A program made the position numbers and the translations under genes. Shown piece after piece: positions 1 to 37,383 of a stretch of 37,383 bases of DNA; positions within the stretch are counted from its first letter, which is position 1; each line of letters begins with the position of its first letter. The notes under the pieces are model-generated. The model did no database searches and had not been told where the DNA came from. It saw only the letters and a program-made list of their open reading frames with translations. Location: the IMG/VR virus record IMGVR_UViG_3300017737_000025, positions 1 to 37,383 of that record; one strand, 5' to 3'. Origin of the DNA: a virus.

Positions 1-151
1 AATTATTCTGAACATCTAAAATTCCACCAGATATTTCTAATGATTTGTAATACTCTTCAAAGAATTTTACAAAAGTAGGAAACTCATCAACAATAAAACT
101 TGGTAGTTGTTGATCTACTAAGTCTGAGATAGTTAATTTGTTGAAATTCAT
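1..151 (-). CDS. N-terminus of a large virion/baseplate protein (truncated by window edge)
   Basis: An open frame starts with ATG at 151 and runs off the left edge (50 codons seen). The N-terminus has the pattern DLVDQQLPSFIVDEFPTF followed by VKFF and EEYY. This Q-L-P-x-F-I ... P-x-F-V-x-F-F ... YY signature opens several large structural proteins of T4-like cyanophages that follow gene 6. The start is one base after the gp6 stop, so it is co-transcribed with gp25 and gp6 from the late promoter at 2435-2442. A gp7-like wedge protein is the natural expectation from position, but only the first 50 residues are visible, so this is inference. Confidence 0.8.
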   Translation of the reverse strand, partial: MNFNKLTISDLVDQQLPSFIVDEFPTFVKFFEEYYKSLEISGGILDVQNN

Positions 152-152
152 T

Positions 153-2006
153 TTACGCTACTTCTTTGAATATTGAGAAAGTACTATCTTGTAGTTCAAG
201 GTTTAAATAAACCTCTCGGACTGCAGTGATGTCATCATTTCGTGGTACTGCAGTAATGAAAATATTATTGTCTGCATCAGTACCACTAATAATCTGAAGT
301 GAATTTATAATCACTTTTCCTTCGTCATAATTGACATTACCAACATCATCAATCAAGACTACCTTATCTGCAGTAATAGGATCAATACTATATATTCTTA
401 TTGTTCCGTCCTCTATATTTTCAAAATATGCATCAACGTTCTCATACCCACTAATTCTAAATTTAGTGCTAGTAATCGTCGGTGTACCATCACAAAATTT
501 TGCAAATGGATTTACATAGCACAAAAGATATTGAGCTTTAGTATTAATTGCGGGAACTAATTTTTTTCTAAGACGAAACTCAGTATTATTGCCAGTAATA
601 GATTCTTGAGCAGAATCAATTACTGTAGTAACTTTACTTTTCCTAATAAGACCGCCAAACTTACTAAGATCTGCAGATTCATCATATTGAGTAAGATTAT
701 CAATAACTAAATTTCTAAGTTGCTCTGCAGTTAAATTTGTTTGAGTTTGGTTATAAAAAAGTTTAGATACTATTAAAACCTCAACAATAGAGGGGTCAAC
801 AATGATAGGAGTTACTGAAGCAACAGTAAATTTCTTTAATTTTGTTAAAATATCATTTTTTGTTGAATTACTCAAAATATCACTATATTTTGGTTTGATC
901 GCAATTTTTACACGACCATATTCAGGTGGTTCTTCAGTTTCTCCACCATATACAATAATATCTGCAATTGCAGAATAAAGGTTTTGTGTAATTATTTTAT
1001 AATCTTCTAGTGTTACTGCTCTATTTTGTGCAGAATAGAATTTTGGGGCATTTGCTTTAATCAAGTCATCAGACTCAATGCTATCGCCACCAGTACTGCC
1101 AGATTTTACACTAACTCCAATTCCTGTTAAAATACGAGAACTTTCTTCATCATAAATTTCCCCAGAAAATACAAAATTCTTAATATCATTACCAGTTTCA
1201 CCAGATGATGTTAAGTACGAAACTTCAATTACCTGACCATCCTTCAAACCTTTTCCAAGAACACCATCACCAAAAATTAATTCATATCTACTATCATCAA
1301 TCTCCTGCACAAAGAAAACGGGATCATTTGCAGTTGTATCTAAAATATTAGATACTTTTTCAAAAATTTCTTTATTAGATGAATTTGCATTTTCTCTTGC
1401 TGATACTCTAATTGTTTCAGTATCAATATTTGCCGTTGGAATTACAAATTTTTGATTTGGGATTGTATTATCCACAACAAATGTAAATGTTAAGTAAACG
1501 CCCTCGGTAATATCCAAATTACGAGCATCACTTCTATTACTAATGTAACAAATATTGTTGATAACCGGACTTACAGCGTCTTCTAGTATTGCAAATTGAA
1601 AGGTTTCTGATCTAGCATCTGGATTTGATGCAATAAAACTGTTTCCTTTCTTTAATGTAAGAAATCTAGGCACCAGTCTTTGGTCAATTGCAGCGACTGA
1701 GCTAAAGTCAATTTTTAACTCTAAAACAGCAGTAGATGAAGTTCTAGATTTTGCAGTATACCCCAACTGCTTCGCAATTCTTACAATATTGTCCCTTAAT
1801 GACGCCGACGACAAGAAATTTTCATTAACTGCCATCGTTGTATTGAAAGCAGTATAATAAGTATTATATGCTAAGAGGTCAACAACTGATGACAGAGTTG
1901 ACCCTTCAAAATCATAATCGGTAAAAGCAGTATTACGCCTCAAGTATTCAACCAGAGCAGATCTGATATCAGCGTAATCTAGAGAACTAACTTGTGCAAA
2001 TGCCAT
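153..2006 (-). CDS. 6: Baseplate wedge protein gp6
   Basis: A 617-aa protein recognised as T4-type gp6. In T4, gp6 dimers join neighbouring wedges into the inner baseplate ring and change shape when the tail contracts. The N-terminal stretch (about residues 1-90, with LLAYNTYYTAFN and a cluster of aromatic residues) and the central baseplate-J-like part (about 220-360, with GDGVLGKGLKDG, the TGGDS loop and RAVTLEDYK) are typical. Length matches cyanophage gp6. It begins 3 bases after gp25 stops, and the next wedge gene begins 1 base after its own stop, giving a compact late operon. No frame damage is visible. Confidence 0.95.
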   Translation of the reverse strand: MAFAQVSSLDYADIRSALVEYLRRNTAFTDYDFEGSTLSSVVDLLAYNTYYTAFNTTMAVNENFLSSASLRDNIVRIAKQLGYTAKSRTSSTAVLELKIDFSSVAAIDQRLVPRFLTLKKGNSFIASNPDARSETFQFAILEDAVSPVINNICYISNRSDARNLDITEGVYLTFTFVVDNTIPNQKFVIPTANIDTETIRVSARENANSSNKEIFEKVSNILDTTANDPVFFVQEIDDSRYELIFGDGVLGKGLKDGQVIEVSYLTSSGETGNDIKNFVFSGEIYDEESSRILTGIGVSVKSGSTGGDSIESDDLIKANAPKFYSAQNRAVTLEDYKIITQNLYSAIADIIVYGGETEEPPEYGRVKIAIKPKYSDILSNSTKNDILTKLKKFTVASVTPIIVDPSIVEVLIVSKLFYNQTQTNLTAEQLRNLVIDNLTQYDESADLSKFGGLIRKSKVTTVIDSAQESITGNNTEFRLRKKLVPAINTKAQYLLCYVNPFAKFCDGTPTITSTKFRISGYENVDAYFENIEDGTIRIYSIDPITADKVVLIDDVGNVNYDEGKVIINSLQIISGTDADNNIFITAVPRNDDITAVREVYLNLELQDSTFSIFKEVA

Positions 2007-2009
2007 TGA

Positions 2010-2414
2010 TTATATCTTTGATGAGGAAGTTAACGATAATGTAGTACTGAATATTTGTGCCGAAGTGTCTGGAATAATATAATCAATTTGTATATCATAA
2101 GTATATTCCGCTTCATTCAAATCCACTAACACTTCTATTAAGTTAACTCTTGGTTCATATGTAGAGATTAAGTTTGACACTTCATCTTTAAGTGAACCAG
2201 CGGTAGCAAAATCAAAAGGTTCAAATAACAAATCAGGAATTCCACTACCAAATGTTGCATCAAAAAATTTTTCACCCTTTCTGTACGAAAATAAGTTAAG
2301 GAGAGATCTCTTAATAGCATTCTCATCTTTGAGAATATTGAGATCTTTCTTCAACGGGTTAATTTTGAATGTAAAACTCAGGTCCTTATAGGATCTTGAC
2401 GGATTTAACGCCAT
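2010..2414 (-). CDS. 25: Baseplate wedge protein gp25 (T4 gp25 / GpW / lysozyme-like family)
   Basis: A 134-aa protein of the gp25 family, the conserved core wedge subunit of contractile tails that starts sheath assembly on the baseplate. Visible family features are the NLFSYRKGEKFFDATFGSGI block (about residues 41-60), which includes the conserved R-x-G-E motif, followed by LLFEPFD and an alternating beta-strand C-terminus. It is the first gene behind a perfect T4-type late promoter whose octamer lies 21 bp upstream of the ATG, and gp6 follows after 3 bases. The gp25-gp6 order is the same as in other T4-like cyanophages. Confidence 0.95.
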   Translation of the reverse strand: MALNPSRSYKDLSFTFKINPLKKDLNILKDENAIKRSLLNLFSYRKGEKFFDATFGSGIPDLLFEPFDFATAGSLKDEVSNLISTYEPRVNLIEVLVDLNEAEYTYDIQIDYIIPDTSAQIFSTTLSLTSSSKI

Positions 2415-2434
2415 TTGATAGTAGATTTTTCAAT

Positions 2435-2442
2435 TATTTATA
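2435..2442 (-). promoter_or_regulatory. T4-type late promoter (TATAAATA) for gp25-gp6
   Basis: The minus strand reads TATAAATA, an exact match to the T4 late -10 element read by the gp55 sigma factor. It sits 21 bp before the gp25 ATG in the short gap after the upstream oxygenase gene. No -35 is expected for this class. Confidence 0.85.
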
Positions 2443-2451
2443 GTGGTTATT

Positions 2452-3048
2452 TCAACCTAAAGATAAATTGAATGCTATTGAGATTCTATTCTCGGAATTA
2501 TTGTTAATATTTACTTTATGCAACATGTCTGAAGGGAAAAAAACCATTTCTCCAGAAACTGCAGTTAAGTCCCATCCAACAGTATATCTATACTGTTCTC
2601 TTACTGAGTCAGTTACCTTACTAAGCCATTTAAAATTAGAATATGCGGAATTATTAATAACAGTTAAATCTCCAGACTCGGGAGGAGCATCTATCCAAAA
2701 AACACCAGCAATATCGCAATCTGGATGAATATGACATTCATTAAAAGAATCTTTAGCATTGACATTAATCCAAGCACCTTTTAATAAAAGTTTATAACCT
2801 GGATTGAAAACATTGGATAATGCTTTCTTTGAGTGCTGCATCACAAATCTTGCATACTTAGAAAATTCTGATTTTTCAAAAGTATATACATCAGACTGCC
2901 ATCCTCCAACATTTGATTTTTTGACACCCTCATTTCGCTCCATCTCACAATAAATTGCTTTAATTAAGGGTTCTTTTATACCATCAAATTCAGGTTTAGT
3001 ATCATGTTTTACAATTAGTGACGGAAAAATTGATATAACCTCAGTCAT
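2452..3048 (-). CDS. 2OG-Fe(II) oxygenase, TIGR02466/2OG-FeII_Oxy_5-like
   Basis: A 198-aa member of the double-stranded beta-helix oxygenases that couple 2-oxoglutarate decarboxylation to substrate oxidation, usually hydroxylation. The core reads CHIHPDCDIAGVFWID (H106, H108, D110), then MVFFPSDMLHKV (H177 as the distal metal ligand), then NRISIAFN (R188 as the 2OG carboxylate binder). The substrate cannot be inferred. The C-terminal end lies just upstream of the gp25 late promoter, and the start overlaps the small 44-aa ORF by 8 bases. It is one of eight such oxygenases in this window and the only one placed among baseplate genes, suggesting late or read-through expression. Confidence 0.88.
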   Translation of the reverse strand: MTEVISIFPSLIVKHDTKPEFDGIKEPLIKAIYCEMERNEGVKKSNVGGWQSDVYTFEKSEFSKYARFVMQHSKKALSNVFNPGYKLLLKGAWINVNAKDSFNECHIHPDCDIAGVFWIDAPPESGDLTVINNSAYSNFKWLSKVTDSVREQYRYTVGWDLTAVSGEMVFFPSDMLHKVNINNNSENRISIAFNLSLG

Positions 3049-3175
3049 CTACCTTTTTACGGTCATTTCCCTTTTCTTTTACTTTTTTAAGGAGTCTATC
3101 GGACTCAATTTGAGTAATTAGAGTCATCCCAGACTTAATAAAGTCTTTACTTCGGTCAGTCGGTGAGTTTCCCAT
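3041..3175 (-). CDS. Small basic/polar hypothetical protein (44 aa)
   Basis: This 44-codon frame starts MGNSPTDRSKDF and ends in a lysine-rich tail. It overlaps the preceding gene by 20 bases and the following oxygenase start by 8 bases, which fits the overlap style of this operon. No family is recognised. The amphipathic middle (MTLITQIESDRLLKKVKEK) predicts a short helix. The case for a real gene rests on frame continuity and on its exact fit between two neighbours. Confidence 0.55.
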   Translation of the reverse strand: MGNSPTDRSKDFIKSGMTLITQIESDRLLKKVKEKGNDRKKVDD

Positions 3176-3638
3176 TAGTTTTTTGTGTGTTTTTTACAGT
3201 AGTGTAGTCATTGCCGAGGATTTCTTGCATCATAGCATCATTCCAATGCTCATAGTATCCAGATTTTGCCAAGATTTCACGGTGTTGACGCAATTTTGCC
3301 TTAGTTTGAGACATGATAAGGTTATATTTGCCATTATTTGTCTGAACACCATTAATGAAGGTGTTATAGTTAGCACAATCTTCTAAAAATACCCATTCTG
3401 GGTAAATTGTGTTATAAATTTCACACCACATTTGAATAGCATTAACGTCCAAATAGTCTTCAACGACAAAAATGACGATATCACACCCATCAGTAGGTAT
3501 AATATCGTCAATCGGCACTTCTATGATCTTATATGTAGCAGAGTGAGAGTAAGGGCAGACTGCAAAATTACCTAGTTCAGGGCGAACTTCAGAAATTTTA
3601 GCAATCCATTCCTTAATGTGCTCTTCACTCTTCTTCAT
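3156..3638 (-). CDS. Conserved cyanophage hypothetical protein (160 aa)
   Basis: A 160-aa protein with no recognised catalytic motif. It has a CPYSHSATYKI segment near residue 28 with a single exposed Cys-Pro, then two acidic/aromatic blocks (DIVIFVVEDYLD and EWVFLEDCANYNTF), and a helical C-terminus rich in K, R and Q that includes REILAKSGYYEHW. The composition is that of a soluble alpha/beta protein. It lies in the small-ORF string between the adhesin and the baseplate genes and overlaps its upstream neighbour by 14 bases. The name gp53 or gp33 might be guessed from position, but no signature supports either. Confidence 0.75.
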   Translation of the reverse strand: MKKSEEHIKEWIAKISEVRPELGNFAVCPYSHSATYKIIEVPIDDIIPTDGCDIVIFVVEDYLDVNAIQMWCEIYNTIYPEWVFLEDCANYNTFINGVQTNNGKYNLIMSQTKAKLRQHREILAKSGYYEHWNDAMMQEILGNDYTTVKNTQKTNGKLTD

Positions 3639-3741
3639 TTGATTCAGTTGATTCAGTTTCTTTGTCTGGATGATCTTGATCTGCAGGTCTACGTCCTACA
3701 ACATAACCATAAGACTTTGGTGCTGGTGTTTCTTCGCTCAT
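3625..3741 (-). CDS. Small acidic-tailed hypothetical protein (38 aa)
   Basis: A 38-codon frame starting MSEETPAPKSYGYVVGRRPAD and ending in an E/S/T-rich acidic tail. The ATG is shared with the stop of the upstream 47-aa gene (ATGA overlap), and its end overlaps the next gene by 14 bases, so it is translationally coupled on both sides. The low-complexity tail suggests disorder. No function is recognised. Confidence 0.6.
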   Translation of the reverse strand: MSEETPAPKSYGYVVGRRPADQDHPDKETESTESNEEE

Positions 3742-3881
3742 TTTCCTTGTCCTCGGTAGCGTTTCTTAGCTCCATTACGAGAGCTTGCACTATATTTAGT
3801 ATGCTTACCATACCCCTGACGAGATTTCTTGGGTTGTGACTCAATATTTTCGTTACCGTTAAGAGATTTGGTGCGTGCCAT
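3738..3881 (-). CDS. Small very basic conserved protein (47 aa)
   Basis: A 47-aa protein beginning MARTKSLNGNENIESQPKKS and ending KKRYRGQGK. Almost a third of the residues are K or R, with Y and G spaced through the C-terminal half, which suggests nucleic-acid binding or packing inside the virion. I recognise the pattern as a recurrent small ORF of T4-like cyanophages, without an assigned function. It is first behind the sigma70-like promoter at 3905-3933 and is coupled by ATGA to the next gene. Confidence 0.72.
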   Translation of the reverse strand: MARTKSLNGNENIESQPKKSRQGYGKHTKYSASSRNGAKKRYRGQGK

Positions 3882-3904
3882 GAATGTTTTAAATGTACTT
3901 TGAT

Positions 3905-3933
3905 ATTATAACACAGAAATTATGCTTGGGCAA
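3905..3933 (-). promoter_or_regulatory. Sigma70-like promoter (TTGCCC-17-TATAAT)
   Basis: Minus strand: -35 TTGCCC at 3933-3928, 17-bp spacer, perfect -10 TATAAT at 3910-3905, 24 bp before the ATG at 3881. The -35 and part of the spacer lie in the last codons of the adhesin gene. Seen directly; activity is inferred. Confidence 0.6.
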
Positions 3934-6900
3934 CACTGATGATTTGGATTTGTGGTGAACCTGCTTCATTTCCATAGGAGGTGTTACTAACTGTTACCTC
4001 AGCAGGACTATTTGCATTTTGGGCGGGAGTCGGTAAACCACCGATGTAAGATGCCCCACCGCCACCACCACCGCCAAAGTAACCTCCAGCATTAAACTCT
4101 AAATCCCAGCCGCCACCACCGCCGCCACCGCCGTAGTAACCAAACCCACCAGCACCACCATCACCATCAGTTCCACTACCACCTCCTCCAGATGAGAAGA
4201 ATGCACCGTCGCCTCCTTTACTACCAGAATATCCATCACTAGATCCGGGTTGTCCTCCATTACCACCTTGACCACTTTTATAACCGTTCACAATTCCTCC
4301 AGTACCACCATAAGAATTATTTAAATTTGATCCAACAGAACCACTGGGTAATCCAGCATTTCCTCCTGCTGCAGGGTTTGGTCTTGATGGATGACCGTTA
4401 CCCGTTCTATCTGGACCTGGATTACTTTCGTATCCACCCTCCGCTGCAAGCATAATGCATTTATTTCCTGTGGCAGATGTTCCATAGAATACTGCTGCAT
4501 ACCTATTAGTATAATGAAGTAGATATGATTGTCCTGCTTCCGCAGTAAATGTTCCTTCAACATAACCACCAGTACCTCCATTGCCAGATGGAGTATTACC
4601 ACGAAGTTTTACAGTAACATTGTAATCAATTGCTGATGGAGTTAAAAATACAGATTCAGTCAATGTTTTTGTGGACGAAAGATTAGAGATATTTTCAACT
4701 GTTGCGCTGTCAACACCAGTAATAGATAATGCTCCAGGAATAACCATTGAAATAACTACAAGACCATCTTGATTACTACCACCACGACCACTAACATATC
4801 CAGCAACTGTTGTCCCAGGAGGAGAGGAACCACCAGCAGATCCTACATTGCCATTTTGCTTATCGGATGATGGAAGAGTGACAGATCCTGATCCACCACC
4901 GCCTCCACCACCAGTGCAGTTAGAGGTGTCATATCCACCGCCTCCTCCGCCACCATATAGTCCACCGCCGCCACCGCCGCCACGGTTACCCTGATTCCTT
5001 CCTGAACCACCAGGAGCGCCGCCACCACTTTGACCATTAGATCCACCTCCACCGTCTCTATCATTAGATGATCCGCCCGATCCACCAGAGTTGCCACCAC
5101 CGGCAAAACCATTGTTAGGACCGCTACCAACACCACCACTACCAGAACCCGCTACACCACCATATCCACCTTGTCCATTCTGACCAGCACCACCGCCTCC
5201 ACCTACGATTACGTGATCCTGCTGATAATAAATATCAGATCCTTGACCACCACGACCAGCACCATATCCTGCTTGACCATTAGGTGAACCCTGACCAGAA
5301 GTACCCACAAATACACGTATACTATTGGTATCATATTCACCAGGAGCATAACTTCCTGTGAGCAGCACTGTGCCCCTAGCATGTGCGCCTGTACCCCCAC
5401 TAAAACTTCCTGTGGGGCATTCACCAGTGCCTTCACCCCCAGCACCCCATATAGCATAAGTAAACTCAGTTGCACTATCAGGAACTGGAATAGTAGTTGA
5501 ACCAGTTTGTGTAATAGTATATGTCTGTGAACCAGAAGATGTGAACAATGTCACAACTTCTTCTGTAATTTTACTAGCACAGAAATTATTTTCAAGTTTA
5601 CAACGATACCTATCGTTATTATTAGAATTTGTTAGTGTTGGTGTGGTGTAACTTGCACTTGTAGCACCACGAATATCAGAGAATGCATTTTGTCCAGATC
5701 CTCGCTTTTGCCACTGATATGAAACTGTCTGTCCAGAAATACCACTAACTGTTGCTACAACATTAAAAGTTGCTGTTCCTGATTGCAAAACAACAGAACT
5801 TGGTTGAGTAGTTATATCAATAAATGATGCTTCAATTACAATCCTAGAATTCTGCTGTGCATTACCAGCACTACCACGATTAGGATGACTAGATCCACCA
5901 AACACTCCAGTAGTTCCAGTTGCAGTAGAATGAATAAAACCAGCTCCTCCTGCACCACCACCACCAGATTGTGGTCCTCTACCAGGATTACTGCTTCCAT
6001 TATACCCATCATATCCACCAGCACCGCCACCGCCACCATAATATCCTCCTCCACCACCACCGCCTCCGGCAGCAGCGTATGATCCAGAATTATTTCCTCC
6101 TCTTCCACCTGATAGAGTAGAACCATTCTTACCATTAGTACTACCCCCAGATGATGTGCTACCACCTGTTCCTCCTAATGATTGAGTAGCACCATATCCC
6201 CCTTTAGCAGAAATTACTGATGATGTACTACTAAATCCATCAGACCCTGTTGTACCACCACCTGCACCACCAGTAACTTTTGCAGTTCCAGTATGAGGAT
6301 AAGATCCTTGCACAGTATAATACTGTGTACATGGATATGAAATTGTTCGTGTATCTTGATGAGTAATAGTCCAATAAACAGTAGAAACAAAACTTCTATA
6401 ATTTCCAGCATCATTTCTACGGAATGCCAGAACCATCCATGCCGAAGTTCTAGTTATTTGTGAATAATCAGGACTAAACCCAGGACAGAGACCACCACCG
6501 GCAGTACAACCATTTGTACTTATCTGCAAAATATAGTTGCTGCTAGGCATAGGACTATCAAATCCAATAATATAATATCTTGAAGGTGGAGCGACAGTGT
6601 ATATGACACTGGTATTGCCGTACCACGCTAAATATGCATCTCTTCGGTTCGCATTATCATATGAGTGAGCCCAACTACCACTTTTAGTAACACTATTGTC
6701 AATTGTTTGATAACAGGTACTTTGATATGATTGTTGATAAGAGTAAGCATATTGGATTGGTTGCTGACTACCTCCACAAGTAGATGACGTGTTAAGACTA
6801 GAACCACCAGCACCGCCTGCAATGGCAAGAGCATTAGCATGTGATACCGAAGTATCAAAGATACCTGCATACCCTCCTCCTGCCTCTGCATAGCGTCCAG

Positions 6901-8017
6901 AGTCTGATGATCCTGCTGCACCACCCCCTGCATTCATTTTAAGTGCTAGAACATCGGCACCAGAAATAGGAATGTCTGCATCAGTGTATCCACCCTTAGT
7001 ATCACATCTACCCTGACCCCAAAGGTGAGTACTAATCTTACTACGATCATTTTCTAATGATGTAATGCTATAATCAGTAGCAGTAGATGGATCAAATACT
7101 AAAGAACCATCTTTTTCAAAACTCCAGAACTCAACACCATTGAGTGCTGGTTGGATTCTAAAGTCAGCACCACTGACTGCCATGGTAACTGCACTGCTAG
7201 TGGTATCAGGTGCATTAGAATTACTAAAAATAACTCTATATTGATCACCATTATTGTCAGTACTTTGATTTGATGTCGTATATGACACCGTAGACCCACT
7301 AGATTGTCCTGTGCCATTAGCACCGACAATATCTGTGAATAAAGTTGTTCCTGATAACTTAACCTGCCATTGAAAATCAAAGGTGCCACTAGTAATTGTG
7401 GCAACTGCTTCAAAAGTTTTTGGAGATCCCTGTGGGATAACAATTCCCAAAATTGGTTGTGTAGTGATCTCTATCTTTCTAGTCACAGTTAATGTCGCAC
7501 TGTTTGAATCCTTTGGAGATGTAACTGCATCTACATGAAAAACTTGACAACGATATTCATCATTATTGTCTGCTGCTACTGTTACTCCAGATCCAACTGT
7601 AAATGTAGGGTTTGTTTCACCAGCAATATCAGTAAATGACCCACCAGATACTTTTTTCTGCCACTGAAATGTTAGTAAATTTACATTAAGTCTATTTACA
7701 TTAACCTCAGTAGATAATAAAAATGTTTTTGCTTCATCTTCAACTACATCAATTGATGAAGGAGATACAAGAATTGAATTGATTGACTTTACTAGATTCT
7801 CAATAGACCCAGGTGCTCCACCTTCTCCCGCCCCTGCCCCTGAGGGAGGATTGTTTGGATTAGCAAAAGCACTACCAGAGGCAACTTGTCCTACAGCAAT
7901 ATCTTGAGCACTCACATTATAGTAATCAACAGGATGAGTCTTCCCCAAGGCGACACGGCGATCCTTGGGGATTAATCTATTTTGATTACTATATGGTTCG
8001 TGATGGTGCTTTCTCAT
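3920..8017 (-). CDS. Giant Ig-like / poly-glycine adhesin (tail-fibre-type receptor-binding protein)
   Basis: A 1365-aa virion protein with a modular build: short N-terminus (1-80); Ig-like domain 1 (about 85-180, W119 ... YRC); Ig-like domain 2 (about 181-283, FQWQ ... YRV); first glycine-rich module with Cys/Tyr-rich inserts (about 300-730); Ig-like domain 3 (about 733-830, YQWQ ... YRC); then two further glycine-rich modules (about 835-1098 and 1130-1365). The glycine modules contain runs of seven to eight Gly interrupted by Y, W or A and ending in SYIGG-like turns. This resembles the Gly_rich sandwich of ALK/LTK receptors and, in principle, the polyglycine-II tip of T2-type gp38 adhesins. 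It follows the PAAR gene by an ATGA overlap. A role in host binding is inferred. Shadow frames through the glycine codons are not genes. Confidence 0.85.
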   Translation of the reverse strand: MRKHHHEPYSNQNRLIPKDRRVALGKTHPVDYYNVSAQDIAVGQVASGSAFANPNNPPSGAGAGEGGAPGSIENLVKSINSILVSPSSIDVVEDEAKTFLLSTEVNVNRLNVNLLTFQWQKKVSGGSFTDIAGETNPTFTVGSGVTVAADNNDEYRCQVFHVDAVTSPKDSNSATLTVTRKIEITTQPILGIVIPQGSPKTFEAVATITSGTFDFQWQVKLSGTTLFTDIVGANGTGQSSGSTVSYTTSNQSTDNNGDQYRVIFSNSNAPDTTSSAVTMAVSGADFRIQPALNGVEFWSFEKDGSLVFDPSTATDYSITSLENDRSKISTHLWGQGRCDTKGGYTDADIPISGADVLALKMNAGGGAAGSSDSGRYAEAGGGYAGIFDTSVSHANALAIAGGAGGSSLNTSSTCGGSQQPIQYAYSYQQSYQSTCYQTIDNSVTKSGSWAHSYDNANRRDAYLAWYGNTSVIYTVAPPSRYYIIGFDSPMPSSNYILQISTNGCTAGGGLCPGFSPDYSQITRTSAWMVLAFRRNDAGNYRSFVSTVYWTITHQDTRTISYPCTQYYTVQGSYPHTGTAKVTGGAGGGTTGSDGFSSTSSVISAKGGYGATQSLGGTGGSTSSGGSTNGKNGSTLSGGRGGNNSGSYAAAGGGGGGGGYYGGGGGAGGYDGYNGSSNPGRGPQSGGGGAGGAGFIHSTATGTTGVFGGSSHPNRGSAGNAQQNSRIVIEASFIDITTQPSSVVLQSGTATFNVVATVSGISGQTVSYQWQKRGSGQNAFSDIRGATSASYTTPTLTNSNNNDRYRCKLENNFCASKITEEVVTLFTSSGSQTYTITQTGSTTIPVPDSATEFTYAIWGAGGEGTGECPTGSFSGGTGAHARGTVLLTGSYAPGEYDTNSIRVFVGTSGQGSPNGQAGYGAGRGGQGSDIYYQQDHVIVGGGGGAGQNGQGGYGGVAGSGSGGVGSGPNNGFAGGGNSGGSGGSSNDRDGGGGSNGQSGGGAPGGSGRNQGNRGGGGGGGLYGGGGGGGYDTSNCTGGGGGGGSGSVTLPSSDKQNGNVGSAGGSSPPGTTVAGYVSGRGGSNQDGLVVISMVIPGALSITGVDSATVENISNLSSTKTLTESVFLTPSAIDYNVTVKLRGNTPSGNGGTGGYVEGTFTAEAGQSYLLHYTNRYAAVFYGTSATGNKCIMLAAEGGYESNPGPDRTGNGHPSRPNPAAGGNAGLPSGSVGSNLNNSYGGTGGIVNGYKSGQGGNGGQPGSSDGYSGSKGGDGAFFSSGGGGSGTDGDGGAGGFGYYGGGGGGGGWDLEFNAGGYFGGGGGGGASYIGGLPTPAQNANSPAEVTVSNTSYGNEAGSPQIQIISVAQA

Positions 8018-8319
8018 ATCATAAACACATTAGGCGATCCTACAATAATTGGAAATGTGCCGGTGATACCTAATGCTAGATCACCCAGACGTTCAGCACC
8101 TAGTACATTAGTAAATATTTTTGGCGATGATGTAATCACAGGTGCAACATGAGTCGTACAACACTTGGGGCAAGGAACAATCTCTAAGTATGGTGCTGTG
8201 ACATCAGAGATCCTACTTGCTGACCTGCCATTTATAAAGACATTAAAAGCCCCGGTTGCTTGCACAGGAGTGTTGCAACGATTTAAGTATACGTGACCAA
8301 TTGTACTTGCGGCTCTCAT
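8014..8319 (-). CDS. PAAR-domain spike-tip protein (gp5.4-like)
   Basis: A 101-aa protein with a PAAR-type fold. This small metal-binding cone sharpens the tip of the gp5/VgrG spike in contractile machines (T4 gp5.4). The sequence shows NVFINGRSASRISDVT, a Cys/His metal cluster (C50, C53, C54, H57), then SSPKIFTNVLGAERLGDLA and GTFPIIVGSPNVFM, all diagnostic of phage PAAR proteins. Length is normal. It shares one base with the upstream stop (TAATG) and overlaps the adhesin by four. Grouping tip and adhesin in one operon suggests they are made together late. Confidence 0.92.
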   Translation of the reverse strand: MRAASTIGHVYLNRCNTPVQATGAFNVFINGRSASRISDVTAPYLEIVPCPKCCTTHVAPVITSSPKIFTNVLGAERLGDLALGITGTFPIIVGSPNVFMI

Positions 8320-9329
8320 TATTGTATCTTTGAAGGAGTAGTAATTTGCATATTAGCAGAAGTTTCTACGAACGTTTGATTATAACGTTTTCGTTGTTCT
8401 TCTGGTGTTCTCTGCCTATCGTTTAACAAATCATTCAAAATTTTATTATAATCGTTATTACTATTATTTACTACATGAGTAATAACATGTGTATCAGTTC
8501 CAGTTGCTCCAGAACTGTTATATCCCATGTCTGATAAGACTGAATTTTGCTGTGATGAACTAATGGAAGCTTGATATGCACCATAGTGTACAGCAAGTGC
8601 CCAATCTACTTTAATTTTAAATGTAAGGGTGGTGAACTCTCGTTGGTCGGGAATAAATTTATATAAATTATCAAACTTCTCAGGAAGTTCATATAGACTC
8701 TTGACTTCATATGTACCGCCTTCATAATCATTGGTATAACCAAACTCGTTACGGCAAAATACTGAAGCATTATATCCACCCTTAACTGAAAGAGTGTTCC
8801 AATTATTTACTGTAAACGAATGACTATCTTCCTGCAAATCTCCCCCACCATCTGAACTGGTGTTAAATGTAAACAGGAACGTACCAGCAGGAGCAGCATT
8901 TTCAATAAACTCTACACCACCACCTTGACCATCAGGTTTCGCTAATACATCACGGGTAAACCAATCACCAATCTCACTTTGGCAAATTGCATTGCCCTCT
9001 GGTCCTTGGTCGTCTACCCAATACATCCTTGTCGGGATTCGTGCGACATGAATACCATTATAGTAATTACCACCATTAGGAGCACCAGTGCTAGATCCAT
9101 TTCTAACACCTGTGGTTCTGAAATTACTACTTCTACTATAATCGCCTGCACCCTCATCTTGAGTCGTAGGACTACGAGCTGCTACACTAGTTGCCTTCAG
9201 TTCAAAGTTAAAACTATTGTAAAGGTTAACATCAGGAAGAATCGGAATCTCTGCACCAGAATCATCATCGTAGGTGTCCTGTGATCCAGGAAATCCATTA
9301 AAAGCACTATAAACTACGGTGTTACTCAT
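8319..9329 (-). CDS. Putative virion structural protein (336 aa)
   Basis: A 336-aa protein rich in N, S, T, G, Y and F, with no signal peptide or transmembrane helix. Beta-strand-prone segments alternate with loops, as in phage fibres and baseplate decorations. Recognisable stretches are MSNTVVYSAFNGFPGSQ at the start, a central SFTVNNWNTLSVKGGY, and a charged helical end that includes LNDLLNDRQRTPEEQRKRY. No named family is recognised. It sits between a coiled-coil mini-protein (8-base overlap) and PAAR, so a virion role is the best inference. Confidence 0.78.
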   Translation of the reverse strand: MSNTVVYSAFNGFPGSQDTYDDDSGAEIPILPDVNLYNSFNFELKATSVAARSPTTQDEGAGDYSRSSNFRTTGVRNGSSTGAPNGGNYYNGIHVARIPTRMYWVDDQGPEGNAICQSEIGDWFTRDVLAKPDGQGGGVEFIENAAPAGTFLFTFNTSSDGGGDLQEDSHSFTVNNWNTLSVKGGYNASVFCRNEFGYTNDYEGGTYEVKSLYELPEKFDNLYKFIPDQREFTTLTFKIKVDWALAVHYGAYQASISSSQQNSVLSDMGYNSSGATGTDTHVITHVVNNSNNDYNKILNDLLNDRQRTPEEQRKRYNQTFVETSANMQITTPSKIQ

Positions 9330-9510
9330 TTCTCTCTAGTTCTGATACTTTGTTATGCAAATAGTCCAGGGTGTCAGTTAGTTTCTCATACTCTTCTGTT
9401 CCAGGTCTTTTATATGTCAACTCTGGATTGACGAGTCTTGCTACTACAATCTCCAGATTATTTATGCGCTCTAGTACTTCCTCAAAGTCAAAGTACTCTT
9501 CATTCGCCAT
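9322..9510 (-). CDS. Small acidic coiled-coil protein (62 aa)
   Basis: A 62-aa, Glu-rich protein with two helical segments: residues 8-28 (FEEVLERINNLEIVVARLV) and 39-61 (EYEKLTDTLDYLHNKVSELE). Both show heptad spacing of hydrophobic residues, separated by a PELTYKRPG hinge. This predicts a helical hairpin or oligomerising coiled coil, as in chaperones or connectors of fibre assembly. It overlaps the genes on both sides by 11 and 8 bases. A CATAAATA octamer inside it (9459-9466) could in principle act as a late promoter for the virion genes downstream, but lies far from their ATG. Confidence 0.7.
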   Translation of the reverse strand: MANEEYFDFEEVLERINNLEIVVARLVNPELTYKRPGTEEYEKLTDTLDYLHNKVSELERNE

Positions 9511-9697
9511 GTACTTCTCCTCTACCTAGTGCCTCAGAGATAAACGCTGTGGCTTCTTTTTTAGTCCGCCAGGCTCGCGCTTTGGCGATCTCAGTTGTCC
9601 ATGTCTGTATATTAGAACCCTCTGTCCAGTAAATATAAGGTTCACTCACATACCGTGAAGAGTTTGTCTCACGTACATACCATTTCTTAGTTGACAT
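9500..9697 (-). CDS. Hypothetical protein (65 aa)
   Basis: A 65-aa protein with four Trp in the first 43 residues, starting MSTKKWYVRETNSSRYVSEP. The middle part (IAKARAWRTKKEATAFISEAL) is helical. The layout W-Y-V-R ... A-R-A-W-x-T-K-K-E-A resembles small DUF-type proteins of cyanophages in which a beta-hairpin precedes one helix. No function is recognised. It starts on the last base of the glutaredoxin stop (TAATG), so it is co-translated. Confidence 0.7.
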   Translation of the reverse strand: MSTKKWYVRETNSSRYVSEPYIYWTEGSNIQTWTTEIAKARAWRTKKEATAFISEALGRGEVHGE

Positions 9698-9933
9698 TAG
9701 ATTTTTCCCTCATTTCTTAGTTGTGTAATAGTCTCGCTACATCCTCCGATAAGCTTACCGTCCTTTAGAACTCTGGGAAATGTACTCCCATATCCAAACT
9801 TACCTGTAAATTGTTCTCGGGTAAAATCGCGATTTAACGTTACTTCCATATAAGATTCGCCAATCCCTGCGAGAACTTTTTTAACGTTATCGCAATACGG
9901 GCAATTACTTCGTGTGTATACTGTATAAGGCAT
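9697..9933 (-). CDS. grx: Glutaredoxin
   Basis: A 78-aa thioredoxin-fold protein. The redox motif CPYC is at residues 11-14, the cis-proline motif TFP at 51-53, and the glutathione-binding GG at 63-64 followed by CSET. This is a complete dithiol glutaredoxin of minimal length. Family role: glutathione-dependent electron donor, in T4-like phages mainly to ribonucleotide reductase (NrdC role). Here it leads an operon that also encodes the Cys-containing PAAR tip and the adhesin, so a role in handling virion thiols is possible but unproven. An upstream 59-aa ORF ends 13 bases before it. Confidence 0.93.
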   Translation of the reverse strand: MPYTVYTRSNCPYCDNVKKVLAGIGESYMEVTLNRDFTREQFTGKFGYGSTFPRVLKDGKLIGGCSETITQLRNEGKI

Positions 9934-9946
9934 TTTGATAAATGAA

Positions 9947-10126
9947 CTAATCTAATTCTACACCAAGGTCGTACTCTTCGTCAAGCTTTCTCTGTACATG
10001 AAATAATACTTCCTCGTACTCACTTGCCTCATATTCATCAGCGTTTTCAATCGCGATCTCTAGGGCGTTCAACATGACATCCATCTCATGCTCTGATAAA
10101 TTTAGATGAATATTTGCTACACTCAT
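9947..10126 (-). CDS. Small acidic helical protein (59 aa)
   Basis: A 59-codon frame starting MSVANIHLNLSEHEMDVM. It is rich in Glu and Asp, with one long predicted helix through LNALEIAIENADEYEASEYE and a second in EVLFHVQRKLDEEYD. The start ATG follows an AT-rich leader containing several TATATAA-like boxes (10127-10200), so it may carry its own promoter. It precedes glutaredoxin by 13 bases. Several small cyanophage proteins have this LSxxEMxxMLNALE pattern. Function unknown. Confidence 0.72.
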   Translation of the reverse strand: MSVANIHLNLSEHEMDVMLNALEIAIENADEYEASEYEEVLFHVQRKLDEEYDLGVELD

Positions 10127-10268
10127 AATGTTTATATGAAACTGACTTATATAGCAATCGGAGGTTTTACGAGAATTTTATGGGGTAAAAATTTTTTATA
10201 TGGATGGAGATTCTTTCGGGCGTTTGGGAACCTTTGTAGGTTAGGGTAGTATGGGTTTTTTGGATTAA

Positions 10269-10282
10269 CCCCCCGAAGGGGG
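10269..10282 (-). terminator. CUUCGG tetraloop hairpin after the HicA-like gene
   Basis: On the minus strand, CCCCC-TTCG-GGGGG forms a five-pair GC stem closed by the ultrastable C(UUCG)G loop, 12 bases after the stop of the HicA-like gene. The following bases (TTAATCC) are not a proper T-run, so this may be a transcript-end stabiliser or a weak intrinsic terminator. The spacer 10127-10268 otherwise holds only AT-rich leader sequence. Confidence 0.6.
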
Positions 10283-10294
10283 TGTCATACTGTG

Positions 10295-10480
10295 CTAGAC
10301 TGCAGCGAGTTTGCGTCTGATCTGTCGCTCTACCTGTCGGATGGCGTTGATGTCTGATGGTGTGCTGCTAGTGGTGATCATCACCCGCTCGGCATTCCTC
10401 CAGACTAGGTGCTTGCTTTCACGCTCTAGGGAGAACCCATAAGATTTCATGAGAACGGTGAGAGATTTTCTGTGCTTCAT
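10295..10480 (-). CDS. HicA-like small protein (mRNA-interferase fold), orphan
   Basis: A 61-aa protein beginning MKHRKSLTVLMKSYGF. This start is chosen because the ATG lies four bases after the upstream stop, whereas the longer frame would overlap that gene. The pattern (helix, then GFSLERESKHLVWRN, then MITTSSTPSD, then helix) matches the dsRBD-like HicA toxin fold. The catalytic-type His is kept (SKHLVW in place of the usual G-S-H-H). HicA cleaves mRNA, and its usual partner is a HicB antitoxin. The 57-aa neighbour does not look like HicB. It could equally be a non-toxic RNA-binding relative. Confidence 0.6.
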   Translation of the reverse strand: MKHRKSLTVLMKSYGFSLERESKHLVWRNAERVMITTSSTPSDINAIRQVERQIRRKLAAV

Positions 10481-10484
10481 GTCC

Positions 10485-10658
10485 TCAGTCCTCAAAGGTA
10501 GGGATGGCGGCGACTGCCTCATCATGCCAGAGTTCTGCCATCTGTCCAGCGATAGCGAAGGCAGACGACCCGATGGGATGCCCTCCCTCTGCTGTGCCGT
10601 TGTTCAGTGTCCAGACGATGCGATAAGTCTGGATGTCGGTGCTCATGCTGTAGGTCAT
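10485..10658 (-). CDS. Hypothetical protein (57 aa)
   Basis: A 57-codon frame (start MTYSMSTDIQTYRIVW; a second ATG at 10646 would give 53 aa). It has a beta-prone first half with a GTAEGGHPIGSS loop and a helix FAIAGQMAELWHDEA. It ends four bases before the HicA-like start, so the two form a pair. No family is recognised. Base composition here is visibly richer in G+C than the virion genes. Confidence 0.6.
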   Translation of the reverse strand: MTYSMSTDIQTYRIVWTLNNGTAEGGHPIGSSAFAIAGQMAELWHDEAVAAIPTFED

Positions 10659-10698
10659 AGAAGGATAGCGAAGGGGTCAGGGTGTGGGGCGTGTGCCC

Positions 10699-10920
10699 TT
10701 AGAGTTCTGCGAGCATGGCGTCCATCTCGTCGGTGTCTACATCGTCAGACAACCAGGAGATGCCGTCGCCTGTGATGTACTCACCGAACTCGTCAATGAA
10801 ACGCTTTGCCCACTTGCGGTAACCGAGGTTCTGGTTTTCTTTGGCGTGGCGGTAGATCGTCTCATCGTTGCCGATCCAAAGAGCGACGTTCCATGTTGCG
10901 TGGTTTGCCCATCCGTTCAT
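10699..10920 (-). CDS. DUF7249-like small phage protein (73 aa)
   Basis: A 73-aa protein starting MNGWANHATWNVALWIGNDE. The motif N-H-A-T-W-N-x-A-L-W-I-x-N-D marks a widespread family of small phage proteins of unknown function. Its second half, WAKRFIDEFGE then GDGISWLSDDVDTDEMDAML, is acidic and helical. The start follows an A/C-rich leader without Shine-Dalgarno sequence. It belongs to the string of tiny early-type genes. Positions 10681-10740 count 37 G+C of 60, well above the AT-rich late genes. Confidence 0.75.
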   Translation of the reverse strand: MNGWANHATWNVALWIGNDETIYRHAKENQNLGYRKWAKRFIDEFGEYITGDGISWLSDDVDTDEMDAMLAEL

Positions 10921-10968
10921 GCTGTGTCCTGTGTTGTTTGGTATGTAAGAATTCTAGTCGGTCAGCGG

Positions 10969-11142
10969 TCAATGTCTGTCGCTGATGTGCCAGGTCGTCC
11001 ACTGTCCACCTGGCTCAAGTCCTGCTCTGATACGCTGGCGACGTTCGGTCTCTGCTAGGTGCTGGCGTTGGATGTTCTCCATGACCTTAGTCATCAGAGG
11101 GGAGGGGTTGTCGCTATGAATGAAAAATCCTGTACGTTGCAT
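10969..11142 (-). CDS. Hypothetical protein (57 aa)
   Basis: A 57-codon frame starting MQRTGFFIHSDNPSPLMTKV, with a basic helix MENIQRQHLAETERRQRIRA and a Trp-rich end (GGQWTTWHISDRH). Part of the coding end (about 10985-11002) resembles the short dispersed repeat of this island (tgtgcca ... cgtcca). It starts two bases after the stop of the 87-aa gene, so they are coupled. Function unknown. Confidence 0.6.
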   Translation of the reverse strand: MQRTGFFIHSDNPSPLMTKVMENIQRQHLAETERRQRIRAGLEPGGQWTTWHISDRH

Positions 11143-11144
11143 GA

Positions 11145-11408
11145 TCAGTTAAAGCGAATGGAGTGAATGCGACCGCTCTTGATAACGTAGTCTTTCCACT
11201 GTGCATGGCGGTTGACCCATCGTCCGAGGGAACGATCAGAATCCAGCATCAGGGCGAGGATCTTACGGCGTGATACCTTGGTGCAGCGATACTCACAGCT
11301 CTCATAATTATCGCGAGATTTCCAGGTGACGCGAGCGGTTCCTGTGATAGGATTGACCTTGAGCGTGTCAACTGAACTGGATTGATCGGTGTTGATCTTG
11401 AATCGCAT
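11145..11408 (-). CDS. Hypothetical basic protein, KTSC-like outline (87 aa)
   Basis: An 87-aa basic protein starting MRFKINTDQSSSVDTLKV. It has two beta-strands (VDTLKVNPITGTARVTW), a polar loop with two Cys (ESCEYRC), then VSRRKILALMLDSDRSLGRWVN. The order of strand pair, loop, V-x-x-x-x-L and S-x-G-x-x-x-N resembles KTSC domains of nucleic-acid-associated proteins, but the K-T-S-C residues themselves are not evident, so this is only a suggestion. It starts behind the conserved leader CGAACCGACACC directly before the ATG. Confidence 0.65.
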   Translation of the reverse strand: MRFKINTDQSSSVDTLKVNPITGTARVTWKSRDNYESCEYRCTKVSRRKILALMLDSDRSLGRWVNRHAQWKDYVIKSGRIHSIRFN

Positions 11409-11487
11409 GGTGTCGGTTCGTTTGTTCTTTTAAATTCTAGTCGGTCACCCTAGGGATCTAGGGGTTCTGGGGACAGTTCCCTGCCTG

Positions 11488-11682
11488 TCACACTCCCATG
11501 GGATAGTAACCGAAACGATTCCATCCCTGAGGATAGGACTTAGACCAGTTGATCAGCATGAGGCACAGGTCGTGATCAGAGGAGCGGTGATACAACTCTA
11601 CTAACCAGAGGGGTGCTTCAGTCTGGTCATTCTTCTCACAGAACATGGAGATCAGTGATGAGATTGCTTTTGATCGTGTCAT
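11488..11682 (-). CDS. Hypothetical protein (64 aa)
   Basis: A 64-aa protein starting MTRSKAISSLISMFCEKND. It has an amphipathic N-terminal helix, a hydrophobic middle (APLWLVELYHRS, then LCLMLINWSKSYP) and an aromatic end (GWNRFGYYPMGV). It has its own promoter with -10 TATAAT at 11706-11711 and the leader CAAGCGAACCACACC before the ATG. No homologous family is recognised. Confidence 0.65.
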   Translation of the reverse strand: MTRSKAISSLISMFCEKNDQTEAPLWLVELYHRSSDHDLCLMLINWSKSYPQGWNRFGYYPMGV

Positions 11683-11705
11683 GGTGTGGTTCGCTTGATG
11701 TCCTT

Positions 11706-11711
11706 ATTATA
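11706..11711 (-). promoter_or_regulatory. -10 box TATAAT for the 64-aa gene
   Basis: A perfect TATAAT on the minus strand, 24 bp before the ATG at 11682 and preceded by CTCTCACAGCCCC. A weak -35 (CTAGCA) lies 17 bp upstream. The same block recurs before several other early genes here (see findings). Confidence 0.55.
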
Positions 11712-11740
11712 GGGGCTGTGAGAGGTGATGCTAGGTCTTG

Positions 11741-11764
11741 TGTGCCACTAGGGCGATCGTCCAC
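11741..11764. repeat. Dispersed island repeat, copy A
   Basis: Plus strand tgtgccac ... gatcgtccac. It is shared in order and spacing with copies near 12220-12242, 12514-12535 and 12752-12773. It lies between the -10 of the 64-aa gene and the next upstream gene. Confidence 0.5.
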
Positions 11765-11829
11765 AGGCAGCCGACCAGTTAGTGTTACTTAGTGGAGACA
11801 ATAAAAAAGAGGGGATATACCCCTCTCAC

Positions 11830-12156
11830 TCAAGCGTACTCACAAAATGTGAATCCGTTAACGAAATCATGAACAACTTTGTTGTCACGAATGAACCACT
11901 GATAGTCCTTCTGAAATACACCGTCAGTGAATGAATTGCAGAACTCGTTGATGATAGCATTCAAACGAGACTTGGTGGTGTTAGACTGCCAACCTCCATC
12001 AAATACAGTGACAAAATCATCACCAACCTTTGCAATCTTGTTACCGTGGAGATACACAGTGGAGATGGTGCCTTCGGTGACAACTTGAGTGTTAGCGTTG
12101 CTCCAGTTCTTGTTCGCTGTGATGGCAGCGTTCATCTGGGTTTCAATCTTACGCAT
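11830..12156 (-). CDS. Conserved phage hypothetical protein (108 aa)
   Basis: A 108-aa protein starting MRKIETQMNAAITANKNWS. The start is set at 12156 because the longer frame would include the promoter (-10 at 12185-12190) and the recurring leader. The core N-T-x-V ... VYLHGNKIAKV ... FDGGWQSNTTKSRLNA ... QWFIRD is a pattern I recognise from many marine phage small proteins of unknown function. Two short beta-sheets flank the TTKSRLN turn, which could contact nucleic acid. It is one of the first genes of the G+C-richer island. Confidence 0.8.
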   Translation of the reverse strand: MRKIETQMNAAITANKNWSNANTQVVTEGTISTVYLHGNKIAKVGDDFVTVFDGGWQSNTTKSRLNAIINEFCNSFTDGVFQKDYQWFIRDNKVVHDFVNGFTFCEYA

Positions 12157-12184
12157 GTTTGGTGTCGGTTTGGTTGACTTCTTT

Positions 12185-12225
12185 ATAATACAGGGGATGA
12201 GAGGCAGCACAACCAGTTGTGTGCC
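12185..12225 (-). promoter_or_regulatory. -10 box TATTAT with an upstream palindrome
   Basis: The minus -10 is TATTAT (12190-12185), with TTGTGC 16 bp upstream. The -35 falls inside a palindrome at 12203-12225: GGCA/TGCC and CACAAC/GTTGTG arms around CA, with one bulged base. The palindrome could end the upstream transcript or bind a regulator. Confidence 0.5.
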
Positions 12226-12238
12226 ACCTTGTGGATCG

Positions 12239-12472
12239 TCACAGACCGTTCAGGTAGTCTGCGACTGCCTCATCATATTCTGCTTTGGTGTCAAAGGTGC
12301 GACCGTAGATTGTGCGAGGATATGAGGCATCACGACCAGCAGCGGCGACCATCTCACAGTCGGCACGATCGTATCCCATCTCTACGAGGTTTGCCACGTA
12401 GGGGTTATGAATGTTCATCAGAACCTCATCAGTCTCAAGTGCCATGGTGCAGGGATCTTTGAATTTGTTCAT
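12239..12472 (-). CDS. Hypothetical protein (77 aa)
   Basis: A 77-aa acidic protein starting MNKFKDPCTMALETDEVLMN. It has a helical first half (NIHNPYVANLVEMGYDRADC) that resembles a UBA-like or small DNA-binding helix bundle, and an end TIYGRTFDTKAEYDEAVADYLNG. No family is recognised with confidence. The stop is followed directly by the palindrome and promoter of the next gene. Confidence 0.65.
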   Translation of the reverse strand: MNKFKDPCTMALETDEVLMNIHNPYVANLVEMGYDRADCEMVAAAGRDASYPRTIYGRTFDTKAEYDEAVADYLNGL

Positions 12473-12513
12473 GTGTCTACAATAGAGGATTTTGAGTGCT
12501 GTGCCACGCTAGG

Positions 12514-12535
12514 GTGACAGTTCGTCAATCGTCCA
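12514..12535. repeat. Dispersed island repeat, copy C
   Basis: A 22-bp plus-strand block (gtgacagttcg ... aatcgtcca) matching 20 of 22 bases with 12752-12773. This copy spans the stop codon of the acidic 55-aa gene. Confidence 0.6.
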
Positions 12536-12692
12536 GCAGAGGGTCTTCCTTCTCAATGTCGTCTTGCATGTCCAGAGGCATGGCGTCTCTGTCGTCAATG
12601 TCACAATCAAACGAGAGGATGGACGGGATGTCATCGGTGACATCTCCCATATCAAAGATCTCTCCCATCATGTCCTGAATCTCATCCCACAT
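12525..12692 (-). CDS. Very acidic small protein (55 aa)
   Basis: A 55-aa protein starting MWDEIQDMMGEIFDMGDV. The ATG at 12692 is preferred over a TTG five codons upstream. About a third of residues are Asp or Glu, and eight are Met. The pattern of a strongly acidic mini-protein suggests a DNA mimic or an inhibitor of a basic host enzyme, but that is only inference from charge. It ends DPLLDD, within a copy of the dispersed repeat. Confidence 0.6.
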   Translation of the reverse strand: MWDEIQDMMGEIFDMGDVTDDIPSILSFDCDIDDRDAMPLDMQDDIEKEDPLLDD

Positions 12693-12751
12693 TGGTTTTT
12701 CTCTCAACTGAAGTCATCCTACAGCAGCACCGACCCCTGACATGCTACCAT

Positions 12752-12773
12752 GTGACAGTTCGCGAATCGTCCA
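12752..12773. repeat. Dispersed island repeat, copy D
   Basis: The partner of copy C, with 20/22 identical bases. It lies 18 bases after the stop of the 50-aa gene and is entirely non-coding, which shows the conservation is not just shared protein sequence. Confidence 0.6.
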
Positions 12774-12790
12774 CGGTCGGCTGAATCAGT

Positions 12791-12943
12791 TTATGTTAGA
12801 AACTCTTCCATGTAGTAGTCTACAGTAACTTCATAGAATGCAGCACGTTCTTCTAAACTAGCAGCGAATTCTTCTGCAAAGATATGATTATCTTCATCTG
12901 AGTTGTTATCATCACAGAAGAGATCTAGAGTTGATTCATGCAT
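12791..12943 (-). CDS. Acidic helical protein (50 aa)
   Basis: A 50-codon frame starting MHESTLDLFCDDNNSDED, followed by a helix through EFAASLEERAAFYEVTVDYYMEEFL. The ATG at 12943 lies four bases after the stop of the 84-aa gene, so the longer frame reaching 13180 is mostly shadow over that gene. Function unknown. Confidence 0.62.
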   Translation of the reverse strand: MHESTLDLFCDDNNSDEDNHIFAEEFAASLEERAAFYEVTVDYYMEEFLT

Positions 12944-12947
12944 AGTA

Positions 12948-13202
12948 TTAAACGGCAACTTTACGAGTTTCGTTAAGTAACTGTCGTTGTGTTGATTTGA
13001 TTGTGTGGAGGCAATCATACAGTTGATGTACACTAGTGATATCAAGTCCACCAGGGGATTTAATATCAATCCGAGAAGCATTTGCCCAGTTGATGTTGTT
13101 CTTCTTGTCAACTGTTGTTGTGTAATAGTTGCCATCTTTTTCCCAGTATGCATAACCTTCGCATACAACATAGTTGTCAATAGTCATCGGTCTAGTTTTC
13201 AT
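12948..13202 (-). CDS. Hypothetical protein (84 aa)
   Basis: An 84-aa protein starting MKTRPMTIDNYVVCEGYAYW. Its beta-rich half (YAYWEKDGNYYTTTV, then NWANASRIDIKS) is followed by a C-terminal helix (VHQLYDCLHTIKSTQRQLL). It shares an ATGA overlap with the 52-aa gene upstream. The pattern resembles small beta-sandwich ORFs in other cyanophages, but I cannot name it. Confidence 0.7.
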   Translation of the reverse strand: MKTRPMTIDNYVVCEGYAYWEKDGNYYTTTVDKKNNINWANASRIDIKSPGGLDITSVHQLYDCLHTIKSTQRQLLNETRKVAV

Positions 13203-13357
13203 AGTGGTTGAACATCAAGGTAAGTAATTTTAAGTTTCTTATATTCTTTTTTGACCTTCTTGACTGCATTTTGGTGAGTATTTGCTGTCACAAATCCTTC
13301 TTGATTTACTCCATCAGCAGTCTCAAAATAGTACTCAAACTTGTTTGAAGAAGACAT
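13199..13357 (-). CDS. Small basic beta-alpha-beta protein (52 aa)
   Basis: A 52-codon frame starting MSSSNKFEYYFETADGVNQE, then a helix NAVKKVKKEYKKLK and a final strand ITYLDVQPL. The order strand, strand, helix, strand and the V-T-A-N-T-x-x-x-A-V motif match a common small cyanophage protein type also seen in the 47-aa gene at 15581-15724. It ends with ATGA overlap to the next gene. The leader between it and tRNA-Leu is AT-rich. Confidence 0.65.
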   Translation of the reverse strand: MSSSNKFEYYFETADGVNQEGFVTANTHQNAVKKVKKEYKKLKITYLDVQPL

Positions 13358-13411
13358 TGTAGTCTTTGTAAGTGTTATTAATTTGAGAATATTTAGTATA
13401 ATATTCTCTAT

Positions 13412-13495
13412 AGGACTAGTCAGACTTGAACTGACAAAGATATTTAAATCTGACAGATTTTAAGTCTGTTGTGTTTACCAATTTCACCATAGTCC
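13412..13495 (-). tRNA. tRNA-Leu (UAA)
   Basis: An 84-nt class II tRNA on the minus strand. Acceptor GGACTAT pairs with CTAGTCC (last pair mismatched), D-arm includes GGTAAAC, and the anticodon arm ACAGA-CTTAAAA-TCTGT gives anticodon TAA. It has a long variable arm and the T-arm loop GTTCAAGTC. The 3' CCA is not encoded and position 73 is T. It reads UUA, a codon favoured by AT-rich phage genes. Confidence 0.93.
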
Positions 13496-13514
13496 TAATT
13501 AGTTAAATATAAAG

Positions 13515-13523
13515 TTTTCCACA
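13515..13523 (+). promoter_or_regulatory. Isolated DnaA-box-like 9-mer TTTTCCACA
   Basis: An exact match to the cyanobacterial DnaA box (TTTTCCACA), at the tRNA-side end of the 482-bp non-coding stretch. See the cluster at 13866-13910. Confidence 0.5.
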
Positions 13524-13561
13524 GTTCTGTGAAGTTCTTAAATACTTAACTTTTAAGATTT

Positions 13562-13662
13562 CTGAGGTTTTTATAATTCCTCAGGTTCTACAGTTTCTGA
13601 GATTCTATAAGTTTCTCAGAAACTATAAAACCCTCAGTTATTATAATACTGTAGAACTGAGG
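13562..13662. repeat. Nested inverted repeats (large cruciform)
   Basis: An outer stem joins 13579-13594 to 13648-13662 (15 pairs, one bulge). Inside it a perfect 10-bp stem joins 13593-13602 to 13614-13623. CTGAGG/CCTCAG units recur at 13562, 13579, 13632 and 13657, so alternative stems are possible. TATAAT-like sequence occurs in two loops. The non-coding stretch 13496-13977 holds this structure, DnaA-box-like sites, a further hairpin at 13943-13974, and no ORF. Confidence 0.75.
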
Positions 13663-13865
13663 ATTTGTCAAGTTCTATAAGATTCCTCGGAATGCCTCAT
13701 AGGGACTGACCTTTGAAACCCTACAGAGTTATTATATAAGGATCTCGGAGGTTTGTCAAGTGCCAACTGTGAGAACCTTCTGACATATCTGTGAAGTTCT
13801 TATACTATGGGTTGACAATCGGTACGATGCACGCTAAGACAGAAGGACATCCGCACATTATCAAG

Positions 13866-13910
13866 TATTCCACACCTTTTTCCACACATTATCCACAGGC
13901 ATGTGGAAAA
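13866..13910. other. Cluster of four DnaA-box-like 9-mers (candidate origin)
   Basis: In 45 bp: TATTCCACA at 13866 (one mismatch), TTTTCCACA at 13878 and TTATCCACA at 13889 on plus, and TTTTCCACA at 13902-13910 on minus. Starts are 12, 11 and 13 bp apart. TTTTCCACA is the cyanobacterial consensus and TTATCCACA the strong E. coli-type box. An AT-rich run follows immediately (13911-13942). This looks like a host-initiator binding array. Function is inferred. Confidence 0.6.
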
Positions 13911-13942
13911 CTTAAGTATATTTAAAATGACATTTATAATAT

Positions 13943-13974
13943 ACTCCGAATACACCCCACAGTACCTTCGGAGT
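13943..13974 (-). terminator. Hairpin after the 247-aa oxygenase gene
   Basis: Perfect 8-bp inverted repeat ACTCCGAA/TTCGGAGT with a 16-nt loop, just three bases after the stop of the oxygenase gene. It is followed by AT-rich sequence rather than a clean T-run. It probably ends or stabilises the oxygenase mRNA. Confidence 0.5.
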
Positions 13975-13977
13975 TAC

Positions 13978-14721
13978 TTAGATAAGGTTATTACGGTAGA
14001 ACTTATCACGTTCTCTCTCCTCTTGATCATATGCATGTAACCTAGATCTAATACCATACTCCTTCTCACTCATCTCATCTCTATCTACTTCCGCAATGTT
14101 TGCTCTCTGTGATGCCATTGATGCATTAGTCATCCACCAACCTGCAATAATATACTTATCACCACTAATAGGAGGCACCCCACAATGAACATAAGACCAA
14201 GTACAAGGGAAGAAACAAATATGACCACGCTTAGGTAATGCTTTGAAACCATCTACAAATGCAGTCTCTCCTCCTTCCTCTACATCATTCAAATAGATTA
14301 GATAAGATATTGCTCTCCAATAACCTTCATGAGCATTAGGATCATAATAGTCATCACTATGCCATTTAAAGAATCCTCCAGGTGTAGTCTTCTGTACGTT
14401 AAATCCTGTGATATAAGAGTTCTTACGAAACAGTGGATAGATTAGATCAGGACATTGATCAGTAATGAGATCAGTATATGTTGCAAGAGTCTTTAGAATA
14501 ACACGTTGTAGTTCTTGTGATTCAAAGTGATACTTACGATTATTATAGATGTGTAGATCAGTAGACTGTTTAATCTTTAGATTTACTTGAGGAGGACCAT
14601 CTTTATGACCACATACACCCTGATGAACATTCTTATCAGTATTAAACTTTGCAATTAGTTTATCGCAAAATTCTTGTGATAGAAGAGGTTCATCAGAATA
14701 ATAAATGTAGTTGTTAAACAT
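13978..14721 (-). CDS. 2OG-Fe(II) oxygenase, prolyl-4-hydroxylase type
   Basis: A 247-aa oxygenase of the P4Hc type. The metal triad is visible as WHSDD (H121, D123) and SYVHCG (H179), with K189 in GDKYIIAGWW for 2OG. Between them is the standard YLIYLNDVEEGGETAF block. A charged 45-aa tail follows the core (from about 200, rich in R, E and D), which is not part of the enzyme fold and may contact a partner. Substrate unknown; phage enzymes of this type could hydroxylate protein prolines. It lies alone between the candidate origin and the fused ORF, with its own AT-rich leader. Confidence 0.92.
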   Translation of the reverse strand: MFNNYIYYSDEPLLSQEFCDKLIAKFNTDKNVHQGVCGHKDGPPQVNLKIKQSTDLHIYNNRKYHFESQELQRVILKTLATYTDLITDQCPDLIYPLFRKNSYITGFNVQKTTPGGFFKWHSDDYYDPNAHEGYWRAISYLIYLNDVEEGGETAFVDGFKALPKRGHICFFPCTWSYVHCGVPPISGDKYIIAGWWMTNASMASQRANIAEVDRDEMSEKEYGIRSRLHAYDQEERERDKFYRNNLI

Positions 14722-14744
14722 AATGTTTGTGGTCTTGTTGTATA

Positions 14745-15506
14745 TTACTTATAAAGATAACCACCTGCCCAATCACAGTTCTCTAATACAAACTCACGCT
14801 CGGTGATAATGAGAAGATTAAAGCGTACTCCTTTAGCAGGTTGTTTGAATGATGCTGCCTTGTATACTTCACCAGTCTTCTTGTCAATGAAGGCATGAAC
14901 TGATTCAGTCTCACCATTCACACATTGCATGACCTTGTGATACTTACGACCAGAAGAGATTAATGCATAAGAATAGTTCTGACCATTAGGATGTGAACGC
15001 TGATGTGACTGTTGCAGTGCATCACACAACATTAGACCATACTTAGTCACATTGAGTTGATTGGTGTTCTGTGCATCCTTCTGAGCACAGTAGTCAGAAA
15101 ATTCTTTACTATTATAGAATGCTTGATCCTGGTTGAATGTGGTGGTGGTCATGGTGGTGTCCTTTGCTGATGAATTAATCATAACAGATGCTGGAGCGTC
15201 ATCGGTGGAGTCCAGTGCCAGTTTAAGAAGTGGCATGGCACTGTATGCACTAGTCTGATCTAGTGCTACGATCTTACCTATCTTATTTGATCTGATGGGG
15301 GCATGGTAAGTGTGCGTAGTGCCTCTCTTTGTTGTCTTAAATTTGACAAACCCCCAGATTGTGCTGACTGTAGCGCCGCTATTGAAATTATAATGGTTAA
15401 GATGGTCACACCAGATGCTAATAACATTTGGTTTAAATTCAGCGGTTCGGTATCTGTATCCTGATGGTGCTTCATAAGGGAAATCAGTAGGTAATTCGTG
15501 CATCAT
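14745..15506 (-). CDS. Apparent fusion of two small cyanophage proteins (253 aa)
   Basis: Residues 1-98 (start MMHELPTDFPYEAPSGYRYR ... SIWCDHLNHYNFN ... STIWGF ... AMPLLKLALDS) form one known small cyanophage family. Residues from the internal Met at 15152 (MTTTTFNQDQAF ... TKYGLMLCDALQQ ... VHAFIDKKTGEVYKAASFK ... CDWAGGYLYK) form another that is normally separate. The 20-residue joint is encoded by DNA resembling a promoter-leader of this region, with TATGAT, TGATTAATTCATCAG and a leader before the internal ATG. Start 15506 is chosen because the 30-aa ORF upstream ends inside the longer frame. Both products, or the second alone from 15152, may be made. Confidence 0.72.
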   Translation of the reverse strand: MMHELPTDFPYEAPSGYRYRTAEFKPNVISIWCDHLNHYNFNSGATVSTIWGFVKFKTTKRGTTHTYHAPIRSNKIGKIVALDQTSAYSAMPLLKLALDSTDDAPASVMINSSAKDTTMTTTTFNQDQAFYNSKEFSDYCAQKDAQNTNQLNVTKYGLMLCDALQQSHQRSHPNGQNYSYALISSGRKYHKVMQCVNGETESVHAFIDKKTGEVYKAASFKQPAKGVRFNLLIITEREFVLENCDWAGGYLYK

Positions 15507-15576
15507 ACAGTTCAGCGTGGCGTTGTAATTCATTGATGTGATAATCTTCAATCGCACCATCAATGGTCTCATTCAT
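15484..15576 (-). CDS. Tiny hypothetical protein (30 aa)
   Basis: A 30-codon frame starting MNETIDGAIEDYHINELQRH, acidic and helical. It starts four bases after the 47-aa gene and overlaps the next start by 23 bases, in keeping with the coupled style around it. Codon use looks protein-like, but the short length leaves doubt. Confidence 0.4.
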   Translation of the reverse strand: MNETIDGAIEDYHINELQRHAELYDARITY

Positions 15577-15580
15577 TATT

Positions 15581-15724
15581 TCACTTGAATGAAAAATTGA
15601 CTCCCACGACTGTTGCTGTTGGGTTCCTTGCGAGTGCAGTTGTGCGAGCATCATGAGGGTTAGCAGCGATTACTTTTTCTTCAAATAGTTTGCCAGCGGC
15701 ATACATTTTAACAATGTAAGTCAT
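15581..15724 (-). CDS. Small conserved cyanophage protein (47 aa)
   Basis: A 47-codon frame starting MTYIVKMYAAGKLFEEKVIA, then helix NPHDARTTALARNP and final strand TATVVGVNFSF. This beta-beta-alpha-beta mini-fold with the A-A-N-x-x-x-A-R-x-x-A-x-A-R-N-P motif is a recurrent small ORF of T4-like cyanophages. It shares an ATGA overlap with the gene before it. Function unknown. Confidence 0.7.
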   Translation of the reverse strand: MTYIVKMYAAGKLFEEKVIAANPHDARTTALARNPTATVVGVNFSFK

Positions 15725-15885
15725 GATCTCATTACCTTGTTGAAGAGTTCATTGAAAGTTTTACGATCATCAACGAGAATAGGATGATCAATTAGATCAG
15801 TGTTGTCAATCATGATCATCAATTCTTGCAACAGAATTAACTCTTCATAATGCAAACCTGTGATACTAAGAGTTTGTTGTGCCAT
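15721..15885 (-). CDS. Small helical protein (54 aa)
   Basis: A 54-codon frame starting MAQQTLSITGLHYEELILLQ. It forms one strand and a long helix (ELILLQELMIMIDNTD) with hydrophobic heptads, ending NELFNKVMRS. The strand-then-LSxxEL/EEL helix pattern recalls the 59-aa protein at 9947. It shares one base with the stop upstream (TGATG) and four with the gene downstream. Function unknown. Confidence 0.65.
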   Translation of the reverse strand: MAQQTLSITGLHYEELILLQELMIMIDNTDLIDHPILVDDRKTFNELFNKVMRS

Positions 15886-16097
15886 CATGATTCTACCTGA
15901 GATCTTTTCTCGTAGTCAATGTTCTGAACATTGAATCCATAGAACTCTGTAATCTCATCCACTAGGTCATCTTCATCACAATGCCAGACACGATGTAAAC
16001 AATCAGTGATGAGTTCTTCCTGAATGTTTGGAGGCAGTTCAAAATCACTGTCCTCAAAATTAAATGCGATCTCGCATACTTGATACTTACTTGTCAT
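15885..16097 (-). CDS. Hypothetical acidic protein (70 aa)
   Basis: A 70-aa protein starting MTSKYQVCEIAFNFED. This ATG is chosen because it shares one base with the upstream stop (TGATG), exactly like its neighbours. The sequence DSDFELPPNIQEELITDCLHRVWHC suggests a strand followed by a helix, then an acidic turn and a second strand (EITEFYGFNVQNIDY). This fits a small alpha/beta regulator, but no family is recognised. Confidence 0.7.
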   Translation of the reverse strand: MTSKYQVCEIAFNFEDSDFELPPNIQEELITDCLHRVWHCDEDDLVDEITEFYGFNVQNIDYEKRSQVES

Positions 16098-16297
16098 CAG
16101 TTCCAACCAGTTGATTCATCAGGATCACTATCTAGTAGGTCAGGATAATACTCCTCAACCTCTTCAGTAATCTCAGCATCAGAATAGTTTGAGTAAGACT
16201 CATTCATGAAGTCATACAGAACACTCATTACAGTTTTTAAATCCATGTCGTCAAGTGTTTGCTGGATGAGTTGGGATTGAAGTGTTTCTCTGTTCAT
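16097..16297 (-). CDS. Acidic helical protein (66 aa)
   Basis: A 66-aa acidic protein starting MNRETLQSQLIQQTLDDM. The longer frame to 16402 would run through the promoter at 16319-16324 and the hairpin at 16336-16352, so the start is set at 16297. Helix, loop, helix: LKTVMSVLYDFMNESYSNYS then DAEITEEVEEYYPDLLD. First gene of a four-gene coupled string running down to 15581. Function unknown. Confidence 0.7.
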   Translation of the reverse strand: MNRETLQSQLIQQTLDDMDLKTVMSVLYDFMNESYSNYSDAEITEEVEEYYPDLLDSDPDESTGWN

Positions 16298-16318
16298 GAG
16301 ATTTGTTCCTATGAAGTA

Positions 16319-16352
16319 ATTATAGAGCACTGAGAGGACGCTAGGAGCGTCC
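16319..16352 (-). promoter_or_regulatory. -10 TATAAT with abutting hairpin
   Basis: Perfect TATAAT at 16324-16319 on the minus strand, 22 bp before the ATG at 16297. A perfect hairpin GGACGC/GCGTCC (16336-16352, 5-nt loop) occupies the -35 position, and no good -35 is visible. The hairpin may end the upstream transcript (stop at 16365) or act as an operator. Confidence 0.6.
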
Positions 16353-16364
16353 CTGTGCCACTTA

Positions 16365-16622
16365 TCAGACTGACTGGACCAGATCACCAACGCGGCGAGC
16401 ATCTGCTACAATACCGCCCAGTGACATGCCCATAAGATCTTCTGCTTCAACAATCTGAGTCAGTTGTGATACAAATGCCTGAGATTCGCTGGTGAACTCA
16501 TACATTTTATCAGGATTAGACTGATATGAAATAGTTACAACTGCATCTTCAATCTTGATGAATGCAACTGCACTGGATTGTTCAGCAGTGAGAATACGAG
16601 CGATAGGAGCGTTCACGATCAT
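16365..16622 (-). CDS. Hypothetical protein (85 aa)
   Basis: An 85-aa protein starting MIVNAPIARILTAEQSSAVA. Strand pair AFIKIEDAVVTISYQSNPDKMYEF, then helix SQAFVSQLTQIVEAEDL, then a G-rich turn and helix DARRVGDLV. The V-T-I-S-Y-Q-S-N-P-D-K-x-Y-x-F motif is reminiscent of KTSC-type or similar small domains in cyanophages. A TATTAA-like -10 and AT-rich leader lie downstream for the next gene, not for this one. Function unknown. Confidence 0.7.
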   Translation of the reverse strand: MIVNAPIARILTAEQSSAVAFIKIEDAVVTISYQSNPDKMYEFTSESQAFVSQLTQIVEAEDLMGMSLGGIVADARRVGDLVQSV

Positions 16623-16680
16623 GATGATAAAAAAATGTTAGTGTTTGTTTGTCTAGGTCTTACGCTTAATACTGTGCAGC

Positions 16681-16845
16681 CTAGGAGAATGGAACGAATA
16701 AGCAATACTTGTTGTTATCGTAGATACCAATGGTTTCACGATCAACTTCAACCCGCTCAAACAATTCGTCCCAATTGTTTACCCACTCTTGGATAGAATA
16801 ATAGGGGATAATGTTATCCCCATGTAGAGCGTAGTTAGTATGCAT
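16681..16845 (-). CDS. Hypothetical protein (54 aa)
   Basis: A 54-codon frame starting MHTNYALHGDNIIPYYSIQE, with Trp/Tyr-rich strands and a helix WVNNWDELFERVEVD, ending YCLFVPFS. The ATG shares one base with the 83-aa gene stop (TGATG). A single Cys and many aromatic residues suggest a compact fold. No family is recognised. Confidence 0.65.
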   Translation of the reverse strand: MHTNYALHGDNIIPYYSIQEWVNNWDELFERVEVDRETIGIYDNNKYCLFVPFS

Positions 16846-17096
16846 CAGCAGGTCATCGGAGCATACTCAGAGCGTGGCATCTGCTCTACGTTGTAGTTAG
16901 TTACCTCAGCACCGTTAGCGATACGCTCTGCCCACTCATTACGTGCTGTGAGCATGGTGACAGTGCTGTAGGACTTGAGACCGTTAGCATTCCAGGTGAC
17001 ACGCTTCTGGAAACGCTTGACGACAGTGCCAGACTCTTCAGCGATGAATGCCTCAGGAAAGAAATCAACCGTGGTGACGAGTGTAGTGAGTTGCAT
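16845..17096 (-). CDS. Hypothetical protein (83 aa)
   Basis: An 83-aa protein starting MQLTTLVTTVDFFPEAFIAE. It has several beta-strands (TVVKRFQKRVTWNANG, SYSTVTMLTA), then a helix RNEWAERIANG and an end VEQMPRSEYAP. It has the clearest promoter of this string (17120-17147) and a leader, CAACCAAGGAACCCC, directly before the ATG. Function unknown. Confidence 0.7.
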   Translation of the reverse strand: MQLTTLVTTVDFFPEAFIAEESGTVVKRFQKRVTWNANGLKSYSTVTMLTARNEWAERIANGAEVTNYNVEQMPRSEYAPMTC

Positions 17097-17119
17097 GGGG
17101 TTCCTTGGTTGATGAATTA

Positions 17120-17147
17120 ATTATAGGGCATCAGGCAGCGATGCCAA
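17120..17147 (-). promoter_or_regulatory. Sigma70-like promoter TTGGCA-16-TATAAT with internal inverted repeat
   Basis: Minus -35 TTGGCA (17147-17142), 16 bp, -10 TATAAT (17125-17120). An inverted repeat GGCATC/GATGCC (17127-17145) covers most of the spacer and the -35, as an operator would, and also contains the stop codon of the upstream gene. Confidence 0.7.
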
Positions 17148-17715
17148 GGGTCTTAGTACCAGTTTGGGAACTGTCACAGGACCACTGGACAATGGGGCGA
17201 GCGATGGCAGTCTGCATCAGTGCTGCAACGTTGGTGCAGATGTAATCATCATTACCGCCACTCTGTCCACCCTGTTGCACATTGAACAAGCAATCATCAC
17301 TCTTCAAGTGTGCTTCAAAATCTTCTTTAGTGATGTAGAACACGCGAATGTCCTGCTCAGAAGGATTAATTCCGCAGAAGATCAGGCGTTCCCAATCCTT
17401 ACATACGGAAACATGATTAATGATGAACTTATCAACGATCACACCACCTTTTTTAGCGCGAGTGGCGATAGAGAACTTAATCTCTGTGAGGATATTACTG
17501 ATCACACGATCATGTCCTGCCGTAGATGTTGCGGCACGTTTGACTTCACAGAGCATGTTCTCCATGAACTTAGACACAAAACGCTCACCAAACTCACCCT
17601 TCTGCTTAGGTGACATGAACACATAACCCTCAAAAGGTGTACCTACCCAAGGATCACTCAGATTGCTGTCAACATAGGAGCGGAGACTACCATCAGCGAA
17701 AAGATTGTCAAACAT
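17131..17715 (-). CDS. PD-(D/E)XK nuclease-like protein (194 aa)
   Basis: A 194-aa protein starting MFDNLFADGSLRSYVDS. The ATG at 17715 is chosen because the longer frame runs through a TTGACA promoter. The restriction-enzyme-fold outline is visible: a helix with conserved Glu (GEFGERFV, E44), then GHDR (D69), then TEIKFS (E78-I-K80), giving the E ... D ... ExK metal-binding set. After it come NHVSVCKDWERLIFCGI and a strand RVFYITKED typical of this fold. It could be a DNA-cutting enzyme acting on host or competitor DNA, or a recombination nuclease. The assignment is from motif spacing only. The 50-aa tail with G and Q is extra. Confidence 0.6.
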   Translation of the reverse strand: MFDNLFADGSLRSYVDSNLSDPWVGTPFEGYVFMSPKQKGEFGERFVSKFMENMLCEVKRAATSTAGHDRVISNILTEIKFSIATRAKKGGVIVDKFIINHVSVCKDWERLIFCGINPSEQDIRVFYITKEDFEAHLKSDDCLFNVQQGGQSGGNDDYICTNVAALMQTAIARPIVQWSCDSSQTGTKTLGIAA

Positions 17716-17739
17716 GGAGTGCCTTGCGTTGATACAGAT

Positions 17740-17768
17740 AGTATGGCATAAAAAAAGCACCCTGTCAA
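17740..17768 (-). promoter_or_regulatory. Sigma70-like promoter TTGACA-17-CATACT
   Basis: Perfect -35 TTGACA (17768-17763) with CATACT 17 bp downstream, 24 bp before the ATG at 17715. A run of seven T lies in the spacer. It sets the start of the nuclease-like gene. Confidence 0.65.
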
Positions 17769-17786
17769 GGATGCTGAACCAGTTCA

Positions 17787-17984
17787 TTAAGTGTCACAGG
17801 GGGGATTGTCAATTGGGGTCAATCTGTCCCACCATTCTGGATAGATCACTAGATTACTCGGTCCAACTGTCAATGTAATATACTTTCCACCAACATCATC
17901 AATGAAGTTTACTACACCATCGTGATCAAAACCATTAGAAGTGTAGAGGAATCGTTGTCCCTTTACAAAATCACTAATCTTCAT
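17787..17984 (-). CDS. Small beta-rich protein (65 aa)
   Basis: A 65-aa protein starting MKISDFVKGQRFLYTSNGFD, with four to five short strands (GVVNFIDDVGGKYITLTVG, SNLVIYPEWWDRL). The outline is like an SH3-type or Tudor-like barrel that binds peptides or RNA, but no family is recognised. It follows cp12 with an 11-base overlap, so both come from one transcript. Confidence 0.65.
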   Translation of the reverse strand: MKISDFVKGQRFLYTSNGFDHDGVVNFIDDVGGKYITLTVGPSNLVIYPEWWDRLTPIDNPPCDT

Positions 17985-18201
17985 AGATTAAACATTCCGG
18001 TTCAGATGGATTGGCATCACAATATAGTTCTAATGGTGATGGGTCATGATGATCACCTGCTTCAATCTCTGCCTTGTGATGTTCTGCATAATCTTCCAGT
18101 TCATGCAACTCACCTTCAATGTGGCGACGTTGATTGGGTGAAATCATAGGATTGTCAAGGATTTCTCTATCCTTGGCGATGTGAGATTCTATGTTCTCCA
18201 T
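17974..18201 (-). CDS. cp12: CP12, Calvin-cycle regulator
   Basis: A 75-aa CP12. The diagnostic C-terminal block reads SPLELYCDANPSEPEC with C61 and C70, the redox pair that lets CP12 bind GAPDH and then PRK and switch off the Calvin cycle in the dark. The N-terminal half is helical and acidic (IEGELHELEDYAEHHK). The second (N-terminal) Cys pair of plant CP12 is absent, as in many cyanobacterial and phage forms. Phage cp12 is thought to divert carbon to the pentose phosphate pathway during infection for nucleotide synthesis. It ends inside the next gene (11-base overlap). Confidence 0.92.
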   Translation of the reverse strand: MENIESHIAKDREILDNPMISPNQRRHIEGELHELEDYAEHHKAEIEAGDHHDPSPLELYCDANPSEPECLIYED

Positions 18202-18234
18202 ATTTTTTGGTAATAGTGAGAGTAAATTTATGTA

Positions 18235-18411
18235 TTATTTATCTGAGGTTTGCTCAGACTGTAGACATTTTACCATAAGATGAGTGAAACGTTCCATTTT
18301 GTCGTGATGTACTGACGCTGGATGTTCCTTAAGTGCTTTTCGCAATGCGTTGAGTTCCTCCAGTTCATTAGGAGTTAATGTACTACAGCGATCCGCTGGT
18401 AAGAATGACAT
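18235..18411 (-). CDS. Small conserved cyanophage protein (58 aa)
   Basis: A 58-codon frame starting MSFLPADRCSTLTPNELEEL, then helix NALRKALKEHPASVHHDK and MERFTHLMVKCLQ. The pattern L-P-x-D-R-C-x-x-L-T-P-x-E-L-x-E-L ... H-P-A-S-V-H-x-D-K-M-E-x-F-T is a familiar small ORF of T4-like cyanophages, often near metabolic genes. Two Cys may bridge or bind metal. Function unknown. It starts behind an AT-rich spacer that holds the end of the 186-aa oxygenase. Confidence 0.75.
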   Translation of the reverse strand: MSFLPADRCSTLTPNELEELNALRKALKEHPASVHHDKMERFTHLMVKCLQSEQTSDK

Positions 18412-18486
18412 GTCGTGGTTTTGATTATGTTAGTATCCTAACATATCTAGGTGACTTACTCAAGTCTGTTAATAATGTTTTAATGT

Positions 18487-19047
18487 TCACTTAAATTGTG
18501 TATACACTGAATAACGTATACCTTTAGTCACTGGAAGTGTTTCATATGGGAACATGAATGCTGATGGAAACACAATACCAGTGCCAGTAGATGAGTCGGT
18601 TTTTTCTGTACCATAGAATTGTAATCCCCCACCTTCACAGTCATCATTAAGATGAATTATTGCTGTGATAGCAGCACCACTAGGTTCATGATGAATCGGA
18701 CAATGATGTTCTACAGTGGATCTTATTAAAGTATATCCAATATCTGTACTGAAAGATGCTGCTCTAGGATAATCTTTGGCATACGAATACATCAATTTAG
18801 AGAATTTATCCATTAAAAGATCATCAATTTTGCCAGGTCCGATACCAACAACATCACATAATTTGTCACCATTGCTCTCTAACTCCTGCCAATCATCATG
18901 TTTATACATACCAATGATTTCTTGACATTCATCAGCAGTAAGAGTATTTTTAAACTGTCTGATATAATCTTGGGTTGCTCTATCAATAAAACTACAGTCT
19001 TCAAACTTCAGTGGTTCTATTGGGTTTTCTAAATCAACAACTTTCAT
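18487..19047 (-). CDS. 2OG-Fe(II) oxygenase-like protein with altered active site
   Basis: A 186-aa protein with the P4Hc-type layout. The usual H-x-D is replaced by HHE (H119, E121) before AITAIIHLNDDCEGGGLQFYG. The distal metal His normally found in the F-P-H-E motif is a Tyr: MFPYETLPVTKGIRYS (Y168). Lys/Arg near 175-178 for 2OG is kept. Either the metal is held differently or the protein is a pseudoenzyme. It follows the 56-aa gene with a 14-base overlap. Of the eight 2OG proteins here, it is the only one with a damaged triad. Confidence 0.8.
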   Translation of the reverse strand: MKVVDLENPIEPLKFEDCSFIDRATQDYIRQFKNTLTADECQEIIGMYKHDDWQELESNGDKLCDVVGIGPGKIDDLLMDKFSKLMYSYAKDYPRAASFSTDIGYTLIRSTVEHHCPIHHEPSGAAITAIIHLNDDCEGGGLQFYGTEKTDSSTGTGIVFPSAFMFPYETLPVTKGIRYSVYTQFK

Positions 19048-19204
19048 CGCTCTTTACTAATTCTTCTAGGTTAGAAATTAACATACCTTGAATCTCCTCT
19101 TGTGACATACTGTTGAGAAAACTCCACTGAGGATCATTCTTATCCCAGTCAATGGTAATTTGACCAGTGTCCTCATCATAATCAATTTTAAGACTATCTT
19201 CCAT
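19034..19204 (-). CDS. Small acidic protein (56 aa)
   Basis: A 56-codon frame starting MEDSLKIDYDEDTGQITIDW, a beta-hairpin of alternating Asp/Ile, then DKNDPQWSFLNSMSQEEIQG and a helix. The S-L-K-I-D-Y-D ... I-D-W-D-K-N-D-P-x-W-S-F-L-N motif recurs in small cyanophage ORFs. It overlaps the oxygenase start by 14 bases and shares one base with the upstream stop. Function unknown. Confidence 0.72.
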   Translation of the reverse strand: MEDSLKIDYDEDTGQITIDWDKNDPQWSFLNSMSQEEIQGMLISNLEELVKSDESC

Positions 19205-19383
19205 TAGTCTTGCTCCTGTTTAAATAGTTTACGACACTTTTTAACTTCTTTGAGTTCATCTTTAATCATTTGATAAGCATCTTCAGGTGTTAGTTTCTTT
19301 GCCATTTCCATAGCAGTGATCATCTCAACTCTGGTTCCAAAGTGTTTAAGTGCTTCCTCAAAACAATTGAGTGATTCATACAT
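19204..19383 (-). CDS. Small helical protein (59 aa)
   Basis: A 59-aa protein starting MYESLNCFEEALKHFGTRVE (ATG at 19383; ATG 19389 is possible). It is entirely helical: EALKHFGTRVEMITAM, AKKLTPEDAYQMIKDELKEV, KKCRKLFKQEQD. The last helix is strongly basic. It overlaps the upstream coiled-coil gene by 8 bases. Function unknown; it may form a complex with that neighbour. Confidence 0.65.
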   Translation of the reverse strand: MYESLNCFEEALKHFGTRVEMITAMEMAKKLTPEDAYQMIKDELKEVKKCRKLFKQEQD

Positions 19384-19558
19384 TGTCATCATCCTTAGCA
19401 ACTATATTATATTGCACTGGATGAATATTGTCAACAGTTCTCCTCAGATCGGAAACATATTTCTCTAACGATTCAATCCTTGCTTCCAAATCTGTAATTC
19501 TATCTTCATACATTTCATCCCGTGGGTCAAGACCAGAATCCGACATTTGATCAAACAT
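19376..19558 (-). CDS. Small coiled-coil protein (60 aa)
   Basis: A 60-aa protein starting MFDQMSDSGLDPRDEMYEDR. A single coiled coil runs through DRITDLEARIESLEKYV and SDLRRTVDNI with L/I at heptad positions. The protein is acidic at the start and basic near the middle, suggesting oligomerisation. It lies directly between the 217-aa oxygenase and the 59-aa helical protein. Function unknown. Confidence 0.7.
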   Translation of the reverse strand: MFDQMSDSGLDPRDEMYEDRITDLEARIESLEKYVSDLRRTVDNIHPVQYNIVAKDDDNV

Positions 19559-19570
19559 GTTATTCTCCTG

Positions 19571-20224
19571 TTAAACTTTTAATTCGTTTTGGAACTCCAA
19601 TGACCTTACACTATCTGCATTAAATGAAAATGTTAGTCTTTGGTCAGTGACATTTTGATCATCACTGAGTTTCACACAATGATTTAGGTGTGGTGGAAAC
19701 AGCACTACATCACCATCAACAAAATTAGTGATGTAATTATCATCATAGTATTTTCTCAATGGACTACTCTGAACATTTATTGGTCCCTGTGTTTTCATTG
19801 AGAGATCTGTTTTTTGAAATGCAAACTGACCAGGCAGACAATTCTTTGCAAAGTAAACACCAGACCAGATAGGTGCTAATCCAGCCTCAGGAAGATGATT
19901 GTGCCATTCTTGTCCTTGACCTGCATAATATGCATTATACCAAAAGTTATAAAACACAATCTCAGTCATTAATCCATAAGATTTATGCAATTTCTTAACT
20001 TGAAATAGCAAATCTTTTTGAAGTTGATTTACTGCCTCCATCGGTGCATAAGGATCATCCTGCTGTACCTGAGGAAATGATGTATTTAATTCACACTGCC
20101 ATGATCTAGGTTGACGTTTAACAACATCCCAGTTATCCCATTTATCATTATATTCATCATGCTTTTCAAACCTGAATTTGATAATGGGTGTTGAAAATAG
20201 TTCAATTACTTCAGTATTTTTCAT
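19571..20224 (-). CDS. 2OG-Fe(II) oxygenase, TIGR02466-like (paralogue A)
   Basis: A 217-aa oxygenase. Core: QGQEWHNHLPEAG (H108, H110), SGVYFAKNCLPGQFAF, LFPPHLNHCV (H182), QRLTFSFNA (R196). The N-terminus has ELFSTPI then KWDNWD, SWQCELNTSFPQVQQDDPYA. It is closely related to the next gene (20211-20837), which shares most of these blocks, so the pair is a tandem duplication. The two overlap by 14 bases. Substrate unknown. Confidence 0.92.
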   Translation of the reverse strand: MKNTEVIELFSTPIIKFRFEKHDEYNDKWDNWDVVKRQPRSWQCELNTSFPQVQQDDPYAPMEAVNQLQKDLLFQVKKLHKSYGLMTEIVFYNFWYNAYYAGQGQEWHNHLPEAGLAPIWSGVYFAKNCLPGQFAFQKTDLSMKTQGPINVQSSPLRKYYDDNYITNFVDGDVVLFPPHLNHCVKLSDDQNVTDQRLTFSFNADSVRSLEFQNELKV

Positions 20225-20837
20225 TGTTATGACTGATGTTGAATGAAAAAGTTAGTCTCTGCTCAGTTCTGTTTGTTGCTCCTACTTTTACTGAATGATG
20301 TAAATGTGGTGGAAACAAAACTAAATTGCCATCAGAGAATGGAGTGGGATAAAACTCTTCATAATAATCTCTCAATGGTGTGGTTTGATGAGCAAAAGAT
20401 TGTTGAGTTCTATGTGAGTATTCTGTTTTGATAAAATAAAATGATCCAGGGAAACAATTTTTTGCAAAATATACTCCAGACCAAAATGGATCCTTTCCAT
20501 CAACTGTCAAATGATTATGTGGTTCTTGACCCTGACCATCATAATATGCATTATACCAGAACGCTGTATACCTTAAATCAGTCGGCATATTCTTACTGAG
20601 CATGATCTTCTTGATCTGGAACATAATATCTTCCTTCAGATCATCTACAATAGCAGGAGGAACATATGGATCATCCTGTCTCACTTCAGGGAATGATGTA
20701 TTTAATGGAACGTGCCATGATTCTGGTTTGCGATCACATTTATCCCAGTTACCAAACTCTCCCGCGTATTTCCGATGAGCATCAAACTCAGTTTGAATAA
20801 CAGGAGTAGCAAATAAATTTAATATTTTTGTTTTCAT
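20211..20837 (-). CDS. 2OG-Fe(II) oxygenase, TIGR02466-like (paralogue B)
   Basis: A 208-aa oxygenase similar to its downstream neighbour. Shared blocks: NLFATPV, SWHVPLNTSFPEVRQDDPY, WYNAYYDGQGQEPHNHL (H107, H109), SGVYFAKNCFPGSF, LVLFPPHLHHSV (H180/H181), EQRLTFSFN (R194). The differences cluster around the insert between the two metal motifs, the likely substrate pocket. It starts with an ATGA overlap with the 202-aa oxygenase. Confidence 0.92.
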   Translation of the reverse strand: MKTKILNLFATPVIQTEFDAHRKYAGEFGNWDKCDRKPESWHVPLNTSFPEVRQDDPYVPPAIVDDLKEDIMFQIKKIMLSKNMPTDLRYTAFWYNAYYDGQGQEPHNHLTVDGKDPFWSGVYFAKNCFPGSFYFIKTEYSHRTQQSFAHQTTPLRDYYEEFYPTPFSDGNLVLFPPHLHHSVKVGATNRTEQRLTFSFNISHNNEKY

Positions 20838-21442
20838 AGTTTTTCAGACCACACTTTAGTTAGCATATTTTTACGATGCTTTTTACTACAAACAAGAGTA
20901 TCATCAAGATTCATATTATCCTTATACTCTTTACAATGTATATTAATAGATATAATAATTCTATCGTTATCATCGTAATCCACAGGATCTACACCATGAG
21001 ATGCCCATGAAGGAAATGCAATGAAGTCTCCTGAGTTTTGTGTGTCAGGATAATACTTCTTGCCTTTACTAATAAAGTAAAAGCACTTCTGATCCTTGGG
21101 CGCTCTTATAAAATGAACCATTGATAACAACTGATCACCACTAAAATGTGTGTGAGTAGGATGAAACCCACTAGTTGTTCTATTATAGATCTGACACCAC
21201 TTGAATACATCATTTACAGTTCTGTCTAGTAAATCAAGATGATCTAGAATTTCATTCAGTTTCTCATCATAATAACTCTCTAACTCAGGAGGAAAATGCC
21301 GAGATTTTGAAGCATTATATGATGAGTAAATAGGAAACTGAACACCCTTACGTGGGTAGATGAAGTTATCAATCTTAATTGACCGACTCAGTTCTTCTAC
21401 CAGAGCATCACTTAATTTATCATTGAACGTATGAATGATCAC
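20834..21442 (-). CDS. 2OG-Fe(II) oxygenase-like protein (202 aa, GTG start)
   Basis: A 202-aa protein starting with GTG at 21442 in a GTGA overlap with the upstream gene. The core is FHPTHTHFSGDQLLSMVHFI (H97, H99), DFIAFPSWASHGVDPV (H149) and DRIIISINIHC (R161), with an insert KGKKYYPDTQNSG between. This matches the TIGR02466-type oxygenases but is more distant from the tandem pair downstream. The C-terminal 30 residues are basic (KKHRKNMLTKVW) and may bind nucleic acid or a partner. Substrate unknown. Confidence 0.85.
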   Translation of the reverse strand: MIIHTFNDKLSDALVEELSRSIKIDNFIYPRKGVQFPIYSSYNASKSRHFPPELESYYDEKLNEILDHLDLLDRTVNDVFKWCQIYNRTTSGFHPTHTHFSGDQLLSMVHFIRAPKDQKCFYFISKGKKYYPDTQNSGDFIAFPSWASHGVDPVDYDDNDRIIISINIHCKEYKDNMNLDDTLVCSKKHRKNMLTKVWSEKL

Positions 21443-21723
21443 AACTTTCCACTAACAATACCAGAATTTACCACACGAGTATAATTTTGAAGTGTGCCAT
21501 CTTGAAGACACTTAAGATGCCATCTAGACATTTGAACCACACCTTCTTCAGTAGCACCAGTGAGAAAATGAGCACCCAAAGGATTCTTTAGAATGCTAGT
21601 ATACAATCCAAACATACTCTTCTTGATGTAGAAGGTATCATCAATCCACACGACATTTTCTGGAATACTCTTTTCAATAGTATTATTTGGTCCTAGTGTA
21701 CTCTTTAAAGATGGGTGAATCAT
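21439..21723 (-). CDS. Conserved cyanophage hypothetical protein (94 aa)
   Basis: A 94-aa protein starting MIHPSLKSTLGPNNTIEKSI (ATG at 21723, one base after the upstream stop; the longer TTG frame is rejected). The core MFGLYTSILKNPLGAHFLTGATEEGVVQMSRWHLKCLQDG is a strongly patterned alpha/beta stretch seen in several cyanophages, then TRVVNSGIVSGKL. No known motif. It leads the string of three oxygenases, so it may act with them. Confidence 0.72.
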   Translation of the reverse strand: MIHPSLKSTLGPNNTIEKSIPENVVWIDDTFYIKKSMFGLYTSILKNPLGAHFLTGATEEGVVQMSRWHLKCLQDGTLQNYTRVVNSGIVSGKL

Positions 21724-21724
21724 G

Positions 21725-22009
21725 TTAGTTTCTTGGTTCAGTTGCTTTGATAGTTGCTTTTCTTCTGTCAACTTTATACCTCTCTATGTGTGTGTTCATA
21801 TGACCTTCACATTGGAAATAACAATTTCTATTACTGCCATCAGTATCCTTGTAGTGGAGATGGTAAGGAAATACCTTATGAAATCCCCCCTCCGAACAAC
21901 GAGGAGGATCAATTACAGGTCCACGTTGTTTTCTAGGGCGTCCTGGTTTGCGTTTGGTAATATCACCATCAGCGGCGACAGTGTTGCCCTTGCGATTACG
22001 AATTGCCAT
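21725..22009 (-). CDS. AT-hook plus zinc-finger-like DNA-binding protein (94 aa)
   Basis: A 94-aa protein. Residues 19-30 (KRKPGRPRKQRG) contain the AT-hook core PGRPRK, which inserts into the minor groove of AT-rich DNA. After this come C38 and a set C63-x3-C67-x2-H70-x3-H74 that could bind zinc. Charge is strongly positive in the middle. It probably binds DNA, as an early regulator or a nucleoid protein, or as a partner of the oxygenase block that follows. The start shares one base with the stop of the AbrB-like gene (22009). Confidence 0.75.
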   Translation of the reverse strand: MAIRNRKGNTVAADGDITKRKPGRPRKQRGPVIDPPRCSEGGFHKVFPYHLHYKDTDGSNRNCYFQCEGHMNTHIERYKVDRRKATIKATEPRN

Positions 22010-22176
22010 CAGTTAGTTACTTTACGAAGAGTGAATGTGCCGTCATTGTTGTTAATCCATTCCACTGTTGTTCCCGGTTCCCAACCAGTTGAGTGAATTA
22101 GATCATCTGTAAGGTTGAGAACTGCATCACCGTTGTCATCATAGTCAACAGTAAGTGTTGCAATTGCATCAGTCAT
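22009..22176 (-). CDS. AbrB/MazE-like small regulator (55 aa)
   Basis: A 55-aa protein starting MTDAIATLTVDYDDNGDAVL. The ATG at 22176 shares one base with the upstream stop (TAATG), so it is preferred over the longer frame from 22194. The block LTDDLIHSTGWEPGTTVEWI then NDGTFTLRKV has the swapped-hairpin AbrB/SpoVT outline, used by transition-state regulators and MazE-type antitoxins. No toxin gene is adjacent. DNA binding is inferred. Confidence 0.7.
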   Translation of the reverse strand: MTDAIATLTVDYDDNGDAVLNLTDDLIHSTGWEPGTTVEWINNNDGTFTLRKVTN

Positions 22177-22352
22177 TAGTCGCTTGCTCTCCATCTTGGT
22201 AGTGGTTGTGATTTTAAATTCTGGAATTCTTCTACCAGTGTCAAGATCTTGTATGATGTTTGTTTCGCATTACTTTCACTCCAGTTGTCCTGTTGGTAGA
22301 CCTTATGCAATTCTTTTGAAATGGCGTTAATTACTATGTTGTAGTTCGTCAT
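22176..22352 (-). CDS. Small helical protein (58 aa)
   Basis: A 58-codon frame starting MTNYNIVINAISKELHKVYQ, helical, with an asparagine-rich first half and EEFQNLKSQPLPRWRASD at the end. Its stop overlaps the AbrB-like ATG by one base, so they form a two-gene unit with their own promoter (TATAAT at 22375-22380). Function unknown. Confidence 0.65.
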   Translation of the reverse strand: MTNYNIVINAISKELHKVYQQDNWSESNAKQTSYKILTLVEEFQNLKSQPLPRWRASD

Positions 22353-22374
22353 TTAATGAACATAACTATGACTA

Positions 22375-22380
22375 ATTATA
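22375..22380 (-). promoter_or_regulatory. -10 box TATAAT for the 58-aa/AbrB-like pair
   Basis: Perfect TATAAT on the minus strand (GTGTTATAATTAG), 22 bp before the ATG at 22352. No strong -35 is seen. It belongs to the recurring TATAATTA series. Confidence 0.55.
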
Positions 22381-22388
22381 ACACTTTT

Positions 22389-22874
22389 TTACACCCAAAG
22401 GTGCATTACTAATATTTTTTTAATACCTCTTGTAACACGCAGACCACAATGAGGATAGTTGAATGAAGATGGAAACATTAAAGTTTTACCTGCCGATGGT
22501 GTGATTACACGATCAATAAATTGAGTCTCTCCTGATTCAAAATCATCATTAAGGTAAGTTATAGTAGATAGCATTCTATGCATGTTACCTTCAGACCTTT
22601 CATCAGAATGCCATGAGAAGTAATGATTGTTATCTTTATACTCTGCTATCTTAGCATCAAATTTATAACCACGATTGAGTTGACGATGAAACTCTTGAGC
22701 AACCAATGGATAAAGTTGTTTGGTATATGTCTGAATAAGTTTGGATGTGTCAGGATAAGAAGGCAACCAAATAACATTACGAGAACTAAACTTCGTCTGT
22801 TCTTTCTGATTGCACTGATAGTTAGAATATAATTCTAACTCCTCCTTAGTCCAAACATAATCATACAATATCAT
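22389..22874 (-). CDS. 2OG-Fe(II) oxygenase, prolyl-4-hydroxylase type (161 aa)
   Basis: A compact 161-aa P4Hc-type oxygenase. YFSWHSDE (H89, D91), TITYLNDDFESGETQF, NYPHCGLRVTRG (H142), and R149/K152 for 2OG are all present, so the active site looks intact. It lacks the long charged tail of the 247-aa enzyme. It overlaps the membrane-protein gene by 14 bases. Substrate unknown. Confidence 0.92.
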   Translation of the reverse strand: MILYDYVWTKEELELYSNYQCNQKEQTKFSSRNVIWLPSYPDTSKLIQTYTKQLYPLVAQEFHRQLNRGYKFDAKIAEYKDNNHYFSWHSDERSEGNMHRMLSTITYLNDDFESGETQFIDRVITPSAGKTLMFPSSFNYPHCGLRVTRGIKKILVMHLWV

Positions 22875-23085
22875 TCTTCTGCTTTCTAATTTTTTCTACT
22901 CTACGCCTCATCATCCATGTATCAAATTTAATTCTTGGATACAAACGAGCGATTAGTAACCAGCGTCTAACGTTGACCCAACTTTCCTTAAAAATTAAAT
23001 TAAAGTATGGGGCAGCGGTAGGGTCTGTGTAAATTAAAAATATGAGAAATGCAAAGATTACTATAGAGAGTTCATAGTATATCAT
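22861..23085 (-). CDS. Small membrane protein (74 aa)
   Basis: A 74-aa protein starting MIYYELSIVIFAFLIFLIYT. One transmembrane helix (about residues 5-20) is followed by an aromatic-basic tail with repeated R and W (RRWLLIARLYPRIKFDTW) and a basic end RRRVEKIRKQKND. The ATG shares four bases with the upstream stop (ATGA), so it is coupled. The basic tail should be cytoplasmic by the positive-inside rule. It may act on the host membrane or in lysis timing, but no holin signature is seen. Confidence 0.65.
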   Translation of the reverse strand: MIYYELSIVIFAFLIFLIYTDPTAAPYFNLIFKESWVNVRRWLLIARLYPRIKFDTWMMRRRVEKIRKQKNDIV

Positions 23086-23267
23086 TGCTCGCTCAATACC
23101 TCCAGGCACATGACCTCAATATCTTTCTCGCTCTCATAATCTAGGAACCACTCACCAAATTCTTCTACCAGGGCACGAGCATTCTCACTGTCTCCTGCCT
23201 CCAGGGCAGCACCAATCAATCCATCAATGTCACACAGAATGTTTTCTACTTGGTTGAGATCGCTCAT
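23082..23267 (-). CDS. Hypothetical acidic helical protein (61 aa)
   Basis: A 61-aa acidic protein starting MSDLNQVENILCDIDGLIGA. The ATG at 23267 is chosen over a TTG upstream that lies in the tRNA leader. Three helices: VENILCDIDGLIGAALEAGD, ARALVEEFGEWFLDYE, IEVMCLEVLSEQ. No family is recognised. It follows tRNA-Ser by 42 bases. Confidence 0.7.
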   Translation of the reverse strand: MSDLNQVENILCDIDGLIGAALEAGDSENARALVEEFGEWFLDYESEKDIEVMCLEVLSEQ

Positions 23268-23309
23268 GAGAAAAAAATGTAGGTAATGGGGGGGTGGAGA
23301 TAACTCCAA

Positions 23310-23394
23310 AGGAAGATGTGAGATTTGAACTCACGGAGGTGTGATCCTCTCCAGTTTTCAAGACTGGTGCAATAAACCGCTCTGCCAACCTTCC
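23310..23394 (-). tRNA. tRNA-Ser (UGA)
   Basis: An 85-nt class II tRNA on the minus strand. Acceptor GGAAGGT pairs with ATCTTCC (one GU), D-arm GGCAGAGCGG, anticodon arm CCAGT-CTTGAAA-ACTGG with anticodon TGA, a long variable arm, and T-arm loop GTTCAAATC. No CCA is encoded, and base 73 is T. It reads UCA. It follows the porin gene terminator (23398-23418) directly, so it needs its own promoter or read-through. Confidence 0.95.
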
Positions 23395-23397
23395 AGC

Positions 23398-23418
23398 AAA
23401 AAAGGGTCCGAAGACCCC
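23398..23418 (-). terminator. Rho-independent terminator with UUCG loop
   Basis: On the minus strand GGGTC-TTCG-GACCC is followed by six T. It lies 17 bases after the stop of the porin-like gene and four bases before tRNA-Ser: a textbook intrinsic terminator for the porin-like transcript. Confidence 0.92.
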
Positions 23419-23434
23419 TAAATTATAGCACAGA

Positions 23435-23806
23435 TCAGAAGTTGTACTTCACACCCAATTTTGCTCCATAACCACGGTCAAGATCTTCGTCGCCTGAACC
23501 TACGAAGGATACTTCACCATATGCACCGAGGTTGTCGGTCAAACCGAGACCCAGACCTGCCTTACCTGAAGGGACGGTATCAGCGTCACCACCATCGGGA
23601 GTCAGCACGGTAGCACCGCCCTGGACGTAGTAAGAACCAGCTTCACCAAGAGCACCTTCGTACCCTACGTGAAGGTCTGTTCCAGCGCCGTTATACTCGG
23701 ATCCAGTCCAGCCAGCATTTGTTTCTACGTTGACGTAGGGACCAGCGAAAGCAGCACCAGCAGAAGCGAACAGAGCAGCGGTTGCTGCGAATACAGATTT
23801 GAACAT
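23435..23806 (-). CDS. Secreted porin-like beta-barrel protein (123 aa)
   Basis: A 123-aa protein with a clear Sec signal peptide (residues 1-21, MFKSVFAATAALFASAGAAFA) ending in the AFA motif. The mature part alternates beta-strands with Gly/Asp loops (YVNVETNAGW, LHVGYEGALG, YYVQGGATVL, AGLGLGL, AYGEVSF, GAKLGVKYNF). The last residue is F, as in outer-membrane barrels read by the BAM machinery. Size fits an eight-strand barrel. It has the best Shine-Dalgarno of the window (AAGGAG, 11 bases before ATG), suggesting high expression. It could change the host outer membrane, for instance to block superinfection. Confidence 0.82.
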   Translation of the reverse strand: MFKSVFAATAALFASAGAAFAGPYVNVETNAGWTGSEYNGAGTDLHVGYEGALGEAGSYYVQGGATVLTPDGGDADTVPSGKAGLGLGLTDNLGAYGEVSFVGSGDEDLDRGYGAKLGVKYNF

Positions 23807-23882
23807 TTAAATAATTCTCCTTAGTGAGATGAGTTGTTTGTAATAAGTCTTAACGTTAGGTCAAGACGTTGTATTTATTGTA

Positions 23883-24986
23883 TCAGAAAGTTTGTGGTGT
23901 GTCAACCTTTTCGGTTTCCTCACCAACGCTAGCGTCAAGTTTGTCATACAGTTCAATGAAAGAAGTTTTAGTTTCCTCATCAAAACGGTTCACACAAACC
24001 TCAATAGACTTCATGCGTTTGTTGAAAATAGCGTAGGCACGGATGATGTGGACCAGGCGACGTGTTGAGATCACTTCATCAATGCCTCCGTCATTGAAGG
24101 TCTTACGAATAATATCTGCCCACTGAGCAAGTTTCTCACAGAACTCACGATCTTCTAGACCAAGTTCATGAGATATACCCTCAAGAATACGTTGCTCAAC
24201 TTTAGGAGTAGGATATTCCTGCTCAAAGGTGAGAGCGAAACGCTCAAGGAATGCCTCATTCAGTACATTAGTACCGATGAAACGACCGTCATCAGAACCC
24301 TTACCTTTAGTATTGGCAGTGGCGATGACATTAAAACCAGCAGCGGGTTTTACATATTGACCAGTCTTCTTGAGGAACACACCTTTACCCTCAAGAATAG
24401 ATTGTAAGCACATAACTTTGTTGCTGGCAAGATCAATCTCATCCAACAACAAAATAGCACCACGCTCTAATGCTTCAATCACAGGACCATTATGCCATAC
24501 GGTGTTACCATTGACCAAACGGAATCCACCGATCAGATCATCCTCATCAGTCTCAATAGTGAGATTGACACGGATAAGTTCGCGACCAAGTGTAGCACAT
24601 GCCTGTTCAACACTGAGGGTCTTACCATTACCAGACATACCAGTAACGAACACAGGGTAGAAGATCTTAGAGCTTATGATCTTCTTCATATCGGTAAAGT
24701 TACCGAATGGAACAAAAGTATCGTCCTTAGTAGGAACAAGATTTTGAACAACAGACTCAGAAACAGCAGCAGGAGCAGCGTAAGTTTGCTCTAGTTTCTC
24801 TTGAACAGAGAGATTCCACTTGCCATAACCAACCTTATACTGCTCAACGCGCTTCATGATGGTAGGATAGGTAACACCAAACTCAGTAGCGGCGGCACGA
24901 ACTGCATCACCACTAAACTCATCACCATAGTGAGTTGAGATGAATGCGGTCAGAGCGTTCATATCAATGTTGATCTTACGTGGCAT
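23883..24986 (-). CDS. cobS: CobS-like AAA+ ATPase
   Basis: A 367-aa ATPase of the MoxR/CobS group, present in nearly all T4-like cyanophages. Walker A GMSGNGKT (residues 116-123), Walker B ILLLDEID (178-185), sensor-like NVIATANTKG, and an arginine in STRRLVH. The N-terminal helix-turn-helix-like part (YGDEFSGDAVRAAATEFGVTYPTIMKRV) recalls the phage CobS N-domain. Annotated CobS proteins of cobalt chelatase work with CobT, and a VWA/metalloprotease gene at 26095-28245 fills that place here. The start at 24986 is chosen because it follows the recurring leader AACCGAGACACACCAC, whereas the longer frame starts at a TTG. Confidence 0.92.
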   Translation of the reverse strand: MPRKINIDMNALTAFISTHYGDEFSGDAVRAAATEFGVTYPTIMKRVEQYKVGYGKWNLSVQEKLEQTYAAPAAVSESVVQNLVPTKDDTFVPFGNFTDMKKIISSKIFYPVFVTGMSGNGKTLSVEQACATLGRELIRVNLTIETDEDDLIGGFRLVNGNTVWHNGPVIEALERGAILLLDEIDLASNKVMCLQSILEGKGVFLKKTGQYVKPAAGFNVIATANTKGKGSDDGRFIGTNVLNEAFLERFALTFEQEYPTPKVEQRILEGISHELGLEDREFCEKLAQWADIIRKTFNDGGIDEVISTRRLVHIIRAYAIFNKRMKSIEVCVNRFDEETKTSFIELYDKLDASVGEETEKVDTPQTF

Positions 24987-25031
24987 GTGGTGTGTCTCGG
25001 TTGCGAACAATGTTAATATACAGTATTTGAA

Positions 25032-25068
25032 GGGTCGTGGGCGAGACCCTGTGCCAGTTTACAAACTG
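25032..25068 (-). repeat. Double palindrome in the cobS promoter region
   Basis: Two inverted repeats between the oxygenase stop (25070) and cobS: CAGTTT-GT-AAACTG (25055-25068) and GGGTC/GACCC (25032-25049, 8-nt loop), with ctgtgcca in between. The -10-like TATATT lies downstream near 25019. They may end the oxygenase transcript or control cobS. Confidence 0.5.
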
Positions 25069-25069
25069 T

Positions 25070-25549
25070 CTATTGGGAACCGTATTTTACCGCTAGGGTA
25101 AATCGGTGTCGGTTTGTGAACGATGTAGCGCGATGCCTTAAAGTTGCATCAAATTGAACCATTCTGTTTGAATAAGGAAGAACTCCTGTAATTTGATTAT
25201 CAATTAAGAATTGTGTCTCTCCCTGCATTTTTAGATTCCATTTTTGATTAGCATAGAATAGAAACGTATAACCTTGCCTACCATCAACATGATAGTCTGG
25301 ACTCTCACCAGCAGCGAAACAATTTACATACATTCTATCAAATGGATGCTCAGTTATATCAACAATCTCGTCAAGTTTATAACGAAACAATTCGTAAATC
25401 CAACTTGCCTCCTCAATGGAATGAATCATACCAGTAGGTTTTGCACCGGGATGATCAACCTCACCATAAAGATATGGTGCTGTCATGCAGTATCTTACTA
25501 CATCTTTATAATCAACTTCAGATAAAAAATTATCAAATATCTCAATCAT
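25070..25549 (-). CDS. 2OG-Fe(II) oxygenase (159 aa)
   Basis: A 159-aa oxygenase. SPDYHVDGRQGYTFLFYAN (H87, D89), then W-x-x-x-x-x-GETQFL, NRMVQFDATLRHRATSF (H139), and RHRFTLAVKYG (R149) for 2OG. The active site is intact. The start MIEIFDNFLSEVDY at 25549 is set because the upstream stop is at 25554. It is placed between the VWA/CobS genes, so a functional link to that pair is possible. Confidence 0.88.
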   Translation of the reverse strand: MIEIFDNFLSEVDYKDVVRYCMTAPYLYGEVDHPGAKPTGMIHSIEEASWIYELFRYKLDEIVDITEHPFDRMYVNCFAAGESPDYHVDGRQGYTFLFYANQKWNLKMQGETQFLIDNQITGVLPYSNRMVQFDATLRHRATSFTNRHRFTLAVKYGSQ

Positions 25550-25553
25550 AGTT

Positions 25554-26051
25554 TCAGAAATGGATTTCCAGGTCTCCTTTCTTAAACATCTTTGCACCAT
25601 GTCTCTGTGCCATGGCGAGTAGACGTTCAGTCTCAGTCTCAGTCACAGTCTCATCAGATCTAGGCACAAGGTCCACAGACAACTGTTCAAAATGCTCATT
25701 CAGTGTAGCACTAGACATAGTTTCCTTCTGTTTCAGGTTCTCTTGACGATTCTTAATGATGTTAGGAAACTGCCTAGCAAAAATATCTGCATTCTTAATG
25801 AACTCATCAGGATGATCAGTAAGATATTCAGAAGCATGTTGCTCTGCACTATGAATTTCATACTCAGTTTTCAAGAATGTCTTTAAGTAGGAACGGAAAC
25901 CATATGGTTTTTTGACCTGATTATCAGCTTTCCTTACCGCATGAGATCCCGTAGTAAAGAATTGACGGTTGTCTGTAATCCATAATGCATAGCAGTTGTA
26001 AAGTTCACAATAGTTTCTAGCTTCTAAAAGTTCCCGTTGGTGCATTTTCAT
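25554..26051 (-). CDS. Conserved hypothetical protein (165 aa)
   Basis: A 165-aa protein starting MKMHQRELLEARNYCELYNC. It is rich in H, Q, E and K. Strand pair NCYALWITDNRQFFTTGSHAV, then a helical middle (YLKTFLKTEYEIHSAEQHAS), then an acidic/glutamine helix tail (ETVTETETERLLAMAQRHGAKM). No family is recognised. It is the first gene behind the perfect sigma70 promoter at 26070-26098 and ends four bases before the oxygenase, so the two form an operon. Confidence 0.75.
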   Translation of the reverse strand: MKMHQRELLEARNYCELYNCYALWITDNRQFFTTGSHAVRKADNQVKKPYGFRSYLKTFLKTEYEIHSAEQHASEYLTDHPDEFIKNADIFARQFPNIIKNRQENLKQKETMSSATLNEHFEQLSVDLVPRSDETVTETETERLLAMAQRHGAKMFKKGDLEIHF

Positions 26052-26069
26052 GAGTTCATGTGTATAGTA

Positions 26070-26098
26070 ATTATAAAGGCAGATGTCTCATCTGTCAA
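26070..26098 (-). promoter_or_regulatory. Perfect sigma70 promoter TTGACA-17-TATAAT
   Basis: Minus -35 TTGACA (26098-26093), exact 17-bp spacer, -10 TATAAT (26075-26070), 18 bp before the ATG at 26051. The spacer carries a perfect hairpin CAGATG-AGA-CATCTG (26080-26094). The -35 overlaps the stop of the VWA gene (26095), so the two transcription units meet here. Confidence 0.85.
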
Positions 26099-28245
26099 GA
26101 GACAAGTGAAGCAAAGGAGGAGAGAAGTTTCTTGTTGGTGGTCTTCTTCTTCAAATTGTCACGAAATGCTTTACGAACCTCAGCAACACTGGCATCATCA
26201 GCAACATTGAACTCAGTCTCAACATTCATACCAGAGGCAGAAATAGCATAGAATGAATCATAACCAGCAACAAAACTCATCTCAATGGATTTGAATTTGC
26301 GCCAGTTCTTCATGATATTCTCAGGAAGTTCCATGTAAGAACGACCATTGCTAACGTAACGATAGAAGCGGGAGAAGTCAGAACCAGAACAAATACGAAA
26401 TCCTAAGATATTAACATCAGGGTTGCGATCCTTCAGATTTTGAAGCAGAATAGCGGTCAAAGATTGTTCATAATCACCACCCCATGTAGAGAACTCTTTG
26501 TATGTGCGACCAAGTTGACGATCACGTAGAGTAGCAGATCCAGTGCAACGACGGCGACCAAGACCATTTGCACCATAAGGATATTCATAATGATAGGCAA
26601 GATCACAACCTTCTCCATCAGTAAGAATGACACAGTTCACCTTTTGAAGTTTATTATCGCTCTTGAACTTAGGGATGATAGTGTTAAGTGCGATGATACT
26701 CTCATTCAGAGGTGTGCCAGACAGTCCCAGACCAGCAGGAACTCTATACCAGCAAGAATACTTGAAAGTGTAGGTGCAACGGAACAGATTAATACACTGT
26801 TCCTCAAACTGCTTAGCATTAGTACGGGAACTAAGCACATTCAGCAGAGTAAAGTGCTTATTAACATCAATCGTACCTGCTTTCTTTATTGATTTCTCTG
26901 GAAGACCATCTGTGCTGTCATAATCAGGATCAGTGAAAACAGGATGCCACTCATTAGTGAAAGCATAAACCTCAAAGGGGATCTGCACTTTCTTACAGAA
27001 CCATGTTAGATTTAACAGTTGCTTTACAGTATCAAGAATAACATCTCCCATAGAACCAGACCAATCCAGCACGAAAATCATGCCATGATTCTTACCGTCA
27101 GGAAGAACAGTTACTTTTTTGAACAGATCTTCATTGTACTTGTATGTGTGCAACATTTTAGTATTAAGCACACCAGTACGAGATGTTGCTTGACGAGCAT
27201 AAGCATCAGCAGATTTCTTACACTCAAACTCCTTTACAAGATAGTTGACTTCTTTTAAAGAAGATTTCTTGTATGTTTTATATGCATTGTCAACCTGCTC
27301 AAAAACATCACCCCAGTGCTGCATACGTTCTTGCTGTGCAGCAGTAAATTTTTTAGTAATATAAGGAGTCAGAACTTTAGAATCAACAATGATATTATCC
27401 ATATACAACTCAGGCAGTTCTACATACTCAGTCTGGTTAGCATATTCAGACTGATTAGCAAGATCTTCAGCATTCTCATCAAAAGCACGTTGAGTCATAG
27501 ACTCATTCTCATCACAAGTATCAGCAGCACCATTGCTATAAGAAGGTGTGTCTAAATCAGCACGCTCAGCATCCTGATTAGTCTCTTCACCCTGAACCTC
27601 TCCCTGTTGATTCTCTTCCTCTCCCTGTTCTTCAGTCTCACCCTGCTGTCCCTGCTGTTGTGGGGGCATAGGAGCGGGTGTCTGTTGCTTCTCCTGTTCT
27701 TTCAGGTAGTCAACAATATCTTCACAGATAGCAAGAACTTCTTCAAATGTCTCAGCATCACCTACACGAGCAACAAATTGCTGCTCAATGTCATTGGCGA
27801 AAGGAATCATAGCGAAAGCACCAACCTTGAAGTGAAGGTTGATACGATCAATGAACGACAAATTCTCAGCGTTGATTTCTTGAATCTCAAAGAAGTCCTG
27901 ATCATTCAGTTCTTCATAACCCTGATAGAAACTACGAGAGAGACCAGGAAACTTACGCTTCATAAGTTTCTCAATACGAGCATCCTCAACAACATTCACA
28001 AAGTCTTTAGGAACATTGTTACGAACAGACTCACGCCAATCAATATCAGGAGTGTATAATGCATGTCCTACCTCATGCCCCACCAGCATATCGTATACGG
28101 TCGCTGACGCCTTATCCCAGACAGGTAAGGTCAGAACACGGCGAAGAGTATCAAATGACGCTGTAGGCACCGTGCGATGCTCAACGATAAGATTCTCGGT
28201 GGCGAGCAGTTTGGCGAGATTGCCTTTGATCTCCTGATTAATCAT
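26095..28245 (-). CDS. HEXXH metalloprotease / VWA protein (CobT-like partner of CobS)
   Basis: A 716-aa protein. An N-terminal domain has HEVGH at 57-61 (zinc and catalytic Glu) with VVEDAR (E87) as the likely third ligand, as in gluzincin-type peptidases. A Q/E-rich linker (190-230) follows. Then a VWA domain with the MIDAS motif DWSGS (394-398), a later TDGE motif, and a C-terminal strand-helix part. VWA proteins pair with MoxR/CobS ATPases to pull apart or load metal into targets. The pair with CobS 1.1 kb downstream therefore looks like a chelatase or remodelling machine. The HEVGH site is intact, so a peptidase role is possible. Confidence 0.9.
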   Translation of the reverse strand: MINQEIKGNLAKLLATENLIVEHRTVPTASFDTLRRVLTLPVWDKASATVYDMLVGHEVGHALYTPDIDWRESVRNNVPKDFVNVVEDARIEKLMKRKFPGLSRSFYQGYEELNDQDFFEIQEINAENLSFIDRINLHFKVGAFAMIPFANDIEQQFVARVGDAETFEEVLAICEDIVDYLKEQEKQQTPAPMPPQQQGQQGETEEQGEEENQQGEVQGEETNQDAERADLDTPSYSNGAADTCDENESMTQRAFDENAEDLANQSEYANQTEYVELPELYMDNIIVDSKVLTPYITKKFTAAQQERMQHWGDVFEQVDNAYKTYKKSSLKEVNYLVKEFECKKSADAYARQATSRTGVLNTKMLHTYKYNEDLFKKVTVLPDGKNHGMIFVLDWSGSMGDVILDTVKQLLNLTWFCKKVQIPFEVYAFTNEWHPVFTDPDYDSTDGLPEKSIKKAGTIDVNKHFTLLNVLSSRTNAKQFEEQCINLFRCTYTFKYSCWYRVPAGLGLSGTPLNESIIALNTIIPKFKSDNKLQKVNCVILTDGEGCDLAYHYEYPYGANGLGRRRCTGSATLRDRQLGRTYKEFSTWGGDYEQSLTAILLQNLKDRNPDVNILGFRICSGSDFSRFYRYVSNGRSYMELPENIMKNWRKFKSIEMSFVAGYDSFYAISASGMNVETEFNVADDASVAEVRKAFRDNLKKKTTNKKLLSSFASLVS

Positions 28246-28266
28246 GCGTTCCTCTCAACTGATACA

Positions 28267-28272
28267 AGTATA
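28267..28272 (-). promoter_or_regulatory. -10 box TATACT for the VWA gene
   Basis: TATACT on the minus strand, 21 bp before the ATG at 28245, after TCATCCCC, the same block as the other early promoters. No good -35. Confidence 0.5.
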
Positions 28273-28297
28273 GGGGATGACCCAACGAACGGACCAC

Positions 28298-28328
28298 CCC
28301 CTGTGACAGTTATTGAATTGGCACAGGG
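28298..28328. repeat. Inverted repeat between tail fibre and VWA genes
   Basis: CCCTGTG (28298-28304) and CACAGGG (28322-28328) form a 7-bp stem around a 17-nt loop, directly after the tail-fibre stop (28333) and before the VWA promoter. No T-run. Contains the tgtgacag and ggcacagg units seen elsewhere near stops. Confidence 0.55.
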
Positions 28329-28332
28329 TGCC

Positions 28333-31300
28333 TCACATCTTTATAATAAACGTAGTGTTTCTCCATGGTGGTGTAATATCAGAGATACTATGAGTGTGTG
28401 ATCTATTATCAAGTGTAACCTGACCACCTGTGCCATGACTATGACCATCTGCTGGACTTTTCAGTCCATAAGCAGTACCTTCACCAGTAGCATTAGGATT
28501 ATTCCAGGGGTTTGTCACAACACTTTCAGGGATACTTCCACTACCACTTGCTATGGCATTCGCGACCTCAGAGTAACTAAGGAGTATTCTGTGATCATGA
28601 GCGCCACCACCACTTACATGCGGATCCATCCCCGTAGCCCCGCTAGTTCGGTAAATTCTGTACCTACCACCAGAACCAGAATCTTTACCAGATTCCCAAT
28701 CATATTGTTCCCCGGACTCATCTGTCCAAACAGGCTCTGCATCAGGCCAATAGTTTGTGGAGCCGCCTGTTTCTGAATTAGCAGCTGTAAGGTGATCATC
28801 ACCGCCAAAGTAGTGATCATGAGCCATTCCGCTAACTGTGTGTCCGTGGAGTCCGGTGTCTGGCATTGTGTCATAGTCTATTGTGCCGCTCTTTGCAGTA
28901 AATGAAGTAACGTCTACTGAACTATGACCATGATTCATACCATGTTGATGTTGCGGAAGTTGACCAATGGTTAATGAATGATTAGTAATTGTAAACGCAC
29001 TCATATTAACTGCAAGTGTTGTTGCGTTAGTTGCATCACTAGTAGTCTTAGAATGCGAACCACCTAGCATAGAAGTATAATTACCTCCAGCATTATTACC
29101 CTTTCCTACAATAAATCTTCCTCTAAAGTCTGGTGTTGTAAATGATGATCCGTCTCTGCTGGTATATGTGCCACCATCACATAATTTATAACCATTAGGA
29201 ATACTACTTCCAGCATTTCCACTAGAATCGTGCCACATAATAACTGCACCAGTAGGAAGAGCATGTTTCATGATTGCACTTCTCATGGTAGAGTTAAACT
29301 CATTGCCCTGAGAGGTATAACTTAATGATGCATCCAGCTCAAACGTACTTGCTTCAACTGTACCCTCAGCTTCTATCTTCTCCAGATTCAATGTTGCAAG
29401 AGTTCCTGTTACCTGATTAGTATCAAATCCACTAGCATCAGTATAAAGTTTATACTTCATTTCACTGACATCTAGACCCATAAATCCAGATTTTGCAGAA
29501 CCTGAATAATACTTAAGTTCTAAACCTCTATCTTTATTGGCAGCAGAAGCAGCAGCGGCACCATCATCAGTAGTACCACCGAGAGAAATAATAGGATCGT
29601 CAAGATCAACAATCGTGCTATTTACATAGGTTGTAGTACCATTAATTCTCAGATCACCAGTAACTGTAAGGTTATGATTGACAGTTGTTGTGCCTGTGGT
29701 GTTACCAATGTTGATGAGAGTAGCGCCAGTAAACGCATTCATTGTTGCAGAACTAAAGTTGACTGTAGAAGGAATTGTCAAGAAGTTAGTTACGTCTGCA
29801 ATCGTAGTGATTGTGGCAGTTTTAGAACCGGTAGTACCAGTGTCATACTTACCATGCATCTCAACATCACCCATGATACGAGTAGTATCACTAGCAATGA
29901 CTGCAACAGAATTACCACCTTGAGTTCCTGCACCTAAAGATGCATTAGAGGCAGCAACATTCATTAGTGTTGCATTAGTAGAAAAATTAACTTCAGTAGA
30001 AGTAGTAGTATAGTTAAATGTAGTAGCAGTAGAGGTAAGATCACCACCATTGATTGCTACATCTTCGGTCACAGTCAAGTTGTTATCAAACAGAACATCA
30101 CCCGTACCAACATGAAGTGATGCGGTAGGTGCTGTCTGGTTAATACCAAACTTACCAGTAACTTCATAAGGTTCTGGCAAATTACTAGAGAAATTAGGTG
30201 CCTGAACATGTGATTCTTCAATAGATGTGAGGTGTCCAGTACCAATCAATCCGATAGATCTGTAATCACCGACAAGACTTAATGGCGGAGCAGTTTCAGA
30301 TGAATCACCACCAACAAAAATATATCCCTCATGTCTACTTGTACGGTTAATTACTGGTTTATATCTCTTATCGCCAGGAAACTCACCTTCAACACCAGGA
30401 GTAGGTTTAGTGTTACCAACACTTAATGCAATTTGTTTATTAGTATAATTGGCAAATTCTCCTGCTACGTTAGATACCTTTTGTCTGAAACAAATATCAT
30501 GACTAATTAACGCTCTATTACTATCTTCCTCATTAGAGACTTGAGCACCTTCAGTAAATTTAGACAAGTTATTGAAGTTATTTGGAAGTGCGTTTCCTAC
30601 ACCACCATCAGTAGCAAGATTACCTTCAATATAAACGTTCTTAGAACCCGCAACATATGGGACATATTCTTCATTAACAGCAACAGCAGTTCCTGCAACT
30701 CTTAGAATTGGTTTATCAAGAATCTCAACTTCACCAGTAATAGCGTTAATCTTCTGATTACCAACATACAGATCGCCATATGCGTTCAGACCAGAGTAGA
30801 ATACAACACCAGCACGGCGGCGTTGTGACTGAGAATAAAGAACTTCTTTATCGGTAAGAACAATTTCCTGCTTAGATGGGAAACCAGTTGAGTAGTTACC
30901 TGAACCAAAACCAGTATATTCAAACGTCTGGTTACCAGCACGAACCTGTGATGTTCTTCTGAGTTCAACATTGATATCAGGAATATTTGCATTAAATGCA
31001 ATCAATCTATTTTCTTGACCAGAAGTTGCCTTTCCACTCAAAGAATTTAATGCAGGACTATAACCAGAATCAGCAACCAAGGTGGCAACTGCTTCTTTAG
31101 TGATGGAGGATCTATTATCATCCTGGTAAACTAAACCATGAACTAAGTTATCAGCAACTGAAACAGCAGCGGCAGGGTCAGCAGCAGGGTTATCTTTATC
31201 AAGGTCAGGATAAATCTTAGAAACATCTTGAGAATACTTCAAGAAATTAAATGTGTTATCCAGAGAATTAAACTGATCTCCTGTAGGAGCAATATCAGCA

Positions 31301-34137
31301 AGAAGAATAGTCAGATAATAGATACCATCCTGCTCATCAGGAATATGTCTAAGAACAGTATCAGATCTATAGATAAAATAGATTCTGTCATATGGAGCAG
31401 TTTGATCTGTCTGAGAATTAGTATCATAAGGTACGATTACATTACTTGCATCAGTTCTTCTTGCAACAACATAACCAATCAGAGGTGGTCTTGCATTAAG
31501 TTCAGTCTTAGGAATAACATAACGCATACGATATGTTCTGTCAGCTAACTGTCTATTATCAGCAATTCTTCTGAAGAAAATATTTTCTGTATTTGTTAAA
31601 GTAACGTTACTGTAGATACTATTTGGGTTAGTAAGAACTGGATGAATACCATTGTTTGCATTTGATTTTACAGCAAGATACCAGTTTTCTTGCACTGGAT
31701 CATATCTCAGTGGAGATTTCTGGATATTTCTATAAACCTTTATCTGATTTACATCTCCTGGTGCATCAATGTTAATCTCAATACCATTGTTTGCATTTGA
31801 TTCAGTGTCTGAAATCTTAAATGTATAAGCATCTACAACAAATACAAAATATTCACTTTTAAGACTGATAGACTGTGTTGTTCCACTCTGCTGAATTTGA
31901 GGAAGTTGTCCAGTAGTTTTAACATCAGCAATTACTCTACGGCGGAAGAATACTTTATCTCCAGTAGAGAAACCGTGAGGGAAGGTGCCTGTTGAAAATG
32001 TCTCAGTGCTTGAATTTGCTTCAACATCAAATCTTGGAAGTTCTGGATTAGTATCAGAAACAAATGCCTTTACGACCAAAGAAGATCCTAAAGCTATGAT
32101 AGATCTGAGGTTTACAATACTATTTGAAGAAAGAGGATTACTAGAATCTGCACCAGCTCTTGCATCTTCTTCTGAAGGTGCAATTTTAAATGATGTATTA
32201 TTTACCTTAATAGCATAATAAAGTCTATTAGACTCCATGCCTAGTGGCAAATAACCTGTGCTGCTGTAAATTCTAATAGGAGTAGCAGTCTCAAATTCAT
32301 TTGTAGATGCTGTAGTGAATGTATCAGTAGCGACATCTACATCAGTAACAGTATGTTCTTCAATACCACTAGGATCAATTTCTGCTTCATATACATCTAA
32401 ACCATTAGTAACAGGATTACTAAGTTTTACATGAATCCTATCGTTAATTTTACCACCAATCTTATAATTGTTGATGTCAAATACTGGTGCCTCAGAGGCA
32501 TCTCTCTGTCCAAACAAGAATAGTTTGGTGCCCGTAGTGTTGGCAGCTAAGTTTGCTCTACTCTTCTGAACATCTAATGGATAATACTGAACATCACTTT
32601 CAATTGTTGATAATGACTGAGGTGGAACAATGTGAGTGAACTTACCTTTCTTATCAAGTGTGAACGAATCTGGACGGAAACCATCAGCAATTAGAGCCTG
32701 AGTACCAAAGTTAGAGTTAGAGTTAGTGATAGAATAATCACCACCAGACTCAATCAGGTGCTGCTCAGCGTAACCAACGGCGAACACAGAGACTGACTGA
32801 ATGAATGCATTATTAGACACACGGATGTGATAATGTCTCCAACCAGTGCTAGCATCACCACGATAGTACACACCTCTGGTAGAATCTTGGTGAAGTGCAA
32901 CAGCATCAGAAGCACCATTCTCTAGTACAAAACTAGGATTAGGAACTGTAGTTTCAGTAAACTTAACAAATGCACGATCATCCTTCTGAAGTGAAACTCC
33001 AGTAAACTGTGCAACAACCATGGATTTAAATCCACTGACTCTACTACCATCTGCCCATAGACCACAAAGACCATAAGTGGATCTTAATGAACAGTTAAAG
33101 ATGTATGGTGAAGATGAGTCAACCGTATCAATCTCAGCTTTAACAATAGCCTGATCAATATCACTAACAGGAATATTACCCGGAGCCAGACCATTTAGAG
33201 TAACTACTAATTCAGTATCATTATTAACTCTAGTAACATAGTAAGTTCCATTCAAATCAGTATAAGAACCTGCAACATTCTCAATGGTGATTTGCTGACC
33301 TTCAAATACTTCATGAGGACCATCAGTTACGATAGTAATCAATGCACCAGAAACACTTGCTGTTGAAATTTCTTTTTGTCCTGCCTGTTGTAGAGGACCA
33401 ACAATTCTATTTTCTTGTGTTCTAGATTCTAATTCACCTGGAGTTGTGGGGATTGATGCAAATGCTTTAGATGCTTTTGAATAGAAAAGATCTAGATCGG
33501 TTTGATCAGCATATGTAAAGCAAGTAACTTTATGGTGAGAATAGTTAGAGTTTACAATAGCAGTGCTAGTAGGATCAGAATAAACACCACCGTTACCAGA
33601 GACATCAGATGTGGGAAGAGCATCAAACAGTGAGAACTGCCAGAAATAACATGCACCAGTTACCTTAAAGATTGATGTTCTACCAATAGAATCATCAGCA
33701 GGATTAGGAACATAACGAGGACGAACTCTCGTTTTTCTAAGGTCCATACCAACGAGTGAAGTACCTCTAGGTACAACTAAACCACCGATTACGGAGTTAA
33801 ACTTATGAAGATCATTATTAGGATCTAAAATATCAAAGTTAGATTGATCCGATAGTTCAGCAACTTCAGCAGTGTTTGCCTTACCAGGACGGTTATCAAC
33901 GATATACTCACCGGGTGACAGGTTGATCGTAAACTGATCATACTTGTCATTATTCTGACCTTGAATATATGAAAATCTTGCTACTTCCAGCAGCGCACGC
34001 TGAATAGTTTTGAACGGTCTAGTGGGAGAGTTTCCGTTATTTGAAATCAAGTCCGACGCATTAAAATCGTCAGGGTTGACATACAACATCCTTCCAGTTC
34101 TGGAAGCAATCAAATTAGTTAGTCTGGTTAATGCCAT
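28333..34137 (-). CDS. Giant tail fibre with C-terminal collar domain and seven HxH motifs
   Basis: A 1934-aa virion protein, the largest gene of the window. N-terminal part MALTRLTNLIASRTGRMLYV with a repeated-strand pattern and SPTRPFKTIQRALLEVAR, which recalls phage right-handed beta-helix starts. A long middle of strand-rich segments (about 100-1600). C-terminal phage tail collar domain (about 1655-1934): PTGAVIMWHDS, IPNGYKLCDGG, TPDFRGRFIVG, ending PPWRNTTFIIKM. Within it seven HxH motifs occur (1730, 1736, 1764, 1773, 1847, 1899, 1914), like the iron-binding tip of T4 gp37. Probably trimeric, attached to the baseplate. A late promoter lies 34 bp upstream. Confidence 0.92.
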   Translation of the reverse strand: MALTRLTNLIASRTGRMLYVNPDDFNASDLISNNGNSPTRPFKTIQRALLEVARFSYIQGQNNDKYDQFTINLSPGEYIVDNRPGKANTAEVAELSDQSNFDILDPNNDLHKFNSVIGGLVVPRGTSLVGMDLRKTRVRPRYVPNPADDSIGRTSIFKVTGACYFWQFSLFDALPTSDVSGNGGVYSDPTSTAIVNSNYSHHKVTCFTYADQTDLDLFYSKASKAFASIPTTPGELESRTQENRIVGPLQQAGQKEISTASVSGALITIVTDGPHEVFEGQQITIENVAGSYTDLNGTYYVTRVNNDTELVVTLNGLAPGNIPVSDIDQAIVKAEIDTVDSSSPYIFNCSLRSTYGLCGLWADGSRVSGFKSMVVAQFTGVSLQKDDRAFVKFTETTVPNPSFVLENGASDAVALHQDSTRGVYYRGDASTGWRHYHIRVSNNAFIQSVSVFAVGYAEQHLIESGGDYSITNSNSNFGTQALIADGFRPDSFTLDKKGKFTHIVPPQSLSTIESDVQYYPLDVQKSRANLAANTTGTKLFLFGQRDASEAPVFDINNYKIGGKINDRIHVKLSNPVTNGLDVYEAEIDPSGIEEHTVTDVDVATDTFTTASTNEFETATPIRIYSSTGYLPLGMESNRLYYAIKVNNTSFKIAPSEEDARAGADSSNPLSSNSIVNLRSIIALGSSLVVKAFVSDTNPELPRFDVEANSSTETFSTGTFPHGFSTGDKVFFRRRVIADVKTTGQLPQIQQSGTTQSISLKSEYFVFVVDAYTFKISDTESNANNGIEINIDAPGDVNQIKVYRNIQKSPLRYDPVQENWYLAVKSNANNGIHPVLTNPNSIYSNVTLTNTENIFFRRIADNRQLADRTYRMRYVIPKTELNARPPLIGYVVARRTDASNVIVPYDTNSQTDQTAPYDRIYFIYRSDTVLRHIPDEQDGIYYLTILLADIAPTGDQFNSLDNTFNFLKYSQDVSKIYPDLDKDNPAADPAAAVSVADNLVHGLVYQDDNRSSITKEAVATLVADSGYSPALNSLSGKATSGQENRLIAFNANIPDINVELRRTSQVRAGNQTFEYTGFGSGNYSTGFPSKQEIVLTDKEVLYSQSQRRRAGVVFYSGLNAYGDLYVGNQKINAITGEVEILDKPILRVAGTAVAVNEEYVPYVAGSKNVYIEGNLATDGGVGNALPNNFNNLSKFTEGAQVSNEEDSNRALISHDICFRQKVSNVAGEFANYTNKQIALSVGNTKPTPGVEGEFPGDKRYKPVINRTSRHEGYIFVGGDSSETAPPLSLVGDYRSIGLIGTGHLTSIEESHVQAPNFSSNLPEPYEVTGKFGINQTAPTASLHVGTGDVLFDNNLTVTEDVAINGGDLTSTATTFNYTTTSTEVNFSTNATLMNVAASNASLGAGTQGGNSVAVIASDTTRIMGDVEMHGKYDTGTTGSKTATITTIADVTNFLTIPSTVNFSSATMNAFTGATLINIGNTTGTTTVNHNLTVTGDLRINGTTTYVNSTIVDLDDPIISLGGTTDDGAAAASAANKDRGLELKYYSGSAKSGFMGLDVSEMKYKLYTDASGFDTNQVTGTLATLNLEKIEAEGTVEASTFELDASLSYTSQGNEFNSTMRSAIMKHALPTGAVIMWHDSSGNAGSSIPNGYKLCDGGTYTSRDGSSFTTPDFRGRFIVGKGNNAGGNYTSMLGGSHSKTTSDATNATTLAVNMSAFTITNHSLTIGQLPQHQHGMNHGHSSVDVTSFTAKSGTIDYDTMPDTGLHGHTVSGMAHDHYFGGDDHLTAANSETGGSTNYWPDAEPVWTDESGEQYDWESGKDSGSGGRYRIYRTSGATGMDPHVSGGGAHDHRILLSYSEVANAIASGSGSIPESVVTNPWNNPNATGEGTAYGLKSPADGHSHGTGGQVTLDNRSHTHSISDITPPWRNTTFIIKM

Positions 34138-34170
34138 CTGGAGTTATTATACAAAATGGTTCTTCTGGGG

Positions 34171-34178
34171 TATTTATC
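34171..34178 (-). promoter_or_regulatory. Late promoter GATAAATA for the tail fibre
   Basis: Minus strand GATAAATA, one base from the T4 late consensus and in line with the NATAAATA form used by T4-like cyanophages. It lies 34 bp before the fibre ATG and just after the terminator at 34182-34210, so the fibre has its own late transcript. Confidence 0.75.
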
Positions 34179-34181
34179 ATT

Positions 34182-34234
34182 AAAAAAGATCAGATATTAA
34201 TACCTGATCTTTAAGACTTCCTTCACACGGAAGT
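34182..34234 (-). terminator. Terminator with upstream helper hairpin
   Basis: On the minus strand AGATCAG ... CTGATCT (34210-34187) is followed by six T (34187-34182). A second hairpin ACTTCC/GGAAGT (34216-34234) lies just before. Together they end the transcript of the 60-aa gene before the fibre late promoter. Confidence 0.85.
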
Positions 34235-34243
34235 TAAATTCTA

Positions 34244-34426
34244 TCACTCATATTCTATTGTGTCAAGTATGTATTCTACAGTGTTGGCAACATCATCCAT
34301 AGCATCACGTAAAACTGGTTGTTGTCCAGAATATTGTTCTGTTTTAGGTTCGCCATTTTTCAATTCTTCAGCAAGAGTCCAACGCCATTGCTGCATACCC
34401 TTAGAATACCACAGGTTTATTTTCAT
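34244..34426 (-). CDS. Small hypothetical protein (60 aa)
   Basis: A 60-aa protein starting MKINLWYSKGMQQWRWTLAE, with Trp-rich first strand pair, then NGEPKTEQYSGQQPVLRDAM and a helix DDVANTVEYILDTI. The fold W-Y-S ... W-x-W-T-L pattern recurs in cyanophages. It ends before the terminator and overlaps the next gene by four bases (ATGA). Function unknown. Confidence 0.72.
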   Translation of the reverse strand: MKINLWYSKGMQQWRWTLAEELKNGEPKTEQYSGQQPVLRDAMDDVANTVEYILDTIEYE

Positions 34427-34683
34427 TCTGGTAAAATACTTTCAGGATCTAATTCTATGCCACTTAACATGGGATGTAAACCTTCCTCTAACAAATATGC
34501 TGATTTCTGATGAATCAGTTCAATTGAAATGCAAGGAGAATCTATTGCTTCTGCCAACACTGCTTCTGTTTCTTTTGCCTCATCATCTAAAGAATCAAAT
34601 GTAAATGGAGTGCCATTTAATAAGTATGCTTTTACTATTCCTTCCTCATCAGTGAGGATATGCTTAGTGGTTACTTTATACAT
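34423..34683 (-). CDS. Hypothetical acidic protein (86 aa)
   Basis: An 86-aa acidic protein starting MYKVTTKHILTDEEGIVKAY. Beta-rich N-terminus with LNGTPFTFDSLDDEAKETEA, then a helix AVLAEAIDSPCISIELIHQ and LLEEGLHPMLSGIELDP. No family recognised. It lies between speD and the 60-aa gene in a coupled string. Confidence 0.7.
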   Translation of the reverse strand: MYKVTTKHILTDEEGIVKAYLLNGTPFTFDSLDDEAKETEAVLAEAIDSPCISIELIHQKSAYLLEEGLHPMLSGIELDPESILPE

Positions 34684-34684
34684 A

Positions 34685-35017
34685 TTAGCGTTTTATGCAT
34701 TTAAGGTTATATTCTCTCGCTTTAAGTGCCTCAATCATATACATCATCGCTACTTCTGGATTCGTTTCCCCACATGTAAAAACATCTAGGGCGGCAGACC
34801 CTCGTTCGGGCCAAGTGTGGATGCTGATGTGACTCTCTGAGAGTAATGCTACAATAGTAACACCTTGTGGTTCAAACTTATGAGATGAGATATCCAATAA
34901 GGTTAAACTAGTTTTATTTAGAGACTGAATAATTTGCTCTTTTAAATAATTTTCATCATCAAGAAGTTCACGAGGGCATTCATATGCCTCGGTGAAGCAA
35001 TGCTTACCAAGTGTCAT
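34685..35017 (-). CDS. speD: S-adenosylmethionine decarboxylase proenzyme
   Basis: A 110-aa SpeD. The proenzyme cleaves itself between E61 and S62 in LLSESHISIHTWPE to form the pyruvoyl cofactor. The conserved H and DVFTCGE blocks and C14 are present. Length fits the short bacterial/archaeal class. It makes decarboxylated SAM for spermidine synthesis, and polyamines pack phage DNA. It sits among virion genes and shares one base with the gp5-like stop, so it is made late. Typical of several T4-like cyanophages. Confidence 0.95.
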   Translation of the reverse strand: MTLGKHCFTEAYECPRELLDDENYLKEQIIQSLNKTSLTLLDISSHKFEPQGVTIVALLSESHISIHTWPERGSAALDVFTCGETNPEVAMMYMIEALKAREYNLKCIKR

Positions 35018-36210
35018 TAGTTCAATCTAATAATAAGAGCAGTACCTGCAATTTCCTTTGTTGCTACCATTGAAATCATACCCATGGCACCAGTTGCTTG
35101 TATTGCAACAGAACCACCTAAGTTTTGTAGGAGGATTGTATTCAGTGGCGTGGGACCAGTTTGAATGCCAATATTACCTACTGCTGTTGCCTGGAGAACA
35201 CAATCACCTTTAACCAAAGATCCAGCAGACCATGCTGTTAGTCCTGGTGCAGCAGTGCCAACCTGACAGTAAGAATTACCCACAGGGATATTAACAAAAT
35301 CTTGAGAATATTGTAGAAGAGGATCCATCAGCAATGTTGATGTCCTACTACCAACAATTTCATATTTTAATGCCTCAGTCGGCATTTCTATTTGCAGTGG
35401 TCCAACTTTTTTAATTGGGTTATTGTTGACCTTGACTTTCATCTTGCCATCAACCTCAAGAATATAGTCATGACCTACTTTATGATGAAGTGTTCCCTGA
35501 GTTTCGTGGGTGGTAATATGAGCTCCTGGTCCCAAAACAGAGGGTTCCAGAATATTCATCTTCTGTTCCTGAATTACTTCACCATAATTCTCCTCCATCT
35601 TACTACCAGTAACAGTTTCTTTGAAACTGGTTGTAGAAAGTTCATACTGACCTGTGGAAATACTTAATTTGCCACTACCAACACTTTTTGTTAACCCAAA
35701 TGGTACAGGATCTTGACTTCCAGTGTTTAAACTAATTTGCTCTGCTGCTTTCAGTTTAATACTACCGCCTGCATTCAGTTCAATATCCTTAGCGGCAGAA
35801 ATATAAATTCCTCCCTTACCATTAGATTGAATACATATGTCTCCAGTGCCAAAGATTTCAACACTTTTTTCCTCATCTTCACCAGCCTCACCACCACCAG
35901 TAACTCTATGACCTTCAGCAATTAACTTAATGTTATGCCCTGACTTGAAGTGCATATACCCCACTGATTTAACATCAAGGTATCCCTCATTAGGGGTCAT
36001 ATCTGAACTTCTAGCATTAATTAAAACTGCACCATTCTCCTGCCAACGAACAAATGATCCGCGATAATGTCGCATCTCATAGTTCCTATCGTCAGGACCA
36101 CATGTTTCTCTAATGGCAAAGGAGCTATCAGTGAGAGTCTCCCTTACCTCATTTATTTCCTCCGTAATTTTGGAAGATTCTTGTACAAGGGACTGTTTAG
36201 TATCTAACAT
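35017..36210 (-). CDS. Baseplate spike/hub protein, gp5/VgrG-like beta-helix (397 aa)
   Basis: A 397-aa protein with the repeated short strands of a trimeric beta-helix spike: SVGYMHFKSGHNIKLIAEG, GDICIQSNGKGGIYISAAKDIELNAGG, SIKLKAAEQISLNTG. These D-I-x-I/x-I-x-L repeats match the C-terminal needle of T4 gp5 and VgrG. There is no lysozyme domain in the 397 residues, unlike T4 gp5. It probably works with the PAAR tip encoded at 8014-8319. It begins directly after the Cys-repeat gene (gap of one base) and ends on the speD start (TAATG). Confidence 0.82.
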   Translation of the reverse strand: MLDTKQSLVQESSKITEEINEVRETLTDSSFAIRETCGPDDRNYEMRHYRGSFVRWQENGAVLINARSSDMTPNEGYLDVKSVGYMHFKSGHNIKLIAEGHRVTGGGEAGEDEEKSVEIFGTGDICIQSNGKGGIYISAAKDIELNAGGSIKLKAAEQISLNTGSQDPVPFGLTKSVGSGKLSISTGQYELSTTSFKETVTGSKMEENYGEVIQEQKMNILEPSVLGPGAHITTHETQGTLHHKVGHDYILEVDGKMKVKVNNNPIKKVGPLQIEMPTEALKYEIVGSRTSTLLMDPLLQYSQDFVNIPVGNSYCQVGTAAPGLTAWSAGSLVKGDCVLQATAVGNIGIQTGPTPLNTILLQNLGGSVAIQATGAMGMISMVATKEIAGTALIIRLN

Positions 36211-36211
36211 T

Positions 36212-37383
36212 TTATGGGCAATCTACGATGAACACGGTTCCAATTGTACTATCATTATATTTATTGACGACTCTGAGATAGCGTTCAGCAACTTCACTAC
36301 AAGGAACAAATTGGATAATTGGTTTAGCAGATCCACCAAATCCATTAGCACCTCTGATTCTAATATCAGGAAGTTTATCATAAACTATATTTTGTGGATT
36401 GGTGATTCTAATCTCAACAAGTTTTCCATCCTCAATAGCAGCAAATGCTATAGTTGGGTCGCCATTAACATAAACAGTAGGCGATGATTCATAATAACCA
36501 CCGACATTCGTAAGAGCAATCTCACTAAGAATTCCGCATTCACCTGCTATATCAACGTTTGGAGTATATCCAATACCTGGAGATTTTACTATAATATTAA
36601 TTAAACATCCATGCTCATCTAACTCTGCTTTAGCAATAGCACCAGTCCCAAGACCGCTGATAGCAATTAAAGGAGGTTGCTTATATCGCACATTACAGTC
36701 TTGCAATTCAGGAGGAATAGGCACAGAAACTACACCACCAGGAGGACCAACAATAACTGGTGTACTAGGAGGTGGATCGTCAGTAAACAAATCATCCTCA
36801 TCATCATCATCAGGTACACAAACACCATTAACACACACATATCCTTCAGGACAATCAGAATCTATCGTACATGCAAGTACACATACACCATTAACACACA
36901 CATATCCTTCAGGACAGTCGTCATCTATTTTACATCCTATCACACACTTACCATTAACACATATCATACCTTCAGGGCAGTCTTCATCTATTTTACATTC
37001 ATCAGGTTCAAGAGTAGGCGGTGGATCATCATCAGGTTCATCAAATGGAGGAGGCGGGTCAATTATATCATCAACAGATACACAAACACCATCAATACAT
37101 ACCTGTCCTTTAGGGCAGTCAGCATCTATTGTACATTCTGGAGCAGGATCAGGTACACATTCACCATTGATACATATTTGACCTTCAGGACAGTCAGAAT
37201 CTACTAAACATCCCGTAGTAGGAATAATATCCTCATCTGGACAATAATATTCTTTGTTAGTTTTATCCTTCCAATATCCTTCTTTCTCCTTCATATATGT
37301 AAGAGAGTTTGGATCTTCAAACAACATTCTTCTCACGACCGTGCAATCATCATCAGGATCATCATCAGGAAAATCTTCTGGAA
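36212..37383 (-). CDS. Cys-repeat virion-type protein (truncated by right edge)
   Basis: An open frame runs off the right edge; the GTG at 37336 is internal to a longer frame (PEDFPDDDPDDDC ... continues upstream), so the real start lies outside. The visible part has five repeats C-x5-C-P-x-G-x2-C-x2-G-x-C-V (for example CTIDADCPKGQVCIDGVCV) linked by Pro/Asp-rich spacers, then a beta-rich part with GLGTGAIAKAELDEHG and PGIGYTPNVDIAG blocks of the kind found in phage virion proteins. The Cys repeats are disulfide-type modules. It leads the gp5-like/speD string. Start unseen, so function is only inferred as virion-associated. Confidence 0.75.
   Translation of the reverse strand, partial: PEDFPDDDPDDDCTVVRRMLFEDPNSLTYMKEKEGYWKDKTNKEYYCPDEDIIPTTGCLVDSDCPEGQICINGECVPDPAPECTIDADCPKGQVCIDGVCVSVDDIIDPPPPFDEPDDDPPPTLEPDECKIDEDCPEGMICVNGKCVIGCKIDDDCPEGYVCVNGVCVLACTIDSDCPEGYVCVNGVCVPDDDDEDDLFTDDPPPSTPVIVGPPGGVVSVPIPPELQDCNVRYKQPPLIAISGLGTGAIAKAELDEHGCLINIIVKSPGIGYTPNVDIAGECGILSEIALTNVGGYYESSPTVYVNGDPTIAFAAIEDGKLVEIRITNPQNIVYDKLPDIRIRGANGFGGSAKPIIQFVPCSEVAERYLRVVNKYNDSTIGTVFIVDCP

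Follow-up and report, generated by a model that had tools for sequence, protein, structure and literature searches.

Setting and features of the locus

The window analysed here, the whole stretch of 37,383 nucleotides of IMG/VR record IMGVR_UViG_3300017737_000025, represents a 37-kb piece of a T4-like cyanomyovirus genome, with almost all genes on the minus strand. One end of the window holds gp6 (153-2006) with gp25 beside it (2010-2414), the opposite end holds gp5-like baseplate hub/lysozyme genes (35017-37336), and the interval between them is filled with numerous small genes and with genes for CobS, a peptidase and several 2OG-oxygenases. The 37 kb contain seven or more 2OG-Fe(II) oxygenase-like genes, of which three are consecutive (the set includes 2452-3048, 13978-14721, 18487-19047, 19571-21442 and 22389-22874). 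A tRNA-Ser (TGA) gene is located amid the phage gene array at 23310-23394, and an S-adenosylmethionine decarboxylase gene of the phage type (PHROG 3125), probably polyamine-related, at 34685-35017.

The locus of interest lies between a tRNA-Leu gene and one of the oxygenase genes. The original prediction delimited it as 13496-13977, a region described as free of open reading frames; its start at 13496 overlaps the edge of the tRNA gene. From left to right, the features are as follows.

13410-13497, minus strand: tRNA-Leu gene (anticodon TAA; ARAGORN, Rfam RF00005), left neighbour of the module
13506-13533, minus strand: weak sigma-70-like promoter TTCACA-16-TATATT (10/12 matches), just upstream of tRNA-Leu
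13515-13523, plus strand: left-hand DnaA box TTTTCCACA; the right-hand cluster has its first exact box 363 bp away
13578-13663: nested inverted repeat rich in CTGAG/CTCAG, possible cruciform
13643-13671, minus strand: sigma-70-type promoter TTGACA-17-TATTAT (11/12), pointing to tRNA-Leu
13731-13759, minus strand: perfect-consensus sigma-70 promoter TTGACA-17-TATAAT (12/12), divergent from the plus-strand core
13812-13840, plus strand: conserved promoter-like core TTGACA-N17-TAAGAC, antisense to both flanking protein genes
13853-13862, plus strand: conserved GCACATTATC stretch, GCACxTTAxC in relatives (alignment A1)
13866-13874, plus strand: near-match DnaA box TATTCCACA, at the same place in relatives L008 and L013
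13878-13886, plus strand: DnaA box TTTTCCACA, conserved in relatives
13889-13897, plus strand: DnaA box TTATCCACA, conserved in relatives
13902-13910, minus strand: inverted DnaA box TTTTCCACA, conserved in relatives
13911-13946: imperfect inverted repeat of A+T-rich sequence that may serve as an unwinding element
13943-13974: hairpin with an 8-bp stem, read from the sequence, directly beyond the point where the oxygenase gene ends
13978-14721, minus strand: 2OG-oxygenase gene, right neighbour of the non-coding stretch

The module thus reads as early promoter(s) facing left, a core facing right and then the boxes, close to which lies an A+T-rich run. The hairpin at 13943-13974 was not scored as a terminator and is possibly the end of the oxygenase transcript. 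A near-identical genome of 177,686 bp is present in IMG/VR (G001, IMGVR_UViG_3300050343_000215), and both ends of its contig fall inside the module, at window position 13831/13832, which suggests a complete genome that was assembled as a circle and opened at the candidate origin.

A conserved promoter-like core with a divergent partner

The best-conserved part of the locus is the core element, which the original prediction had overlooked. In relatives it takes the form TTGACN-N17-TAAGNC followed by GCACxTTA, and in most of the 19 phages of alignment A1 some 50 columns of it align without gaps. Its -10 element (TAAGAC) is non-canonical, with no T at the last position, and the GCACATTATC stretch behind it is presumed to be the early part of the transcript. 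The DnaA boxes follow 70-140 bp downstream of the core/GCAC-TTA element. In 22 of 24 loci the core opposes most nearby open reading frames, a count that describes the orientation of a promoter-like element and not measured RNA, and in the window no plus-strand open reading frame of at least 60 amino acids occurs for over 2.5 kb downstream.

Also overlooked were the two near-perfect minus-strand promoters, both of which, including that at 13731-13759, face tRNA-Leu. Among 41 relatives, 30 have a divergent consensus sigma-70 promoter, where 3.3 would be expected; it lies 35-110 bp upstream of the core, often at 35-40, 52, 74 or 110 bp. The spacing between the opposed -35 hexamers, which is 52 bp in the window (13731-13817), is often near 37, 74 or 110 bp across the window, Syn33, Syn19 and the IMG/VR relatives; these are approximately multiples of 37, as if it mattered how the divergent promoters are phased on the helix.

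DnaA boxes cluster beyond chance

All five boxes of the original prediction (three TTTTCCACA, one TTATCCACA and one TATTCCACA) were recovered at the coordinates it gave, with four of them, the right-hand boxes, lying within 45 bp at steps of 12, 11 and 13 bp. Its statement that the window holds no other exact copy fails on a further TTATCCACA at 1468-1476, inside the gp6 gene. The 9-mer TTTTCCACA is identical to the cyanobacterial DnaA box of S. elongatus, Anabaena and Cyanothece (PMC4674748), as had been proposed, and the identification of these 9-mers as DnaA boxes is well supported by this literature.

The pattern TTWTCCACA occurs five times in the window against 1.05 expected. Three exact boxes within 45 bp arose in none of 2,000 first-order Markov sequences, and even two boxes did so in only 2 of 2,000. 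For the 177,686 bp of G001, a three-box cluster was produced by 0 of 300 random sequences, and four of the seven occurrences of TTWTCCACA in that whole genome lie at this locus. Chance-level occurrence, which would have undone the original proposal, is further contradicted by the absence of box clusters elsewhere in these cyanophage genomes. Several boxes of the species type are therefore clustered beyond chance here, as at DnaA-dependent origins.

The module is conserved at one locus and couples core to boxes

Whole-genome searches of 24 cultured cyanomyoviruses, plus T4, yielded box clusters (two or more exact boxes in a span of 40 bp) in 16 of the 24, always at one locus, and none in T4. 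The position is thus kept across related cyanophages, as the original prediction required. The core model, R1, matched the locus in 19 of the 24 cultured genomes, 17 of them at E<1e-3. Matches outside its training set included P-SSM7 (1e-14), P-RSM4 (5e-10) and S-SM2 (9e-4), the weaker S-BM3 (0.004) and P-SSM4 (0.007), and the contigs G019, G034, G026 and G027.

The test that most convinces us is the observed coupling of the two elements. IMG/VR loci were picked by the core alone, ignoring boxes, and the contigs that carry them supplied 932 control windows. All 30 distinct core-picked loci had two or more exact DnaA boxes within 230 bp, and none of the control windows did. A search of IMG/VR with the three-box pattern returned 19 contigs, about 14 of which have related flanking sequence, and the cluster is also present in cultured S-PM2, DSL-LC03, S-BM3, S-RIM44 and S-CAM1. 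IMG/VR contigs selected by gp25 were mostly too short to reach the locus. When the whole region was compared with phages by blastn, the matches listed covered only tRNA-Leu, which indicates that ordinary similarity searching misses the module.

Additional boxes accompany the cluster in several genomes. A box at a similar distance to the left-hand box of the window is found in relatives L013, L010 and L008, and further exact boxes lie 0.2-1.1 kb from the cluster in DSL-LC03, Syn33, S-RIM32, ACG-2014d and P-SSM7. Where these form a second pair 0.6-1.1 kb from the main cluster, the arrangement is bipartite (S-RIM32, 61859-61880; ACG-2014d, 37678-37697; P-SSM7, 46602-46631; and G026, locus L319). 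Very dense DnaA-box arrays, with many boxes per few hundred bp, were also seen in two unrelated viral IMG/VR contigs, L015 (128,966 bp) and L016 (145,042 bp).

The use of DnaA does not appear to be universal, since S-RSM4, S-CAM4 and P-HM1 keep the core without exact boxes, and neither core nor box cluster was found in P-SSM2, S-SSM7 and S-CRM01. Inverted TTATTGAGAA/TTCTCAATA repeats replace the DnaA boxes in S-RSM4 (NC_013085, 140181-140400) and stand beside them in DSL-LC03 (L076), and are possibly an alternative set of initiator sites. Prochlorococcus has been reported to lack DnaA boxes near dnaA (PMC4674748), and the idea that its phages likewise lack them, based on 0 of 4 at first, was dropped because P-SSM7 and P-TIM68 carry box clusters.

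The cruciform and GC skew

The original prediction set a large cruciform beside the boxes. In the window it is present, with outer arms at about 13578-13594/13648-13663 (one bulged base) and inner arms at 13592-13602/13614-13624, the right arm overlapping the minus-strand promoter at 13643-13671, and the strand 13498-13977 folds far better than its shuffles (z = -6.1). A strong fold upstream of the core also occurs in S-PM2, S-RIM44, Syn1, S-RIM32, S-RSM4 and L013. As none was found there in Syn9, Syn19, Syn33, S-SM1 and S-SSM5, so that about half of the relatives are without it, the cruciform was ruled out as an essential or defining part of the module.

A GC-skew switch at the locus, which had been suggested as a check, was absent in all six genomes examined (G001, G003, Syn9, S-PM2, Syn33 and Syn1). 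Skew followed gene strand and lends the origin no support, although a switch is expected to be weak, as T4-type recombination-dependent replication would blur it.

Position and layout resemble T4 oriE

In the window the module has gp5 on one side and gp25-gp6 on the other, and it lies upstream of gp25-gp6 in Syn19, Syn9, P-RSM4 and P-HM1 as well. The T4 annotation places oriE in gene 5 before gene 6, in the minus-strand direction, with the remark that the 'primer RNA is complement of gene 5 transcript'. T4 oriE carries evenly spaced 12-nt iterons without a known role, relies on an early promoter and not on a MotA promoter, and has little dependence on gp59; three active T4 origins lie where transcription diverges, and oriE, oriF and oriG are near transcription switches (Kreuzer and Brister, PMC3016281). 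Cyanomyoviruses lack motA and asiA and keep the T4 replisome together with the recombination proteins UvsX and UvsY (PMC2984593).

The module shares with oriE its place between the baseplate genes 5 and 6, an orientation of the promoter-like core antisense to late genes (as is the oriE primer RNA), a predicted promoter of the early, host sigma-70 type, evenly spaced short repeats and predicted divergent transcription nearby. It therefore matches oriE in place, orientation, promoter class and repeats, whereas no similarity in sequence was seen, R1 giving no hit in T4. The differences are also clear: oriE lies inside gene 5, has 12-nt iterons with no known binder and includes repEA/repEB, whereas the cyanophage module is a separate intergenic element, kilobases from gp5, whose repeats are 9-nt cyanobacterial DnaA boxes and not the T4 12-mers. 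The module may descend from oriE.

In the R-loop model of T4 oriF (uvsY) and oriG (34), a promoter is followed by an A+T-rich unwinding element (about 100 bp). The same succession is seen in the predicted core at 13812-13840 and the run at 13911-13946, and relatives have an A+T-rich run on either side of the boxes, so that they show either this order or a run that precedes the boxes. Unlike the module, oriF and oriG have MotA-dependent middle promoters, for which cyanomyoviruses have no motA, and no initiator boxes.

DnaA-dependent plasmid and phage origins with iterons likewise combine DnaA boxes with promoters and a neighbouring A+T-rich run; they come with a Rep protein of their own, whereas none was identified for the cyanophage module. 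Cyanobacterial oriC (S. elongatus PCC 7942, Anabaena PCC 7120 and Cyanothece ATCC 51142) resembles the module in its clustered TTTTCCACA and, in some genomes, in box steps of 11-12 bp. It differs in adjoining dnaN and in being cellular, whereas the phage has its own T4 replisome, and we know of no TTGAC-N18-TAAG core at a cyanobacterial oriC. A triple TTTTCCACA cluster was found in 21 of 116 sampled cyanobacterial genomes and a reversed control pattern in 0 of 116. The strict triple pattern is nearly absent from the small genomes (about 1.6-2.8 Mb, a group that probably includes picocyanobacteria), and the survey consequently does not pin down the oriC of the host itself. DnaA is dispensable in some cyanobacteria (PMC4674748).

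Interpretation and alternatives

We read the stretch as a replication origin, or one of several, of a T4-like cyanomyovirus, a counterpart of oriE with host DnaA boxes as its iterons, and put the probability of this reading at about 55%. Counting against it are the missing skew switch, the relatives that have the core without exact boxes or neither element, the non-canonical -10 and, from the literature, the dispensability of DnaA in some cyanobacteria and the reported lack of boxes near dnaA in Prochlorococcus. The conserved module, its single locus, its placement relative to gp5 and gp25-gp6, the antisense core and the tight core-box coupling are direct observations. The origin that was first proposed is the best of several readings and gains from a parallel with oriE that had not been drawn; of the checks suggested for it, the conserved boxes bear it out and the skew switch does not.

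The promoter activity, DnaA binding, R-loop and origin activity that we infer for the module would combine as follows. Early in infection, unmodified host RNA polymerase would begin to transcribe a short non-coding RNA from TTGACA-N17-TAAGAC on the plus strand, with the consensus minus-strand promoters firing in the opposite direction. Negative supercoiling between the diverging polymerases, together with the A+T-rich run, would allow the plus-strand RNA to stay annealed as an R-loop, and host DnaA on the phased boxes would keep the duplex open, or recruit helicase, just downstream. The 3' end of the RNA could then prime leading-strand synthesis against the late-gene direction, after which the phage gp41/gp61/gp43 replisome would load.

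The main rival, which we consider improbable though well ahead of the others, is that the locus is a divergent early-promoter region under DnaA control and not an origin. Boxes past the plus-strand start would then serve as a DnaA roadblock or as a sensor of host DnaA-ATP, setting the time at which an antisense RNA, or else tRNA-Leu and the early genes of the minus strand, are expressed. The consensus sigma-70 promoters do face the tRNA and small genes, the left-hand box sits in the spacer of the weak promoter just upstream of tRNA-Leu, between its -35 and -10, and S-BM3 has two small genes downstream in the direction of the core; most loci, however, have no same-strand gene downstream of the core, and a plain operator leaves both the fixed site upstream of gp25-gp6 and the three to four phased boxes unexplained.

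A different binder is distinctly less probable still: the TTTTCCACA repeats would only look like DnaA boxes and be sites for another protein, such as a phage initiator or nucleoid protein, or form an RNA hairpin. The inverted last box does create TTTTCCACA-N4-TGTGGAAAA, a potential RNA hairpin, and some relatives bear different repeats at this place (TTATTGAGAA in S-RSM4). Since the main clusters of S-RIM44, Syn1, S-CAM1 and ACG-2014d have direct repeats only, with the 9-mers retained, the array makes less sense as an RNA hairpin, and the sequence of the 9-mer is that of the cyanobacterial DnaA box (PMC4674748). An RNA element was rejected, as the core alignment shows no consensus structure, no Rfam family except tRNA matched and the hairpin is not conserved. 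Least probable, and only a slight prospect in our estimation, is a decoy: as the phage genomes multiply, they would sequester the DnaA of the host and so halt initiation there, after the model of datA, the DnaA decoy of E. coli. Four to five good boxes at one place in each genome would be multiplied by phage copy number, but so few boxes per genome amount to little, and a decoy need be neither coupled to a promoter, as in all 30 core-picked cases, nor tied to one location.

Implications for T4-like cyanophages

Our literature search surfaced no description of DnaA boxes in cyanomyoviruses and, save for one in silico prediction, no origin described for T4-like cyanophages; that prediction, of a single theta origin for Syn9 (Weigele et al. 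2007), is cited in PMC2984593. The wider proposal, that T4-like cyanophages start replication at one main DnaA-dependent origin that is a descendant or functional equivalent of oriE, is more tentative than the reading of this locus, and we lean somewhat against it.

Few viruses of the ocean are more abundant than T4-like cyanophages. The analysis names a sequence of about 500 bp that can be tested in cultured S-PM2, Syn9, Syn19, Syn33, S-SM1 and P-SSM7. If the origin reading is true, a T4-type virus ties its first round of copying to the host initiator, and the unexplained iterons of T4 oriE would gain by analogy a role as binding sites. Initiation in a virus with a complete replisome of its own would then be linked to the cell cycle and physiology of its host, for example through light/dark control of DnaA.
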